From Thiospirochaeta perfilievii (GTDB taxonomy: Bacteria; Spirochaetota; Spirochaetia; DSM-2461): DNA of 64,000 nt. Positions 1 to 64,000 of this stretch are shown piece after piece (positions within the stretch are counted from its first letter, which is position 1; each line of letters starts with the position of its first letter). Below the pieces are notes generated by a model that was not told the DNA's origin, did no database searches, and was given only the letters and a program-made list of their open reading frames with translations. Location: the NCBI RefSeq assembly GCF_008329945.1, contig NZ_CP035807.1:1302001-1366000 (forward strand). Reading direction: 5' to 3'. Both the position numbers and the translations under genes were made by a program.

Positions 1-1
1 A

Positions 2-1321
2 TTCATAGTAGCAGATCTAAGTAGTGATTTTTTCTATCTAATTAATAAGGTTAGAAATACATTTTTAGGAATTCTTCTTTTTGTTTTTTTACTAGTTGTT
101 ATCATTAAACTAATTACAACTAGTAAAATAACAAAGGAGATTGGTTCTATAAGTAAAATAATTAGTCAGGAAGGGGAAAATATTAGAACCCAAGGGTTAG
201 TAAGAAAGAAGGTAAAAGAGATACACACTGATTTTTCCGAAACATCTACACTTTTTGACTCTTACGCAAACCTACACCAAAGATTAAACACCCTTGGAGA
301 GATTGTCTCAGGAATATCGGATAAAGAGTTATTAACAGCTGTGCTAATGGACTCAAACTCTATTTTAGATCCTCATGAGGAGGAGATGACTGTTCTTTTC
401 CTAGATATTAAAGGCTTTACAACTCTAACAGAGAAGTATCAAGAGAAGGTTTTTACCATTGTTAACTCTATATGGGTAGAAGTAGAAAATGTAGTTGAGG
501 GTAATTATGGTAAGATCAATAAATATATTGGTGATGCCTGTTTAATAATATTCCAGGAAAAAAGGGGTACCAATAACTCCTCTTTCTATGCTTTAAAAAG
601 TGCTATATTAATTCTTGAGAGAGTTGGACAGCTGCAAAAAGAGCTGGAGATAGAGTTTAATTTTAGGGTAGGATTAGACTTTGGAAAAATTGTATATGGT
701 AAAACAGGTACTGAAAATAACTATGAACTAGGTGTTATTGGGGATACTGTAAATACTGCAGCACGATTAGAAGCTATAAACAAACAGTATAAAACAAACC
801 TACTAATGACAGAGACTGTTGTAAATAAAACAAAAAAACAACTAAAATCATTAAACCCCCATCTCTCATTCTATAAGGTTGATAAAGTACGACCTAAAGG
901 TAAAAAAGAACCTAAAGAGTTATATACGATCCTTGGAAATAATGGGAAACAGTCTAGATTCATTGGCTCTTCTTCCTATCTATCTAATAACAGTTTAAAT
1001 AATATTCAGAACATTATGGATAGTTTTACAAATGGAATAAGCCTTTGGAAGACCTACTATGAAGCTAAGGATAAAAAAGCAAAATCCGAAGCCCACAGAT
1101 TAGCAATTAATAAGTGGAAGAGTACATTAAAACAGATAAAACAGGCGTATCTAATAGAAGAACTTCCAACTATGGAGAAGTATATATCTAGAATTATTAC
1201 AATTAATGAGTTAGAAGAGTATAAAGCTAATAAAGATAAATGGTTTAAAAAAGATAATCACGAGATTCAGGAGCCATCTGAAGACTGGATAAAATATGGT
1301 TATATTGAGATTGAGAAGTAG
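2..1321 (+). CDS. Membrane-bound class III adenylate/guanylate cyclase (5' end missing)
   Basis: The reading frame is open from the left edge, so this is the C-terminal 439 residues of a longer protein; the GTG at 341 is internal. The fragment shows one membrane helix (about residues 21-39), a charged HAMP-like linker, then a class III nucleotidyl cyclase domain (about 128-310). Visible hallmarks are the two metal-binding Asp residues (D135 in FLDIKGFT, D178 in YIGDA) and the VIGDTVNTAARLE segment with the transition-state Asn and Arg. By my alignment the purine-selecting Asp position of mammalian cyclases is Gly, so ATP versus GTP preference is open. About 110 residues follow the catalytic domain with no recognised fold. 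It should make cAMP (or cGMP) at the inner membrane. The coiled-coil gene at 1331 starts nine bases after its stop and is probably co-transcribed. Confidence 0.88.
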   Translation, partial: FIVADLSSDFFYLINKVRNTFLGILLFVFLLVVIIKLITTSKITKEIGSISKIISQEGENIRTQGLVRKKVKEIHTDFSETSTLFDSYANLHQRLNTLGEIVSGISDKELLTAVLMDSNSILDPHEEEMTVLFLDIKGFTTLTEKYQEKVFTIVNSIWVEVENVVEGNYGKINKYIGDACLIIFQEKRGTNNSSFYALKSAILILERVGQLQKELEIEFNFRVGLDFGKIVYGKTGTENNYELGVIGDTVNTAARLEAINKQYKTNLLMTETVVNKTKKQLKSLNPHLSFYKVDKVRPKGKKEPKELYTILGNNGKQSRFIGSSSYLSNNSLNNIQNIMDSFTNGISLWKTYYEAKDKKAKSEAHRLAINKWKSTLKQIKQAYLIEELPTMEKYISRIITINELEEYKANKDKWFKKDNHEIQEPSEDWIKYGYIEIEK

Positions 1322-1330
1322 GAGGTGAAA

Positions 1331-2911
1331 ATGAAAATTAATACAAATATCCCAATTTTTATTATTCTTACAGTTTTTGTTGCCTCTAACGCTTTATTAT
1401 ATCGTTACCTTAATAATGGATATTTTATAGATAAAACTCCTAAAACCCAGGAAGTTAAGGTAGAAAATGTTATATTTAAACTAATCTCTGCCCACGAAAG
1501 AGTTCTACTAAAAAGAAACCAAGAGATTTTACTTGAAGCCCAGAGACTTAGGAACCAAAAGCTAACGATAACAGACTCAGAAGAGCTAAAGGCAATTGAG
1601 GCAAAACTAAAGGCATTAGAGCTAGAGTCACAAAATGTTCAGGAACTTGTAAGAAATAGTGAAAATGAAAAGAGAGCTGCTGAGAAAAAAGCTCAAAATG
1701 ACCAGATACAACTAACAGAACTTATGCAGTCAAATAGCAGAATGGGTGCGGAACTTGAAAATGTAACTACAGAGTTTGAGGAGTATGTAGAGACCATAAA
1801 AGAGACCCTAATATCTAATAGCTTCTCAGAGCAGGATTTAAACAGTATAAAAATTGGATTTAGAAATAAAAAAGGCCTTGATTATATTACAGATATGGTT
1901 GGTAACATCCAGGAGAATAGGACAATTTTAAGCCGTAATTTTACAAATGATATATTAAGTAGGTCTCAAGAGTATGATGATGGCCTTAAAGTGATTGCAA
2001 AACTATTAAATGATACAACCTACAATACTGTATTAGATGATAAGGGATTATTAGACACTGAAAAGTCTATAAATAGACTTAAAAATTCAATTGATAGCTT
2101 TATTAAAACAAAAGATAGACTAAGTAATGATAGATTAAATAGAGAGTTAAGTAGACAAGAGAGAGAGATGCTTAGTGACTTAAATCTTCAATTAAAAAAT
2201 TTAAAAGCACAGGAAGAGATTAGGCTAAAAGAGTCTATAGATAAGCTTTTAGCTGAACAAGAAGCACTTAGATTAAATGAATTAGATTTAGCATCTAAGG
2301 ATAAAGAGTTAAGTCTTAAAAATCTTGAAGAGAGATTACGACAAGAGTTAAAAGGGAGTGAAACCAAAATTGAAGTAGACTTACCTGTAGCAGATACTCC
2401 TCTTAAAACAAAATGGGTATATATCCCTGCTCTATGGCAGTCATCAATTAGCTCATTAGAGTACTTTGGGAAAAAAGTTGACTCTATTGCATGGAGTAGA
2501 GAGAGTATATCAGATAATCAAACTATATCTTTTACAGGAGAGTTTGACCCTAAAGGTGAAGTTATGTTTATTCTATATGGTAGTGGTAGGTTTAAGGATT
2601 TTTCTAATGGTTATATAATACATATTTTCCATGAGGAAAACAGACAATATAGAGTTGAAGTTAAAACTAATGGATTAGATAGCAGCTCTAAAACTATCTA
2701 CTCAGAAACATTTAATAGCGATGATAGTTTAAATGGGGAGTATTATATAAAAATCGCCTTAGGGAAATTAAGTATAAGTTTAAATGATATAAATCTATTA
2801 ACTGACCTTAATTTAGGAAGTAATCTAAGTGGAAGATTTGGCTTTATAAATAGAGAAATTAGCAGTAAAGAGTATAAAATAACCAATATTAAACTCTTTA
2901 ATATTAGGTAG
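1331..2911 (+). CDS. Membrane-anchored coiled-coil protein with C-terminal beta-sandwich (LamG-like) domain
   Basis: I do not recognise a named family. The protein (526 aa) has an N-terminal membrane helix (about 4-24), a long Glu/Lys/Leu-rich coiled coil (about 55-345), and a C-terminal beta-rich region (about 350-526) with alternating aromatic and polar strands. The last region resembles laminin-G/concanavalin or DUF1080-type jelly rolls. I chose ATG 1331 because AGGAGGT (1320-1326) lies five bases upstream; the GTG at 1325 sits inside that Shine-Dalgarno sequence. It directly follows the cyclase gene and is likely its operon partner. A surface-exposed glycan or peptide ligand-binding role for the C-terminal domain is inference only. 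Confidence 0.7.
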   Translation: MKINTNIPIFIILTVFVASNALLYRYLNNGYFIDKTPKTQEVKVENVIFKLISAHERVLLKRNQEILLEAQRLRNQKLTITDSEELKAIEAKLKALELESQNVQELVRNSENEKRAAEKKAQNDQIQLTELMQSNSRMGAELENVTTEFEEYVETIKETLISNSFSEQDLNSIKIGFRNKKGLDYITDMVGNIQENRTILSRNFTNDILSRSQEYDDGLKVIAKLLNDTTYNTVLDDKGLLDTEKSINRLKNSIDSFIKTKDRLSNDRLNRELSRQEREMLSDLNLQLKNLKAQEEIRLKESIDKLLAEQEALRLNELDLASKDKELSLKNLEERLRQELKGSETKIEVDLPVADTPLKTKWVYIPALWQSSISSLEYFGKKVDSIAWSRESISDNQTISFTGEFDPKGEVMFILYGSGRFKDFSNGYIIHIFHEENRQYRVEVKTNGLDSSSKTIYSETFNSDDSLNGEYYIKIALGKLSISLNDINLLTDLNLGSNLSGRFGFINREISSKEYKITNIKLFNIR

Positions 2912-2989
2912 TGTATCACTTTATAATACTAGCATATAGACATTTATTTTTCAGAGTAATAAACTTCTTATTATAGGAGAAATTATAAT

Positions 2990-4555
2990 ATGTCAGTAAA
3001 TTATGTAAATCTGGATAAATCGGATAATTTTAAAAAATTATTAGAGACACCAGTATGCCAAATTAAAGAGGAACTTAGTTCAGATAGAATTAAGAAATAC
3101 AGTGCTTCAGCAGGTGCTGGTTTAGTCTATAATTTTGCAGGAAAAAAAGTTAATAATACAATCTTAACACTTCTACAGGGACTAGCTGATGAACAGCAAT
3201 TAATTGAAAAATATAAATTACTTCTTAATGGAGATGTAATTAATACAGGTGAAAAACGAATGGTTCTTCACCACCATACACGGGGAATGAAACTCGATGA
3301 TGTTGTCTCTGAAGGTCAAGATATGACAAAGTTCTACGATGGTGAAAAGAAAAAAATATATGACTTTGCAAAAAAAGTTCATAACAAGGAGATCCTAGGA
3401 TCCACAGGAAAACCATTTGATACTGTGGTTCAAGTTGGGATAGGTGGTTCAGACTTAGGTCCAAGAGCAATCTACCTTGCACTAAAAAACTATAACAAAC
3501 CAGTTTTAAATGCCCACTTTATTGCAAACGTTGATCCAGATGATGCAAACAATGTTCTAAGTTCTTTAAACTTTGAAACTACACTATTTGTTTTAGTTTC
3601 AAAAAGTGGAACAACTCAGGAAACTCTTACAAACCAGAAGTTTGTTTTAAATAAGATGGAGAAGGCTAATATTTCGGGCTTAGTTCCACTAAAACACTTT
3701 GTTAGTGTAACATCTGCAACAAGCCCACTAGCTGCAGATACTAACTATCTTTCATCATTTTTTATTGATAATAATATTGGTGGAAGATTCTCAAGTAGTA
3801 GTGCTGTTGGAGGTTGTATTTTATCTCTAGCACTAGGTCCTGAAATCTTTGAAAGATTTTTAAGTGGAGCAAGAGAGGCTGATAAGCAAGCATTAAATAG
3901 TAATATTTTTGAAAATGCTGCACTATTAGACGCTTTAATTGGTGTTTACGAGAATAATGTATTAAATATGAAAAATACAGCGGTAATCCCATATTCAGAA
4001 TCTATGTCCCGATTCCCTGCCCACTTACAACAGCTTGATATGGAGAGTAATGGTAAAAGTGTAAATAGATTTGGAGATAGAGTTTCTTACTCTACAGGTG
4101 TTTCAATTTTTGGAGAGCCTGGAACAAACTCTCAACACTCCTTCTTCCAATACATACACCAGGCGACATCAATAATTCCTGTACAGTTTATTGGTTTTAG
4201 AAAACCACAAATCGATGCAGATATGGAGTACCAAGGGTCAACAAGTGGTAAAAAACTTAATGCAAACCTTGTAGCTCAAATGACTGCAATGGGTGTTGGT
4301 AAAGATGATGAGAATAAAAATAAAAACTTTGATGGAGAGAGACCTACATCCCTACTCCATGCAGACCAATTAACACCTGAGACAATGGGTGCAATATTAG
4401 CACACTTTGAAAATAAAGTAATGTTCCAAGGTTTTACATGGAATATAAACTCCTTTGATCAAGAGGGAGTACAGTTAGGAAAATTACTAGCTAATAAAGT
4501 TCTAAATAACCAAATGGACGACGTTCTAAAAAGTTATGCAGATTTAATGATCTAA
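2990..4555 (+). CDS. pgi: Glucose-6-phosphate isomerase
   Basis: Interconverts glucose 6-phosphate and fructose 6-phosphate in cytoplasmic glycolysis. The 521-residue protein has full PGI length and motifs: VGIGGSDLGPRA near 150, GGRFSSSSAVG near 263, DMESNGKSV (catalytic Glu) near 350, EPGTNSQHS with the ring-opening His near 380, and DQEGVQLGK with the catalytic Lys near 490. ATG 2990 is preceded by an AGGAG at 2976-2980. A TATAAT-like box near 2922 in the 78-base gap suggests its own promoter. Phosphofructokinase, the next glycolytic enzyme, is encoded nearby at 6532-7857 on the other strand. Confidence 0.97.
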   Translation: MSVNYVNLDKSDNFKKLLETPVCQIKEELSSDRIKKYSASAGAGLVYNFAGKKVNNTILTLLQGLADEQQLIEKYKLLLNGDVINTGEKRMVLHHHTRGMKLDDVVSEGQDMTKFYDGEKKKIYDFAKKVHNKEILGSTGKPFDTVVQVGIGGSDLGPRAIYLALKNYNKPVLNAHFIANVDPDDANNVLSSLNFETTLFVLVSKSGTTQETLTNQKFVLNKMEKANISGLVPLKHFVSVTSATSPLAADTNYLSSFFIDNNIGGRFSSSSAVGGCILSLALGPEIFERFLSGAREADKQALNSNIFENAALLDALIGVYENNVLNMKNTAVIPYSESMSRFPAHLQQLDMESNGKSVNRFGDRVSYSTGVSIFGEPGTNSQHSFFQYIHQATSIIPVQFIGFRKPQIDADMEYQGSTSGKKLNANLVAQMTAMGVGKDDENKNKNFDGERPTSLLHADQLTPETMGAILAHFENKVMFQGFTWNINSFDQEGVQLGKLLANKVLNNQMDDVLKSYADLMI

Positions 4556-4559
4556 AAAG

Positions 4560-4580
4560 GTGGGAGGGTAAACCTCCCAC
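4560..4580 (+). terminator. Stem-loop after pgi
   Basis: Perfect 8-bp stem GTGGGAGG/CCTCCCAC with a 5-base loop, beginning four bases after the pgi stop codon. No T tract follows, so it may be a weak terminator or a 3'-end stabilising hairpin. Confidence 0.5.
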
Positions 4581-4686
4581 ACTTATGACTAACATCAACA
4601 TTTCGTTTATCCACAACAACTTAAAGATTATGGTCGACACATAGAAGCTATGATATTTTTATGTATCATAATTTTTAGGAGTCTAT

Positions 4687-6486
4687 ATGACAATTAGAGT
4701 AAAACTTTTTACCTATGTTATTATATTAAGTGTTTTATTAATGGGAGTATCTTATTTTTCAACTTTCATTTCTATGGACATATTATCTAAGACGGAACAT
4801 ATTTATTCAGATCAGTTTGTAGGTACAAGCCTATTATTAGAGGGAAAAAACAGAATAAATAGTGCAGACCATGAACTTAATTCACTTCTTGCAAAAAACT
4901 TGTTACAATTATCAGACTCTAAAGAGAGTCTGAACTCTAAAAACTTAATTGAAGAGCATTTAAAAGATGGTAAGATAGAGATAAATAGTTTTATAAAACT
5001 TTATGAAAAATTCAGCATTTTCAACAAAGAGATAGATAGTTTAAAAATTGACATTACAAAATATAATAACCAAATAAATAAAATCATCACAAACATGAAT
5101 AATGAGACACTATCTCCCCAAGATATAGAAGAGTACAATATTACTTTTAATAAGCTTAATACTAATGTAGAAAAACTCTTAACCTACATAAAAGAACAGG
5201 GAGAAGAAAACTATATATCTGTTAGAAGTTATGGAAAAAATCTATTTATAACCTACCACATTATTGCTGCAACTGGAGCAATTCTGGGATTATTCATTTT
5301 ATTAACAATTAGGAAATCGGTTTTAAAACCTTTAAAAAGACTTAATGAAGAAGTTAAAGAGCTATCCCTTGGTGAGGGTGACTTAACTAAACGTATACCA
5401 GTTAACGGAGACGATGAGATGGCTAGCTTAGGTAGTAACCTTAATAGCTTTATTGGCAAAACCGAGTCAATTCTTATAGCTCTTCGCCAATCAATAAACG
5501 AGGTTAATACAATAAAAGAGGGTACGGTAAACTCAATTTCAGAAAATAGTGCGGCAACAACAGAGGTTTCCGCTAATACAAACTCAATTGTAAGCCAAGT
5601 TACATCCCTTGATAATGAGGTTCAAGATGCGGATATTTCTGTAAAAAGATTAGATAAAAGTGTCGCTCATTTTGATAATCAGGTTATGGATCAAGTAGCA
5701 AATGTTGAGCAGACAACAGCTGCGGTAACTCAGATGATAGGCTCAATAAGTAATTTGTCGAATATAGCTAAGGGTAGGAAGCAAGGGGCTGAAAAGTTAG
5801 TAGAAAAGATAGTAGAAGGAGACAAAGTAGTACAAAGGTCTGTTTCATCAGTGGAGGATATAAATAAGGATATTGATAGTATCCTAGGTATGGTAAAAAT
5901 AATTTCTAATATTGCATCACAAACTAATCTTCTTGCTATGAACGCAGCTATAGAAGCCGCCCATGCAGGGGATGCGGGAAAGGGTTTTGCAGTTGTAGCT
6001 GATGAGATAAGAAAGCTAGCTGAAACCTCTAGAATACAATCAGAGTCTATAAGTGGTGTTCTATCCCAGACAATAAACAATATAAAAAGAGCCTCGGAGG
6101 CGAGTAACTTTACCAATACAATTTACAAAGAGATACAGAATGAGTTTAATATTCTAATAGACGCTTTTACAGAAATATCACAAAACTCCAGTGAACTTGA
6201 TCTAGGAGGAAAGCAGATTCTTGAAACCATGGAGAACCTTAATAACGGAAGCCAAAAATTGGATTTTGAGTCAAGGGAGTTAAAAAATGTTAATTCCGAG
6301 ATGGTTTTAGTTGTTGGAAACATTTCACAAATATCACTATCAATAAACGACTCAATAAAAGAGATAAATGTCGGTATAAAGGATATTGCAAATGGAATTG
6401 AAGAGGTAAATACTCTATCTGGTAATTTAAATAGATCTATGGAAACAGCAGAAGGTCATCTAGGAAAGTTTCAACTATCAATATAA
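4687..6486 (+). CDS. Methyl-accepting chemotaxis protein
   Basis: Transmembrane chemoreceptor that signals through CheW/CheA to the flagellar motor. The 599 residues comprise TM1 (about 8-30), a helical periplasmic sensor of about 150 residues, TM2 (about 184-207), HAMP (about 208-262) and a long cytoplasmic coiled-coil domain. The signalling hairpin tip is clear at about 408-447 ([18 protein letters not shown], then [13 protein letters not shown]). The sensor resembles four-helix-bundle types, so the ligand cannot be read from sequence. AGGAG stands seven bases before ATG 4687. The gene appears monocistronic, with a hairpin on each side. Confidence 0.95.
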
Positions 6487-6526
6487 AAAAAGGGGCTGTT
6501 CCAAAAGTAATAATATAACAGCCCCT
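6485..6526 (-). terminator. Rho-independent terminator of pfk
   Basis: A 10-bp perfect stem (AGGGGCTGTT at 6491-6500 with AACAGCCCCT at 6517-6526) is followed, read on the minus strand, by a run of seven T. It lies five bases beyond the pfk stop codon. On the plus strand only ATATATTA follows, so it is a weaker stop for the chemoreceptor transcript. Confidence 0.85.
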
Positions 6527-6531
6527 ATATA

Positions 6532-7857
6532 TTAATTATTAGTCATTGATAAGGGCATTCTTGTAGTGGATAAAACATCCTTCCAAATTGGTCCTTTAGG
6601 GTCAACAACCTTTCTTTTAGATATAGCAGTTCCAATTGGAACGTGAACTAGGTGATAGTTCCACATACTAATTAAAACCTTAGTCTTCCCAGCCATAGCA
6701 GCGTGAACAGCGTTAGTACCAAGTCGGGCACAGTAAAGTGAATCGTTTGGAGTTGCTGCTGCAGCTCTAATCATATAACTTGGATCGATATATTTTAAGT
6801 TAGCAGGTAACCCCTTCTTTTTTCTATGTTCAACTATCTTCTGGGCAAGGAAAACCCCAATATCAGCTAGCTTTTTATTTCCAGATTCATCCTTAGCATT
6901 AGAGGCTTCTAATAGATCCTGTCCAGCACCTTCGGCGACTAATATAACAGCATGAAAACTTCTCTCAAGTCGTTTATCTAAGGCTTCTAATAGTCCATTT
7001 GGCCCATCAAGTTCAAATTTGACCTCAGGGACTAAAACAAAGTTAGCATCATTACTAGCTAATGCTGTATGGGCCGCTATAAAGCCAGATTCTCTTCCCA
7101 TAACCTTAACTAGGCCGATACCATCTATTGCTCCCTTAGCCTCTGTATGAGCCGAATAAACAGCATTAACAGCTTCAGCAACAGCGGTCTCTACTCCAAA
7201 AGACTTTTGAATAAAACTAATATCATTATCTATCGTTTTTGGAACTCCCACAACTGAAATCTTAAGTCCCCGTCTTTTAATCTCGTCAGCTATATAGAGT
7301 GCTCCGTGTTGAGTACCATCTCCACCTATAACAAAAAGCATATTTAAATTCATACGCTCAATAGTATCAACTCTAGTCTCTATTGATGGTCCACCCCTAG
7401 AAGAACCTAAGATAGTCCCACCCTTAGTATGAATATCATCTACATTTGTAGGGTTTAACTCTTTAAAAGGTAGATTATTATTTGGATCTAAACCTTGATA
7501 TCCATATCGAATACCAGTAATTCTCCTAACTCCATATTCATACCAAAGAGATCTAACAATAGCTCTAATAACATCATTTAATCCTGGACATAGTCCTCCA
7601 CAGGTAATAATTCCTGCATGTACATGGTTTGGCTGGAAATAGATATGTCGTCTAGCTCCTGCCTTCTCCATAAGATTACCTTCTACATAATCATCCCTAT
7701 TATTTTTTGATCCCTCATGATAAATAATATCATACAATACTCTTTCATTATCATTTACAAAGGATGCATGTGCTTCATCCATATTGTTTTTTAAGGGGAT
7801 AGGGGACTCTATTTTACATTCACCTAATGTTTCTACAGTAAAATCCAATTCTTCCAT
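6532..7857 (-). CDS. 6-phosphofructokinase, long (group III-like) form
   Basis: Phosphorylates fructose 6-phosphate to fructose 1,6-bisphosphate. At 441 residues it is longer than the about 320-residue E. coli PfkA and matches the long family shared by spirochaetes and kinetoplastids. Residues 178-181 read GGDG; Gly in the last position is the feature linked to ATP use, while PPi enzymes carry Asp there. K207 lies in PKTIDND (206-212), a residue also found in PPi-dependent enzymes. The Gly/Lys pair matches kinetoplastid ATP-PFKs, so I favour ATP as donor; databases often label this clade diphosphate-fructose-6-phosphate phosphotransferase. GAGGT sits only one base from the ATG. It has its own terminator. 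Confidence 0.9.
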   Translation of the reverse strand: MEELDFTVETLGECKIESPIPLKNNMDEAHASFVNDNERVLYDIIYHEGSKNNRDDYVEGNLMEKAGARRHIYFQPNHVHAGIITCGGLCPGLNDVIRAIVRSLWYEYGVRRITGIRYGYQGLDPNNNLPFKELNPTNVDDIHTKGGTILGSSRGGPSIETRVDTIERMNLNMLFVIGGDGTQHGALYIADEIKRRGLKISVVGVPKTIDNDISFIQKSFGVETAVAEAVNAVYSAHTEAKGAIDGIGLVKVMGRESGFIAAHTALASNDANFVLVPEVKFELDGPNGLLEALDKRLERSFHAVILVAEGAGQDLLEASNAKDESGNKKLADIGVFLAQKIVEHRKKKGLPANLKYIDPSYMIRAAAATPNDSLYCARLGTNAVHAAMAGKTKVLISMWNYHLVHVPIGTAISKRKVVDPKGPIWKDVLSTTRMPLSMTNN

Positions 7858-7968
7858 ACCTCATATTGTTATTTTTTTTCATAGTTTTATCAAGCGTAGT
7901 TTTACACTTGTTGCACTTACCCACTCTTTTTAAGTAAAATAGGTAATAAAATTGTATTAGGAGTGATA

Positions 7969-8778
7969 ATGAGTAACATTATTTCAATAAAAAATATTCT
8001 TTTTGGATATCAAGAAGATAAGGATATATTTAAGGATTTTTCAATTGAAATCCCTGGGGGAGTTACCACATTTATAGGTCAAAATGGAACAGGAAAATCC
8101 ACTTTAATGCTTCTAGCCGCAGGTAGATTATTGCCAGAAAATGGTCAAGTAAAAATTTTAGATAGGGATACAAAAAATATAACAGATGAGGAAGAGTTAA
8201 ATAGACTAGCTTCAGTTATATACCAAAATATGGAATTTGATACAGAGGAGACTATTGGAAACTTACTCAAAATAGTTTATCAAAATGGTCATCATTCAGA
8301 TTCTGTTGATGATAAATTGATTTCCGAAATTGTTGAAGTTATGGAGCTTCAAAACTCCCTAGAGAAAAAAACAAATGCTGCAAGTAAGGGTGAGATGCAG
8401 CGAGTAATAATAGCTTTTTCTCTACTTTATGGTTCCCCTATAATACTTATGGATGAGCCAGTATTTGCCCTTGAGAATGACCAAAAGGATAGAGTTTTTA
8501 AATATATTACAAGCTATGCACATAAATTTAATAGGCATATTATCTACTCAATTCACGACATAGATATATCAAAGAAGTTTTGTGATAATGTTGTTCTATT
8601 TTTTAAAGATGGTAGTGCAAAGGTTGGACCTAAAGAAGAGATATTAACAAGGGAAATGTTAGAAGAAGCCTACCAAGTACCAATGCACCTTCTACATGAG
8701 AGAGAAAAATTAAATAGAAAAACCCTTTTGAATAGGGATAAAATGGAAACAGGTCTTACTGGGAAAGTAATTGACTAG
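7969..8778 (+). CDS. ABC transporter ATP-binding protein, orphan
   Basis: Cytoplasmic ATPase of an ABC transporter, closest in style to the FecE/BtuD iron-siderophore or cobalamin group. The 269-residue protein has Walker A GQNGTGKST (38-46), a Q-loop near 87, the signature ASKGEMQR near 138 (SKGE for the usual SGGQ), Walker B ILMDEP near 160 and the switch His in SIHDID. ATG 7969 is chosen over GTG 7963 because AGGAG (7959-7963) precedes it by five bases. No permease or binding-protein gene is adjacent, so substrate and direction are unknown. Its 3' end overlaps the convergent tsaC gene by 23 bases. Confidence 0.85.
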   Translation: MSNIISIKNILFGYQEDKDIFKDFSIEIPGGVTTFIGQNGTGKSTLMLLAAGRLLPENGQVKILDRDTKNITDEEELNRLASVIYQNMEFDTEETIGNLLKIVYQNGHHSDSVDDKLISEIVEVMELQNSLEKKTNAASKGEMQRVIIAFSLLYGSPIILMDEPVFALENDQKDRVFKYITSYAHKFNRHIIYSIHDIDISKKFCDNVVLFFKDGSAKVGPKEEILTREMLEEAYQVPMHLLHEREKLNRKTLLNRDKMETGLTGKVID

Positions 8779-9319
8779 GTAACTTTAATACCCCCTGTCT
8801 AATAAGTTTATACGGGGTAGAGGTTATATCTATAACAGTAGAAGGCTCTCTACCCTCATAATCACCATCATCAACAATTAAATCTACCTTATTCTCAAAC
8901 TTATCAATTATATCATTAATTTTCCAAAGATGCTTCTGTCCTGATGTATTAACACTAGTAGAGTATAGTGGACACTCTATATGGGAAACAATATCCTGTA
9001 AAAATGGATCAGCAGGTAGTCTATAAGCAATAGTCCCACCTTTTTTAACAGTGGTCACAACAGTTAAAGGTCCTGGCCAATACTGCTCTAGATCCTCTGG
9101 AAAAGGAATTACTGATAAATTATTAAACTGTATTACTGATGAAATTAGGTGTAAAAACGGTTTTGCTTCTCCCCTACCCTTTATTGACCTAATAATGGAA
9201 TCGGTATCTGGGGATTTGCCAAGGATACCATAAATAGTATCACAAGGGACTATTACAACTCCATTATTTTCTAATATATCAATTATCTCTTCAAAACTAT
9301 CTTCTTTTGAAAGTATCAC
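8756..9319 (-). CDS. tsaC: Threonylcarbamoyl-AMP synthase (Sua5/YrdC/YwlC family)
   Basis: Forms threonylcarbamoyl-AMP from Thr, bicarbonate and ATP for the t6A37 modification of ANN-decoding tRNAs. The 187-residue single-domain form lacks the extra Sua5 domain. Visible YrdC features are GxVVIVPCDTIYGI near 20-32, KGRGEAKPF near 47-55, YWPGPLTVV near 79-87, RLPAD near 99 and STSVNTSG near 119-126. The first 23 bases overlap the end of the FtsB-like gene, suggesting translational coupling in a two-gene operon. Confidence 0.93.
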   Translation of the reverse strand: MILSKEDSFEEIIDILENNGVVIVPCDTIYGILGKSPDTDSIIRSIKGRGEAKPFLHLISSVIQFNNLSVIPFPEDLEQYWPGPLTVVTTVKKGGTIAYRLPADPFLQDIVSHIECPLYSTSVNTSGQKHLWKINDIIDKFENKVDLIVDDGDYEGREPSTVIDITSTPYKLIRQGVLKLPSQLLSQ

Positions 9320-9731
9320 GCAAAACTCCTATAAAAAGTGATATTACAAAGAGTATAACAGTAAAAAGAGTTGATACAAGGAGAATATAATTAGAATTCT
9401 GTTTAAAGATAGGAAGACTATACTGCTGATCAATATCATAAAGAGACTTTTCAACCTTATTATTAAGAATTTTAATCATTTTTTGTCCCGGCTCAACAAA
9501 CCCTAGTGGTCTAGCAGCAATAGTAAGCCTCTCTTGGTCAGATGTTAATCTAATAATCTCATCTTCAAGTTTCTGCCCCTTAATCTCTAAGCTCTCCACA
9601 TGGGTTTCAAGATTAGTTTTAAAATAATTTAATGAGGTCATATTGGATAAGCCTGCAGTTCCATTAAACAGTGTAAAAAGGCAAAAAACAACAAAACCAA
9701 AATATAGTGCCAATAAAAATTTCTTAATCAT
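9297..9731 (-). CDS. FtsB/DivIC-like septum formation initiator protein with extra C-terminal TM
   Basis: The 144-residue protein has an N-terminal membrane helix (about 5-24), a coiled coil (about 38-75) and the motif ARPLGFVEPGQKMI (77-90), which matches the post-coil segment of FtsB/DivIC divisome proteins that bridge FtsL and FtsQ. Unlike E. coli FtsB, it continues into a second membrane helix (about 113-136) with a short basic tail, so both ends should be cytoplasmic. The gene overlaps tsaC by 23 bases. Role in cell division is inferred from the motif. No clear Shine-Dalgarno sequence precedes the ATG. Confidence 0.75.
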   Translation of the reverse strand: MIKKFLLALYFGFVVFCLFTLFNGTAGLSNMTSLNYFKTNLETHVESLEIKGQKLEDEIIRLTSDQERLTIAARPLGFVEPGQKMIKILNNKVEKSLYDIDQQYSLPIFKQNSNYILLVSTLFTVILFVISLFIGVLRDTFKRR

Positions 9732-9876
9732 AAACTATTTAACGGATTTTATTTCAATTTCTTTATAAAATATGTACATTTTTCTTTTATGTTATTGAAA
9801 TCTGATTTAGAATTATTTTAAATAAGATTAAATTTTTTAATAAGATTTACCGAGAAAATAATGAGGTATTATTAAT

Positions 9877-12800
9877 ATGGCAGCTGATTTAACAAAAGAT
9901 CCTGATGATTTTGAACTATATGGAACATTTACAGACGACGTGGAAATTGTAATGGACCCTGAATCAGAAGAGGAAATGAATGACTATGACAACCAGGAAG
10001 ATAGTTTTGACTCTATAGAAGATGAAGAATCTATTAGTCTTCCATTGAACTCAATTCAGGCTATAAAATCGCTAAATCAAGAGTTAATAAACTTAAGAAA
10101 TGAAATTCATCAACTAAAAAAAGAGATAGTTGCTGTATCAAGTAATCAAAAAGAGACTCTTCCAGTAATTGATGATAATAAACTTATTTTAGAGCAGTCC
10201 GATAAAGTAGTTGAATCTAACGGTTTTTTTGACGACCCAGATGAAGACTCTATTACACTGACGTTTGATGAGTTAGATAGTTTAGATAATTTAGTTGAAG
10301 AAGAGATTGAAGTTGATGAAGATAATCCACTAGCTCAAATTGATACTGAAGATATAATAGATAAAGAAGATGTAAGTATAGATCTAAATGAAGTTGAGAT
10401 CCTTCCAGAAAACGAGTTCCAAGCGGAGAATATATTAGATGATTCCCTTCTTCCAGATAACTCTTTATTTGAAGAGGAAGACCCAGCCTTTGAAACACTC
10501 TCTACAGATGAGGACACTGAATATAATCACGAATTACCAGGTATAGATACAACAAAAGTTACAGAGTTATCTGAAATGGAGATTCTTAAACTTAGGGAAG
10601 AGAGATTAAATACTAAGGATAATTTTAAAGATAACGCTCCAGAAGATGACATTATTATATCTAAAGAAGACTTCCCTGGAAATGATCCATTTGCAGATGA
10701 AGATGGTGATGATTTTAATATTGATATAGAAGAAGTACATGTCCCTGAATCCCATTATGATTTTGATATAGATGATGTAACAGAAGATTTTGAGATCGAA
10801 GAAGAAGAGAGTGATACTGGGGAAGATAATAAGATTGAAATAGACATTAAGTCTGAAAATGAACTAAACAGTGAAAATGAAACTGATGATGATTTTAATG
10901 ATACTCTTAATCAAAGTGTAGAACTTAATTCAGAAGAGAGAAATGAACTTGAAAATGAACTAACTGAGCTAGAAGACAATATTGAAGTAGGAGAGTTAAC
11001 GCTAGAGGATGAAGTTGACCTTGGTTTTGATGATATTGAACTAGATGAGATTACACTAGAAGAAGATTTTGATACTGATAGTGATGATGATACTGAACTT
11101 GATGAGATTACACTAGAAGAAGATTTTGATCTTGATAGTAATGATGAACCAGAATTAGATGAAATTACACTAGAAGATGATTTTGAAACTGATAGTAATG
11201 ATGATTCAGATCTAGAAGAGGTTATATTAGAAGAAGATTTTGATCTTGATAGTGATGAAAATACTGAACTAGATGAGATTACACTAGAAGAAGATTTTGA
11301 CCTTGATAGTGATGATAATACGGAACTAGATGAGATTACACTAGAAGAAGATTTTGACCTTGAAAGTGATGATAATACTGAACTAGATGAGATTACACTA
11401 GAAGAAGATTTTGACCTTGAAAGTGATGATGATACTGAACTAGATGAGATTACATTAGAAGAAGATGTTGACCTTGATAGTGATGATGATACTGAACTGG
11501 ATGAGATTACACTAGAAGAAGATTTTGACCTTGAAAGTGATGATGATACTGAACTAGATGAGATTACACTGGAAGAAGATTTTGACCTTGAAAGTGATGA
11601 TGATACTGAACTAGATGAGATTACACTAGAAGAAGATTTTGACCTTGAAAGTGATGATGATACTGAACTAGATGAGATTACACTGGAAGAAGATTTTGAC
11701 CTTGAAAGTGATGATGATACTGAACTAGATGAGATTACACTAGAAGAAGATTTTGACCTAGATAGTGATGATGATACTGAACTAGATGAGATTACACTAG
11801 AAGAAGATTTTGATACTGATAGTGATGATTCAGATCTAGAAGAAGTTTTATTAGAAGAAGAAGTTAATCTTGATTCAGATGATGACATTGAACTTGAAGA
11901 AAGTTCTGATATTTATAGTAATGATGATACAGAACTAGATGAAATCACACTTGTAGACGATTTTGAAACTAATAATGATCAAGAGCCAGAATTAGATGAA
12001 ATTACTATAGAGGAAGTTGATTTCAATGATGATATTGAGTCTGTGGATGATATGTCTTTTGATATAGATGAAGATCTATCCCTTGATGATTTAAATAATA
12101 AGAGTATAGAGAGTAGTGATAACCCAACTGAAGATATACATGAAGATATCTTCGAACAATCTCAAGGAATTAACTACACAGTTGAGGATGTAGATTTAGA
12201 TGAATCCAATGAGGTTGTTGTTGAAGATAATATATCAGACTCCCATAAAAAAGAGGAAATTAAAGAAGATCCCAAAACAGATGATGACTCTGCAGAGACA
12301 GATCTAATAGAGTCAATAAATATGGATGATGAGTTCGGAGTAGATTTTAACACAGATGATGATGATATAGAGTCTATAGACTTAGATGACTTTAATGATT
12401 CAGAGATCGAATCCATTGATATGGCAGATGAGTTTGGCCTAGATTTTAATCAAGATGAAGAAGAGATTGAATCTGTAGATATTGATGATTTTGATATGGC
12501 AGAAGAGTCAGAGATTGAAAGTGTTGATTTGGATGATTTTGGAATATCTGATGAGACAGATGAATTACTTGAGACAGATGAATTAGTTGAGACAACAACT
12601 GACATGGAAGATCAGTTAGCCCAAAAGGCAAAAGCAATATCAGATGAGTTAACCAAGAAAGTCCAAGATCAAGTTTCTGATTTAGAAATAGATGACGATT
12701 TTTTAAGTGATATAAATTTTGATGAAGAGCCTAATATTCTAATTGAAAGTAATGATGAACTAGAGAAACAGTTAGAGGATATCCCAGAGAGTGATCCTAT

Positions 12801-13155
12801 TGTAATCTCCAAAGATAATTACGAAATTACAATAGATAATGGGAATGTATTAACATCCCCAGAGGATGAGCATACCGAACTACCTGGAACAGAAGATCTT
12901 GATCTAAATCAATTAGATAGTTTAATTGGGGATGAAATTGAGTTGGAGCAGGAGACTCCACAACAAGAGGAACATAAATCTACTAAATTTTCAGAAGTGA
13001 TAAAGCCTGAATTAAAGAGCGAAATAAAATCAGTACTTTCATATATGGATGTTTTGCTTGAATCTCTTCCAGAAGATAAAATTAAAGAGTTTGTTGAAAG
13101 TGAACATTTTAATGTATATAAAAAACTCTTTAGCGAATTAGAAATAGAAGAGTAA
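9877..13155 (+). CDS. Giant acidic tandem-repeat protein, cytoplasmic
   Basis: Unknown function. The 1092 residues are extremely rich in Asp/Glu, with no signal peptide or membrane helix. In order: acidic start, a short coiled coil (about 63-98), a low-complexity acidic region, thirteen 19-residue repeats (about 399-645) with consensus ELDEITLEEDFDLESDDDT, degenerate copies, a second motif family of IESVDLDDF type (about 810-890), and a non-repetitive C-terminal segment of about 55 residues (KSVLSYMDVLLESLPEDKI and onward) that looks like a small helical domain. GAGGT precedes ATG 9877 by nine bases. Its TAA overlaps the next ATG (TAATG), so translation is coupled to the GAF/GGDEF-like gene. 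It resembles a flexible, multivalent scaffold; any partner is unknown. Mature size may vary if the repeats expand or contract. Confidence 0.85.
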   Translation: MAADLTKDPDDFELYGTFTDDVEIVMDPESEEEMNDYDNQEDSFDSIEDEESISLPLNSIQAIKSLNQELINLRNEIHQLKKEIVAVSSNQKETLPVIDDNKLILEQSDKVVESNGFFDDPDEDSITLTFDELDSLDNLVEEEIEVDEDNPLAQIDTEDIIDKEDVSIDLNEVEILPENEFQAENILDDSLLPDNSLFEEEDPAFETLSTDEDTEYNHELPGIDTTKVTELSEMEILKLREERLNTKDNFKDNAPEDDIIISKEDFPGNDPFADEDGDDFNIDIEEVHVPESHYDFDIDDVTEDFEIEEEESDTGEDNKIEIDIKSENELNSENETDDDFNDTLNQSVELNSEERNELENELTELEDNIEVGELTLEDEVDLGFDDIELDEITLEEDFDTDSDDDTELDEITLEEDFDLDSNDEPELDEITLEDDFETDSNDDSDLEEVILEEDFDLDSDENTELDEITLEEDFDLDSDDNTELDEITLEEDFDLESDDNTELDEITLEEDFDLESDDDTELDEITLEEDVDLDSDDDTELDEITLEEDFDLESDDDTELDEITLEEDFDLESDDDTELDEITLEEDFDLESDDDTELDEITLEEDFDLESDDDTELDEITLEEDFDLDSDDDTELDEITLEEDFDTDSDDSDLEEVLLEEEVNLDSDDDIELEESSDIYSNDDTELDEITLVDDFETNNDQEPELDEITIEEVDFNDDIESVDDMSFDIDEDLSLDDLNNKSIESSDNPTEDIHEDIFEQSQGINYTVEDVDLDESNEVVVEDNISDSHKKEEIKEDPKTDDDSAETDLIESINMDDEFGVDFNTDDDDIESIDLDDFNDSEIESIDMADEFGLDFNQDEEEIESVDIDDFDMAEESEIESVDLDDFGISDETDELLETDELVETTTDMEDQLAQKAKAISDELTKKVQDQVSDLEIDDDFLSDINFDEEPNILIESNDELEKQLEDIPESDPIVISKDNYEITIDNGNVLTSPEDEHTELPGTEDLDLNQLDSLIGDEIELEQETPQQEEHKSTKFSEVIKPELKSEIKSVLSYMDVLLESLPEDKIKEFVESEHFNVYKKLFSELEIEE
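11071..11811 (+). repeat. 13 x 57-bp in-frame tandem repeat
   Basis: Thirteen consecutive 57-bp units, each encoding 19 residues ending ELDEITLEEDF. The downstream units are nearly identical at DNA level, including synonymous positions, and the first three or four are more diverged, which suggests recent expansion from the 3' part of the array. Degenerate half-copies flank both ends. Because 57 is a multiple of three, copy-number change would keep the reading frame. Confidence 0.95.
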
Positions 13156-14078
13156 TGGGTTTATTACAAAAAGCCTCAGAACACAACTTAAACTCTCCTC
13201 AGCAAAGAGAAATAAATTTCTTACAATTAAAAGAGGGTTTAACAAACATAAAAAAAACAATAGATTTTTATCCTAATCTATTTAAAAGTTTGACCAAGTT
13301 GTTATCCATAGAAAAGGGAGCTCTTCTAATAAAAGAGGGAGACATATTCTCCCTCTCTTCAATTATTGGTTTTGATGAAACAACAAAAAATAGGCTTCGA
13401 ATTAGTACCATAGAGTTTGATAACTATATGGAAAGTGGGAATATTGATATTTTCCAGAAGTATCTATCTATAAGAGAGTTTGTAACAACTAAACAAGTAC
13501 TTTTATACCCCCTTTTTAATAAGGAAAATCCAAAAGCACTTTTATTGATTACAGAATTTAAGATAGAGAAAGCTCCAGAGCGTAATGAAATCCAGTTCTA
13601 TTTAAGTGAAATTGCTAAAATTTCCCAGGATAATCCTATTGATAGGATGCAGGGAACAGTTTTACACAGTAATAATGTAAAATCCAGTGTTCGTAGTTAC
13701 CTACAAACAGTAAAAAACTCTGAAAACAGAGTTATATTTATTAAGCTAAACTTATCCAACCTTCTTTTAAAATTCAAAGAAGATGATAGCTTATCAACAG
13801 AAAGCAGTATAACAAATGGTGCTTTAAAAATGCTCACATCATTTACAAAAAACAGAGGAAGGGTATTCCAACTCTATAATAACGATATCCTACTAACCCT
13901 TTTAGATAAAAAAAATAGTATTAATATAATGGTTGTGCAGCAACAGATTGATGCCGCTTTTAAAACTGTGTATTCAAATAGATTAAGCTCTGTTAATTTT
14001 AATTATGAATCCCTAATTTGGAACAATAACTCCCTGGATACCATCCTAGACCACTTTATTCAAGATGACATTAATTGA
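13155..14078 (+). CDS. GAF-like plus degenerate GGDEF-like protein
   Basis: Not assignable by name. The 307 residues have no membrane helix. The N-terminal half (about 30-165) has a GAF-like strand/helix pattern (GALLIKEGDIFSLSSIIGF, then YPLFNKENPKALLLI). The C-terminal half (about 175-307) has a GGDEF-like layout: a strand rich in hydrophobics (RVIFIKLNLSNLL), a helix, then FQLYNNDILLTLLD where active cyclases have R-x-GGDEF. NNDIL in place of GGDEF predicts no diguanylate cyclase activity. The start ATG overlaps the stop of the acidic protein by one base, and the end overlaps the first DUF115 gene by 14 bases. It is probably a non-catalytic sensor or adaptor. Confidence 0.65.
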   Translation: MGLLQKASEHNLNSPQQREINFLQLKEGLTNIKKTIDFYPNLFKSLTKLLSIEKGALLIKEGDIFSLSSIIGFDETTKNRLRISTIEFDNYMESGNIDIFQKYLSIREFVTTKQVLLYPLFNKENPKALLLITEFKIEKAPERNEIQFYLSEIAKISQDNPIDRMQGTVLHSNNVKSSVRSYLQTVKNSENRVIFIKLNLSNLLLKFKEDDSLSTESSITNGALKMLTSFTKNRGRVFQLYNNDILLTLLDKKNSINIMVVQQQIDAAFKTVYSNRLSSVNFNYESLIWNNNSLDTILDHFIQDDIN

Positions 14079-15558
14079 AACCAGGGATAAGTCCCTTACT
14101 GCAAAAATAAATGGAACTACTATTCACTCTAAATACTCACCAATAAAAGAAGCAGATAAATTTCTGTCCAGTAAACTAGTAAACTTAGATGATACAAGCA
14201 CAGTAGTTATCATAGGACCAGGAATTGGGTATCTATACACTTCCATCTTAAAGACAAACTCAAAAGTAAGGGTAATTGGAATACCATTGGATGAGAAATT
14301 AGCAAAGTTATCTCTAGAAGAAAATAGGAGTGGCAGAGTTCAGTGGGATAATAAAACATCAATCCATGATTTTCTAAAAAAAAATATAAATATGTTTAAT
14401 ATAAAAGGAATTCAGATAATTGAATGGAGTCCAGTTGTTAAAGCTTTTCCAGAGAGATATAAAGAAGTAAGTTTAGCACTACTCTCATATATTCGTAGAC
14501 TAAATGGAAATATCTTAACAACAGCAAGATTTGGTAGGTTATGGCTTAGAAACTCTATAAAAAACTATATAAATATAAACTCCTATATTTACGGGATAGA
14601 GATTAATAAACCAGTTATAATAGTGGCATCAGGGAGTAGTTTAAATAGCTATATAAATTTTCTAAAAGAAATAAGGGAGAAGGTTTTTGTAATTGCTTTA
14701 TCATCTGCAAACTTGGCATTAAAACATTTTAACATTAACCCTGATATTGTTTTTTCAACAGACCCAGGGTATTACTCTAAGCTTCACATTAATAAAAATG
14801 AAGAAATACTGGCTTGCCCACTAACAAACTCTACATCAACAAAGGAGAATGTATTACTTTTAAACCAAAACATTTTTTTTGAGAAACAGATATTAACTAT
14901 GGATCACATTCCAAATTTCTGTGTAAATGAGAATGGTACAGTTGCAGGGACAGCATTGGAATTTGCACTAAAACATAGTTCCTACCCTATCTTCTTAGTT
15001 GGTCAAGATCTTGAAAGCTCAGATATAAAGAGTCACGTTTCTCCATACTCCTTTGAAAACTTATTGAAAAAGAGTGAATCTAAAGTTGAACCATACTACT
15101 CCATAATGTATAAAAGGTGGAGTCAAATAGGGGTTACCTATAAAACTTATAGGGATTGGTATAGTATGATATCAAAACAGTACAAAAATCGTATATTCAG
15201 ACTAAATGAACATTCAAATAAAATTGATGGGATAGAGGATATAGACAAAGAGTTTGTAAGATCTACAATAAGAGATATTAAGAATAACTCAAGATTTAAC
15301 TTTTCTACATTTCAACAAATAACAAAAGAAGATAGGATTAAAAATGTTAAAAGTCTATTAACAAAGTGGCTAAACTCAATAGATAATAAAGATTTTGATG
15401 AAAATCCACTCTTTTATTTAATATCTACATCAAAGTATACCGATACTAAAAATATGACTATACTTAGCAAAAAAAATGAGCTATTAAAGGAATGCAGAGA
15501 GGAGTCAAGACTTTTTATAGAGGGGTTATTAGTAAGATATGGAAGGAAATTACTTTAA
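14065..15558 (+). CDS. DUF115 (Maf/MptE-like) protein, first copy
   Basis: The 497-residue protein has an N-terminal Rossmann-like region (VVIIGPGIGYLYT near 48-60) and a central DUF115 domain (about 175-330) with VASGSSL and NINPDIVFSTDP, the latter matching the GIKPD-x-D pattern of the family. GSSL replaces the usual GPSL, and the Gly-rich GGS-x-x-H segment is replaced by NGTVAGTA, so the active site looks altered compared with the second copy. Family members include flagellin-modifying Maf glycosyltransferases and archaeal MptE pterin kinases. In a motile bacterium a flagellin- or surface-glycosylation role is plausible but inferred. It overlaps neighbours at both ends (14 and 20 bases), so the block is translationally coupled. 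Confidence 0.8.
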   Translation: MTLIETRDKSLTAKINGTTIHSKYSPIKEADKFLSSKLVNLDDTSTVVIIGPGIGYLYTSILKTNSKVRVIGIPLDEKLAKLSLEENRSGRVQWDNKTSIHDFLKKNINMFNIKGIQIIEWSPVVKAFPERYKEVSLALLSYIRRLNGNILTTARFGRLWLRNSIKNYININSYIYGIEINKPVIIVASGSSLNSYINFLKEIREKVFVIALSSANLALKHFNINPDIVFSTDPGYYSKLHINKNEEILACPLTNSTSTKENVLLLNQNIFFEKQILTMDHIPNFCVNENGTVAGTALEFALKHSSYPIFLVGQDLESSDIKSHVSPYSFENLLKKSESKVEPYYSIMYKRWSQIGVTYKTYRDWYSMISKQYKNRIFRLNEHSNKIDGIEDIDKEFVRSTIRDIKNNSRFNFSTFQQITKEDRIKNVKSLLTKWLNSIDNKDFDENPLFYLISTSKYTDTKNMTILSKKNELLKECREESRLFIEGLLVRYGRKLL

Positions 15559-16975
15559 TTGTAACATATTAGCATTAACCAAAACTAATAACTCTTTAGT
15601 ATCAAAATTAAATTGTGCAAATCCCCAAATAAAAAAATACCAATATATATCTTCAAAAACAGGAGACTTAATTCCTTGTACCCAGGGAGAGAACCCTAGA
15701 GCACTTCATTCAAAAATTGACCCTATAAGAGAGGGAAATAGATTTCTATCGTTATATAAAAATAGAGGTTTCTTAATATTTTTAGGTATGGGTGCAGCCT
15801 ATCAGATTAGACCATTTATAGATAAAAATCAGTTTTCAAATATACTAATAATTGATAAAGATTTGGATCGATTTAAGGATATTATCTCAAAATTAGATTT
15901 GAAAGACATTTTCTTAAATCCGGCAATAAAGATTCTTATAGATCCTACTCCCCAGGAGTTATTTAATTTTATATTAGAGAATTACATCCCAGCAATATCT
16001 GGAGATGTAACTACAATTCCTTTAAGACAGAGAGTTAATAGTGAGATAGATTTTTTTACTAAAACTATAGATATAATAAAGGGAGCACTTAATAGGATAT
16101 CCGATGACTACACAGTACAAACTAGGTTTGGAAAAAAATGGTTCTCTAATACACTATTTAACATAAAAGAAGCAAACAAGTCTAAACCAATGTTAAAGCC
16201 AATAAAATCAGCAATAATAACTGCTGCAGGTCCATCCCTTGAGGATAGTATTGAGGAGATAAGAGAGAGACAAAAAAATGCTACTTTAATAGCGACAGAC
16301 ACAACAGCTCCTGCCCTATTAGCCCACAACATTAAACCCGATATAATAATATCAATTGATTGCCAACATATTAGCTACTATCACTTTATTAAGTCTATTC
16401 CTAAGGATATTCCTCTAGTTCTTGATATAACATCTCCAAGAAAACTTACAGCAATGTTTGATACAGTCTACTTTTTTACAAGTGGCCACCCAATAGGCCA
16501 ATATATAAATAAAAAGTATAAAACATTTCCTACCCTAAATACATCAGGAGGAAGTGTTACCCATGCGGCACTCTCCCTAGCCGATGCTTTAAATGCTAAA
16601 AACATCTATCTATATGGTGCAGATTTCTCATATCCCCAGGGGAAAAGTTATGCTAGAGGAACCTATATTTACGACTACTTTAATAAAACAGATAGTAGAA
16701 CATCATCATTAGAAAGTTCTTTTTTCTCATTTATAATGGATAGTAGAGACATATCAATTGAGCAAATTAATGACGGTTTAAGGTATATAACCAAACCTAT
16801 GATAGGATATAAAGAGAATTTAGAAAAATCTTGTGAAACATTAAGAGGGAAACTTCATGTAAAACAAGGCAGGGGGTGTAAAATCAATATAGATCAGAAT
16901 GATCCCACATGCCTTCTATACTACCTCTTTTTGCTGAAGGTAAGATTAAAGAGAGCAGTGTTGATTTTTTATTAG
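15539..16975 (+). CDS. DUF115 (Maf/MptE-like) protein, second copy, C-terminus out of frame
   Basis: The 478-residue frame contains a canonical DUF115 domain: AAGPSLEDSI near 226-235, NIKPDIIISIDCQ near 263-275, TSGGSVTHAA near 330-339, then YLYGADFSYP near 355. GPSL and the GGSV-H motif are intact, so this copy is the better candidate for a working nucleotide-sugar or pterin-type enzyme. After about residue 455 the translation (CLLYYLFLLKVRLKRAV) loses family character, whereas the -1 frame beginning at 16909 reads on with a typical DUF115 C-terminal helical region. The intact protein would be about 550 residues. Either a real or sequencing frameshift lies between 16903 and 16975, or two genes overlap by 67 bases. 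Confidence 0.8.
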   Translation: MEGNYFNCNILALTKTNNSLVSKLNCANPQIKKYQYISSKTGDLIPCTQGENPRALHSKIDPIREGNRFLSLYKNRGFLIFLGMGAAYQIRPFIDKNQFSNILIIDKDLDRFKDIISKLDLKDIFLNPAIKILIDPTPQELFNFILENYIPAISGDVTTIPLRQRVNSEIDFFTKTIDIIKGALNRISDDYTVQTRFGKKWFSNTLFNIKEANKSKPMLKPIKSAIITAAGPSLEDSIEEIRERQKNATLIATDTTAPALLAHNIKPDIIISIDCQHISYYHFIKSIPKDIPLVLDITSPRKLTAMFDTVYFFTSGHPIGQYINKKYKTFPTLNTSGGSVTHAALSLADALNAKNIYLYGADFSYPQGKSYARGTYIYDYFNKTDSRTSSLESSFFSFIMDSRDISIEQINDGLRYITKPMIGYKENLEKSCETLRGKLHVKQGRGCKINIDQNDPTCLLYYLFLLKVRLKRAVLIFY

Positions 16976-17205
16976 AATATAAATCTATATTAAAATCCCT
17001 ACCTGACATAATATTCCCTTTAGATGAATATATAAATAGTTTGAATAAGGACCAACAGCTTATATGGTTAACAATTATACCTGTTCTTGCAAGTCATAGA
17101 GGAGAGGAAGAGTTAACTACGGTTCTTATGAGAAAGAGTATAAATTGGATGATATCCAGAATTGATAGACATATATATATGGAGGAACAAAAAAAGGGTG
17201 CATAA
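16909..17205 (+). pseudogene. C-terminal helical part of the second DUF115 protein, in the -1 frame
   Basis: A 98-residue frame starting at an ATG inside the end of the preceding gene. Its helical content (LEYKSILKSLPDIIFP, then LTIIPVLASHRGEEE) resembles the C-terminal region of DUF115 proteins. No Shine-Dalgarno sequence precedes the ATG. A TGA in this frame at 16900-16902 limits any frame change to the 73 bases up to the upstream stop at 16975. I read it as the displaced C-terminus of the gene at 15539. The alternative is a separate small gene, or a product of programmed -1 frameshifting. Confidence 0.6.
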
Positions 17206-17232
17206 TAGTGCTTTATTTTGTATAATAAATTA

Positions 17233-19317
17233 ATGAAAAGAATAATTGCTAGACTATACATACTTATTATCTCAGTTTTAATCCTATTTGGACTTATTTA
17301 TCTACTAAATCAGGTTGTCGTTTCAAGAAATGAATATATAAATGAATCTACAAAAATTTCTGAAGAAACAAAAAATATACTTGAAACAAATTGGTTTAAA
17401 TATAAAACATTTGAAAATCAGAGTTTATCAGATAGCCTTCGAAAGTATATGAATGAACATCAAAATATTCATTCAATAATTATATACTCAAAAGATAAAG
17501 GTCTAATTAAGTTTAATTCCAAATATAATGATAGATTATTTTTGATTAATAACCTAGTTCCTAATGATCCAACGTGGAAAATGAGACCTGAATACTCATT
17601 TAGCTGGTGGGAGAAATATAAGAACAATATTATTAGTACCCCATTACAAATTAATGAAAGAGGCTTTGCATTTGATTTAATTTATAACGTATTAAACACA
17701 GAGAAAGTTGGAAAAGTATTTATGGATGCTTTTTTAATGGTTCTAATACTATTAGTTTTAACAATAATTGTTATAATTATTTTTACCCTTTGGAAAAGTA
17801 AAAACAGTATTTCAGAGTACGATGGTTCTGATTTTACAACAGAGCCACTTGAACATAATATACCCCATAGTGCCCCATTATCAGATGTGAATAAAGAATC
17901 TGATTTGGATACTTCTGATGATGAAACAGACTCTCTAGATGATTTCGATTTTTCTGACGGTGATGAGTTAGATAACCTTGACCTTAATATGGGTGAAAAC
18001 GATTCTGAAGCCGACGATCTGGATGACTTCTCCTTTGATATGGATGAGGACGATTCTGAAGCCGACGATCTAGATGACTTCTCCATTGCTATGGATGAGG
18101 ATGATTCTGAAGCCGACGATCTAGATGACTTCTCCCTTGATATAGATGAGGACGATTCTGAAGCCGACGACCTAGATGACTTCTCCCTTGATATAGATGA
18201 GGACGATTCTGAAGCCGACGACCTAGATGACTTCTCCCTTGATATGGATGAGGACGATTCTGAAGCCGACGACCTAGATGACTTCTCCCTTGATATGGAT
18301 GAGGACGATTCTGAAGCCGACGACCTAGATGACTTCTCCCTTGATATAGAAGAGGATAGTAATGAGACAGAGGAAATCGATGAACTAGATGACTTCTCCC
18401 TTGATATAGAAGAGGATAATAATGAGACAGAGGAAATCGAAGAACTAGATGACTTCTCCCTTGATATGGATGAGGATAATAATGAGACAGAGGAAATCGA
18501 TGAACTAGATGACTTCTCCCTTGATATAGAAGAGGATAATAATGAGACAGAGGAAATCGATGAACTAGATGACTTCTCCCTTGATATAGAAGAGGACGAT
18601 TCTGAAGCCGACGATCTAGATGACTTAGGGGAGTTAACGGACTCAATTGACGATGTTGAAGAGGATGATGAACTATCAACTACATATAATCTAGAGGACT
18701 TCTCCCTAGAAGATGAAGATAATCAGGATGAGGGTTACGACCTTAAGGACTTTTCCTTAGATGATGACGAATTAGAATTGTCACAAGATATAATAGAAGA
18801 GGCATCGGATATAGATGATCTTCCTGAACTAGATATTGAGGATGATTTATTAGAAAATGAACTTGCCTCAAAATCTATAAAAATTAGACAAGCATCTGAA
18901 TTAGCCCCTGAAATCAGCTCTCTTTTAGAGAAAGCTAGTGTATCAGATAATGATCTTTCAATTGCTATTATTCATCTAAGTTCAGAAAATTATCAGGAAA
19001 AGTACAACCTTATTGAGGAACATTTTGATGATAACTCTTCAATATTCGAAGTATCAAAGGATAAAGTTGCAGTTGCAATAAAAAATACATCCAGTAAGGT
19101 GGCAGCAGAGGATATTAGTAAATTAATTATGAAGGCAAAGGGAATGAACCTTAACCTCTCTGTTGGTATTAGTTCAATGAAAGATAGACGAGTTGGTGAA
19201 AATAGATTATTAGGTGAGGCTATAAAAGCTGCTGATATGGCTAAAGAGCAAAACAAGGATATGTTAACCTTTATGCCTGATCCTAAAAAATATAAAGATT
19301 ATATTATCAATAGTTAA
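17233..19317 (+). CDS. Membrane acidic-repeat protein with C-terminal degenerate GGDEF domain
   Basis: The 694-residue protein has TM1 (about 4-26), an extracytoplasmic sensor-like region of about 130 residues, TM2 (about 160-185), then a cytoplasmic acidic tail. The tail contains seven 17-residue repeats (EDDSEADDLDDFSLDMD type) and four 20-residue repeats (ETEEIDELDDFSLDIEEDNN type), and ends in about 150 residues with a GGDEF fold pattern (VAVAIKNT, LNLSVGISSMKDR, AIKAADMAKEQNKDM). The catalytic motif is replaced by SKDKV, so diguanylate cyclase activity is unlikely. I prefer ATG 17233 to the TTG at 17218; neither has a Shine-Dalgarno sequence, and TATAAT (17221-17226) lies six bases before the ATG. 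It closes the block that begins at 9877 and ends in a strong terminator. Function unknown. Confidence 0.8.
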   Translation: MKRIIARLYILIISVLILFGLIYLLNQVVVSRNEYINESTKISEETKNILETNWFKYKTFENQSLSDSLRKYMNEHQNIHSIIIYSKDKGLIKFNSKYNDRLFLINNLVPNDPTWKMRPEYSFSWWEKYKNNIISTPLQINERGFAFDLIYNVLNTEKVGKVFMDAFLMVLILLVLTIIVIIIFTLWKSKNSISEYDGSDFTTEPLEHNIPHSAPLSDVNKESDLDTSDDETDSLDDFDFSDGDELDNLDLNMGENDSEADDLDDFSFDMDEDDSEADDLDDFSIAMDEDDSEADDLDDFSLDIDEDDSEADDLDDFSLDIDEDDSEADDLDDFSLDMDEDDSEADDLDDFSLDMDEDDSEADDLDDFSLDIEEDSNETEEIDELDDFSLDIEEDNNETEEIEELDDFSLDMDEDNNETEEIDELDDFSLDIEEDNNETEEIDELDDFSLDIEEDDSEADDLDDLGELTDSIDDVEEDDELSTTYNLEDFSLEDEDNQDEGYDLKDFSLDDDELELSQDIIEEASDIDDLPELDIEDDLLENELASKSIKIRQASELAPEISSLLEKASVSDNDLSIAIIHLSSENYQEKYNLIEEHFDDNSSIFEVSKDKVAVAIKNTSSKVAAEDISKLIMKAKGMNLNLSVGISSMKDRRVGENRLLGEAIKAADMAKEQNKDMLTFMPDPKKYKDYIINS
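17989..18585 (+). repeat. In-frame tandem repeats: 7 x 51 bp then 4 x 60 bp
   Basis: Units 17989-18345 are seven 51-bp copies (17 residues, core SEADDLDDFS). Units 18346-18585 are four 60-bp copies (20 residues, core ETEEIDELDDFS). A further partial 51-type copy follows. The GATGACTTCTCCCTTGATAT core is almost invariant in DNA across both classes, which indicates recent duplication or gene conversion. Both unit lengths preserve the reading frame. Confidence 0.95.
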
Positions 19318-19320
19318 AAA

Positions 19321-19349
19321 AAAGCTGAGATTTATTTCTCAGCTTTTTT
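19321..19349. terminator. Bidirectional terminator
   Basis: Ten-bp perfect stem AAAGCTGAGA/TCTCAGCTTT with a 6-base loop, T-rich on the plus side and A-rich (T-rich on the minus strand) on the other. It ends the acidic-repeat block and, overlapping the last codons, the convergent GldFG-like gene. Confidence 0.9.
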
Positions 19350-21296
19350 ATTTATAATAAGCTGGGTAAAAAATAATATAATTGGATAAATAAATATAAA
19401 TAAAATTCTAAAAGAAGAGATTATTGAGTTACGATACAGGTTACTCTCAATCTTATAATAACCTACTTCCCTACTTCTCTTATTTCTTACATTAATAAAA
19501 TTAGAATCTCCATTTAATACGTAAATAGCCCTTCTAATAAACTCGTAACTACTAAATATATTTGTAGAATATAGATAGTCTGTAAATGACATAGAACTAC
19601 CTACAACTAAAAACCTATTATTCTCTTCAGAGTAGTCATCTGTGAAATGTTTAGATATTGCATCCTCTCCATAGACAGCTAATGGGAAACTACTCTCTGG
19701 ACTACCATCTATACCTGTCGAAGAGTCTACAAGCCATGATAGTTGGGATGAAAACAGTAGAGGTTTATATAGGTTATTATTATAATGAACTGGGGAAGTA
19801 TGAACCCCAACAAAACCAGAAAAAGGGTCTACTATTTGATTACCTGTCAAACTTCTATTTGGTATTGCCTCTATATTTAAAACATAGTCATTTATACCCC
19901 TTATATCTGCGACTAAGTAGGGTTCAGGATATACACCTAACTCTTTTAAAGACCCTAGAATTGATGTATCAACTCTTTGGAGATTATTAGAGGTTTTAAG
20001 CCCATTAACAGCAAAAAGAATATTACCTCCATGGGCTAAATAATGCCCTATCTCTTGAGTGTAATAATCATTAATTCCAAACTGACCAAGTATTACTAAA
20101 GTATCAACATCATGGGGTATACTATCTCCTGGGAAAATATATAATACATTAAAATCTTCCTTTAACTTACTGTATAAAACAGAGAAGTTATCCTCTGAAT
20201 ACTCCTCATTACCAATATATAGACCAACTTTTTTTAATCCACCATCAATAAGATACTTAAAAACCTTGGCTATCTCGAACTGTAGATATCCAGTATTAGG
20301 AATATTGGGAATTACTTGATAATGCTCCTTATATTTAACAACAATAAAGTTGTAGAGTTCATCGTTATTATATTTAATTGGTTTAAATCTTTTAACCGCC
20401 TTAAGAAAGTCATCAGATCTATCAGTAATAGTCAAAATATCAATGTTATTAAGGTTGTTAAACCGACGTAACAGTATCAGACTCTCCTTAACACCTTCAT
20501 TGTAGGTTAAAAGTTCCTCTGAAAAGTAGTGTTCTATCCTAATATTCTCATCTAATTTTGAATCCACTTCATATATATAACTATCTATTGAGCTTAGTCT
20601 GTCTATAGTAAGATCAAAACTAACCGGGATTATAAGAGATAAAGTTAGTGTAAAAAGTAGAAATATCAACCAAAATATATTTAACTTATTAGAGATCAAA
20701 CTAACAGAAATAGTTAAAGAAATGTAGGATAAGGAGAGATAAAACAGTATAAAACTCAACTGAAGCTCCCCTAAAAATTCTAGAGTAAAAATATCACTCT
20801 TAAATAAAAAGATAGTTGCGATAGAAATTGTTGAAACAATGATAAGAGTTCTACTCTTTAATAGAGTGGATAGAAGTAGAGTTATTGATAATATAAAAAA
20901 AGATATTATCAAGAGTGTTATATTTATGGATAGGACCTGCCCAAAGTCTACATTCCCAAATAAAGATAGAATAAATACAATAGGTAAAAATAGGAAAAAA
21001 GAGAATATAACTTTTATATAGTGGGCTAAAAACTTACTCCACACTACACTAGATATTGATAACTGGGAGCTTATAATATAAGAGTTAAGACCTAAAATTA
21101 CCTCTCTCTGCCATATATTAGAACTAATTAAAGGTATTATTAAAGATAAGTAGAATGGGTATAAAGAGTATAATTTAGAAATGTCTAAAATATTTACATT
21201 GAATAATAGACCACTAATAACTACTCCTACAGGATAGAGAAATAGGGGTAAAAAACTTCTATTAATTACTTTTAGTTCACGTTTAAAAATATTCAT
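19332..21296 (-). CDS. GldF-GldG fused ABC permease/auxiliary protein
   Basis: The 654-residue protein begins with about six membrane helices (1-240) of ABC-2 permease type, like GldF. It continues as a large extracytoplasmic GldG-like domain (about 245-615; DTLVILGQFGI and NILFAVNGL are typical) and ends with one more helix (about 625-648). With the ATPase encoded just upstream it should form a Gld-type ABC complex, which in Bacteroidota is tied to gliding and in other phyla is of unknown substrate. ATG 21296 is preceded by GGGAGGGT and overlaps the ATPase gene by 14 bases; the longer TTG start at 21323 lacks a site. Confidence 0.85.
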   Translation of the reverse strand: MNIFKRELKVINRSFLPLFLYPVGVVISGLLFNVNILDISKLYSLYPFYLSLIIPLISSNIWQREVILGLNSYIISSQLSISSVVWSKFLAHYIKVIFSFFLFLPIVFILSLFGNVDFGQVLSINITLLIISFFILSITLLLSTLLKSRTLIIVSTISIATIFLFKSDIFTLEFLGELQLSFILFYLSLSYISLTISVSLISNKLNIFWLIFLLFTLTLSLIIPVSFDLTIDRLSSIDSYIYEVDSKLDENIRIEHYFSEELLTYNEGVKESLILLRRFNNLNNIDILTITDRSDDFLKAVKRFKPIKYNNDELYNFIVVKYKEHYQVIPNIPNTGYLQFEIAKVFKYLIDGGLKKVGLYIGNEEYSEDNFSVLYSKLKEDFNVLYIFPGDSIPHDVDTLVILGQFGINDYYTQEIGHYLAHGGNILFAVNGLKTSNNLQRVDTSILGSLKELGVYPEPYLVADIRGINDYVLNIEAIPNRSLTGNQIVDPFSGFVGVHTSPVHYNNNLYKPLLFSSQLSWLVDSSTGIDGSPESSFPLAVYGEDAISKHFTDDYSEENNRFLVVGSSMSFTDYLYSTNIFSSYEFIRRAIYVLNGDSNFINVRNKRSREVGYYKIESNLYRNSIISSFRILFIFIYPIILFFTQLIINKKAEK

Positions 21297-21903
21297 AAAA
21301 ATTACCCTCCCTAGTACTTCCAATATATGAGATCTCCCCGTTTCGAAGAATAATTACTTTTTTGGATAACTCCTTAATTTCCGATATATTATGGGTGGAG
21401 ATTAATACTGTTACCCCCTTATCAATAGCCTTAATTAGTTGAATCATCTCCAGCTGGAACTGAGGGTCAAGACCTGCTGATGGTTCATCTAGGATAATAA
21501 TATCTGGATTACCTGCAAAAACAGCTGCTAATAAAACCCTCTGTTTTAATCCTTTAGAGAGTTGGCTGCATAAAGAGTCAATTTTTTTAACTAAACCAAA
21601 CTTTGAGTATAAGTCAGGAGTAAAACTGTCCCCTCTTAAGTAATATATATAAGATAAAAACTCACTAACTGTTAATTTTGGATCAGGAGTTGTAGATTCT
21701 GGCATAAAACCTATGGTTCCATTAACAGAAATAGCTCCTGATTTAGGTTTAATTAAACCATTTATACTTTTTATTAGAGTACTTTTCCCTGCCCCATTTT
21801 GCCCTGCTAAAGCTACAACATCACCCTTTTCTATATTAAAAGTGATGTTTTTTAAGATAAGATCTTTTTTGATTTTTACAAAGAGATTAGAAACATTAAT
21901 CAA
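21283..21903 (-). CDS. ABC transporter ATPase, GldA-like
   Basis: A 206-residue ATPase, short for the family. It has Walker A GQNGAGKST near 34-42, a Q-loop region replaced by GFMPES, signature LSKGLKQR near 117, Walker B IIILDEP near 133 and the switch His in STHNISE. It pairs with the permease/auxiliary protein whose start overlaps its 3' end. Two bases separate it from the RNase Z stop, so rnz, this ATPase and the permease form one operon. The C-terminal extension seen in GldA (about 300 aa) is missing. Confidence 0.87.
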   Translation of the reverse strand: MINVSNLFVKIKKDLILKNITFNIEKGDVVALAGQNGAGKSTLIKSINGLIKPKSGAISVNGTIGFMPESTTPDPKLTVSEFLSYIYYLRGDSFTPDLYSKFGLVKKIDSLCSQLSKGLKQRVLLAAVFAGNPDIIILDEPSAGLDPQFQLEMIQLIKAIDKGVTVLISTHNISEIKELSKKVIILRNGEISYIGSTREGNFYEYF

Positions 21904-21905
21904 AG

Positions 21906-22835
21906 TTACTCCTCATAGGGAAGATCAAACAACATCCTATCCCTGGTAAGAACAGTGTTTTTAAAAACAGATTGAGCCTCTAGAAGTAGTTTCTGAAGAT
22001 CCTTTTCCATATATCTTGGACTATAATGTATTAAGCCCAGCTGTTTAACACCAGCATCCTTTGCTATTTTTGCAGACTGTTTAGATATCATATGTTTTTT
22101 ATCCCTAGCACTATCTATTAACGCTTCCTCAAACATTCCTTCGCAAATAAGTAGATCAGATCCCTCTACAATAGGGGCTATGGTATCAATATAAGCTGTA
22201 TCTGTTACATAACTGAATTTTCTTCCCTTTCTTGAGCGGCCTAACACATCATTTGGAGATATTATTCGACCATCATCTAGGGTTACAGACTCCCCACCTT
22301 GAAGTAAAGACCACATAGGGCCAACAGGGACCTGTAACTCTCTTGCTTTTTCAGGAAAAAAGACTCCAGGTCTCTCCTTTTCCACAAGAGTATAACCAAC
22401 ACAGACCTTAGAGTGGTCTAGTGGTATTGTTTTTACATAATACTCATCAGTCTCGGTAACAACCGTAGAATTCTCAGGATTTTCAAGTTCTTTGATAATT
22501 ATTTCATAATTTATATACATATCTAAAACACTAATACTCGATTCTATATACTCTTTGATCTTTTTAGGTCCAATTATTGTTAAAGGTTCTGTTCTATCAA
22601 CCTGAGCAGATAACATTAATATTCCAGGTAGGCCTGTTATATGATCCGCGTGGGTGTGGGAGATATAAATTGTTGATATTCTTTTCCATTTAAGGTTCAA
22701 ACGTTTTAAAGATACTTGTGTGGCTTCTCCACAATCAAAAAGAAGGAGTTCTCCTTCTCTTCTTACTAATACAGATGTTAAGTGTCTGCCTGGTAAAGGC
22801 ATCATTCCACCACATCCTAATACATAAACTTCCAT
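21906..22835 (-). CDS. rnz: Ribonuclease Z (tRNase Z)
   Basis: Metallo-beta-lactamase-fold endonuclease that removes 3' trailers from tRNA precursors lacking encoded CCA. The 309-residue protein shows the zinc motif HTHADH (60-65), further His/Asp ligands in PLDHSK near 145 and DTAYIDT near 217, and HMISKQSA near 250 with the C-terminal His in LIHYSPRY near 285. Length matches the short RNase Z. It is first in an operon with the Gld-type ABC genes, a link with no obvious functional reason. Confidence 0.94.
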   Translation of the reverse strand: MEVYVLGCGGMMPLPGRHLTSVLVRREGELLLFDCGEATQVSLKRLNLKWKRISTIYISHTHADHITGLPGILMLSAQVDRTEPLTIIGPKKIKEYIESSISVLDMYINYEIIIKELENPENSTVVTETDEYYVKTIPLDHSKVCVGYTLVEKERPGVFFPEKARELQVPVGPMWSLLQGGESVTLDDGRIISPNDVLGRSRKGRKFSYVTDTAYIDTIAPIVEGSDLLICEGMFEEALIDSARDKKHMISKQSAKIAKDAGVKQLGLIHYSPRYMEKDLQKLLLEAQSVFKNTVLTRDRMLFDLPYEE

Positions 22836-22901
22836 ACCCCAAAATTATCATTAATAAATAGATATGGTAAAGATTCATAATTGCTTATATAATTTTTAGT
22901 T

Positions 22902-24350
22902 GTGAATATAATAAATATTTTTAAGTTAATAAACATTATTCTAATAGTAACTTTTTGTTTTATAGTTTTACTAGATTTATCTAAACCCCCTGAAGTAACC
23001 TTTTCATGGTTAATTATTATCCTTGTATTTCAGTTTGTTGGAATAATTTTATATATTCTAACGGGAATAAACTACAAAGCTAGAAAAATTGTATCATATT
23101 TACCAGAAGAAATTTATAAATCCGAACTTTTAGATATAATATCCCAACAGAAAAAAATATATAAAAACATCCAAACAAAGGATGAGGAATCCAACGATAT
23201 GGCAAAAGCTATGTCACTTCTGCTAAACTGTTCGAACTCCATTGTAACGCTAAATAATACTGTATGGTTATATGACTCTGGAGTAAAACTATACGATGAT
23301 ATTTTATATGACCTAAAACATGCTAAAAGTTCCATACATATGGAGTATTTTATATGGAAATCAGATCTTTTAGGATACAAAATTCTAGATATATTAGTTG
23401 AACGAGCATCTAAGGGTGTAGAAGTTAGACTTATATTTGATGGTGTAGGTTCATTTAGACGAATATCTATAAAGTATAAACGAATTCTAAAGAGAGCAGG
23501 AATAGAGTTTTACTATTTTTTAGATCCTTTAGCAGCCCCATTAAAATTTTTAAAGTTTAACTATTGTAACCACAGAAAGATTGTTGTTATTGATGGTCAC
23601 ATAGGTTACACAGGCGGGTTTAATATAGGTGATGAGTATATTACAGGGGGTAAACACTTTAATAACTGGCAGGATAGTCATGTAAAACTACGGGGTGATT
23701 CTGTAAGAATGTTACAAGCACTATTTCTAACAGATTGGATGAATTCCTCTAAAGAGAGATTATCTGATAGAAAGTACTTCCCTTTAAGCCCAGCTACTGA
23801 TGGACTACCTGTGCAGATCGCAGTTAGTGGTCCTGATTCAAAGTGGAGTAGTATTCACCAGTTATACTTCTCTATGATTACAAATGCTAACAACAAAATT
23901 TATATTCAAAGCCCATATTTTATACCAGATAGATCTATTATTAAGGCTTTGGAAACTGCTGCATTAAGTGGAGTTGAGGTTCATTTAATGATGACAGGAA
24001 ACCCAGATAAGAGACTCCCATTTTGGACTGCACAGACTTACTTTGAATCACTTTTAAGTGCTGGAGTTAAAATTTATCTATATAAAAAGGGTTTTTTACA
24101 CTCTAAGGTTATTATTATGGATGAGCTAATATCAACTGTAGGTAGTTGTAATATGGATATACGAAGCTTTCATATCAATTATGAAGTTAACGCTGTTATG
24201 TATGATAAATCTATTAGTAAAAAACTAACTCAATCTTTTTTAGATAATATAGAAGATTGTATAAGAGTAAAAAAAGGTACATATAAAGATAGAAAATTTC
24301 TCTACAAAGTTAGGGACTCATTATGTCGTTTAATGGCCCCATTAATGTAG
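22902..24350 (+). CDS. cls: Cardiolipin synthase (phospholipase D family)
   Basis: Makes cardiolipin from two phosphatidylglycerol molecules at the membrane. The 482 residues include two N-terminal membrane helices (about 5-22 and 32-52) and two HKD phosphodiesterase motifs: HRKIVVIDG near 222 and HSKVIIMDE near 398, each followed by the G-G/S-N segment. The start is GTG 22902 without a clear Shine-Dalgarno sequence; TATAAT at 22888-22893 ends eight bases before it. Single gene, divergent from rnz and convergent with the antiporter gene. Confidence 0.93.
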   Translation: MNIINIFKLINIILIVTFCFIVLLDLSKPPEVTFSWLIIILVFQFVGIILYILTGINYKARKIVSYLPEEIYKSELLDIISQQKKIYKNIQTKDEESNDMAKAMSLLLNCSNSIVTLNNTVWLYDSGVKLYDDILYDLKHAKSSIHMEYFIWKSDLLGYKILDILVERASKGVEVRLIFDGVGSFRRISIKYKRILKRAGIEFYYFLDPLAAPLKFLKFNYCNHRKIVVIDGHIGYTGGFNIGDEYITGGKHFNNWQDSHVKLRGDSVRMLQALFLTDWMNSSKERLSDRKYFPLSPATDGLPVQIAVSGPDSKWSSIHQLYFSMITNANNKIYIQSPYFIPDRSIIKALETAALSGVEVHLMMTGNPDKRLPFWTAQTYFESLLSAGVKIYLYKKGFLHSKVIIMDELISTVGSCNMDIRSFHINYEVNAVMYDKSISKKLTQSFLDNIEDCIRVKKGTYKDRKFLYKVRDSLCRLMAPLM

Positions 24351-24359
24351 AGAAATATA

Positions 24360-25925
24360 TTACTCTACTATATTTCCATTATTATCTATCTTCTTACCAA
24401 AGAATTTAACAAACAGAGTAATTGATATTAGACCTAGTATTAAGGATATCCAAGGAGATAAACCAAAACCTGCTGGTATAAAACCAAAAATTATCGCAAA
24501 TACTGCTGCTGTTATAGCATAAGGCATCTGAGTTCTAACATGGTCAATATGGTCTGAACCAGAAGCAGAGGATGATAAAATAGTTGTATCAGAAATTGGA
24601 GAACAGTGGTCACCAAAAACAGCTCCTGTTAAAACACTACCCATACACGCTAACATTAAAGGTGTTACTGCTCCAGTTGCATTAGAAACCTGTGCAGCTA
24701 TAGGAATTACAATTGGCATTAAAATACCATTAGTACCCCAGGAAGAACCTATGGCAAATGCCATAAACATAGATGCAGCAAAAACAATTAAGGGAAGGAA
24801 ACCCTCATTTAAACTATCCTTAGCAATCTCCCCAAGCCATACATCTAAGCCCATCTCGGAAATTACGCCCTTTAGAGCAAAGGCTAAAGTTAGAATAATT
24901 ACCGCTGTGAACATAGATTTAGCTCCAGAGACCCATGAATCCATAGCTCCAGAGAGGTTAAATCTCTTCTTTATTACACCTATAGAACCTGCAACAATAG
25001 ATCCAATAAATGCAGCCCATGTTAATACAACTGATGCATCAGAGTTTCCAATACTATCCTTAAAGTTTTTTCCTTCCTCATATCCGTTATACCAAAGACC
25101 AAAAACAGTAACTAATAAAAAAATAGTTATTGGAATGATAACATCCCATATAGAACCATCTACACCATCATCCGGTAGTAAGTTCTTATCTTCAGCAATT
25201 AACGGATTAGCACCATCGGCATAAACTTTCCCTGTTTTTCTAGCTCTAATCTCAGCCTTCAACATAGTCGAATAATCTTTTCTCTGAATTATAAGGTTAA
25301 ATAGTAATACTAGAGCAAATAGGGAGTAGAATCTATACGGAATAGTCTGGAAGAATACTGTCATTGCATCTCCAGAGAGACCAACATCAGCTAAACCTGC
25401 AGCAATTAATCCTAGCTCCATTGCTATCCAAGTTGATATTGGGGCCATAGATGACACAGGGGCAGCAGAAGAGTCAACAATATATGCTAGCTTCTCCCTT
25501 GAAATATTTTGTGCATCTGTAATTGGTCTCATAGTATTACCAACAACTATTGAGTTTGCATAGTCGTCAAAAAATATAGCTATACCCATTAATGCGGTTG
25601 CTAACTGAGTAGATCTAACATCTGTAGCTTTTTTAGCAATTGCTGTAGCTATCGCCTTTGTTCCACCCATTTTTCCAATAACACCAATCATACCACCTAC
25701 TGCAAGTAAGAAAACTATAATCCCAATATTCCAAGAGTCTGCTAAGGATTTTTCTACAATATAAACTGAAAATGTATCTAAAAGACCCTTTAATGGGTTC
25801 CATCCAGCAATTATTGTAGCTCCAGTAAAAACCCCAACTAGAAGGGATAAAATAACCTGTCTTTTCCATAATGCAAAACCTATTGCTATTATAGGTGGCA
25901 GCAGTGCTAACCATTCATAATCCAT
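24360..25925 (-). CDS. Na+/H+ antiporter, NhaC family
   Basis: Polytopic inner-membrane protein (521 aa, about 12 helices) that exchanges cytoplasmic Na+ for H+. Typical family segments are IFFDDYANS near 126, VGNTMRPITD near 137, SSWGTNGILMP near 405 and GDHCSPISDTTILSS near 445. ATG 25925 is preceded by GGAGA at six bases; the upstream TTG at 25955 has none. Related proteins of this superfamily exchange malate/lactate or amines, so the substrate is inferred from similarity. Sodium handling would suit a halotolerant or marine organism. Confidence 0.88.
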   Translation of the reverse strand: MDYEWLALLPPIIAIGFALWKRQVILSLLVGVFTGATIIAGWNPLKGLLDTFSVYIVEKSLADSWNIGIIVFLLAVGGMIGVIGKMGGTKAIATAIAKKATDVRSTQLATALMGIAIFFDDYANSIVVGNTMRPITDAQNISREKLAYIVDSSAAPVSSMAPISTWIAMELGLIAAGLADVGLSGDAMTVFFQTIPYRFYSLFALVLLFNLIIQRKDYSTMLKAEIRARKTGKVYADGANPLIAEDKNLLPDDGVDGSIWDVIIPITIFLLVTVFGLWYNGYEEGKNFKDSIGNSDASVVLTWAAFIGSIVAGSIGVIKKRFNLSGAMDSWVSGAKSMFTAVIILTLAFALKGVISEMGLDVWLGEIAKDSLNEGFLPLIVFAASMFMAFAIGSSWGTNGILMPIVIPIAAQVSNATGAVTPLMLACMGSVLTGAVFGDHCSPISDTTILSSSASGSDHIDHVRTQMPYAITAAVFAIIFGFIPAGFGLSPWISLILGLISITLFVKFFGKKIDNNGNIVE

Positions 25926-26088
25926 CTTTTTCTCCAAAAAAAATAATATTTTCAAAACAATTTAAAATTTGCTATATAATACAAAGTATAGGCTGAATAT
26001 TCTGATAAATTTCTACTATATATATCAAAAAATGTGTAGGCATAAAATATATCATATTAATACAATGTTGTAAATTTTCTTGTGACAG

Positions 26089-26118
26089 TTGATTATTCAT
26101 GTTAAATAAACTTATAAT
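26089..26118 (+). promoter_or_regulatory. Promoter of the DRTGG gene, predicted leaderless
   Basis: TTGATT (26089-26094), 18-bp spacer, TATAAT (26113-26118). The start codon is six bases after the -10 box, so transcription should begin at or next to the A of ATG 26125, and no Shine-Dalgarno sequence is present. Confidence 0.7.
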
Positions 26119-26124
26119 ACAAGT

Positions 26125-26460
26125 ATGATAGTAAATGAATTAGCAAAGTTTATAGGTGGACAGGTATTAACTGGAGATGGAGAACATAGGGTAAAAACCG
26201 CATTTGCCTCGGATCTTATGAGTGATGTATTAACCATGGATGAAGAGGATTTAGTATTAATTACCGGTTTATGTACTCAACAAGTTATCCGTACAGCCGA
26301 GATGTCAGACATTGAGACAGTAATTTTTGCTAGGGGAAAAAGTGTGACCCAGGATATAATTGATCTTGCAGTTGAACATGAGATCACTCTAATTTCAAGT
26401 GACCTCTCGGTTTTTAAACTGTGTGGATTACTATATGGTAAACTAGAATCAGTTTACTAA
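26125..26460 (+). CDS. Stand-alone DRTGG-domain protein
   Basis: The 111-residue protein consists of one DRTGG-type domain: MIVNELAKFIGGQVLTG at the start, a central LVLITGL segment, and a C-terminal half with VIFARGKSV and EITLISSD. DRTGG domains occur in long phosphotransacetylases and beside CBS domains as presumed ligand-sensing modules; free-standing copies occur in clostridia and thermotogae. No ligand can be assigned. It is divergent from nhaC with its own promoter, and its last four bases overlap the convergent EEP gene. Confidence 0.8.
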   Translation: MIVNELAKFIGGQVLTGDGEHRVKTAFASDLMSDVLTMDEEDLVLITGLCTQQVIRTAEMSDIETVIFARGKSVTQDIIDLAVEHEITLISSDLSVFKLCGLLYGKLESVY

Positions 26461-27512
26461 TTTAATATAAGTGATAATTTTATAGGATTGTGATCTGAGA
26501 ATTTAAATCCTAGATCTTCTGTTTTTATACTTTTTATCCCAATATTAGGAGATAGAAGGAATCCATCAATAACACACTCAAAATTCTCTCCCTTTACATA
26601 TGGGGTTTTTAAAGATCTACTTGATGGAGTCTTTCTATCAACAGCCCAATTCCAGCCTTTCATTTTCCACTCTTTAGGTAAACCCTGATTATAAATACTA
26701 GGACCCTCTTCCGATTTGAAAGTTTCACCATCTGTACCAGGCATATAGCTGTTCCAGTCTCCTCCAATAACTACATAGTTTCCTTTATCATACTCTGTTT
26801 CTGCAAAACTCTTTATAAATTCAAGTTGCATTTTTTTAATAAACCCTCCCTGATCATAGGCTGAATTATGGGTATTTATTAAAACTATAGAGTTTTTATC
26901 CCCTCTATTAATGCGACTTACTATCATGCATCTATCTAAAAAAAGTGTACTTCTAGGCCAAGAGTACCCCCCAGGAAGTGAAAGCCGACTTGATTCATCC
27001 ATTCTGTATTTAGAAAACATAACAAGACCAGCCTCAACCCTTCCATAGGATTCTTTAAAAAGAGCTGGTGGAGGAATATACCCTACCTTATAATTGGTTC
27101 CAAATACACTTCCATAGTCTGGTAATATATTAGATATAATATCTAATTGATTATCATAATATGAACGCTTACTATCTATATCAACTTCTTGGAAAAAGAG
27201 TATATCAGCTTCACTATCCTTAATAGTATCCAATATTCCATTCATATAACCTCTATACTCAGATTCTGGGGTTATTATAGTTTCACCACCATCAAAAAAG
27301 AAGTCTGTCCCCTGGCCTAATGCTCCATATCCAATATTCCAATTAAAGATAGTTATTTCATCTGGTAACTGGGTATTACGATTATTTTCCACAGTTAGTT
27401 TTTCTACATCATTTGGCTTATAATCTGTAATAGTTAACCAAGTTAAGAGACCTACAGTTAAAAGAACTACAAAACCAATCAAAGCTAATGCTACTTTTAT
27501 TCCGATTTTCAT
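26457..27512 (-). CDS. Exported or membrane-anchored EEP-family hydrolase
   Basis: The 351-residue protein has an N-terminal hydrophobic anchor or signal (about 8-30) followed by an endonuclease/exonuclease/phosphatase domain. Catalytic motifs are FNWNIGYG near 54, FFQEVD near 107 (metal Glu), GGDWNSYMP near 248 and SDHNP near 340. The family includes nucleases, sphingomyelinases and inositol phosphatases; with an export signal, an extracytoplasmic nuclease or phosphodiesterase is likely. It follows the marR gene by 106 bases on the same strand. Confidence 0.85.
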   Translation of the reverse strand: MKIGIKVALALIGFVVLLTVGLLTWLTITDYKPNDVEKLTVENNRNTQLPDEITIFNWNIGYGALGQGTDFFFDGGETIITPESEYRGYMNGILDTIKDSEADILFFQEVDIDSKRSYYDNQLDIISNILPDYGSVFGTNYKVGYIPPPALFKESYGRVEAGLVMFSKYRMDESSRLSLPGGYSWPRSTLFLDRCMIVSRINRGDKNSIVLINTHNSAYDQGGFIKKMQLEFIKSFAETEYDKGNYVVIGGDWNSYMPGTDGETFKSEEGPSIYNQGLPKEWKMKGWNWAVDRKTPSSRSLKTPYVKGENFECVIDGFLLSPNIGIKSIKTEDLGFKFSDHNPIKLSLILN

Positions 27513-27618
27513 AGAATTTATTCCTCCATATACTGTTTATAAGAGTAAAACAAACTCCAACATTATTAACAGTACACAATATAATAAACCAGGTATACTA
27601 AATCGGCAATAAATATAT

Positions 27619-28098
27619 TTACTCTTTATCAATCTTATCCTTAGAAATATCCGTAATGGATCTGTCTGCGGCTCTAAAAAAGGATAAAAAATCATCTACA
27701 TATTTCTCATCTCTATCATCAAACATTGTATAGATATCCTTAAAAAGGTTTTCATATATATATTGTTGATAGTTATTATACACCACCTCTCCAAGCTCTG
27801 TTACCAGGACTAATATCTCCTTATTATTAGAAAGGAGTTTATACCTGCTAATATATTTTTTACTCTCAAGTTTTTTCATAGTCTTGGTAATTGCAGCTTT
27901 TGTTACTCCTAACTCCTTAGAAAGCTTGGTCATATTAGCATCCTTATGTCTTAGAATCTCTTCAATAACCTGTGCTTCGGAAAAGGATAAGGTGTGATCT
28001 TTATAAAAACATAACTGTTTTTTATGTATAGATGAGTATTTATTCATGACCTTTATAACAAGCTCACTAATCTCTTTATACTGTCTCATCCACTCCAT
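27619..28098 (-). CDS. MarR-family transcriptional regulator
   Basis: The 159-residue winged-helix regulator has the DNA-binding core at about 55-115 (MTKLSKELGVTKAAITKTMK recognition region, then a basic wing). ATG 28098 directly abuts the metH stop codon, so the gene is translated from the metH message. A Cys-containing segment near 30 (QLCFYKD) is present, but I cannot call it a sensor. Whether it controls metH is unknown. Confidence 0.88.
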   Translation of the reverse strand: MEWMRQYKEISELVIKVMNKYSSIHKKQLCFYKDHTLSFSEAQVIEEILRHKDANMTKLSKELGVTKAAITKTMKKLESKKYISRYKLLSNNKEILVLVTELGEVVYNNYQQYIYENLFKDIYTMFDDRDEKYVDDFLSFFRAADRSITDISKDKIDKE

Positions 28099-31000
28099 TT
28101 AATTAATATTTCCAGATAACCACTTATACTGTTCATCTTCCTTCTCTTCCCTCTCTTTTGCATAGAGAGAAGTTTGATCTTGTCCAATAGTCCCAATTGA
28201 AAAATATTCACTTTCAGGGTGGGAAAAGTAGTACCCACATGTAGATGATACAGGTTTCATCATATAACTCTCAGTTAACTCAATATCATCTATTCCTAGA
28301 ATCTCAAATATGAGTTTTTTCTCCCTGTGATCAGGACAACAACCATAACCCGGTGCTGGTCGTATAGTGTCATAACGCCCTTTAAGGAGATCTTTAATAG
28401 GTATATTTTCCTTTGGACTATAACCCCATGTCTGGGTTCTAACAACCCGATGTAGATACTCACTTAAAGCTTCAGCAAGCCTGTAGGATAGGGTTTTTAT
28501 TAACATCAAATTGTAATCATCATCCCTATACTCATCTAAAATATCATCTAAACCAATGCCTGGAGTTCCAGCAAATAGACCTATATAGTCCTGTTTATCA
28601 ATCTCATCTGTTAAAATATAGTCACTAAGACTAAGACAGTGACCGTTTCTATTTTTTTCTTGTTGTCTTAAAGTTGGATACTTTGCCACAGTTCCATCAT
28701 TAAGGGTTATGTAGATAGTATTACCCTTAGTAACTGCTGGGAAAAAACCTACATAAGCTGATACAGAGAGTCGATGCAACATCTTATCCAGCATAGCTTT
28801 ACCCTCTGCTAATAACTTTTTAGACTCTGGATTACTCTTTTTCATCCCCCAGGCATAATAGAAGAAGGTCCAATCTATAAAATCCACAAGGCTTTCTGGT
28901 TTTATATCCGTATAGTGCTTAACTCCTATATAAGATGGTTTTATAGGTGTATAATTGGGTTCTATTTTAAATTTTGCCCTGTTTGCCTCTTCTAGGGATA
29001 GGATTTCTCGTTTTTTATTTCTTATCTCCCGCTGTTCCCTTAAAACCTGATACTCTAAGGAGATTTTTTCCCCATAGGCACGACCAGTATCCTTGTTTAA
29101 AATGGAGTTTAAAACTCCTATAGTTCTAGATGCATCTGGAACATAGACTACAGGGTTAGTAGTAGCTGGTGCTATTTTAACAGCAGTATGAATCTTACTT
29201 GTTGTAGCTCCACCAATAAATACTGGAATCTTCATACCACTTTTTTCAAGTTCTGTAGCAACGTATACCATTTCATCTAATGATGGGGTAATTAGTCCAC
29301 TTAAACCTATTAAATCAACATTTTCTTCTTTTGCTACATCTAATATTTTTTTACAGGGAACCATAACACCAAGATCAATAACCTCATAGTTATTACACTG
29401 TAAAACAACACCAACAATATTTTTCCCAATATCATGAACATCACCCTTAACTGTAGCCATTAAAACCTTGCCCTTAGAAGTAGATGTTCCAACTTTTTCA
29501 GCCTCAATAAATGGCATCAAGATGGCCACCGCCTGCTTCATAACCCTTGCGCTTTTAACTACCTGGGGCAGAAACATCTTCCCGGAACCAAAAAGATCCC
29601 CAACTCGATCCATTCCAGCCATTAAAGGTCCCTCTATAACATCGATGGCCTTATCCATCTTAAGCCGAACTTCTTCTACATCTGTATCAAGAAAGTTTGT
29701 AATTCCCTTTACTAGGGAGTGAATAAGTCTACTCTCAACTGGTTCTTCTCGCCAGGATAAATCCTCTACTACAGCCTTACCTGATGACTGGAAGTTTGCT
29801 GCAGCATCTATTAATCTATCTGTAGCCTCACTATTTCTATTTAAAACAACGTCTTCTACAAGGGTTAGAAGATGTTTAGGGATTTCATCATACACACCTA
29901 ACTGTCCAGCGTTAACAATTCCCATATCCATTCCATTTTTTATGGCATGATATAAAAAGACAGTATGGATAGCCTCTCTAACTGGATTATTTCCTCTAAA
30001 GGAGAAGGATACATTACTAACTCCTCCACTAATTCGAGTATATGGGAGGCTCTTTTTTATTCTGCCTACTGCGTTAATAAAGTCTACTGCGTAGTTATTA
30101 TGCTCTTCGATACCTGTGGCAATAGCTAATATATTTGGATCAAATATAATATCCTCTGGGGGGAAGTTTAGTTTCTCCCTTAAAAGGTTATAACTTCTAG
30201 TACATATCTCAACTTTTCTATCAGCTGTATCAGCTTGTCCAACCTCATCAAAGGCCATAACAATTGTAGCAGCACCGTAATTTCTTATTTTTTTTGCAAG
30301 TTCAAGGAATCTCTCTTCCCCTTCCTTTAAACTTATAGAGTTTACAATAGCCTTACCCTGGACACATTTAAGCCCCTGCTCTATAACTTCCCATTTAGAT
30401 GAATCTATCATTAGTGGAACCCTTGAGATATCAGGTTCAGATGCGATAAGATTTAAAAAGATCTTCATCTCCTCCTTGGAGTCTAACATCGCTTCATCTA
30501 GATTTATATCAATTATATCAGCACCGTTTTCAACCTGACTTCTGGATATCTCAAGTGCCTCTTCATATTTTTTCTCTCTAATAAGCCGTGCGAATTTTCT
30601 AGAACCTGTTACATTATTCCGCTCCCCTACATTTTGAAATAGGGAATTTTCATTTAAAACTAAGGGTTCTAACCCTGTATAAAAACTATTATGAGGGTTC
30701 TCTTTAATAACTCTTGGTTTATATTTTTTTACGGATTTAGCTATTGCTTCAATATGTATAGGAGTAGTTCCACAACAACCTCCTACAATATTTACTAAGC
30801 CTTCCTTAGCAAAATCCTCTAAAATATTTGCCATAAATTCAGGACTTTGATCATACTCCCCAAACTCATTTGGTAGTCCTGCGTTAGGGTGGGTGGAAAT
30901 TCCTGTCCAAGCTATGTTACTTACATCCTCTAGGTGAGGTTTTAGATCTTCGGCACCTAGGGCACAGTTAAAACCAACAGAAACAGGATTAATATGGGTG

Positions 31001-31686
31001 ACTGAGTAGAAAAAAGCCTTTGCTGTTTGCCCGGATAGGGTTCTACCACTTGCATCTGTTATTGTTCCAGAGATCATAACAGGGATATCTTTTCCACACT
31101 CATCAAAATAAGAAGCTACAGCGTACATACAAGCCTTAGCATTTAATGTATCAAAAACTGTTTCAAGCAGGATTATATCAGCCCCTCCCTCAACAAGAGC
31201 CTTAACTGCAACAAAATAGTCATCCTTTAAGGTATCAAAATCCATGTTTCTATATCCTGGATTGTTTACATCAGGACTTAGGGATAAGGTTCTACTTGTA
31301 GGGCCTATAGAACCTGCTACAAATCGTGGTTTATCACTAAACTCGTTACAAACCTCTTTTGCAATTTTTGCTCCATTATAATTAAGCTCATATACTAAGT
31401 CCTGGGTTCCATAATCCTCCTGGGATACCTTAGTTGAGTTAAAAGTATTAGTAGAAACTATATCTGCACCTGCATTAAGGAAATCCCTATGGATCTCCTT
31501 AATAATATCTGGTTGGGTTAATATTAGAAGGTCATTATTCCCCTGTAACGGGCTTGGATGATTTTTAAATCTTTCCGATCTAAAATCATCTTCACTTAGC
31601 TTCCTCTCCTGGATCATAGTACCCATAGCACCATCTAAAATAAGGATTCTTTCCTTCATTAGTTTAATAAACTCTTCTTTATTCAT
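28099..31686 (-). CDS. metH: Cobalamin-dependent methionine synthase
   Basis: Transfers a methyl group from 5-methyltetrahydrofolate to homocysteine through methylcobalamin. The 1195 residues cover all four modules: homocysteine domain (1-330) with the zinc Cys pair in GGCCGTTP near 302; pterin domain (about 350-620); cobalamin cap and binding domains (about 640-880) with the lower-ligand His in DVHDIGKN near 750 and [11 protein letters not shown]; and the SAM-dependent reactivation domain (about 890-1190) with [18 protein letters not shown] precedes the ATG. No B12 or SAM riboswitch fits the 43-base gap upstream. It is likely co-transcribed with dgt (upstream) and marR (downstream). Confidence 0.97.
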
Positions 31687-31729
31687 ATACTCTCCAGGTT
31701 ATTCTTGTAGGGTTATTTTACATATTTTA

Positions 31730-33016
31730 TTATAGCAAGTCAAAAGCTGTTCCACTTCCTGGAATAAATAGACGACTATAAATTTTACCTGCGTAGGCAT
31801 CGGACATACCAGAAATATAATCACATATAACCCGCATACTATCACTTTTAGTCTCTTGGTTTTTATAAACAGTTACAAAGTCCTTAGGCATTAACATCTC
31901 TGGATCAGAAGAGAACGCTTCGAATAACTTTGTTACAACGTGTCTCCCCTTAAACTCAATGGTCTGCCCCGCCTGGGACTTTATTATATACATAGTAGTT
32001 ATCTCTTTTAAAACATCAAGTAGCTTCTTTGCATTAGGAGTTAATGTTGCTTTATATGAGAAGATTGGGGATTCAAATCCAGGAACATCCTCAATATAAG
32101 AGGATATTATTAAAGCGTGCACAAGACCTCCAATTGCACTCTTTCTTAAGTGGTGGGCATTTATATCCCTACTAAACAGATCATTTTTAATATTGTCTAA
32201 CCCCATCTTTTTCATCCAAGTAGTGTCAACCCTATCTTCAACGTCCTTCCAGACATCAGAATGTATCAATTTTAAGGCTACTCCATCCTCAAAGTCATGG
32301 ACCGCGTAGGATATATCATCGGCTAACTCCATAATAGATGTATCTAAAGAGTGGTATATAGTTTTCCCAACCTTACTCTCTGTTGGGTGAATATAGGTAG
32401 TAAATAGATCAATATCACTTTTAGGTAGAGGGGAGAAGATCCAATCTGTAACATCTAATTCCGAGTCATGATAACATTTAGGGGGGTGAATTTTATTTGA
32501 TGAATACCCCTTTGTATCTTTTTTTAATAACAAGGAGTAGTTTACAGGATACTTTATAACCCCTAATAGGGTTCTTCTTGTTAAGTTTAGTCCAAACCCT
32601 GGAGTGTGTGCTTCAAGTTTAGACAGAAGTCTTAACGTCTGACCATTACCTTCAAATCCACCCCACTCTTCCATCATTGTATTTAAAGCCAACTCTCCAC
32701 CATGGCCAAAGGGAGGGTGTCCAATATCATGGGCTAAACTAATAGCCTCAATTAAATCAACTGGAGGTAAATATCTGTTTTTTCCCTCTAAGTGAGTTAC
32801 AATTCCTTTACCAATTTGGGCAACTTCCATGGAGTGGGTTAACCTTGTCCTGTGGAAATCTCCATCAGAGACACCTAGAACCTGTGTTTTAGACTGGAGT
32901 CTTCTAAAAGCTGCAGAATGAATAATTCTTGCCCGATCTCGTTCGTAGGAGTCCCTATTATTTTCTGGTCTATCTACTAGACCTCCACTTCTTCTATCTT
33001 GCCAAAACTTTTTCAT
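31730..33016 (-). CDS. dgt: dGTP triphosphohydrolase, HD family
   Basis: Cleaves dGTP (or other dNTPs) to deoxynucleoside and triphosphate. The 428-residue protein has the metal-binding HD signature: RLTHSMEVAQIG near 60, SLAHDIGHPPFGHGGE near 91-106, and the later Asp in MELADDISYAVHD near 228. The N-terminal RIIHSAAFRRLQSKTQV is typical of Dgt. Length lies between the short and the E. coli (505 aa) forms. AAGGAAGG precedes the ATG. Roles described for relatives include dNTP-pool control and phage restriction. Confidence 0.93.
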   Translation of the reverse strand: MKKFWQDRRSGGLVDRPENNRDSYERDRARIIHSAAFRRLQSKTQVLGVSDGDFHRTRLTHSMEVAQIGKGIVTHLEGKNRYLPPVDLIEAISLAHDIGHPPFGHGGELALNTMMEEWGGFEGNGQTLRLLSKLEAHTPGFGLNLTRRTLLGVIKYPVNYSLLLKKDTKGYSSNKIHPPKCYHDSELDVTDWIFSPLPKSDIDLFTTYIHPTESKVGKTIYHSLDTSIMELADDISYAVHDFEDGVALKLIHSDVWKDVEDRVDTTWMKKMGLDNIKNDLFSRDINAHHLRKSAIGGLVHALIISSYIEDVPGFESPIFSYKATLTPNAKKLLDVLKEITTMYIIKSQAGQTIEFKGRHVVTKLFEAFSSDPEMLMPKDFVTVYKNQETKSDSMRVICDYISGMSDAYAGKIYSRLFIPGSGTAFDLL

Positions 33017-33047
33017 AAAATCCTTCCTTCTTTTAGATTAAGGTTTA

Positions 33048-34703
33048 CTAGGAAAATTTGAAAGTTCCTTTTGATTTATTTTTGACTTTATATAGGTTCA
33101 CGTCAGCTCTTTTTAGAGATGTTTCAAAATCCTCACCACTTGGAGATAGAATACCACCAGCACTTACACTGTATTTGAAACTTTTATCTTCCACACAGAC
33201 CAAATTATTACTTATCTCATTCCATATGTTTTTCATAAGGATCTCTCCTCTTGTTATAGAACAACCAATAAGCATAATTATAAATTCGTCACCTCCTAGC
33301 CGGATAATGTAGTCTGTCTCTCTTACATATTTTTTTACTAATAGAGTAAAACGGATTAAAACCTCATCACCTGCAGCATGTCCATATATATCATTTATAT
33401 CTTTAAAATCATCTAAATCACAAATAATAATTAAATAGTCATTACTTTCAAATTGTACATAACTTAAGATGTTTCTATTATTCACATTAGTTAAAGGGTC
33501 AATTACAGATTTATTGTAATAGTGATCAGCCCTTCGTTTCTCGCTAACAATACTGTTATTTTTATCTACATAATCACAAATAAAATATATGAAAATAAAA
33601 AGCAGATATATAAATAGACCAAGATGAATCATACTAGTATAAGGCTTGCCTATAAGACTAAAAACAAAGTATCTAATTCCAAAGAATGAAGTAGACACAA
33701 TACCAATGGAGATAATATCAAATCTACTACTGTTACTATTTAAAATTTTTGGACTTAAAAGCACAAAAAATAAGAATACAAAATTTATAAAGTTGACAAT
33801 TATCCTGCCCTGAGTAAAGCCATTATATGTTGATGGAAAAATTAAAAAAAACAGAGAAATAGAGGTAGATAGGAATATCAATACTCTATGTTTCTTTGAA
33901 ATATAACCATTTATAGCATGCATAACAACCCCGTAATTGAGATAGAACCCAAGGATAAAACAGGAAATAAGTATTTTTCTGTAAAGTAAGCTAGATATCA
34001 TTAATCTTTCTATGGATATAAAATCTAGGAAAAATATACCCCATAGAATAAATGCAATCCCTAAAAAGAAATGTTTTTTATCTGTTCCCTTGTTAATAAA
34101 TCCTAGTGATATAAAAAGAACTCCAATAGTTACCGTTAACCCCATCATAAAAAAAATAATATTCTCATTAAGCAGTTTAATAAGCATAAATTTTTTAAGG
34201 TGTTTAGTTAAGTTAATAATATAAGGAGAATTTGCTAGAGATACTTCATCCATGGCATAGAGTTCAATTGTTATATTATGAGTCCCCTTATTTAGTGTAT
34301 AAGGAATAGGGAAGATTCCTGACTCCTTCCAAATATTAGCCAAACCATGTTCAAGATCCCCCTTTTGAATTATATATTTTTTATCTATCCATACTCTAAA
34401 ACCGTAATTGGGTTGTTGGGTTATTACTAAGTATCCATTAGAAATCTCCTTATCTACATAGAATTTGCTACTTATTCTATATAAGCCTTCACTATAGTTA
34501 GGACTCTTTTCAATATTCAAAACAAATGTATTAGTAATCTCTTCAGATGCTGTAAATCCTGGAGTTACTAACTGCCATGGGTCATTAATTACAATTGCAT
34601 CTGATGGAATTGAAAAGACATATTCCACCCCTATAGATATTAAATATGATGCTAGTAAGATAGTAAATAATAGAAATACTCTTCTTATAACTGAAAACTT
34701 CAT
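33048..34703 (-). CDS. Membrane diguanylate cyclase, 7TM-DISM type
   Basis: The 551-residue protein starts with a signal/anchor (about 8-28), then an extracytoplasmic beta-rich domain (about 40-175), seven closely spaced helices (about 180-385) as in 7TMR-DISM receptors, and a C-terminal GGDEF domain (about 395-551). The active-site motif RLGGDEF is intact near 467-473, so it should make c-di-GMP; an RxxD inhibitory site is not obvious. The ligand of the sensor is unknown. Promoter elements lie immediately upstream and predict a leaderless message. dgt follows after 31 bases. Confidence 0.92.
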   Translation of the reverse strand: MKFSVIRRVFLLFTILLASYLISIGVEYVFSIPSDAIVINDPWQLVTPGFTASEEITNTFVLNIEKSPNYSEGLYRISSKFYVDKEISNGYLVITQQPNYGFRVWIDKKYIIQKGDLEHGLANIWKESGIFPIPYTLNKGTHNITIELYAMDEVSLANSPYIINLTKHLKKFMLIKLLNENIIFFMMGLTVTIGVLFISLGFINKGTDKKHFFLGIAFILWGIFFLDFISIERLMISSLLYRKILISCFILGFYLNYGVVMHAINGYISKKHRVLIFLSTSISLFFLIFPSTYNGFTQGRIIVNFINFVFLFFVLLSPKILNSNSSRFDIISIGIVSTSFFGIRYFVFSLIGKPYTSMIHLGLFIYLLFIFIYFICDYVDKNNSIVSEKRRADHYYNKSVIDPLTNVNNRNILSYVQFESNDYLIIICDLDDFKDINDIYGHAAGDEVLIRFTLLVKKYVRETDYIIRLGGDEFIIMLIGCSITRGEILMKNIWNEISNNLVCVEDKSFKYSVSAGGILSPSGEDFETSLKRADVNLYKVKNKSKGTFKFS

Positions 34704-34709
34704 AAATTA

Positions 34710-34739
34710 ATTATAGTCAATTTTAACAAGTTTATACAA
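34710..34739 (-). promoter_or_regulatory. Promoter of the 7TM-GGDEF gene, predicted leaderless
   Basis: Read on the minus strand: TTGTAT, 18-bp spacer, TATAAT, then six bases to the ATG at 34703. No Shine-Dalgarno sequence is present. Confidence 0.65.
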
Positions 34740-34770
34740 AAGATTTCTTTTTTACGGTAGAGTATTATCT

Positions 34771-35367
34771 ATGAATATAATTTTTGATCTAGGTGGGGTT
34801 GTTTTTAACTGGGACCCAAATAACTTAATAAAACGTCTAAATTTTGAAAAAGAAGAGGAAAAATTATTAAAACAATTTCTTTTTAATAGTGAGGATTGGA
34901 TAAAACTAGATCAAGGTATTATCTATAGAGATGAAGTAGTAAAAAAATGCTCAATAATGTCGGGTCTAAGTGCTACTACAATTAATAGGGTTTTTGATGC
35001 CGTTCCAACTGAATTAACAGTAAAAAAAGAGATGGTTCAGTTAATACAGGAGTTAAAGAGCAAAAATTACAGCCTCTATGTCCTCTCTAATATGCATAAA
35101 GAGTTTGCTGAATACTTAATAAAAAACTACTCATTTTGGGATAATTTTACTCAAATAACATTTTCCTGTGATGTAAAAATGGTAAAACCTAATATAGATA
35201 TCTATAAGAGCCTATTGGAAGTTAACAAAATAAATGCTTCTGACTCAATTTTTATTGATGATACGGTTGTTAATATTGAAGCGGCCAACTCTCTTGGTTT
35301 AGATGGAATACTTTTTTCATCTGTTGATCAGATTAGAGATGAGTTAAAAATAAGAGGAGTGAAGTAG
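34771..35367 (+). CDS. HAD-family phosphatase (YihX-like)
   Basis: The 198-residue subfamily IA hydrolase has nucleophile D6 in IFDLGGVVFNW (D-x-G rather than D-x-D, as in YihX-type sugar phosphatases), motif II Ser in VLSNMH near 108, motif III Lys in MVKPN near 144 and motif IV FIDDT near 170. YihX relatives act on alpha-glucose 1-phosphate and other phosphates; the substrate here is not decided. No Shine-Dalgarno sequence is evident. Divergent from the GGDEF gene. Confidence 0.88.
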   Translation: MNIIFDLGGVVFNWDPNNLIKRLNFEKEEEKLLKQFLFNSEDWIKLDQGIIYRDEVVKKCSIMSGLSATTINRVFDAVPTELTVKKEMVQLIQELKSKNYSLYVLSNMHKEFAEYLIKNYSFWDNFTQITFSCDVKMVKPNIDIYKSLLEVNKINASDSIFIDDTVVNIEAANSLGLDGILFSSVDQIRDELKIRGVK

Positions 35368-35378
35368 TTCACCCCTCT
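35353..35378 (+). terminator. Hairpin over the HAD stop codon
   Basis: 11-bp stem with one mismatch (AGAGGAGTGAA/TTCACCCCTCT) around a loop that contains the TAG stop codon. No strong T tract follows. It may serve both convergent genes. Confidence 0.45.
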
Positions 35379-35384
35379 ATATAA

Positions 35385-35405
35385 ATGCATGCATGCATGC
35401 ATGCA
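35385..35405. repeat. (ATGC)5 tetranucleotide repeat
   Basis: Five perfect ATGC units plus one A between the convergent HAD and uracil permease genes. Each unit pair is self-complementary, so the 20-bp tract is also a perfect palindrome that can form a hairpin or Z/cruciform structure. Confidence 0.95.
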
Positions 35406-35411
35406 ACCACA

Positions 35412-36737
35412 CTATTTATCGATCTCGTGTTGGATCATTTCCTCTGCTGTCTCCTCTTCAATATCATTTAAAGATTTTGGAAGAATCAGATTTAGAATAA
35501 TACCAATAAATGCAGCAAGAGCAACTCCACCTAACTCAAAGGAGACACTCTCTGATATTGGCGCGATAATAGTTCCTCCACCAATACCAACAACAAGAAT
35601 TACAGAACTAATAGTTAAGTTCCGCTTCTCTCCATAATTAACACCACTTTCAGATATAGTTCTAATACCTGCTGAAGCAATTATTCCAAACAACATAGCA
35701 GAAACTCCCCCCATAACAGGTGCTGGGATTGTTTGGATAAATGCCCCTACTGGTGGGATAAAAGATAAAAGAATAGCAACAACAGCAGCACCACCAGTTA
35801 CCCAAACAGAATGAACTCCAGTAATAGCCATAACCCCAACATTCTCACCGTAAGTTGTATTTGGAGGTCCACCAAATAGAGCAGCAATAGATGTAGCAAT
35901 ACCGTCACCTGCTAAAGTTCTATGTATACCTGGATCTTTATAAAAATCCTTTTTACAAACCTTTCCTAATACCATAGTATCACCTAAGTGTTCAGCTATA
36001 GTTGCTAAAGCTACCAACATAAAAGTAATAATTGGAATTATTGCAAATTTAGGAAAAACAAACGTAGGAACTGAGAATGGTGCAGCGTTGGAGATAACTG
36101 TAAAATCAATTAAATGGTAAGCTGGAATAAAACTTCCCATAATAAAAGTAAAAAGATACCCACCAACAATACCAACTAAAATAGGTATAACGTTAAAGAA
36201 ACCCTTTAATACAATGGATGAAATTACAGCGATAGCTAGTGTAACTCCAGCAATAGATAGGTGAACTAGACTATATCCGTCGGCACCACCTGAAGTATTC
36301 ATGGCCATACCCATTGCAACTGGGGCTAAAGTTAGACCAATAACTATAATTATAGAACCTACAACAACAGGAGGTAGTAATCTATCAACCCATCCCTTAC
36401 CAAATTGTCTAATAATAAGTGCTATTAATGTATAGAAGATACCTACACAAAAAGCAGCACCAAAAGCATATGCTACCCCAAATTTACCTGAAACAAGTAT
36501 GATTGGAGCTATAAAAGCAAAGGATGATCCTAAATATGCAGGAACCCTTCCCTTGGTTATTAGGATATAGATTAATGTACCTATTCCAGATGTAAATAGT
36601 GCTGTAGTTGGACTTAGTCCAGTTAATGCAGGAACTAAAACTGTCGAACCAAACATAGCAAATACATGTTGGATACTAAGAGGTATCCACTTGCCTATAG
36701 GTGGGCGTTCATTAGTTCCAATAATTTTTTCACTCAT
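35412..36737 (-). CDS. uraA: Uracil permease, NCS2 family
   Basis: Inner-membrane nucleobase:H+ symporter (441 aa, about 14 segments). UraA-type features are IQHVFAMFGSTVLVP near 22-36, the SSFAFI segment near 71, the ATIAEHLGD region near 247 with the substrate-binding Glu, and GGPPNTTYGENVGV near 290-303. The N-terminal sequence is closer to uracil than to xanthine carriers. It is separated by 65 bases from the divergent mntP gene, too short for a PyrR-type leader. Confidence 0.92.
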   Translation of the reverse strand: MSEKIIGTNERPPIGKWIPLSIQHVFAMFGSTVLVPALTGLSPTTALFTSGIGTLIYILITKGRVPAYLGSSFAFIAPIILVSGKFGVAYAFGAAFCVGIFYTLIALIIRQFGKGWVDRLLPPVVVGSIIIVIGLTLAPVAMGMAMNTSGGADGYSLVHLSIAGVTLAIAVISSIVLKGFFNVIPILVGIVGGYLFTFIMGSFIPAYHLIDFTVISNAAPFSVPTFVFPKFAIIPIITFMLVALATIAEHLGDTMVLGKVCKKDFYKDPGIHRTLAGDGIATSIAALFGGPPNTTYGENVGVMAITGVHSVWVTGGAAVVAILLSFIPPVGAFIQTIPAPVMGGVSAMLFGIIASAGIRTISESGVNYGEKRNLTISSVILVVGIGGGTIIAPISESVSFELGGVALAAFIGIILNLILPKSLNDIEEETAEEMIQHEIDK

Positions 36738-36802
36738 TATTGCTCCTTAAAAATAAAATTTAATATATAATATTACTATATAGTAATTATTAAAAGGAGT
36801 AT

Positions 36803-37372
36803 TTGAAATCTTATATGAGTTCATTAGAGATAATTTTAATTGGTATAATATTAGCACTAGATGCCTTTGCGGTATCAATATCCTGTGGTTTAAGTAAAAA
36901 AGAGGTTACTTTAAAAGAGAAATTAAAGGTTAGTTTTTTCTTTGGGGGCTTTCAAGCAATAATGCCTATTATTGGTTATTATGTAGGAAACATCCTACCT
37001 TTTAATATTGACTCCCTTGATCACTGGATAGCATTTAGTCTTCTAACTTTAATAGGAATACACATGATAAAAGAGTCCGTAGACTCAACAAAACAGTGTA
37101 AGATAAATATGTTTAGAACCAAAACACTACTTTTAGCAGCAATAGCAACTAGTATTGATGCTCTTGCTGCAGGGTTCTCAATATATCTTTTAGATGCAAA
37201 TATAGAACTTCTTATAATATCTACAGGGTTAATAACCTTTGTTTTAAGTTATTTAGGAGTACAGTTAGGTAAAAGGTTAGGACATATATCAGGTATAAAG
37301 GTTGATCTATATAGTGGTGTAATTTTAATATTAATTGGTATAAAAATTGTTATTGAACACTCTTTTGGGTAA
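36803..37372 (+). CDS. mntP: Manganese efflux pump
   Basis: Exports Mn2+ through the inner membrane. The 189-residue protein has six helices in two repeats, with the paired acidic motifs LALDAFAVSIS near 18-28 and ATSIDALAAG near 115-124 typical of MntP. TTG 36803 is supported by AGGAG three bases upstream; ATG 36815 would leave a 15-base gap. No yybP-ykoY manganese riboswitch fits in the 65-base leader, so control must differ from E. coli. Confidence 0.92.
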   Translation: MKSYMSSLEIILIGIILALDAFAVSISCGLSKKEVTLKEKLKVSFFFGGFQAIMPIIGYYVGNILPFNIDSLDHWIAFSLLTLIGIHMIKESVDSTKQCKINMFRTKTLLLAAIATSIDALAAGFSIYLLDANIELLIISTGLITFVLSYLGVQLGKRLGHISGIKVDLYSGVILILIGIKIVIEHSFG

Positions 37373-37375
37373 AAA

Positions 37376-37400
37376 AAAGATACCCACTTTGGGTATCTTT
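37376..37400 (+). terminator. Stem-loop after mntP
   Basis: 10-bp perfect stem AAAGATACCC/GGGTATCTTT with a 5-base loop directly after the mntP stop codon. Only the CTTT of the stem provides T residues on the plus strand. Confidence 0.6.
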
Positions 37401-37620
37401 GAATATTGTCAGGAATACACTGGCTTAATGTATAACTTAATATCTCATATATTATTTTTTATGTCAATAATTAGGCAGTCCTAATTTAATAAGTCTTATA
37501 TTTATAGGTATAAATAATTAAAGATTTCTATCTAGTTTGATCTAAGTCATTAAATAACATTTAGTACTATAAATATGTGTATACAAAACAATATTATCCC
37601 TTACTTTATTTTTTTTTTTA

Positions 37621-38148
37621 ATGTATCTTAAAAATATGGGAAGTACAGAAAACACAGATCTTGTCGTTTCTACATTACGGCAAATAATAAGAGTTATTGA
37701 TCTACAATCGAAAAAATTAGTGAAATCCTACGGTTTAACTGGTCCTCAGCTATTAGTGTTAAAAGAGATCAAGAAGAATAAAAACCAGCAAATCTCAGTA
37801 ATTGCTAAAAATGTAAGCCTATCCCAGGCTACAGTTACAAGCATACTAGACAGATTAGAGCAACAGAATTTTGCTAAAAGAGTAAGATCCTTAGATGATA
37901 AAAGAAAGGTAAATATCGTTTTAACAGATAAGAGTTATGAAGTATTAAAAGAGAATCCATCATTACTACAAGAGGAGTTTACAAGTAAACTAGAACAACT
38001 TGAAGAGTGGGAAAGAAATATGATTCTATCAAATTTACAAAGATTAGCATCTATGATGAATGCAAACGAGATAAACTCGCCACCAGTACTAGTTAGTGGT
38101 TCAATAGATGCAACCTCTAATGTTGTAAATGCCTATCTAAAGGATTAA
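37621..38148 (+). CDS. MarR-family transcriptional regulator
   Basis: The 175-residue winged-helix protein has the HTH at about 55-100 (ISVIAKNVSLSQATVTSILDRLE) and a basic wing with VRSLDDKRKVNIVLT. The C-terminal tail of about 30 residues (PPVLVSGSIDATS) is longer than in most MarR proteins. No Shine-Dalgarno sequence supports ATG 37621; ATG 37636 is an alternative. The preceding 248-base AT-rich stretch holds the mntP hairpin and no other gene I can see. Target genes unknown. Confidence 0.85.
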   Translation: MYLKNMGSTENTDLVVSTLRQIIRVIDLQSKKLVKSYGLTGPQLLVLKEIKKNKNQQISVIAKNVSLSQATVTSILDRLEQQNFAKRVRSLDDKRKVNIVLTDKSYEVLKENPSLLQEEFTSKLEQLEEWERNMILSNLQRLASMMNANEINSPPVLVSGSIDATSNVVNAYLKD

Positions 38149-38154
38149 ACCTAT

Positions 38155-38252
38155 TTAGTCTATTAGTAATAAAATAGACTAATAATATAAAGATAGAATA
38201 GCCTAACAGGGAGATATATACTAGATTGCTAAGTTCCAATTAATCTCCCTGT
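38155..38252. repeat. Two inverted repeats between convergent genes
   Basis: TTAGTCTATT/AATAGACTAA (38155-38164, 38173-38182) and ACAGGGAGAT/ATCTCCCTGT (38206-38215, 38243-38252), both perfect 10-bp arms. They lie between the marR and threonine-aldolase genes and may end transcription, although neither is followed by a T tract. Confidence 0.5.
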
Positions 38253-38299
38253 AGAATCCAATATATTAGAAATTTAGACTACAGAGGGGGGGAGTTCAC

Positions 38300-39325
38300 T
38301 TAGATAATAGCCCTTAAATCCTTTAAAAATGAATCAACGTATTTCTCTTCTGTATTCCAGGAGCAGACAAGTCTTATTACTGTTAAATCATCATCTAAAG
38401 TCTCCCACCTATAGAACTGATACTTCTCTTCTAATATTAGTAAAACTTTTTCTGGTAAAATTGGAAAAATCTGGTTTGTATAGGATTCGAACTGTAGAAA
38501 ATAACCATGTTCTACAATTCCATCCTGTAATTTTTTTGCCATTTCATTCCCATGTCTACTAAGTTCATAGAAAAGACCCTCTTCGAATAGGGTTAAAAAC
38601 TGTAAGCCAAGGACTCTCCCCTTTGCTAACATAGCTCCCCTCTGCTTTATATAGTATCTAAAGTCTTCTTTTAATGATGAGTTACAAATTACTAATGCTT
38701 CCCCTAACATTGCCCCATTTTTAGTTCCTCCAATATAAAAAGCATCAGAGTATGTTGCTATATCACAAAGTGTTAGATCGTTTAATGAAGATGTTAGTGC
38801 AGAACCAAGCCTAGCACCATCTATATATAGTAGAAGGTTTTTACTATCGCAAACTGCCCTTAACTCTTTTATCTCTTTTTTGCTGTATATGGTTCCTATC
38901 TCGGTAGATTGGGATATATATATTAACTTAGGTTTTACCATGTGTTCAAAGTGGTGATCTTCTAAAACCCGAAGAATACTCTTTGGATCTAATTTTCCAT
39001 TTTTAGACTCTATTGGAATAACTTTATGCCCGGTAGCCTCTATAGCACCTGTTTCATGTACATAAATATGTCCTGAAAAAGCAGATATAACCGCCTCATG
39101 AGGTTTTAAGAAGGATGATATTGCTAATAAGTTGGTTAAAGTTCCACCAGAAATAAAGTGGATATCAATATTATGATAACCTATCACACTTTTTAGTAAC
39201 TCTTTAGCTTTTTGGCTATAAATATCCTCTCCATAACCATCTTCCTGGCTATTATAGGTATCTAAAAGATTTTTTAATATTTGAGGATGCCCCCCATCTA
39301 GATAGTCATTTTTAAAGCTATACAT
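38300..39325 (-). CDS. Low-specificity L-threonine aldolase-like PLP enzyme
   Basis: Fold type I PLP enzyme (341 aa) of the beta-eliminating lyase group, expected to cleave threonine/allo-threonine to glycine and acetaldehyde. Key residues are SGGTLTNL near 59-66 (phosphate cup), H86/H90 near the ring, D169 and R172 in YIDGARLG, and the Schiff-base Lys K202 in GGTKNGAM. AGGAG precedes the ATG. It is divergent from the GntR-type regulator and is probably independent of the sugar island. Confidence 0.88.
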   Translation of the reverse strand: MYSFKNDYLDGGHPQILKNLLDTYNSQEDGYGEDIYSQKAKELLKSVIGYHNIDIHFISGGTLTNLLAISSFLKPHEAVISAFSGHIYVHETGAIEATGHKVIPIESKNGKLDPKSILRVLEDHHFEHMVKPKLIYISQSTEIGTIYSKKEIKELRAVCDSKNLLLYIDGARLGSALTSSLNDLTLCDIATYSDAFYIGGTKNGAMLGEALVICNSSLKEDFRYYIKQRGAMLAKGRVLGLQFLTLFEEGLFYELSRHGNEMAKKLQDGIVEHGYFLQFESYTNQIFPILPEKVLLILEEKYQFYRWETLDDDLTVIRLVCSWNTEEKYVDSFLKDLRAII

Positions 39326-39472
39326 ATATACTCCTAGTGTAAGTATATAAATTTATAATTGGAAAATCTATATACATTGTTGTACCCTGGCCCTTTTAGA
39401 ATTTTATCATCTAAACTATAGTAATATCTCTCTATAGAAACTTCTTTCGAGATTTCTTATTTTACTATACAG

Positions 39473-39502
39473 TTGACAATTGTATACTTCTTAGATGATA
39501 AT
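39473..39502 (+). promoter_or_regulatory. Promoter and ACAATTGT operator of the GntR/LacI-type regulator gene
   Basis: TTGACA (39473-39478), 18-bp spacer, GATAAT (39497-39502). The palindrome ACAATTGT (39476-39483) overlaps the -35 box, so binding would block the promoter. The likely effector protein is the product of the gene it precedes (autoregulation). Confidence 0.7.
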
Positions 39503-39524
39503 TAACCCATTGTAAGGAGGTGAC

Positions 39525-40631
39525 ATGGAATTTAAGAGTTACCAGAAAATATCCGAACACATTCAACAGGAAATTATAAGTGGAAAATATGTATTAGGGG
39601 CTTCGTTGCCTTCTGTAAGGGATTTAGCCATAGTTTATGGAGTAAGTCCACAAACAATTTCTAAATCAATAGCCCTTCTAGCTGAAAAAGGGTATGTAAA
39701 GACAAGAAGAGGTTCAGGAAGTATTGTAATTTTTGAGAAAATACCAAAAGCAGAGAAATCAGTCTGTATGCTTGTTGATAATGAAAGAAATCTAGTTCTA
39801 AATGACAATGAAAATATAGCAGCTTACCATAGTAAGGATATATACCTTTCCTTTCTGCTTCAAATGAACAATCTCTCTTTAAAGAGTCAAATCCTCATGT
39901 ATGAAAAGGATACACAAAAATGTAATCCAGAATTATGCCTAGAGCTTGAAGCTGCAGGGGCTGTTTTTGTTCAAGGGACTCTACCTGAATGCTACTTTCT
40001 CTTTCTAGAAAATATTAAAAAACCTGTAGTTCTTATAAATAGAGAAATCCCCAATTATATTAAAAGTGGTTATTGGGGCTCTGTTCGAATTGGTAACAAA
40101 GGCTTAGTAGAGGGAATTAATTATTTGAAAAGTTTAGGACATATAAACATTCTGTTTCCTTGTCCTAGTTATGTAAGTGATATGACCGTTTTTAAAGAGA
40201 GATATGATAAGACCCATAAAGCTATTCAATCTACCTTTGGGAAAAAGCCCTTTTCTTTAGAGATTTTTAATTTTACTGACAGTCTACATAAAAACATAGA
40301 AAAGCTAGAGAGTTATATAAAACAAGGATATACTGCCTCCTTCGGTTTTAATGATATAGCAGCTCTTGAGATGTCTCAGTTATTAGATATGTTAGGATTA
40401 AAAATTCCTGAGGACTTCAGTTTAGTTGGATTTGATGATATTTTTGCTGCACAACTAAGTACCCCACCCCTAACGACTATAAAAGTTCCTAGAAGTAGTA
40501 TGATAGGAGAGGCTTTTAAAATTCTTGATAAGTTACATGAGGCTCAAAAAGAGAATTATGATATCTTAAGAATTACAGAGAAAATAGAGAGTACTTTTGT
40601 TATCCGTGGTTCATCATTTATGAGAAGTTAA
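39525..40631 (+). CDS. GntR-HTH/LacI-type sugar-responsive regulator (AraR-like architecture)
   Basis: The 368-residue protein joins an N-terminal GntR winged helix (about 5-70; LPSVRDLAIVYGVSPQTISK, then GYVKTRRGSG) to a C-terminal LacI/periplasmic-binding-like effector domain (about 85-365; GFNDIAALEMSQLL, VGFDDIFAAQL and LTTIKVPR). This is the AraR layout and implies sugar-relieved repression. AAGGAGGT lies three bases before ATG 39525. The matching palindrome in its own promoter and in three other promoters of the island makes it the best candidate regulator of the whole cluster. Confidence 0.9.
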   Translation: MEFKSYQKISEHIQQEIISGKYVLGASLPSVRDLAIVYGVSPQTISKSIALLAEKGYVKTRRGSGSIVIFEKIPKAEKSVCMLVDNERNLVLNDNENIAAYHSKDIYLSFLLQMNNLSLKSQILMYEKDTQKCNPELCLELEAAGAVFVQGTLPECYFLFLENIKKPVVLINREIPNYIKSGYWGSVRIGNKGLVEGINYLKSLGHINILFPCPSYVSDMTVFKERYDKTHKAIQSTFGKKPFSLEIFNFTDSLHKNIEKLESYIKQGYTASFGFNDIAALEMSQLLDMLGLKIPEDFSLVGFDDIFAAQLSTPPLTTIKVPRSSMIGEAFKILDKLHEAQKENYDILRITEKIESTFVIRGSSFMRS

Positions 40632-40650
40632 TGCACAAACAAAGCTTACC

Positions 40651-40678
40651 TTGACAATTGTCATCACTATGCTATTAT
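40651..40678 (+). promoter_or_regulatory. Promoter and ACAATTGT operator of the DUF2264 gene
   Basis: TTGACA (40651-40656), 16-bp spacer, TATTAT (40673-40678), with ACAATTGT at 40654-40661 overlapping the -35 box. An extended palindrome TGACAATTGTCA is perfect here (40652-40663). Confidence 0.7.
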
Positions 40679-40753
40679 TGTAAATAAACAAGTAATATTT
40701 ATATATAAACTAATACTTAAAAGTTGCCTGTTATATAGTAGGGAGGATTTGTC

Positions 40754-42724
40754 ATGAAGCAAATGGAATTCACAACACCGCTGGATCATTCTAATTCCAG
40801 GTATACAGGTTGGACTAGAGGACATTGGGAAGAAGCTTTTAAACAGATGTTCACCTCTATTTACGATAGTGCATCCCTACACGGTGCTAGACAAAGGATA
40901 CCGGGGCCTCGTAGTCATCATGGTCTACTAGCAGATGAACTTGAAGGTTTTACTCGTTCGTTTATATTAGCTGGTCCCTGGTTAATGAATCACTCCACGG
41001 GTGTTTTTAAACTTAATGAAACCACCTACGACGTAGGAGCATTTTATAAAAAAGGAATTCTAAACGGAACCAATCCAAAACATCCAGAATACTGGGGAGA
41101 TATCTATGACTATGCTCAGCACCTTGTGGAAATGGCCTCCTTAGCATGGAGTCTATATCAAGGGAAACAGCATATATGGGACAACTATAGTGACTTAGAA
41201 AAAAAACAGGTCGCCAGTTATCTCAACTCAGTTAATAATGTTAAATATCACCAGAACAACTGGTTATTATTCAATGTAATTACAAACACTGTGCTAAAGA
41301 AACTCAAGATGCCATATTCAGAAGAGAATCTACAAAAAAACCTAACAGCTTGTGAATCTATGTATATAGGGGAAGGCTGGTATAGGGATGGGAATATAAA
41401 TCGGATTGATTATTATAATTCCTGGGCTTTTCACTACTACTATTTGATATGGGTCTATCTAGATGGGGATTCAAACCCAGAACTTGCTGAAAAACACAAG
41501 TCCCGGGCTAATGAGTTTATAAATGACTTCAGATATTTTTTTGATAAAGACGGCTCTGTTCCATGCTTTGGAAGATCTATGATTTATCGATTTTCCTATT
41601 TGTCATCTGTAGCACTAGCAGTAAAACTTGGAGCATGGAAAGGGTCGTTAGGAGAGGTAAAAAGTATGCTGAATCTGGGGATAAAATTTTATATAGATCA
41701 GCCTATTTTTTCTGATTCCGGACATCTGAGTTTGGGATTTATTAAACCTTCAAATACAATTCTAGAGCACTACAATTGTGGAGGATCACCCTATTGGGCA
41801 GCAAAAGCTTTTAATGTTCTAATGATACCGGAAGATCACGAACTATGGAGATGTAAAGAGGAACCTTTACCTATACATAAAAGTGATTTCAATTGTAATC
41901 TTGGGAAAGCTGGGCTTATTCTACTTGGGGATAGTCGATCTGGACATATACAACTTATCAATCAAAAATCCTATCATGATAAATGGGAATACAACCGCAA
42001 GTATACTAACTTTGCCTATTCAAGCCGATTCTCCTATGAATCAGGACTTTCATGGGGAAATACAAGTTGTGATAACTCACTTCAATATAGTGAAGACGGT
42101 ATTAATTATTATCAGAGATGGAAGTTTAGCTCTCTTTATATTGGAGAACGTTTCTCCGTTAGCCATGCTCCCACCAGGGTTAATATTGGGAACAATAATT
42201 ATTATGGTGTTGAATCAGAAGGTGGTATAACAACAGTAATTTTAGTTAAAGATAACCAGTATTTTACATTTCATCAAATAGACTCACCTATTAAACTCAC
42301 CTTTCGTGAGGGAGGGTATCCCTTAGGTTATGATTACGGTTGTGCTAGTTTATTTTGTGGAAGTGATTATTCATCAGCTAGAATAGGAGCATCCCATTCA
42401 TTTATACGAATACTATATGGTTGGGAAAAAGCTTGTTTACCTGAGTCGTTAAATAATGATATACAGGGTAGTAATAGTCGATATTCCTTTTCTAAAGTTC
42501 CTCGCCTCGAAATGTCATCAGGTAGTTCTAAAAAGCTGTTTCTTGCTGCTCAAATATCAGCTTCAATAAACCAGGTTTCTGATAAGCAATTAATTAATTT
42601 TGTAAAATCTTTTAATAAATCAGGTGACGAATACATTCTAGAATTTTATGATGGAGAGACTTTTATTCTGAATTTAAATGGAACTAAACCTTCTCTCTAT
42701 TGCAAAAAGGCTATTCTTACATAG
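40754..42724 (+). CDS. DUF2264 (PF10022) protein, probable glycan-degrading enzyme
   Basis: The 656-residue protein has no signal peptide, so it should act in the cytoplasm on imported oligosaccharides. The N-terminal two thirds is helical and Trp-rich (GWTRGHWEEAFKQMF, NNWLLFNVITNTVLKKL, YDYAQHLVEMASLAW), consistent with an (alpha/alpha) toroid; the rest is beta-rich, as in heparinase II/III-like and related two-domain enzymes. The domain of unknown function is commonly found with uronyl hydrolases. The reaction is not established from sequence; a uronic-acid-active hydrolase or lyase is my inference from its GH88 neighbour. GGGAGG precedes ATG 40754, and the promoter carries the island operator. 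Confidence 0.8.
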   Translation: MKQMEFTTPLDHSNSRYTGWTRGHWEEAFKQMFTSIYDSASLHGARQRIPGPRSHHGLLADELEGFTRSFILAGPWLMNHSTGVFKLNETTYDVGAFYKKGILNGTNPKHPEYWGDIYDYAQHLVEMASLAWSLYQGKQHIWDNYSDLEKKQVASYLNSVNNVKYHQNNWLLFNVITNTVLKKLKMPYSEENLQKNLTACESMYIGEGWYRDGNINRIDYYNSWAFHYYYLIWVYLDGDSNPELAEKHKSRANEFINDFRYFFDKDGSVPCFGRSMIYRFSYLSSVALAVKLGAWKGSLGEVKSMLNLGIKFYIDQPIFSDSGHLSLGFIKPSNTILEHYNCGGSPYWAAKAFNVLMIPEDHELWRCKEEPLPIHKSDFNCNLGKAGLILLGDSRSGHIQLINQKSYHDKWEYNRKYTNFAYSSRFSYESGLSWGNTSCDNSLQYSEDGINYYQRWKFSSLYIGERFSVSHAPTRVNIGNNNYYGVESEGGITTVILVKDNQYFTFHQIDSPIKLTFREGGYPLGYDYGCASLFCGSDYSSARIGASHSFIRILYGWEKACLPESLNNDIQGSNSRYSFSKVPRLEMSSGSSKKLFLAAQISASINQVSDKQLINFVKSFNKSGDEYILEFYDGETFILNLNGTKPSLYCKKAILT

Positions 42725-42843
42725 CGATTATATATAATAACAATATTATTACCTCCCGCCACCAATCTAAACTACTAGGTCTATTAATTAAATATCTAAA
42801 AAACAATTTAAATAATTTTTTTATAAACTTCTTAAAATAAAGA

Positions 42844-42874
42844 TTGACAATTGTACATTTGGCTTTACAATTGT
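42844..42874 (+). promoter_or_regulatory. Promoter with two ACAATTGT operators before the ABC importer operon
   Basis: TTGACA (42844-42849), 16-bp spacer, TACAAT (42866-42871). Operator copies at 42847-42854 and 42867-42874 cover the -35 and -10 boxes, 20 bp apart centre to centre (about two helical turns), a good geometry for cooperative repression. The 291-base gap between the DUF2264 and permease genes holds nothing else that I recognise. Confidence 0.72.
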
Positions 42875-43015
42875 ATTAGAAGTTCTTAACTAACTGTTTT
42901 AGGATTAAGGAACAGAGCGCATCTAATGCAAAGAAAATATATTACTGATAATTGTGTCTTATCTTTGCGATGTAGGCAGTAGTTTAGGTAATTTAATTAA
43001 TAACGAGGTGTATAA

Positions 43016-43954
43016 ATGAAGAAACAGTATTTAGCTAAACGCTTATCTGTAAGAAGAAGTAATGATGAAAAAGTGTGGATTTTACTTTTTCTATTACCTA
43101 CTCTAGTTTTTTACGGACTATTTGTTGTCTGGCCACTTTTAGCCAGCCTATATTATTCCTTTTTTCAATGGGATGGATTTACTCCTAAACCGAGCTATTT
43201 TATAGGCTTTAGGAATTATATTGATGTACTACAAGATGAGTATTTCTGGAATGCTGGGAAAAACACCCTTGTCTTTGTTTTAGGAAACAATCTTGTAAAA
43301 CTTCCTTTAACTTTAGTTATAGCTTTTGTGCTAAACAACGTTTTAAAGAGGGGTTCTAACGTATATCGTGCACTATTTTTCCTACCTGTTGTATCTTCTA
43401 CAGCAATAATCGGAGTAGTAATGCAGTTTATCTTAAACCCTACCTTCGGACCAGTTAATAATATTCTATCAATGTTGAACATAACATCTTCACCAATAGA
43501 TTTTCTAGGACTAAAAAAGGTTGTACTACCAGCAATTATGTCAGTTGAGATTTGGCATTATACTGGACAATACATTGTTTATTGGATGGCCGGACTACAG
43601 ACTGTTCCTGCATCCTTGTATGAAGCTGCTGATATAGATGGTGCCAGTGGTTTTCAAAAGTTTACAAAAATCACAGTTCCTGTAATGAAACCATTTATTG
43701 TAATTATATCCTTTATTGGTATCGTTATGTCACTACGTGTTTTTGATATTGTCAAAACAATGACCAATGGAGGTCCAAACTTCGCGTCAGAAGTTATAGG
43801 TACATTTATATACAAAAATTCTTTTGGTGCAATTACACCAAAATATGGTTATTCATCAGCAGTAGCTATTATATTTGGGATACTTTTGATTGTAGTAGGA
43901 ATGCTACAGGCTAAAGCTTATAGCAAGTCTAGCGATGAACGAAAAAGCTATTAG
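43016..43954 (+). CDS. ABC sugar transporter permease (MalF/UgpA type)
   Basis: Inner-membrane subunit of a carbohydrate importer (312 aa, six helices). The N-terminal KVWILLFLLPTLVFYGLFVVW and the EAA loop (LYEAADIDGASGFQKFTKIT, near 202-221) identify it. It heads an operon with a second permease (11 bases downstream) and the binding protein. No ATPase gene is in the operon, so a shared MsmK/UgpC-type ATPase encoded elsewhere is expected. GAGGTG precedes the ATG. Confidence 0.93.
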   Translation: MKKQYLAKRLSVRRSNDEKVWILLFLLPTLVFYGLFVVWPLLASLYYSFFQWDGFTPKPSYFIGFRNYIDVLQDEYFWNAGKNTLVFVLGNNLVKLPLTLVIAFVLNNVLKRGSNVYRALFFLPVVSSTAIIGVVMQFILNPTFGPVNNILSMLNITSSPIDFLGLKKVVLPAIMSVEIWHYTGQYIVYWMAGLQTVPASLYEAADIDGASGFQKFTKITVPVMKPFIVIISFIGIVMSLRVFDIVKTMTNGGPNFASEVIGTFIYKNSFGAITPKYGYSSAVAIIFGILLIVVGMLQAKAYSKSSDERKSY

Positions 43955-43965
43955 GAGAAAATATA

Positions 43966-44805
43966 ATGATTAAAATTAAAGGAAAAAGCATTCATCAAAT
44001 AATTATACATATAGTATTACTTATTATCTGTGCTGTTCATCTATATCCCATGTTATGGATCGGAGGAGCTTCATTAAAAACCAATACGGAGATTTGGGAT
44101 AATAGCGCAGGAATATTACCAGAAGTTCCCCAGTTTAATAACTATGTTCGTGCATTTCAACAGGCGAATTTTGTATCATATTTTGGTAATACAATTCTAT
44201 TTGCAGCTGGTGTAGTTATCATTATGTTAATTTTAGCCTCAACTAGTGGTTATGTATTATCCAGATTCGAGTTCCCACTTAAAAAGTTTCTTATGGGAAT
44301 TATTATGTTTACAATGCTAATTCCAAGGGCAACGACTATTATACCTCTCTTTACTTTAGTTAGAGATTTAGGGCTAATGAATACCAGACTAGGTTACATT
44401 TTAGCTTTTACAAGTAAAAGTATAACACTAGCAGTTATTCTTTTTATGGGATTTTATACAGGGATCCCTAAGGAGATGGAAGAGTCAGGGAAGATTAATG
44501 GTTGCTCCTTTATTCAGCAGTTTGTATATATTATTTTCCCTTTAACAAAACCTATTATTGCATCTGTAGCTATATTAAATACAATCGGGGCATGGAAAGA
44601 GTTTTTCATTCCCTTAGTTTTCACACTAACAAAGCCTGAATTACGAACACTATCCGTTGGGATGTATGCCTTTGTTGGAGAACATAGTACAGATTGGGCA
44701 GGAATGACTGCTGCTGCATCTATATCAATTTTACCAATGGTTGTGGTATTTCTAGCTTTTCAACGTTATTTCATTGATGGTTTAGCCGGTTCTGTAAAGG
44801 GTTAA
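43966..44805 (+). CDS. ABC sugar transporter permease (MalG/UgpE type)
   Basis: Second membrane subunit (279 aa, six helices), partner of the preceding permease. The EAA-type loop reads MEESGKINGCSFIQQFVYII near 168-187, and the C-terminal FIDGLAGSVKG matches the MalG ending that contacts the ATPase. AGGAG precedes ATG 43966. Co-transcribed with its neighbours. Confidence 0.93.
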   Translation: MIKIKGKSIHQIIIHIVLLIICAVHLYPMLWIGGASLKTNTEIWDNSAGILPEVPQFNNYVRAFQQANFVSYFGNTILFAAGVVIIMLILASTSGYVLSRFEFPLKKFLMGIIMFTMLIPRATTIIPLFTLVRDLGLMNTRLGYILAFTSKSITLAVILFMGFYTGIPKEMEESGKINGCSFIQQFVYIIFPLTKPIIASVAILNTIGAWKEFFIPLVFTLTKPELRTLSVGMYAFVGEHSTDWAGMTAAASISILPMVVVFLAFQRYFIDGLAGSVKG

Positions 44806-44865
44806 ATATTTATTATTAGTTAATAAAACCATAGATTGGTTTTATATATATTATGGAGGAAAAAG

Positions 44866-46305
44866 ATGAACAAAAAAAATGTAATTTTATTACTGTTGTC
44901 TGTTTTTATGTGTGGAGCAATTTTTGCAAATGGTCAAAATGAATCTTCAGAATCTACAGGTAAATCAACTGTTACTATTTGGCATTGGGATGGTGCAGGA
45001 ATTGAAAAATTTTACAAACCTATGGCTGAGAAATTTGAAATGGCAAATCCTGACATTGATGTTGAGTTTGTAGCAGTAGCTCAAGATCAGTATGGACAAA
45101 GTTTAGCTCTATCTATTACAAGTGGTGCTGGACCAGACCTTTTTTGGTATCAACCGGAGAATGACCCTAGAGTTTTAGTTGATCAAAATCAGGTTCTTCC
45201 AATAGATGACTATGTGGATGCCGACTTTTTAAGCCAGTTTGATCAACGATTATTAGTTGAAGGAGCTATGAAGTATGACGGTAAGTTATATTCACTACCT
45301 TATGAAAACAGATTTCTTAAACTTCATGGAATGATGTTCTATAACAAAGCAGTATTAGCAAAAGCTGGATACAGCGAAGATGATATACCTAAAACTTTCT
45401 CAGAACTTCTAGAAGTAGCTACGGACATTAGTAAAAAAGGAAATGGTGAATACTATGGTATAGCTATGCCAGGAAACCCTTCTGCTGATTTCCACCGTAT
45501 CCTTAATGGTCTACTTACTACAGCAGCACCAGCTTCTGGAGATATTCGTTATGGAACAGTTGGTTTTGATGAGAAAAGTGGTAAATTCAAGCTTGATAGT
45601 GAAGGCCATAAAATGGTAGCACAGTTATTAATTGACTTATCTAAAAATGGTGCACTTGCTCCAGGTTGGGCTTCAATGAAGACAACTGCTGCTAGAGCTC
45701 TATTTGGTCAGGACCAAGCTGCTTTCTACTTTGGAGGAACATGGATTCCACGTGTAGTTGGTGGAGAGTATCCAAGCTTAGACTTAGGTGTTGCAGAAGC
45801 TCCAGTTCCTGATTCAGGAAGAAAAGCATATAGATATATGAGTCTTTATAATGGATCAGTATATATGAATGCAAATACTAAAAATGCAGCAGCTTCTGCA
45901 AAAGTATTTAAATGGCTTCACTCAAAAGAATTTGCAACAGCATATTTTAATGAAGTTGGAGAATTCCCTGGAAATCAAGCTGCAGAATTAACTTCTGCAA
46001 CTAAGTTACAGAAAGATTTTATGCAGATAGCAAAAGATTATGTTAAAACTTACCCTGATCCGAAGGTTGAAAATCCAGCAGTTGGTCTTGTTGCATGGCC
46101 TGAAGTTAACCCTACAAGATGGGACGTTTTTGCAGGGGCTTTAATAGAAGAAGATATTAATGCTTTTGATAAATTAGCAAAACAATGGAATGAAAAAATG
46201 CAAGAAGCATTAGAAAGAAATATCGAGAAAGCTAATTCCGAAGGAGATAATGTAACTTTAGATGACTACAAGTTCCCTTCTTGGGATTATATGAGTGATT
46301 ATTAA
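44866..46305 (+). CDS. Extracellular sugar-binding protein of ABC importer
   Basis: Solute-binding protein of the family 1 (MalE-like) fold, 479 residues. The signal segment MNKKNVILLLLSVFMCGAIF ends in FMCGAIFANG; cleavage could be by signal peptidase I after IFA, or at the Cys as a lipoprotein with an atypical lipobox. The mature part starts with TVTIWHWDGAG and contains YQPENDPRVLVDQ, the LPYENRFLKLHGMMFYNK hinge region and aromatic residues typical of oligosaccharide binders. ATG 44866 follows GGAGG by seven bases; the upstream frame start at 44836 has none. A hairpin just downstream likely raises its mRNA level over that of the GH88 gene. Ligand inferred as an uronate-containing oligosaccharide. 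Confidence 0.92.
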   Translation: MNKKNVILLLLSVFMCGAIFANGQNESSESTGKSTVTIWHWDGAGIEKFYKPMAEKFEMANPDIDVEFVAVAQDQYGQSLALSITSGAGPDLFWYQPENDPRVLVDQNQVLPIDDYVDADFLSQFDQRLLVEGAMKYDGKLYSLPYENRFLKLHGMMFYNKAVLAKAGYSEDDIPKTFSELLEVATDISKKGNGEYYGIAMPGNPSADFHRILNGLLTTAAPASGDIRYGTVGFDEKSGKFKLDSEGHKMVAQLLIDLSKNGALAPGWASMKTTAARALFGQDQAAFYFGGTWIPRVVGGEYPSLDLGVAEAPVPDSGRKAYRYMSLYNGSVYMNANTKNAAASAKVFKWLHSKEFATAYFNEVGEFPGNQAAELTSATKLQKDFMQIAKDYVKTYPDPKVENPAVGLVAWPEVNPTRWDVFAGALIEEDINAFDKLAKQWNEKMQEALERNIEKANSEGDNVTLDDYKFPSWDYMSDY

Positions 46306-46337
46306 ACCTATTTAGCTTTAGAAAATAGAGTTTATAT

Positions 46338-46368
46338 GTCCTTCCTTATACTATTAGGAAGGACTTTC
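46338..46368 (+). terminator. Stem-loop between binding protein and GH88 genes
   Basis: 9-bp perfect stem GTCCTTCCT/AGGAAGGAC with a 9-base loop, followed by TTTCTT. It may be a partial terminator or a 3'-protecting hairpin, as is common after binding-protein genes. Confidence 0.65.
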
Positions 46369-46430
46369 TTAATTAAAACAATACTTAAAACAAGATACCC
46401 GGTAGTTTTTGTATGCAAAGGAGTACTTAG

Positions 46431-47573
46431 ATGAAACTAAAACAAGAAGATATTCATTGGATAGATGATGTCTATAGCCGTATAGAGAAAAAGGTAGAGT
46501 GGTCAAGTAATAGTATTGACTGCACCTTTCCTTTTGTCTCTGTAAATGGGAAATATCAAGACTTTAATGGTGATAGATTTCTTCCTGCATGGTGGACAAA
46601 CTCTTTTTGGACTGGTCTTTTATGGCAAATGTATCGTAAAACAGATAATAAAAATTACCGAGAATTAGCAGAAATACAAGAGGAGAAACTAGACCCTGCA
46701 TTTCAGGAGTATGACACTCTACACCACGATGTAGGTTTTTTATGGACATTATCTAGTGTAGCATCCTATAAAATTACAGGAAATGAACAATCTAGACGAA
46801 GAGCAATGTTAGCTGCGAGTACATTATTCTCTCGTTTTAATTTAAAAGGTAATTTTATTCGAGCATGGAATGGAAATAAAAATGGTTGGGTAATAATTGA
46901 CAGCTTAATGAATCTTTCACTTCTTTATTGGGCATCAGAACAGGCAAAAGATCCTAGGTTTAAAGAAATTGCTATGGCCCATGCTGATACTGCAATTAAT
47001 TATTTACAAAGACCTGATGGTTCTGTTAATCATATAATTTCATTTAATGATAAAACCGGTGAATTTATAGAAGCTGTTGACGGGCAAGGTTTTTCTCCAG
47101 ACTCATCATGGTCTAGAGGCCAGGGCTGGGCAGTATATGGCTTTGCTCTTAGTTACCGTCATACAGGCGAAACTAGATACTTACATGCTGCTAAAAATGC
47201 TGCTAATTATGTTATAGCAAATATATGTGATGATTGGATTCCGCGAGTAGATTTTAGATCACCAATCTTAGAAGGGAATGACAAGGATAGTAGTGCCGGA
47301 GCTATAATTGCTGCTGGTTTATTAGAGATAGCTTCCCATCTACCTGAGTATGAAAAAGATATATACAATAATGCTGCAGTTAAAATTCTTAAAGCCTTAG
47401 ACAAAAATGTTAGCTCTTGGGGAACTGAAGAAGAGGGAATCCTATTACACGGAACCCAAGCATATCATCATAAACCGACACTTTATCCAAATGATACACC
47501 AATAATTTATGGAGATTACTTTTTTATAGAGGCAATCTTACGTTTAAAAGGCGAAGAAGAGCTTTTCTGGTAA
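46431..47573 (+). CDS. GH88 unsaturated glucuronyl hydrolase
   Basis: Hydrates the C4-C5 double bond of 4,5-unsaturated uronic acid at the non-reducing end of lyase products, releasing the uronate. The 380-residue (alpha/alpha)6 protein has the two catalytic Asp of the family: D100 in HHDVGFLW and D157 in IIDSLMNL; SWSRGQGWAVYGFA near 233 and the WW pair near 54-55 are also typical. No signal peptide, so it is cytoplasmic and acts on imported di- or oligosaccharides (for example from glycosaminoglycans or other uronate polymers). AAAGGAG precedes ATG 46431. The lyase that would make its substrate is not in the window unless DUF2264 supplies it. Confidence 0.92.
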   Translation: MKLKQEDIHWIDDVYSRIEKKVEWSSNSIDCTFPFVSVNGKYQDFNGDRFLPAWWTNSFWTGLLWQMYRKTDNKNYRELAEIQEEKLDPAFQEYDTLHHDVGFLWTLSSVASYKITGNEQSRRRAMLAASTLFSRFNLKGNFIRAWNGNKNGWVIIDSLMNLSLLYWASEQAKDPRFKEIAMAHADTAINYLQRPDGSVNHIISFNDKTGEFIEAVDGQGFSPDSSWSRGQGWAVYGFALSYRHTGETRYLHAAKNAANYVIANICDDWIPRVDFRSPILEGNDKDSSAGAIIAAGLLEIASHLPEYEKDIYNNAAVKILKALDKNVSSWGTEEEGILLHGTQAYHHKPTLYPNDTPIIYGDYFFIEAILRLKGEEELFW

Positions 47574-47582
47574 ATCAAACAG

Positions 47583-47630
47583 TTACCAGTCACAAATATT
47601 ATAAGCATTTATGATATTTGTGACTGGTAA
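47583..47630. terminator. 17-bp perfect inverted repeat between convergent genes
   Basis: Arms 47583-47599 and 47614-47630 (TTACCAGTCACAAATAT and its complement) with a 14-base loop. It lies between the ends of the GH88 and discoidin-like genes and could stop transcription from both sides, although T tracts are absent. Confidence 0.6.
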
Positions 47631-47641
47631 GTAAATCAAAT

Positions 47642-48424
47642 TTATACTTCGTTACCAAATACTTCAATTTGAGTTAAGGCTGAAAAAGCAGCAGAAATTT
47701 CACGTTTTAAGTGATGTAGTTTAATCCAAGTAACTTTTCTAGGCTCAAAAGTTATACAGTCAGCTTCTTTTGTACCAGTCATTTTAACACTCATTTCATG
47801 GCCGTCAGAAAATTCTAACACTCCAGATTCCCAGTGGATATCATGATTATCTTTAAAGTCAGCTCTAAGGTAGAGCCTAATTTCATCAATTACCACTGTA
47901 CGTCCAAACTCTAGTGTAAATTCTAAGTCCTCCCTTAAACCTCCTCCCCATGAGTGGTAAGGATAAACTCCATGTCCATCTTGATTGATAACACCATCAA
48001 TAGCATTTTTTGCTTCAAACCAAGGTTCGTCTCTAGTAACAACATTTGCACTAGCATGGGGGAAATATCCTGTATCCCACCTCTTATCCAGACTATTAAA
48101 AGCCAAATTCCTTCTTGAGTTTATGAAATTATTTGAAGGTATTGAAACCTTAATAGCGATATCTTCTTGAGTAAATGCATCAGGATGGTAGGCTTTTAGC
48201 TTCCAGTTAACAGGAATCACATATTTAATGTTACCTGATATAGTATATATGGTTGCAGGTTTAATATACTTATCTAACTCTATAGTAACAAAAGATTTTG
48301 GTGTTGTTTTTATATGGATCTCATCCTCAAACCCAAAAGGGCTGTTTAATGTTAATAAAGCCTCAGTATTACCTGATACTTCTTTCCTAAGCATTCCAAG
48401 TCGGTCTGTTAATTTTATGTTCAA
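47642..48424 (-). CDS. Discoidin-like (F5/8 type) carbohydrate-binding protein, cytoplasmic
   Basis: The 260-residue protein has an N-terminal beta-rich half and a C-terminal discoidin-like jelly roll (about 110-260: ASANVVTRDEPWFEAKNAID, YPYHSWGGG, EFGRTVVIDEIRLYLR, WIKLHHLKR). No signal peptide or membrane helix is seen and no catalytic motif is evident. TTG 48424 is the likely start, with AAAGGA upstream. Its promoter region carries two copies of the island operator, so it belongs to the same regulon although it is on the other strand. It may bind the imported glycan or be an unrecognised enzyme. Confidence 0.75.
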   Translation of the reverse strand: MNIKLTDRLGMLRKEVSGNTEALLTLNSPFGFEDEIHIKTTPKSFVTIELDKYIKPATIYTISGNIKYVIPVNWKLKAYHPDAFTQEDIAIKVSIPSNNFINSRRNLAFNSLDKRWDTGYFPHASANVVTRDEPWFEAKNAIDGVINQDGHGVYPYHSWGGGLREDLEFTLEFGRTVVIDEIRLYLRADFKDNHDIHWESGVLEFSDGHEMSVKMTGTKEADCITFEPRKVTWIKLHHLKREISAAFSALTQIEVFGNEV

Positions 48425-48460
48425 AATATTATTCCTTTATTGTTAATAAAATATAAAGAT

Positions 48461-48520
48461 ATTATATCAGAACTATTATTTATTTACAATTTTTTTTAGA
48501 CAATTGTATTGTACAATTGT
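48461..48520 (-). promoter_or_regulatory. Promoter of the discoidin-like gene with two upstream ACAATTGT sites
   Basis: Minus strand: TTGTAA (48484-48489), 17-bp spacer, TATAAT (48461-48466). Operators at 48500-48507 and 48513-48520 lie 10 to 31 bp upstream of the -35 box and are 13 bp apart, unlike the other sites, which overlap promoter boxes. Confidence 0.7.
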
Positions 48521-48578
48521 AGCACACAGTTAAACAATTACTATGTTGTGACAGGGGGAAGGGGAAGGAGAATAATAA

Positions 48579-49115
48579 TTATTCGATTATTTTTCTTTTA
48601 TTGTTCGCTAATTTATATGCCTTCGAATAAGCTTTAATAATAGAATTAAAGATTATAACAGTATTTATAATTAAAATGATTGAAAATATGAAACTTGTCC
48701 AGAATTCTGAGAAAATTAGTTTTATGCCATTCATATCTCCTCCACCAACAAACCTATATCCAAAACCTAAATATAATGGATCGATTATTAAAAAGGCGAT
48801 TGTAGTATAAAAGCTTATTGCTCGTAACCAATTACTTTTAATTTTCAAAAATATGTTTTTTGCATATACTAAAACATATGCAGTGATTATTGTGGCAACA
48901 GGACCTAAAAAACAGAATATTCCTAATTGGTAATCTGATATTTTATCACGTGATATATCAACCTGTATTCCTATACCTACAAAATTTATTTGTTTAAATG
49001 TATTAGTTAATATTGCATATATGAGATGTGCACCTTCATGGATAAAAAAATATAAAATTATAGATATAAATAATGCAGTCCATTTTCTAAAATTTTCTTC
49101 AAGCTTTATTTTCAT
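48579..49115 (-). CDS. Small membrane M50-like zinc metallopeptidase
   Basis: The 178-residue integral membrane protein has the zinc motif HEGAH (HExxH) in the first helix (YFFIHEGAHLIYA) and a distant GDMNG segment in the position of the third-ligand Asp of site-2 proteases, with four helices in total. This is the minimal core of the M50 family without a PDZ domain. ATG 49115 is preferred because GAGGTG lies seven bases upstream; the upstream ATG at 49130 overlaps that site. It is divergent from the kinase-like gene across a long inverted repeat. Substrate unknown. Confidence 0.75.
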   Translation of the reverse strand: MKIKLEENFRKWTALFISIILYFFIHEGAHLIYAILTNTFKQINFVGIGIQVDISRDKISDYQLGIFCFLGPVATIITAYVLVYAKNIFLKIKSNWLRAISFYTTIAFLIIDPLYLGFGYRFVGGGDMNGIKLIFSEFWTSFIFSIILIINTVIIFNSIIKAYSKAYKLANNKRKIIE

Positions 49116-49173
49116 AGTTCTGCACCTCATTTTATTTACTAAGAAATCATAATACTTACCTTACACCCTTATC

Positions 49174-49226
49174 CAATAATATACCACAAGATATACCCTA
49201 CTGTTTATATCTGTGGTATATTATTG
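49174..49226. repeat. Long inverted repeat upstream of the kinase-like gene
   Basis: Arms 49174-49195 and 49206-49226 pair over 21 bp with one bulged A and a 10-base loop. It fills the space between two divergent genes and ends five bases before ATG 49231. It could be an operator for a dimeric regulator or an mRNA hairpin at the 5' end. Confidence 0.8.
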
Positions 49227-49230
49227 AATC

Positions 49231-50628
49231 ATGATTAGATCCATAAGAGTTAAATTTGTAACTATTTTTTCAGTATTAATACTACTTCCACTTTTAATTG
49301 TGGGAATAGTTTTTACAAATTTATACAAAAGTCAAATAGAGTACAAAGCTGTAGATGATCAAAAAAATTATCTACTCTCTATAAAAAATCATATAGAGAG
49401 AAGAGCAGAAAATGAAACATTTGATATTGTAGAAACTAGAATAAAAAGTGTTAAGTATACTCTAATTGTAGTAACAGATAAGTGTTATCCCATTAACTTA
49501 ATAAATCCCCAAATAACACTAAATAAAATCGACTATAATAAAATTATAGAGTCAGATAAAGGTATAATAACATTGGAAGGAAAGAGATATTTCTCATCAT
49601 GGTTACATATACCGTCTTTAAACTTAGATCTTATAAGTCTACTACCATATAGGAACGTTGCCACTGAAATTATACCTATACAATTAATAACTGCTATTGT
49701 TATAATTATTGCACTTATCTTAGCAGTGTTTGCAGGCCTATATATATCTAAAAATATAGTCTCAAAAATAGAGAGTGTAAATAAACATGTTTTTAGAATA
49801 GCTAGTGGAGACTACTCCAAAGAGAGTAGTAAAAATAGTCATGATGAGTTTGAGACATTAAATAGCAGCCTTAATGTTTTAGCAGATAATTTTCTGATAA
49901 AAATTAGGGAGCTTGAACATTTAAACAGTGAACTAGATAGTGTCATTGAGCTTAGAACATTAATAATAAATCTTTTAAGCAAAAAATCTACAAACCCAAT
50001 AACATACCTATACAATACATCATTTGATATGTTGCAGCAAAACTGGGAAAACCCTGACTTTAAACTTTTGTATAACTCCTCTAGAGATCTTAAATCTTTA
50101 AATGAAAATATGATGGCACTTTTAAAATTAGATGAAGGGTTAAAACCAGAAAATAATATGGATATAAACTTAGTAGAGTTGACTCGTTTAATAATATTAA
50201 ATTTTGAAGTATACTCCCATGATAAAAATATAGAGTTAGTTGATGAGTTTTCACCTATAGAGAAAGTAAATAGTGACAATGAATTATTAAAAATAATATT
50301 ATCTAATCTTATTGGAAACGCAATTAAATTCTCAGAGATGAACTCCAATATATATATTAAGACTTATATGGATAGTAAAAATATATATTGGGAAATGATT
50401 GATTCAGGTCCAGGTTTTTCTAAGGATGACTTAAAAGATATATTCAAAAAGTTTAAAATTCTATCTGCTAAACCAACAGGAGGAGAAGACACTGTTGGAC
50501 TTGGCCTTTATTTAGTAAAAAAGTTATGTGATCAATTAAATATAACAATTACAGCACCAACAAATAGTATTAGTGGTGGTGCTGTTTTTAAAATTAGCTT
50601 TCCTAGAAGAGAACCCAATCTTTATTAG
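49231..50628 (+). CDS. Sensor histidine-kinase-like protein lacking the phospho-acceptor His
   Basis: The 465-residue protein has TM1 (about 10-30), a small extracytoplasmic sensor, TM2 (about 150-172), HAMP (about 172-225), a dimerisation-type helical pair, and a C-terminal HATPase_c domain with intact N box (LIGNAIKFSE near 362), G1 (DSGPGF near 392) and G2 (GLGLYL near 428). The H-box segment reads SKKSTNPITYL (250-260) where active kinases have SHELRTPL; K251 is at the His position. It should bind ATP but not autophosphorylate on His. No response-regulator gene is adjacent. Its 3' end overlaps the convergent GH13_18 gene by 26 bases. Confidence 0.82.
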   Translation: MIRSIRVKFVTIFSVLILLPLLIVGIVFTNLYKSQIEYKAVDDQKNYLLSIKNHIERRAENETFDIVETRIKSVKYTLIVVTDKCYPINLINPQITLNKIDYNKIIESDKGIITLEGKRYFSSWLHIPSLNLDLISLLPYRNVATEIIPIQLITAIVIIIALILAVFAGLYISKNIVSKIESVNKHVFRIASGDYSKESSKNSHDEFETLNSSLNVLADNFLIKIRELEHLNSELDSVIELRTLIINLLSKKSTNPITYLYNTSFDMLQQNWENPDFKLLYNSSRDLKSLNENMMALLKLDEGLKPENNMDINLVELTRLIILNFEVYSHDKNIELVDEFSPIEKVNSDNELLKIILSNLIGNAIKFSEMNSNIYIKTYMDSKNIYWEMIDSGPGFSKDDLKDIFKKFKILSAKPTGGEDTVGLGLYLVKKLCDQLNITITAPTNSISGGAVFKISFPRREPNLY

Positions 50629-52147
50629 GTTCCTTTGATTCTATAACAAAACTATTTTCTTCTAAATCTATTGTTAATTTAGCCTTAAACTCTCCGTTAG
50701 ACCATTTAAATATTGGCCTTTTAACATTGGATGTTTCAACATCCAATAGTGGAGAGTTTTTAAATGCTCTGTTTGTATTTCTAAAATTTAATATCCTTAA
50801 CTGCTCTAATACAACTCTATCTTGTAATTTGTCTTCAATCTCTCTAGTGGTTAGATTTGTTCTATTAATGTCCTTATGGCCAATGTTATCCGCAGCCCAA
50901 ATATCATTTTTCCCTGCAAAAAGATCTAAGTACCAAACTATAGGTGTCCCTGGCATAAAAATTTGAATAGCTCTGGCTAACAATAATTTATTTTCCTCTT
51001 CTCCAAGAGCACTGAAAAAAGTTGCATTAATTTGGTAATATGATATTTTTTTCCCATCTGGTCCAAAAAGATCTTTAACTCGCCCTCCCCTCTCTTTGAC
51101 TATACTCATTAACTGATCAATTCTCTGATCATTTAGTAGGCCTTTTACATCTAAAAGAGGAATTCCGTCGTGACAACCAAGCATATTAAATGTTGTAAGC
51201 CCCTCTGTTACAATCTCATCAACCCAACTTAAAAGGTGTTCTGAATTCTTTGATTCAATCATATCTATGACTAGACCAGGGAAGAAAAAGTCATAAATAG
51301 GATACCCCTTCTCTGCAAGTTTTAGGTGTAACTTATCCTCATACTTAGAGTGTATCTCTGGTAAGAGAACAAGATTATATCTATCAGCGATCTCCTTAAT
51401 CCTTGAGAGATAGTCCCATGTTCCAGGTTCATTAAAAAAGTTACTATAACCAATCTCTTTATGAAGATACGCAAAAGCATCAAGTCTTACTATTTTAGCC
51501 CCATAATTACTTAACTTCTTAAATGTATCTTCATAGAACTCCCAAACTCCTGGGGATTTAGCATTTAAGTCCATCTGACCAAGATATTTAGTTTTCTCAC
51601 CCTCTAATGTCGGCTCGATAACACTTTGATAAAAGGTATTCCAATAAAATCTAAAGCTACCATCTGGGAATGGAACTTTTAAAATTGGAAAGCCTGGTTT
51701 TCTCATAAATAGTTTAGATAGATACTTCTCATGGGGGATAATATACCCTTCAGATCCTAACTCACCATTTCCATCCCAAAATTTATTCCAATCTAAAAAA
51801 AGGTCTACATACTGGGATTTATCCCCCTTTTCTAAAATATCTCTAAATTGGGGAGACTGAACAGAGAGATGATTTAAAACAAAATCTAGTTTTAGATTAA
51901 TATCCATGGATTTTAACTCTTCAAGATCCTCTGGTTCTACAATATCCTCATTTAAATTGTAACTCTTAACAGAAAAGCCACGATCTAGATCCGATTCAAA
52001 CAGTGTAGGAAGTATATAAAATGATGAAAAGACACCCTTTAACTCCTCTCTTTTAAGAACTCTGTTTATATTAGCTAAATTTCCACCTAAACTATCGGGA
52101 TAGGCATTTAACATTACTCCATTTGGTATATCTAACTTACTTCCCAT
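50603..52147 (-). CDS. GH13_18 sucrose-phosphorylase-type glycoside phosphorylase
   Basis: The 514-residue protein matches the sucrose phosphorylase subfamily in length and start (PNGVMLNAYPDSLGGN). Catalytic residues are D223 (nucleophile, VRLDAFAY), E264 (acid/base, LLPEIHSK) and D327 (GCHDGIP). It should cleave an alpha-glucoside with phosphate to give glucose 1-phosphate. The subfamily also contains sucrose 6'-phosphate, glucosylglycerol and glucosylglycerate phosphorylases, and I cannot decide among them. Four bases separate it from the upstream kinase-like gene, and it is the last gene of the operon starting at 54684. Confidence 0.87.
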   Translation of the reverse strand: MGSKLDIPNGVMLNAYPDSLGGNLANINRVLKREELKGVFSSFYILPTLFESDLDRGFSVKSYNLNEDIVEPEDLEELKSMDINLKLDFVLNHLSVQSPQFRDILEKGDKSQYVDLFLDWNKFWDGNGELGSEGYIIPHEKYLSKLFMRKPGFPILKVPFPDGSFRFYWNTFYQSVIEPTLEGEKTKYLGQMDLNAKSPGVWEFYEDTFKKLSNYGAKIVRLDAFAYLHKEIGYSNFFNEPGTWDYLSRIKEIADRYNLVLLPEIHSKYEDKLHLKLAEKGYPIYDFFFPGLVIDMIESKNSEHLLSWVDEIVTEGLTTFNMLGCHDGIPLLDVKGLLNDQRIDQLMSIVKERGGRVKDLFGPDGKKISYYQINATFFSALGEEENKLLLARAIQIFMPGTPIVWYLDLFAGKNDIWAADNIGHKDINRTNLTTREIEDKLQDRVVLEQLRILNFRNTNRAFKNSPLLDVETSNVKRPIFKWSNGEFKAKLTIDLEENSFVIESKEPNKDWVLF

Positions 52148-52150
52148 AAT

Positions 52151-53011
52151 CTACTCCATAGACCTTAATTTAAAATCTTCTAAACTTAATAGTTCCCCAC
52201 TCTTAGAAATTATCAAGCTTGCTCTATCTGCTTGGCTATTCAATTTCTCCTGCTCAAGGGATAGAACCAGATTAGTAAATGGGGAATCAACCCCCTTATC
52301 CCGTCCACGGCTGAGCCTGTGCTCTAAGGTCTCTTTAGGTGTGCTAAATAAAAAGATTGGGATATCTACCCCGTTAAGAAGATTATTATTCCCATGGGTC
52401 CACTCAATAATTAGAACCTTTATATTTTTAAAATCGACCTTCTCAAACCATAAATCGTCTATTTCTCGCCCCATCCTCTTAAGGGGAATTGAAGTTTCAT
52501 TATTTAAAAATCTACTAATAATAGAGTTTATAAGTCTAAAATTTATCTCTTTTTCGGTACCTAAATACTCCCTTAAAGCACTCTCTCCCGCTTCGAAGTA
52601 AATATTATAGAATTCATCATTTAACTCTACCCCACTTTCCCAACTCTCTTTTAACCTGGAACTCCAACTATCTTCAAAGTCCTTCTCAAGGGATAGAGCC
52701 ACTAATCCAGCCTCTCTAAACCGGTTCTCACGCTCTCGGTCATTCTCTTTAGGAATTCTGTGGGGGTAATTATCCCCGGATAAAAGATAAGTCTCCAAAC
52801 CTTCCTCCCTTAAATAGTGGGAAAGAAGACTTCCAATCTCAGATTTGCCAACTCCAGAGCCCCCATAAACAGAGATTACAACTTTGTCCCGATTTAGTTT
52901 ATTAATATTTTCTAATAAGTGGGGGAATAGAACTTCAGCTCTATTTATATGTGTATTATTAATCTCAACCTTATCCCCAGGCATATCTCCTGGTATTATT
53001 TTTTCTTCCAA
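52151..53011 (-). CDS. P-loop kinase-like protein of the alpha-glucoside operon
   Basis: The 286-residue cytoplasmic protein has Walker A GGSGVGKS (50-57), a substrate-side segment LLSGDNYPHRIPKEND near 77-92 as in uridine kinase/phosphoribulokinase folds, a Walker B-like VLIIEWTHGN near 200 and a basic lid RLSRGRDKG near 235. The overall layout resembles phosphoribulokinase-, APS-kinase- and plant-type glycerate-kinase-like proteins; database names for it would vary. It sits between GH13 and GH13_18 genes and could phosphorylate the acceptor released by the phosphorylase. Substrate not established. Confidence 0.7.
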   Translation of the reverse strand: MEEKIIPGDMPGDKVEINNTHINRAEVLFPHLLENINKLNRDKVVISVYGGSGVGKSEIGSLLSHYLREEGLETYLLSGDNYPHRIPKENDRERENRFREAGLVALSLEKDFEDSWSSRLKESWESGVELNDEFYNIYFEAGESALREYLGTEKEINFRLINSIISRFLNNETSIPLKRMGREIDDLWFEKVDFKNIKVLIIEWTHGNNNLLNGVDIPIFLFSTPKETLEHRLSRGRDKGVDSPFTNLVLSLEQEKLNSQADRASLIISKSGELLSLEDFKLRSME

Positions 53012-53025
53012 CTTAAAAAACCTCC

Positions 53026-54684
53026 CTATTTAGCTATATAAACAACTGTTTCGTAAGCTCGTAACCTATTAAACTGTAATAAAATATCCCAAGTCTCATA
53101 GTTACTAACAACTACCTTATCAATACCACAATCAGGATTATATGGGACTTCCTTATCCGAAAAATTACATATAAAAATTAGGTATTTATTTTTATACTCC
53201 CGTTTAAATGATATAAGATTCTGGGAGTTCTGCAATAGAGGAATAAATTTTCCATAGATTATTAGGTCCCGATACTCACTACTTTTTCTTAATTTTATTA
53301 AAGATCGATAAAAGTGCAGTAAGGATTTACTATTAATAAGTTGATCTTCCACATTTATATATGTATAGTTCTCATTAATCTCAATCCAGGGTTTTATCTT
53401 TGAAAAACCAGCATTGATTTCCCTACTCCACTGCATAGGAGTGCGGCTATTATCTCGACTTCTATTCCACAAAACCTTAAGTGCATCATTTTTTGTAAAA
53501 CCACTAAGAATGCACTCATTATACTGATTGACCGATGCAATATCCTTATATTTTTCTATTGAATCATACTTTACATTTGTCATTCCAATCTCTTGGCCTT
53601 GATATATAAAAGGTGTCCCTTTTTGGAAAAAAAGTAACATCGCTAATAATTTTTTTGTGTAAATACTTATACTTTTTTCTGGAAAATACTTATTTATGGA
53701 TCTTGGTTGATCATGGTTCTCGAAATAGAGGGCAGGCCAGCCACTATTATCTAACAGCTTTTGGGTAGAAAATAGAGCTTTCCGTAGTTCTTTAATACCC
53801 CAATTTTTAGGATCGTTCCATAACCCTCCATCTTTAAGATCTAGATCTACGTGATCAAATGTAAAAATCATACTAAAAAAGCCACTACTTCCTGTATATT
53901 TTAATAGGTTATCTCCTTGAACCCCTGGGGCTTCTGCTACTGTCATAACTTCCCCATTTTCAAATCCAAACAACTTTAACTCATTTAACCATTTATCAAT
54001 TCCATTTTGATTTAAGCAGACATCGTTACAATGAATATCATTAGTATTAGAGGGATTAAAAATACGATCGCTCTTTTTTATATACGTTATAGCGTCAACC
54101 CTAAAACCACTTATTCCTAAATCTAACCACCAATTAATCATTTTATATAACTGGGTCCGAACTTCCCTATTGTTCCAATTTAAACAGGGCTGTTTCTTAG
54201 AAAACACATGGAAATAGTATTGTTTAGTTTTTTCATCAAACTCCCAGGATGATCCACCAAAGATAGATTTTATATTTGAAGGGGGGTCTCCATTTTTATC
54301 AGGATCAGCCCAGATATACCACTCTCTTTTACTACTTAAAAGGGATGACTTAGACTCAAGGAACCAACTATGCTCATCGCTTGTATGATTTATTACAAGA
54401 TCCATTATTATTTTTAGGCCCCTTTTACCCGCCTCATATATAAGTTTCTTCATATCTTCAAGGGTTCCAAATTCCTTGGCAATATTGTAATAGTCTGAGA
54501 TATCGTATCCATTATCATCCATAGGAGAATCATAAACAGGACAGATCCAAAGGATATCAACTCCAAGATTTTCTAAATAGTCTAATTTAGAAATTATACC
54601 TTGAATATCCCCTATACCATCACTATTACTATCTAAAAAACTTCTAGGATAAATTTGATAAACCACAGAATTCTTCCAATACAA
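53026..54684 (-). CDS. GH13 alpha-glucosidase (oligo-1,6-glucosidase family)
   Basis: Cytoplasmic exo-alpha-glucosidase (552 aa). The GH13 regions are clear: DLVINHTSDEH near 95-105, GFRVDAIT with nucleophile D197, VAEAPG with acid/base E251, and FENHDQPR near 324. It starts with WKNSVVYQIYPRSF, typical of GH13_31. The residue after the nucleophile is Ala (A198); in characterised relatives Ala there goes with alpha-1,4 and Val with alpha-1,6 preference, so an alpha-1,4-glucosidase is favoured. The start is TTG 54684 with AAAGGAG seven bases upstream. First gene of a three-gene operon controlled from the 54.7 kb intergenic region. Confidence 0.92.
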   Translation of the reverse strand: MYWKNSVVYQIYPRSFLDSNSDGIGDIQGIISKLDYLENLGVDILWICPVYDSPMDDNGYDISDYYNIAKEFGTLEDMKKLIYEAGKRGLKIIMDLVINHTSDEHSWFLESKSSLLSSKREWYIWADPDKNGDPPSNIKSIFGGSSWEFDEKTKQYYFHVFSKKQPCLNWNNREVRTQLYKMINWWLDLGISGFRVDAITYIKKSDRIFNPSNTNDIHCNDVCLNQNGIDKWLNELKLFGFENGEVMTVAEAPGVQGDNLLKYTGSSGFFSMIFTFDHVDLDLKDGGLWNDPKNWGIKELRKALFSTQKLLDNSGWPALYFENHDQPRSINKYFPEKSISIYTKKLLAMLLFFQKGTPFIYQGQEIGMTNVKYDSIEKYKDIASVNQYNECILSGFTKNDALKVLWNRSRDNSRTPMQWSREINAGFSKIKPWIEINENYTYINVEDQLINSKSLLHFYRSLIKLRKSSEYRDLIIYGKFIPLLQNSQNLISFKREYKNKYLIFICNFSDKEVPYNPDCGIDKVVVSNYETWDILLQFNRLRAYETVVYIAK

Positions 54685-54700
54685 CTATATCTCCTTTTTA

Positions 54701-54750
54701 TGAAACATGTTCCATACTCTATTTATACAGCCCATCTAAATACCTGTCAA
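54701..54750 (-). promoter_or_regulatory. Promoter and LacI-type operator of the alpha-glucoside operon
   Basis: Minus strand: TTGACA (54745-54750), 17-bp spacer, TATAAA (54722-54727). The imperfect palindrome TGAAACATGTTCCA (54701-54714) begins just after the predicted start site, an ideal position for repression by the divergently encoded LacI protein. Confidence 0.75.
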
Positions 54751-54752
54751 TA

Positions 54753-54782
54753 TTGATTTTTTAATATTCATAGTAATATAAT
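54753..54782 (+). promoter_or_regulatory. Promoter of the lacI-type gene, predicted leaderless
   Basis: TTGATT (54753-54758), 18-bp spacer, TATAAT (54777-54782), then five bases to ATG 54788. No Shine-Dalgarno sequence. The -35 box is two bases from the -35 of the opposing operon promoter, so the two promoters are back to back. Confidence 0.7.
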
Positions 54783-54787
54783 GGTTT

Positions 54788-55744
54788 ATGGCAAATATTC
54801 GAGATGTAGCTAAAAAGGCTGGTGTTGCAGCAAGTACTGTTTCACGATATATAAATAAAAGTGGTTATGTTTCAGAAACCTCTAAAGAGAAAATAGATAG
54901 GGCTATATCAGAGCTAGAGTATGTTCCCTACGACCTAAATAGAAGTATTATTAGAACTAAAATTATTGCCATGGTAGTTCCAGATATTTCCCACCCTTTT
55001 TTCTCAACCCTAATTAAACATATAGAAGAGAATTTAGTTATTAATCAGTTCTCATTAATGGTTTTTAGTACAAATAAGAGTAACAGCTTTATATCAACTT
55101 TAAACTCAAACTTAGTTGATGGTGTTATAATTGCCGATGCCAATATAGACTCTAAAGAGATTAAAAGAATAAAAAAACCTATAATTCATTTAGATAGGTT
55201 TATACAAGGTGTGCCTACAGTATCTTCAGACCACAAAAGAGGGGGAGCACTAGCAGGAGAAGAGCTAGTAAAAGCTGGGTGTAAAAGTGTAATACAGATA
55301 TGTGGAGAGAAATCTACAGATATTCCCTCCTATTTAAGCCATACAGAGTTTGAAAGAGTTATTAAAGAGAACGGAATAGATATTGAAACAATTGAGATAG
55401 AGTGGAGTGACTTTAACTTTGAGAAGTTTAAACAAGTTGCACGGGATATATTAGACAAGAATCCAAGAACTGATGGTGTATTTGGAGCAGATATGATTGC
55501 AATCGCTTTTATTAGGGCAGCGCAGGATAAGGGTCTAAAAATACCTAGGGATTTAAAAGTAATATCCTACGATGGTAGTTTTACTAGCCAAAGAAACTCT
55601 ATAAAGGTTACAACAGTGGTTCAAGACCTAGTAGAGATAGGTAAAAAAAGTGTTGAAACAGTAATTAATTTAATAAATGGTATAGAAACAGTTAATAAAT
55701 ATGATAAAATAGATGTAACTTTGGAACTAGGTGAGACTACCTAA
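54788..55744 (+). CDS. LacI-family regulator of the alpha-glucoside operon
   Basis: The 318-residue repressor has the LacI HTH at the N-terminus (IRDVAKKAGVAASTVSRYIN, 4-23, then hinge helix near 50-58) and a type I periplasmic-binding-like effector domain (about 62-310) with FGADMIAIAFI and VISYDGSF. It is divergent from the GH13 operon and is its likely sugar-sensing repressor. The mRNA is predicted to be leaderless. Confidence 0.92.
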   Translation: MANIRDVAKKAGVAASTVSRYINKSGYVSETSKEKIDRAISELEYVPYDLNRSIIRTKIIAMVVPDISHPFFSTLIKHIEENLVINQFSLMVFSTNKSNSFISTLNSNLVDGVIIADANIDSKEIKRIKKPIIHLDRFIQGVPTVSSDHKRGGALAGEELVKAGCKSVIQICGEKSTDIPSYLSHTEFERVIKENGIDIETIEIEWSDFNFEKFKQVARDILDKNPRTDGVFGADMIAIAFIRAAQDKGLKIPRDLKVISYDGSFTSQRNSIKVTTVVQDLVEIGKKSVETVINLINGIETVNKYDKIDVTLELGETT

Positions 55745-55836
55745 TTGGAAAAAACTTGAAAATCAAATCTAAAATACTTTTAACCATTGATTCACCACAA
55801 CTGAGCTTAAGCTTATCTTTCCTAAAAAAGTAAAAT

Positions 55837-55865
55837 AGTTTGGTAGGTTTTTTACCTACCAAACT
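55837..55865 (-). terminator. Terminator of the feo operon
   Basis: 12-bp perfect stem AGTTTGGTAGGT/ACCTACCAAACT with a 5-T loop. On the minus strand it is followed by a T-rich stretch (TATTTTACTTTTTT). It ends ten bases after the last small feo gene. Confidence 0.85.
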
Positions 55866-55874
55866 TAGTCCCAT

Positions 55875-56021
55875 TTATGAACAACTACAACCACTACCCT
55901 TAGCTGTACCACTTAATGGACAACCAACACACTTGTTACCCCGCTTCTTCTCTCTAATTACCTTAGATAGGGATATCCCAATTATTAAGACTATTATTCC
56001 GAATACAATTAAATTAGTCAT
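55875..56021 (-). CDS. FeoB-associated Cys-rich membrane protein (48 aa)
   Basis: A 48-residue gene immediately downstream of feoB. One N-terminal membrane helix (about 3-18) is followed by a basic stretch (REKKRGNK) and a Cys-rich tail with Cys at 31, 34, 45 and 47 (CVGCPLSGT, then CSCS). This matches the small FeoB-associated Cys-rich proteins found in Firmicutes and other anaerobes, which are thought to assist Fe2+ import. AGGAGGT lies five bases before the ATG, and nine bases separate it from the feoB stop. No competing plus-strand gene is credible here. Confidence 0.88.
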   Translation of the reverse strand: MTNLIVFGIIVLIIGISLSKVIREKKRGNKCVGCPLSGTAKGSGCSCS

Positions 56022-56030
56022 TTAAACCTC

Positions 56031-58031
56031 CTAGGCCACTTTTACATTTTTATTTAAGCTTACCTTATCTCCCTTATTTATTAGGTAGATAACAGCTGAA
56101 ACCATAGCTAATACAACAATTAATCCGTATATAAAACCACTACCAAAACTTCCTGTTAAAATTAGTGTACCTACTTGATATGTTAAAAAAGAAACTGCGT
56201 ACCCCATGCCAAATTGAAAACCTATCCCAGCCCATAACCACTTAGAATTCTCCATTTCAGAATTCATTGCTCCTATTGCAGCAAAACATGGAGGTGTAAA
56301 AAGATTAAAGATTAAATATGACAGTGCAGCAATTGATGATAAGCCCATAATTGAAGCAACATCCTGACTACCAGAAATTAAAACTAACTCATCTGTATCT
56401 ATAAAATTAGAGATACTATAAACAACTGCAAGAGTACCAACAACATTCTCTTTTGCAATAAAACCTGTAATCGCAGCTGCTGCTAGTTGCCATACACCAA
56501 AACCTAGAGGGATTAAAATAAAGGCAAAAGGGGAAGCAATAGAGGCTAATATACTTGTATTCTCAGCGCCCTCTGCTACAACTTGTAATTGCCAATTGAA
56601 TGTTTGCATTATTTGTATAGTAGCGTTACATAACAAAATTATGGTTCCAGCTTTTATGATAAAAGACTTCGCCCTTGATAAAGTTGATATAGAAGCCCGT
56701 TTAAAACTAGGTAATCTATACTCTGGAAGTTCCATAATAAAGAATGATCTTGCATTCTTCTCTCCTGTTATTCTTACAATAATCAAAGCACCAAGAATGA
56801 TAATACCAATTGCTAGAAAATACATTGAAGTACCAACCCATGCCGCATCATCAAAAAATACTCCGGCAAAAAGAGCTATAACAGGCAACTTAGCACCACA
56901 AGGCATAAATGGAGTTAACATAGCTGTTGTTCTTCTTTGTCTCTGGTTTTTAATTGTTCTAGTTGCCATTATTCCTGGGATTGCACAACCTGTACCTATA
57001 ACCATAGGAATTATTGATTTTCCAGAGAGACCAACTCTTTTAAAAAACCTATCCATAACAACTGCAACCCTAGCCATATAGCCACAATCTTCTAAAAGGG
57101 CTAACAGGAAAAAAAGAACCATTATTAGTGGTAAAAATCCAACTACAGCGCCAACACCTCCAATAATTCCATCTAGAAGAATTGCTTCTAAGACAGGAGA
57201 GACATCACTACCTAAAATAGATCCTACAAAAGTATAAAAACTATCAATACCTCCAACAAGGAAATCAGCAATAAACGGCCCTAGATGTGTTTGAGAAATT
57301 GAAAATACACCCCACATTATTAAAGCGAATATAGGTATACCCAACCATCTATTGGCAACTACTTTATCTATACCATCCTGATAGTTATGAAGACTACTTT
57401 TATAACTTCTATTTTCAGCTCTTTCTACTAAATCTTTAATAAAATCAAAACGTTTAATATCGGACTTTTCTACAGAGTTAATGTTACTCAGATCAACATC
57501 AACAGGAATAAAAGGAGGTTCCTGTTTACTGCCAGAGACTTCTATAACCTTATTAATTAAATTGCTTAGACCATTTCTACCACTTTTTGTTGAAACTGTT
57601 TCAACAATAGGGCAACCTAAAACGTCCTCTAACATTTTTATATCTATATCAGTTCTCTTTTTCTTTAAAAGATCACTTTTATTTAGAGCAATAACCACAG
57701 GGATATCTAATTCTAAAAGTTGCGATGTAAAAAAAAGACTTCTATTTAAATTTGTAGCATCAACAATATTAACAATTACATCTGGGTTTTCTAACTCTAC
57801 AAAATCCCTAGTAATACTCTCTTCTGAAGTAAATGGTGACATAGAATAGGCTCCAGGTAGATCAACAGCAATTATATCCTGACCAGACCTATTAAGTGTT
57901 TTTTTAATCTTAGCCTCTTTTTTTGCTACTGTTACACCAGCCCAATTCCCTACATGCTCAATTTTTCCAGTAATAGAATTAAATAGGGTTGTTTTTCCAC
58001 TATTTGGATTACCTGTTAATGCAATTTTCAT
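56031..58031 (-). CDS. feoB: Ferrous iron transporter B
   Basis: Inner-membrane Fe2+ importer with a cytoplasmic GTPase-like domain (666 aa). G motifs are G1 GNPNSGKT (7-14), G3 DLPG (57-60) and G4 NKSD (117-120). After the helical linker come two Gate domains with the conserved CGYMARVA and TGCAIPGIMATRT segments, and a second half ending TPPCFAAIG. Length is that of the compact FeoB type. GGAGAT precedes the ATG, and a DtxR-like palindrome sits 22-41 bases upstream. Confidence 0.96.
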   Translation of the reverse strand: MKIALTGNPNSGKTTLFNSITGKIEHVGNWAGVTVAKKEAKIKKTLNRSGQDIIAVDLPGAYSMSPFTSEESITRDFVELENPDVIVNIVDATNLNRSLFFTSQLLELDIPVVIALNKSDLLKKKRTDIDIKMLEDVLGCPIVETVSTKSGRNGLSNLINKVIEVSGSKQEPPFIPVDVDLSNINSVEKSDIKRFDFIKDLVERAENRSYKSSLHNYQDGIDKVVANRWLGIPIFALIMWGVFSISQTHLGPFIADFLVGGIDSFYTFVGSILGSDVSPVLEAILLDGIIGGVGAVVGFLPLIMVLFFLLALLEDCGYMARVAVVMDRFFKRVGLSGKSIIPMVIGTGCAIPGIMATRTIKNQRQRRTTAMLTPFMPCGAKLPVIALFAGVFFDDAAWVGTSMYFLAIGIIILGALIIVRITGEKNARSFFIMELPEYRLPSFKRASISTLSRAKSFIIKAGTIILLCNATIQIMQTFNWQLQVVAEGAENTSILASIASPFAFILIPLGFGVWQLAAAAITGFIAKENVVGTLAVVYSISNFIDTDELVLISGSQDVASIMGLSSIAALSYLIFNLFTPPCFAAIGAMNSEMENSKWLWAGIGFQFGMGYAVSFLTYQVGTLILTGSFGSGFIYGLIVVLAMVSAVIYLINKGDKVSLNKNVKVA

Positions 58032-58052
58032 TATTTATCTCCTAAAAACCTA

Positions 58053-58072
58053 AAGTTAACCTTGGCTAACTT
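58053..58072 (-). promoter_or_regulatory. DtxR-type operator between feoA and feoB
   Basis: Palindrome AAGTTAACCTTGGCTAACTT, one substitution away from the perfect copy at 58759. It may control an internal feoB promoter or act as a roadblock. Confidence 0.7.
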
Positions 58073-58086
58073 TTAAGGTAAAAATT

Positions 58087-58326
58087 TTAAAGTTTTATCG
58101 CTTTTGCAAGATCTAGGTCTATACTGTACCTTGCATCTTTAACACTTATTACAAAGTTATGTTTAAAATCAGATATTACGGTTACATTTTCCCCCGGATA
58201 ACACCCTAACGTAAACAGGAAGTTTTTTAACTCAACATCTTCAGATTCTACACCTTTAATAATATACTCCCGATTAATATCGGCCTTTGATAGGTTATTA
58301 AGTTCGGTTTCAACAAAGCTACTCAT
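58087..58326 (-). CDS. feoA: Ferrous iron transport protein A
   Basis: The 79-residue SH3-like FeoA protein interacts with FeoB and is needed for Fe2+ uptake. The FLFTLGCYPGENVTVISD segment (about 36-53) and DARYSIDLDLAKAIKL C-terminus are typical. A short N-terminal extension of about 15 residues is Asn/Glu-rich. It follows the DtxR-type gene by 17 bases in the same operon. Confidence 0.9.
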   Translation of the reverse strand: MSSFVETELNNLSKADINREYIIKGVESEDVELKNFLFTLGCYPGENVTVISDFKHNFVISVKDARYSIDLDLAKAIKL

Positions 58327-58343
58327 AAAATCTCCTTTTAAAA

Positions 58344-58742
58344 CTAAAAACTAGTCTTTATATTATTACTATTTAGATATCTGCATATAGCGTCAAATAA
58401 TTCATCAGTTAAAACATGTTCTAACCTACATGCATTCTCCTCAGCCACTTTAGTAGTCACTTTTAATGTGTGCTCTAAATAGAGTGTAATTATCTTGTGT
58501 TTCTTATATATGGATTTAGATAATTCTCGCCCTTTCTTGGTTAGGTTTATGCTCCCATAGGGTTCCTTAATTATATACCCATCCTCTTTAAGATGTTTTG
58601 TTGCCTTTGTAACACTAGCCTTAGTAACTCCTAACTCCTTCCCAATATCAACACTGTGGGCGTGCCCATTAGACTTTTCCAATAGATAAATTGTTTCTAA
58701 GTACATCTCCATTGATTCATTACTACTCACACACTCTCCCAT
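58344..58742 (-). CDS. DtxR/MntR-family metal-dependent repressor
   Basis: First gene of the feo operon. The HTH (HSVDIGKELGVTKASVTKATKHL) and the metal-binding/dimerisation helices (ICR..H and E..C-LEHVLTDE) match short DtxR-family proteins without an SH3 domain. The frame is open to 58814, but that extension runs through the operator and promoter, so I place the start at ATG 58742. GTG 58730, with GGGAG five bases upstream, is an equally good alternative. It should sense Fe2+ or Mn2+ and repress itself and feoAB. Confidence 0.88.
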   Translation of the reverse strand: MGECVSSNESMEMYLETIYLLEKSNGHAHSVDIGKELGVTKASVTKATKHLKEDGYIIKEPYGSINLTKKGRELSKSIYKKHKIITLYLEHTLKVTTKVAEENACRLEHVLTDELFDAICRYLNSNNIKTSF

Positions 58743-58758
58743 TTTAGTACAACTTACC

Positions 58759-58811
58759 AAGTTAGCCTTGGCTAACTTTAATATAATGTTACATCTTATA
58801 TTTTTTGTCAA
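58759..58811 (-). promoter_or_regulatory. Promoter and DtxR-type operator of the feo operon
   Basis: Minus strand: TTGACA (58806-58811), 17-bp spacer, CATTAT (58783-58788). The perfect 20-bp palindromic site AAGTTAGCCTTGGCTAACTT (58759-58778; 9-bp arms around TT) covers the predicted start site. Confidence 0.82.
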
Positions 58812-58823
58812 CAATTTAGCTTA

Positions 58824-60542
58824 TTAAATCTCTTTTAAATCATTATATACAGATCTTATATCATCTAAACAGTCTAAAAACGACTCAACAACCTTAGGGT
58901 CAAAGGACGTTCCAGAAAGTGAAGTAACAATTTCAACACCCTTTTCAAACGGGAAAGCTTCTTTATACACTCTTTTACTACATAAAGCATCAAAAACATC
59001 TGCAACGCTAACAACTCTAGCTTCAATTGGAATTAATACACCCTTTAAACTGTTAGGATATCCTGTACCGTCCCATTTTTCATGATGACATAATGATATA
59101 TTTATAGCAGAACTAAAAAAATTATGCTCGTACCTTCTTAAATTTTTCTCAAATAGTATTAAAACTCTAGAACCTATCTCTGAGTGACGCTTCATAACAT
59201 CCATCTCTTCTGGAGTCAATCTTCCTGGTTTTAATAGGACCTTATCTGGAATACCAACCTTACCAATATCATGGAGAGGAGCATATTTATATATATCTTC
59301 AACCTTATTTATATCGATCTCATTTGGATAGATACCCTTATTTAGCATATCCATAGCAATAATTCTTGAGTATTTTTGCATTCTCTCTAAATGACTCCCT
59401 GTCTCAGGATCCTTATCCTCTACTAACTTAACAAAACCTAGTGCAGCATTTGATACTAAATCGTCTATTAACATATTTTTTGAAAATATTGAACTTAAAA
59501 TGTCAGATATTGAGAGAACCTTATATTTATCATTTTCTACGTAGTTATTCTTTTTTCTTGAAGAGAAGAATAGAAACCCAGCTATATTCCCATTTGGATC
59601 TGTAATAGGGGCTGTTAAGCTAGACTTATACCCATCCTTTATTAAAAGTTCAGTGGACATAGAGTGGGGTTTTTCCAAAAAGTATTGGTCTAAATCATTT
59701 ATAATCCTAAGATCTGTTTTACTCTTTATTTTTGATAGGGATGACTCCTCTAATAGAATATTAAAGCCCTGTTTAAAGTGTATCTCTTTATTATCAGAGA
59801 AGCTAAAACTAGCAATTATTCTATCCTTATTAATTGTAGCAAAACCAATCCGGTCAAAACTTATATACCTTTTAAAATTTATGTTTGTAAAAATTTCACT
59901 AAGGGTCTCTTTTATACCATAGCCCTTTAATGTTCCACTAATAGCTTCATCTATCGCCTTTAGGTTTAAGCGAAGGTAGTCAATCTTGCTATAGATATCA
60001 GAGGAGAATGGAAGGGAGCTACGCCTTATTTTAAAGTCATAATCTTTAACTTCTATTTTTTTTAAATACTTTGTAATATCACTACTAAATCTGGTATAGG
60101 ATATAAATTCAATAAACACAATTAATACTATAATTATTACAGTTAAAAAGAGAGTATTATCCCTCTCTTTCTTTAATTTAGAAACAGTAGAAATAAGTGA
60201 TTTTTTACTCTTAGAGGTCTCATCCTTTAACCTGCTAACTTCTAAACGTAGGTCCTCAAAATCCTTTTTCCTAAGATCATTATAATGGTCTATTTCAGCA
60301 GCAGCCATATGTGCATATATACCATTTATCTTCTCAAAAAAGATTTCGTTTGGAAGATAATCTTGGTACTCATATAGACTCTCTATATCTGTTAGTACCT
60401 CAGTAAGATCATTCTCACACTTACTAGTAATCAATACTTCCTGATTTACTATTTTCATCTTATTACTTGCTACAATATAAAAAAAAGTTGAGATAACTAT
60501 AAATAAAATCATAATTATATACTTTGCCCATTTATAATTCAT
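58824..60542 (-). CDS. Membrane HD-GYP phosphodiesterase with GAF domain
   Basis: Degrades c-di-GMP (and possibly cGAMP). The 572 residues contain TM1 (about 8-26), a helical extracytoplasmic region, TM2 (about 133-153), a GAF-like domain (about 205-345; YKSSLTAPITDPNGNIAGFL) and the HD-GYP domain (about 360-560). Catalytic motifs are HDIGKVGIPD near 422, HSEIG near 448, CHHEKWDGTGYP near 480 and ADVFDAL near 510. The gene is divergent from a PAS-GGDEF gene. Promoter elements directly upstream predict a leaderless message. Confidence 0.94.
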   Translation of the reverse strand: MNYKWAKYIIMILFIVISTFFYIVASNKMKIVNQEVLITSKCENDLTEVLTDIESLYEYQDYLPNEIFFEKINGIYAHMAAAEIDHYNDLRKKDFEDLRLEVSRLKDETSKSKKSLISTVSKLKKERDNTLFLTVIIIVLIVFIEFISYTRFSSDITKYLKKIEVKDYDFKIRRSSLPFSSDIYSKIDYLRLNLKAIDEAISGTLKGYGIKETLSEIFTNINFKRYISFDRIGFATINKDRIIASFSFSDNKEIHFKQGFNILLEESSLSKIKSKTDLRIINDLDQYFLEKPHSMSTELLIKDGYKSSLTAPITDPNGNIAGFLFFSSRKKNNYVENDKYKVLSISDILSSIFSKNMLIDDLVSNAALGFVKLVEDKDPETGSHLERMQKYSRIIAMDMLNKGIYPNEIDINKVEDIYKYAPLHDIGKVGIPDKVLLKPGRLTPEEMDVMKRHSEIGSRVLILFEKNLRRYEHNFFSSAINISLCHHEKWDGTGYPNSLKGVLIPIEARVVSVADVFDALCSKRVYKEAFPFEKGVEIVTSLSGTSFDPKVVESFLDCLDDIRSVYNDLKEI

Positions 60543-60548
60543 ACTTAA

Positions 60549-60577
60549 ATTAAAATAAATTAAACAGTTTTTGTAAA
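60549..60577 (-). promoter_or_regulatory. Promoter of the HD-GYP gene, predicted leaderless
   Basis: Minus strand: TTTACA (60572-60577), 17-bp spacer, TTTAAT (60549-60554), six bases to ATG 60542, and no Shine-Dalgarno sequence. The region is very AT-rich, so chance matches are possible. Confidence 0.5.
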
Positions 60578-60647
60578 GATTAAATTATTTTAATCGATTT
60601 TTTTGTTCATTGACTTTTAATATCTAGGAGATACATACTTAAAATGT

Positions 60648-62690
60648 ATGTTTAAAGGTTTTATAAAAAGAGGACTACTAATTATATTTACAATCACACT
60701 ACTTTTTTCTATTACAATAAGGTCTTTGTATAAACAGAAACTCCTTGAAAAACAGGATAATTTAAAAAACACCCTATTATCTATAAGGTCAACACTAAAT
60801 AGATCTATAAACAGTAATTTTAACATAATATATGTGTACTCTTCCCATATATCTGTACATAGTGATATATCAGAGGAGGAGTTTACTGAACTTTCAAGAG
60901 AGTTATTTAAACAGTATAAGGGGTTAAAAAATATAACAATTGCTCCTAATAACATTATTACAAATGTCTATCCAATTGAGGGGAATGAGGAAGTTTTAGG
61001 TCTAGACTACAGGGATATACCATCCCAGTATAAGCAGATTAAAAAGGCACAAGAACTAGGGTTAATGATTTTAGATGGCCCTATAGATTTAGTTCAGGGA
61101 GGGGTTGGACTTATTGCAAGGGTTCCAGTATTTAATAGTAGGTCAAAGATTTTTTGGGGAATGGTATCATCAGTTATTAACTTTAAAGATCTAATGCTTC
61201 CAGTTGTTGAAACACTAACCAAAGAGAATTTAAAATTAGTTATAACAAATGAGTCTTCTAAAAAAAAGGATGTTATATATGGGGAGAAATATCTATTACA
61301 AAAGCAAAAAAGCATATATTCAGACTTACCTCTACACGATAGGGTTTGGGGTCTCTATCTCTTTGATAGTAGACGAGTATTTTCTTTATTAGACTACTCC
61401 ATAATAATCTTATTATATCTGCTAGCTTTAACATCATCTTTATTAGTTACTTATTCTCTGCACAAAAAAACTAAATTAATAGAGTATAATATTTCAAGGA
61501 TGATGGACTTCTCCAGAACTTCCCAAAACTGGGTATGGGAGACAGATAGTAATTTTAATATTACATACACAGCAGGGAGTCTTAGTCAAATAACCTGGGG
61601 AAGTCCTCAATTTATTTTAGGTAAAAACTTTAGGGATATATTCAAAGAGAATAACGATATGGAGGAGTCCATAGAGGCTAGAGCACCAATATCGGAGAAG
61701 CAGTGGTGGGTTGAAAATATCAAATATGAGAAAAGATGTTTCTCTGTAAGTGCTGTACCCTACTATAAAGAAAATATCTACCAAGGTTATAGAGGACTAT
61801 GTACCGATATAACGGATAAGATACTCTATGAGAAGGAGCGGGCAGACTACCTTAAACTTGTTGATGAGTATATTCCTATATCCCAAACAGATTTAGAAGG
61901 AAATATAACTAAATCAAATAGTGCATACTGTAGACTGTCAGGTTACAAAGAGAGTGAATTAATTGGAAATACTCATAAAATAATGAGACACCCATCTACT
62001 CCATCAGCAGTATTTAAGCAGATGTGGGAAACTATAGAGCAGGGGAAAACTTGGAATGGAGAGGTAAGAAATTTAAGGAGAGATGGATCCTGCTACTGGT
62101 TTAATGCCTCTATCTCCCCCTTAGTAGATCAATTTAATAGGCACTATGGTTATATGGCTGTTAGACAGGATATAACTGCAGAGAAGAGATTATTAGAAAT
62201 TTCAGAGACGGACCAGTTAACAGGAATATATAATCGTAGAAAGTTAGACTCCTCCTTAAAAATGATAAGTTCCCAATATACTAGGAGTAAATCTGATTTT
62301 TCTATTATTATGTTAGATATAGACTTTTTTAAAAGTTGTAATGATAATTTTGGCCACTTAGTTGGAGATGATGTTTTAAAAAAACTTTCTCAGATCCTGC
62401 TTAAGAATATTAGGAAGACGGATATTCTAGGTAGATGGGGTGGTGAAGAATTTCTAATAATAGCACCTAATACCCAGGAGGATGGAGCTATTAAGTTAGC
62501 TGAATTTTTGAGAAAAACTGTTGAAAAAACATTCTTCGAAGGTGTAAAGAGTATAACTTGCAGCTTTGGAGTCTCATCAACAACCAATAGCAGCTTAGAT
62601 AAAATTACGGAGTTCGCAGATAAGGCACTCTATTTAGCAAAATATTCTGGTAGAAACTGTGTAAAGTTTTACGATAACACTTTAAAATAG
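60648..62690 (+). CDS. CHASE-like/PAS-PAS-GGDEF diguanylate cyclase
   Basis: The 680-residue protein has TM1 (about 6-24), an extracytoplasmic CHASE-like sensor (about 40-230; NVYPIEGNEEVLGLDYR is characteristic), TM2 (about 250-270), two PAS domains (about 285-395 and 405-510; the second has SDxxG-type TDLEGNITKSNSAYCRLSGY), and a GGDEF domain (about 520-675) with intact RWGGEEF near 596-602. It should synthesise c-di-GMP. AGGAG at 60626-60630 is rather far (17 bases) from the ATG. The chromate transporter gene begins at its stop codon. Confidence 0.93.
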   Translation: MFKGFIKRGLLIIFTITLLFSITIRSLYKQKLLEKQDNLKNTLLSIRSTLNRSINSNFNIIYVYSSHISVHSDISEEEFTELSRELFKQYKGLKNITIAPNNIITNVYPIEGNEEVLGLDYRDIPSQYKQIKKAQELGLMILDGPIDLVQGGVGLIARVPVFNSRSKIFWGMVSSVINFKDLMLPVVETLTKENLKLVITNESSKKKDVIYGEKYLLQKQKSIYSDLPLHDRVWGLYLFDSRRVFSLLDYSIIILLYLLALTSSLLVTYSLHKKTKLIEYNISRMMDFSRTSQNWVWETDSNFNITYTAGSLSQITWGSPQFILGKNFRDIFKENNDMEESIEARAPISEKQWWVENIKYEKRCFSVSAVPYYKENIYQGYRGLCTDITDKILYEKERADYLKLVDEYIPISQTDLEGNITKSNSAYCRLSGYKESELIGNTHKIMRHPSTPSAVFKQMWETIEQGKTWNGEVRNLRRDGSCYWFNASISPLVDQFNRHYGYMAVRQDITAEKRLLEISETDQLTGIYNRRKLDSSLKMISSQYTRSKSDFSIIMLDIDFFKSCNDNFGHLVGDDVLKKLSQILLKNIRKTDILGRWGGEEFLIIAPNTQEDGAIKLAEFLRKTVEKTFFEGVKSITCSFGVSSTTNSSLDKITEFADKALYLAKYSGRNCVKFYDNTLK

Positions 62691-63259
62691 TGCTGATGAA
62701 AAATAATATTAAAATTAGTAGGGTAGATCTATTTTTTAGATTCTTTAAAATTAGCATTTTAACTTTTGGTGGTGGATACGCCATGATGCCAATGGTTGAG
62801 AAAGAGCTAATTAATCGGGATGGTCTATTAAAAGAGGATGAGATTATAGATGATTATGCTATGGGTCAAAGTATTCCTGGAATTATAGGAGTTAATGCTT
62901 CAGCATTAATGGGGTATAGAATTGCAGGAAGAGTTGGTTTATCCATTGCAATTTTAGGCTTTATAACACCTTCGATAATAATTATATCCCTAATTTCATC
63001 CCTACTGTTAGATATAGAAAACAATATATATATTGTCAAAGCCTTTACAGGTCTACGGGCTGGGGTTGTTGCACTAATGCTAAACGCTCTACTTAATATA
63101 GGGAAAAAATCCTTAAAATCTTTATGGGCCTATGGCCTTCTTGTGATAGCAGTTGTTGGAATTCTATTTTTCAAATTCCATCCTATATATTTAATACTGT
63201 TTGGTGGTTTTATTGGTTTTGTTATTGGAGAGACTAAAGAAAGGAGGGGAAAATGTTAA
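62690..63259 (+). CDS. Chromate transporter family protein, N-terminal-type half
   Basis: The 189-residue membrane protein corresponds to one half of ChrA (FFRFFKISILTFGGGYAMMPMVEKEL, then GQSIPGIIGVNASALMGYR). Short-chain CHR proteins work as heteromeric pairs, and the second half follows with a 7-base overlap. They export chromate or a related oxyanion, though many paralogues have no proven substrate. The GTG start overlaps the preceding stop by one base (TAGTG); ATG 62696 is an alternative. Confidence 0.88.
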   Translation: MLMKNNIKISRVDLFFRFFKISILTFGGGYAMMPMVEKELINRDGLLKEDEIIDDYAMGQSIPGIIGVNASALMGYRIAGRVGLSIAILGFITPSIIIISLISSLLLDIENNIYIVKAFTGLRAGVVALMLNALLNIGKKSLKSLWAYGLLVIAVVGILFFKFHPIYLILFGGFIGFVIGETKERRGKC

Positions 63260-63783
63260 CCCTTCTCTATGTATTTTCTATAATTGCCATTACCACAGTT
63301 GGTGGTGGTTATGCTATGATTCCACTAATACAGCAGGAAGCAATAACTATTCACAGGTGGATAACAGAGACTGAATTTGTAAATATACTGGCTGTTTCTC
63401 AAGTGACTCCTGGGGCTATTGCGATAAATTCTGCTACTTTTATCGGGTTTAAAAACTATCATATTTTAGGGGCAATAATCGCCTCGGTAGGTTTTGTTCT
63501 TCCATCTTTTATAATAATTTTTCTTATTGCCCCTATACTAAAAAAGTATGAAAAAAACAGGATTCGTATTAATATATTTAATGGAATAAGACCTATAGTT
63601 ACAGGGTTAATTGGGGCAGCAATAATAGTATTAGCTAAAAATATCTTTATTATAGATAGCAACATAAGTTATATTTCTATTTTTATAACTACTATTTCCT
63701 TTGTTATACTTAGGTTTTTTAAGATAAAGCCAGTTTATACCCTTCTTTTATGTGCAATTTCTGGTGTTATTATACTCCCCTAG
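63253..63783 (+). CDS. Chromate transporter family protein, C-terminal-type half
   Basis: The 176-residue partner of the preceding gene repeats the family motif (TTVGGGYAMIPLIQQEA, AVSQVTPGAIAINSATFIGFK). AGGAGGGG precedes ATG 63253. The pair represents the split form of ChrA. The last 14 bases overlap the convergent LacI-family gene. Confidence 0.88.
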   Translation: MLTLLYVFSIIAITTVGGGYAMIPLIQQEAITIHRWITETEFVNILAVSQVTPGAIAINSATFIGFKNYHILGAIIASVGFVLPSFIIIFLIAPILKKYEKNRIRINIFNGIRPIVTGLIGAAIIVLAKNIFIIDSNISYISIFITTISFVILRFFKIKPVYTLLLCAISGVIILP

Positions 63784-64000
63784 TATTAACCGAAGAGCTT
63801 TCTCTAATTATTAGTTTTGTATTTATTGTACTAAGAGTTGGTACATTACGCTTTTCTAAAATATCTAGGGCTAATCTAGCTGCAGATAACCCCATAGCAC
63901 TACTTTTACTATCAATAGTTGTTATTAGAGGGTTAGAGCATTGGGAGAAGATAAGGTTATTAAATCCAGTAACAGTAAAATCTATTGGAATAGAAAATCC
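63770..64000 (-). CDS. LacI-family regulator, C-terminal fragment at the window edge
   Basis: The last 76 residues of a minus-strand gene that begins beyond 64000. The translation (IPIDFTVTGFNNLIFSQCSN, then PLITTIDSKSSAMGLSAARL and TKLIIRESS) matches the end of LacI/GalR effector domains: V-T-GFN-N, then P-L-T-T-I, then a final R-E-S-S. DNA-binding domain and target cannot be seen. Confidence 0.85.
   Translation of the reverse strand, partial: GFSIPIDFTVTGFNNLIFSQCSNPLITTIDSKSSAMGLSAARLALDILEKRNVPTLSTINTKLIIRESSSVNTRGV

Follow-up and report, generated by a model that had tools for sequence, protein, structure and literature searches.

Gene content and boundaries of the block

The window analysed here is a stretch of 64,000 nucleotides of the Thiospirochaeta perfilievii genome (NZ_CP035807.1, positions 1,302,001 to 1,366,000), and all coordinates below refer to it. 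It contains a block of five genes on the forward strand, encoding a soluble acidic protein (ACID1), a GAF and pseudo-GGDEF protein (G2), two Maf-like proteins (DUF115-A and DUF115-B) and a membrane-anchored acidic protein (MEMB). The open reading frames found were 9877-13155, 13155-14078, 14065-15558, 15539-16975 and 16909-17205, with successive overlaps of 1, 14, 20 and 67 bases, followed by that of MEMB, which starts either with a TTG at 17218 (12 bases on) or, likelier, with an ATG at 17233 (27 bases on), in both cases within the 30 bases originally predicted. The closing terminator proposed there corresponds to a terminator-like hairpin of 13 pairs (19318-19349), which the block shares with a convergent gene ending at 19332. 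On the reverse strand, the divergent neighbour is an FtsB/DivIC-like gene (9297-9731; PF04977, 1.4e-10).

The original prediction had counted six genes and read the overlaps as coupling, but this does not hold for the last one. The sister genome L035 encodes one intact DUF115-B of 556 aa, whose residues 1-455 correspond to the ORF at 15539 (69%) and residues 461-556 to that at 16909 (68%). Because this protein spans both ORFs and the window is short of about 4 bases near 16904-16914, the overlap of 67 bases is a frameshift, and the candidate 98-aa gene at 16909-17205 was rejected as the out-of-frame C-terminus of DUF115-B. Of the two GGDEF-like proteins predicted, both degenerate domains exist; however, the second one is the C-terminus of MEMB and has no gene of its own, hence five genes and not six.

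ACID1 (9877-13155, 1092 aa, defined from its ORF, repeats and alignments) contains 41% Asp and Glu. Alignments show a conserved middle motif, GFFDDPDEDSITLTFDELD, and a conserved C-terminal helical domain of ~50 aa (12973-13152), while the linker holds a lineage-specific tandem array of a 57-bp (19-aa) unit repeated 14 times (11028-11829). The profile of the C-terminal domain is found once per genome in 215/316 Spirochaetota and gave no convincing match against Pfam, NCBIfam or the PDB; it is a new conserved protein domain which, as far as tested, appears from sequence to be spirochaete-specific. MEMB (17233-19317) has two transmembrane segments by hydropathy (~5-23 and ~163-181, numbered from the 17218 start) with a periplasmic domain between them, and continues with an acidic linker carrying repeats of 51/60 bp (17982-18626) and a C-terminal pseudo-GGDEF domain, at 31% Asp and Glu overall. 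One soluble and one membrane-anchored acidic protein with repeat arrays are thus present as predicted. Arrays longer than 150 bp occur in 15/63 ACID1 homologs, and those of MEMB are almost private to the lineage (a long array in 1/43 homologs), which rules out the arrays as a conserved feature of the block. Since they had motivated the idea of a scaffold, this was counted against it. The scaffolding and tuning roles of the acidic and pseudo-GGDEF proteins are putative.

A plain Pfam search with G2 (13155-14078) had no match, and its identity came from an AF2 model (pLDDT 90.5) and fold search, plus distant GAF-GGDEF neighbors. The model comprises a GAF domain (residues ~16-165; VIA-align Z about 12) and a degenerate GGDEF fold (~166-303; Z about 11). 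The catalytic motif GG[DE]EF is present in 0/51 G2 homologs and 1/45 MEMB homologs, and PF00990 matches 11/34 of the latter. Judged by this motif, both proteins appear to lack an active diguanylate cyclase, in line with the non-catalytic domains originally predicted.

The two DUF115 proteins anticipated at the locus match PF01973 above the curated cut-off (DUF115-A, 14065-15558, 1.3e-23; DUF115-B, 15539-17205 across the frameshift near 16904-16914, 2.7e-36). DUF115-A has invariant D233, D315, H324 and Y362, with H324, after a GxD motif, invariant in 40 sequences. Its AF2 model (pLDDT 90.6) matched the Maf structure 5mu5 by Foldseek (4.7e-15) and aligned with it end to end by VIA-align (Z 20.9, rmsd 5.2, 459 residues); the sialyltransferases CstI and CstII also fit (Z 9.1 and 8.6, respectively). 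For DUF115-B, the nearest solved structure by profile is likewise 5mu5 (1.5e-18, over two stretches of it), and Tyr371 is invariant where DUF115-A, 5mu5 and other paralogs carry His. The Maf N-terminal domain PF20157 gave 0.0044 and 17 bits for DUF115-B, under the cut-off of 23.5, and no match for DUF115-A. Both are predicted Maf-like enzymes, DUF115-A from its modelled fold and DUF115-B from its profile.

Conservation across Spirochaetota and the TP0179 ortholog

Conservation of gene order in related genomes was decisive for the original prediction, and the order does recur. Across Spirochaetia, a divergent FtsB-like gene is followed by ACID1, G2, DUF115-A, DUF115-B and MEMB, with a Memo-like gene in the opposite orientation, where present, before the last; Treponema pallidum Nichols and T. 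denticola 35405 have the same order. Among the loci of other genomes with enough upstream sequence, DUF115-A is in place in 39/39, ACID1 in 37/39, the FtsB-like gene in 34/39 and G2 in 31/39, and MEMB is at the expected place in 36/60 loci with enough downstream sequence. The median gap between ACID1 and G2 is 1 base across relatives, and DUF115-A and DUF115-B overlap in 69/73 pairs. The block is real and conserved beyond chance, and in spirochaetes this set of five genes is apparently undescribed; a literature search on DUF115 in spirochaetes returned nothing relevant.

The ACID1 of T. pallidum is TP0179, since primers published for tp0179 have exact matches just ahead of the ACID1 gene, and TP0179 with its neighbors forms a block orthologous to the one described here. 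The protein is annotated only as hypothetical, and the papers found assign it no function (PMC11371664). Lineage-fixed variants of TP0179 and an upstream homopolymer tract have been reported; a poly-C/G tract lies just upstream of the gene. The literature on TP0172-TP0176 yielded annotation fusions only.

Wide occurrence of the acidic proteins away from DUF115 had been named as an argument against the original prediction, and this is partly the case. In other Spirochaetota classes, ACID1 adjoins a gene for a GAF/pseudo-GGDEF protein, usually without DUF115 (beside it in 5 of ~30 loci outside Spirochaetia), whereas within Spirochaetia the order of the block is conserved. In 5 loci of these classes fliS stands directly before ACID1, and in 5 fapA follows its GAF/pseudo-GGDEF partner. 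ACID1 is absent from 18/19 flagellin-negative genomes in the phylum sample as well as from flagellated Borrelia-like genomes, and is kept without DUF115 in two flagellin-negative genomes. The first of these (G034) retains the FtsB-like gene, ACID1 and MEMB in their usual arrangement, lacks G2 and both DUF115 genes, and has no DUF115 or flagellin elsewhere; because it also has a divergent FliM-like match, its flagellar status is uncertain and a simply non-flagellated state is weakened. The second (G288) retains ACID1 alone.

Flagellar link and proposed function

A flagellar role, raised as a possibility in the original prediction, is supported by the co-occurrence of DUF115 and flagellin in 61 genomes (Fisher p 1.2e-5 by family, a tally that covers all DUF115 paralogs, not DUF115-A and DUF115-B alone) and by the fliS and fapA neighbors of ACID1 and its GAF/pseudo-GGDEF partner. 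As a family, DUF115 is gone from every well-covered flagellin-negative genome tested. Full-length NeuB is present in 47/51 DUF115-positive and 0/10 DUF115-negative genomes of the same 61, a count that leaves out weak PF03102 matches near 1e-10 to a protein of ~640 aa found in nearly all genomes. The FlaB of T. denticola carries a glycan of 450.2 Da essential for filament assembly (PMC9481697); leaving aside the 2017 study describing this glycan, no paper naming the transferases for it in treponemes was found.

Based on these observations, it is tentatively proposed, as a reading that is quite possible though short of probable, that the block is a flagellum-linked operon whose paired Maf-type enzymes glycosylate a flagellar protein while the acidic and pseudo-GGDEF proteins tether or scaffold them. 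DUF115-A and DUF115-B would act as a pair of glycosyltransferases on a flagellar protein, with FlaB the likeliest target, and would decorate it with a nonulosonic-acid-type sugar in the cytoplasm, ahead of its export. G2 would be a regulatory or docking subunit of this pair. ACID1, long, acidic and disordered, would be a tether that bears conserved short motifs and ends in a binding domain, and MEMB would use its own dead GGDEF domain to hold the complex at the inner membrane. The substrate, the sugar, the pairing, complex formation, the scaffold and the direction of regulation are all putative. Counted against the proposal were the lack of a flagellin neighborhood (in this genome the block, at 1.31 Mb, is adjacent neither to NeuB, at 2.70 Mb, nor to flagellin, at ~3.01 Mb), the extra paralogs, the Tyr of DUF115-B and its frameshift here, as well as the ACID1 loci without DUF115 outside Spirochaetia and ACID1 in two flagellin-negative genomes. 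A more elaborate version, distinctly unlikely in full, would have the disordered ACID1 and MEMB, joined by dead GGDEF domains, form a spirochaete-specific hub, from free-living species to T. pallidum, that concentrates an active DUF115-A and an altered DUF115-B where flagellin is handed to export, so that periplasmic flagellin is modified in place; in T. pallidum, TP0179 might even be switchable via its poly-C/G tract.

Somewhat unlikely, and the strongest alternative, is that ACID1 and MEMB are a general organizer of the inner membrane or cell pole, like HubP/FimV or PopZ, to which the DUF115 pair and G2 were added in Spirochaetia as one flagellar client. The two genomes retaining ACID1 without DUF115, the many ACID1 loci of other classes lacking a DUF115 neighbor, the architecture of transmembrane segments, acidic repeats and C-terminal domain, the FapA neighbor and the divergent FtsB-like gene would fit such an organizer; however, the absence of ACID1 from nearly all flagellin-negative and from flagellated Borrelia-like genomes, the lack of a LysM or FimV domain match and the doubtful flagellar status of G034 speak against it. 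It is quite improbable that DUF115-A and DUF115-B modify another envelope or sheath component, e.g., FlaA or a lipoprotein, while other paralogs glycosylate FlaB. The genome has two further Maf-like DUF115 genes, whose products may be the ones that actually act on flagellin, T. pallidum and T. denticola have four DUF115 genes each, and in several genomes one paralog lies some 15-50 kb from flaB, so DUF115-A and DUF115-B may not be flagellin enzymes; however, the loss of DUF115 together with flagellin implies that any such target should depend on flagella. A PelD-like c-di-GMP receptor steering an exopolysaccharide glycosyltransferase is highly improbable: the leading Foldseek matches of G2 do include PelD, which likewise combines GAF with a degenerate GGDEF, but the I-site RxxD ahead of the GGDEF position is absent by eye from the G2 of the window (NRGR there) and from all its homologs, the block has no polysaccharide export or synthase genes, and DUF115-A fits Maf, not processive synthases.

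If flagellin glycosylation is the function, the block, intact in the 1.1-Mb genome of T. pallidum, is a concrete set of candidates for this modification in treponemes and would tie a hypothetical gene of the syphilis agent, TP0179, to flagellar biology. It supplies gene targets for studying how sugars are attached to spirochaete flagella, from free-living species to that pathogen, and represents an apparently undescribed arrangement in which Maf-like enzymes are accompanied by pseudo-GGDEF proteins and acidic tethers.

Comparison with known systems

By general architecture, ACID1 and MEMB are reminiscent of HubP/FimV/TspA and PopZ as these are usually described, with an anchored or soluble protein, a long acidic repeat linker and a C-terminal module. 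However, MEMB has no LysM or FimV domain match in Pfam or NCBIfam (profile absence being weak evidence) and ends in a pseudo-GGDEF, and the C-terminal domain of ACID1 has no known relatives. G2 resembles PelD in combining a GAF domain with a catalytically dead GGDEF fold, set with glycosyltransferase-like enzymes, but it lacks both a transmembrane segment and an I-site RxxD and is not partnered by a polysaccharide synthase. Compared with Maf glycosyltransferases (PF01973/PF20157; 5MU5), the putative enzymes here sit side by side in an operon that also encodes pseudo-GGDEF and acidic proteins, away from the flagellin genes, and in DUF115-B a Tyr takes the place of the conserved His; the likeness, on the other hand, extends over the whole length of the DUF115-A fold, with an MptE-like (MAF_flag10) central domain and an N-terminal Rossmann-like domain, and DUF115 tracks NeuB and flagellin.

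Gene composition and order of the block

The block consists of five genes, in the order ACID1 (a soluble acidic protein with a repeat-rich linker), G2 (GAF and pseudo-GGDEF domains), DUF115-A and DUF115-B (adjacent Maf-like PF01973 proteins), and MEMB (a membrane-anchored acidic protein with a C-terminal pseudo-GGDEF domain). The ORFs, overlaps, repeats, and terminator of the original prediction are present in the window sequence. Its additional gene at 16909-17205 (98 aa) corresponds to the DUF115-B C-terminus in another frame and was rejected as a gene of its own, as the sister genome (L035) has DUF115-B as one 556-aa ORF. The ORF at 15539-16975 aligns with residues 1-455 of this protein (69% identity) and that at 16909-17205 with residues 461-556 (68%). 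Because of this split match and the ~4 bases missing from the window near 16904-16914 in the DNA alignment with L035, the 67-base overlap is read as the trace of a frameshift, either genuine or assembly-derived, and not as translational coupling. The frameshift (16904-16975) breaks DUF115-B in the window genome only, which could reflect an error in the assembly or a recent disruption of the gene.

The gene-order conservation in related genomes that had been set as a test was found, the same order, preceded by a divergent FtsB-like gene, recurring around the DUF115-B homologues of 40 genomes. In these loci, DUF115-B and MEMB are often separated by a Memo-like gene of opposite orientation; this gene (e.g., L040 10650-11507 and equivalents) is present in most relatives and absent from the window. 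A survey of 80 loci taken from named records gave DUF115-A in 39/39, ACID1 in 37/39, the FtsB-like gene in 34/39, and G2 in 31/39 of those whose upstream sequence was long enough, and MEMB in 36/60 of those whose downstream sequence was. The spacing is tight, with a median ACID1-G2 gap of 1 base (exactly one-base overlap in 16/46) and overlapping DUF115-A and DUF115-B in 69/73.

Encoded proteins

The AF2 model of G2 (pLDDT 90.5) comprises, by structure comparison, a GAF domain (Z ~12) and, after it, a GGDEF fold (Z ~11), and both Pfam domains are recognisable in distant G2 relatives. The GG[DE]EF motif is absent from all 51 G2 homologues examined, and the MEMB C-terminal domain, recognised as GGDEF in 11/34 homologues, is degenerate too, in agreement with the non-catalytic GGDEF-like domains initially proposed. 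MEMB has two transmembrane segments in 41 of the 44 homologues tested. ACID1 has a mean D+E content of 33% (52 homologues); conservation is seen in short motifs and in a C-terminal domain of ~50 aa with 15 invariant residues and no convincing match in Pfam, NCBIfam, or PDB, while the long tandem arrays are lineage-specific.

The best solved match of the DUF115-A AF2 model (pLDDT 90.6) is, over the whole chain, the Maf flagellin glycosyltransferase 5MU5 (Foldseek 4.7e-15; VIA-align Z 20.9, rmsd 5.2, 459 residues), with Z of 9.1 and 8.6 for the sialyltransferases CstI and CstII, respectively. DUF115-B matches 5MU5 by profile (1.5e-18, two stretches), and both proteins are Maf-like. H324, invariant in DUF115-A after the GxD motif, is set by profile opposite a His of 5MU5; DUF115-B has an invariant Tyr at that position. 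In the window genome, DUF115-A and DUF115-B do not neighbour flagellin, and they are candidate, not proven, flagellin glycosyltransferases. Two more DUF115 paralogues are found in this genome (L155 8265-10067 and L156 8511-10070), where neighbouring genes encode a penicillin-binding protein and a SurA-like protein.

Association with flagella and reduced loci

DUF115 and flagellin are jointly present or jointly absent in 61 class-level genomes with two exceptions, a Borrelia-like genome having flagellin without DUF115 and one incomplete draft having FliM but no flagellin match. Counting by family gives 23/1/0/6 (Fisher p 1.2e-5, the families being partly interdependent). NeuB makes sugars used by Maf enzymes; at full length, it is found in 47/51 DUF115-positive versus 0/10 DUF115-negative genomes, being present in T. 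pallidum and T. denticola and absent from the Borrelia-like genome. Across these 61 Spirochaetia, full-length NeuB, DUF115, and flagellin occur or are missing together, Borrelia-like genomes having flagellin only. Because these tests pool all four DUF115 paralogues, DUF115-A and DUF115-B are not singled out by them.

The ACID1 C-terminal domain occurs once per genome in 215/316 Spirochaetota and in 1/19 flagellin-negative ones (p 5.5e-9 at genome level, uncorrected for relatedness). In other Spirochaetota classes, five loci have fliS ahead of ACID1, and five have fapA behind the GAF/pseudo-GGDEF gene that neighbours ACID1. The arrangement fliS, ACID1, GAF/pseudo-GGDEF, fapA is seen, whole or in part, in L184, L186, L193, L196, and L207 (also L180 and L199).

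The expected tie of ACID1 to DUF115 neighbours largely holds within Spirochaetia; outside this class, most ACID1 loci lack an adjacent DUF115 gene, and the neighbour that stays constant is the GAF/pseudo-GGDEF gene. In G034 (L211 7363-9746), ACID1 and MEMB are adjacent, with G2, DUF115-A, and DUF115-B cleanly missing; no flagellin or DUF115 was found in this genome, and its flagellar status is uncertain because of a divergent FliM-like gene. G288 has an intact 207-aa ACID1 alone, and G039 lacks G2 but has DUF115-A, DUF115-B, MEMB, and an ACID1 whose C-terminus is degenerate. These loci suggest that ACID1 and MEMB share a basal function and that the DUF115 pair is an addition to it. In the main rival reading, ACID1/MEMB would be a general organiser of the cell pole or membrane, with the enzymes as clients. 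The reading favoured here is a membrane-tethered module, in which the Maf-like pair would modify a flagellar protein in the cytoplasm prior to export, G2 would act as regulator, and ACID1/MEMB as the membrane tether. GGDEF domains pair, and the dead ones of G2 and MEMB could do so as well.

Occurrence in Treponema and relation to known systems

The complete block is present in genomes of 1,139,633 bp and 2,843,201 bp, which, from their neighbouring genes, we take to be Treponema pallidum Nichols and T. denticola ATCC 35405. The distance between the block and flaB genes is ~11 kb in the T. denticola-type genome (L174, G049), which sets this genome apart from that of the window. The FlaB glycan of T. 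denticola is essential for filament assembly (PMC9481697). Published tp0179 primers (PMC7864442) have exact matches, 238 bp apart, around the T. pallidum ACID1 start (L173 12493-12730), which identifies this ACID1 as TP0179, a protein classed as hypothetical for which lineage-fixed variants are described (PMC11371664). Just upstream of its start is a run of nine C, the variable homopolymer tract targeted by these primers (PMC7864442). From gene order and the published fusions TP0172_173 and TP0174_175_176 (PMC3265458), MEMB, DUF115-B, DUF115-A, and G2 would correspond to TP0172-TP0178. The Maf enzyme fold is already known; within the reach of the literature and database searches, no earlier description was found of the gene combination, of its occurrence in the syphilis agent, or of the ACID1 domain.
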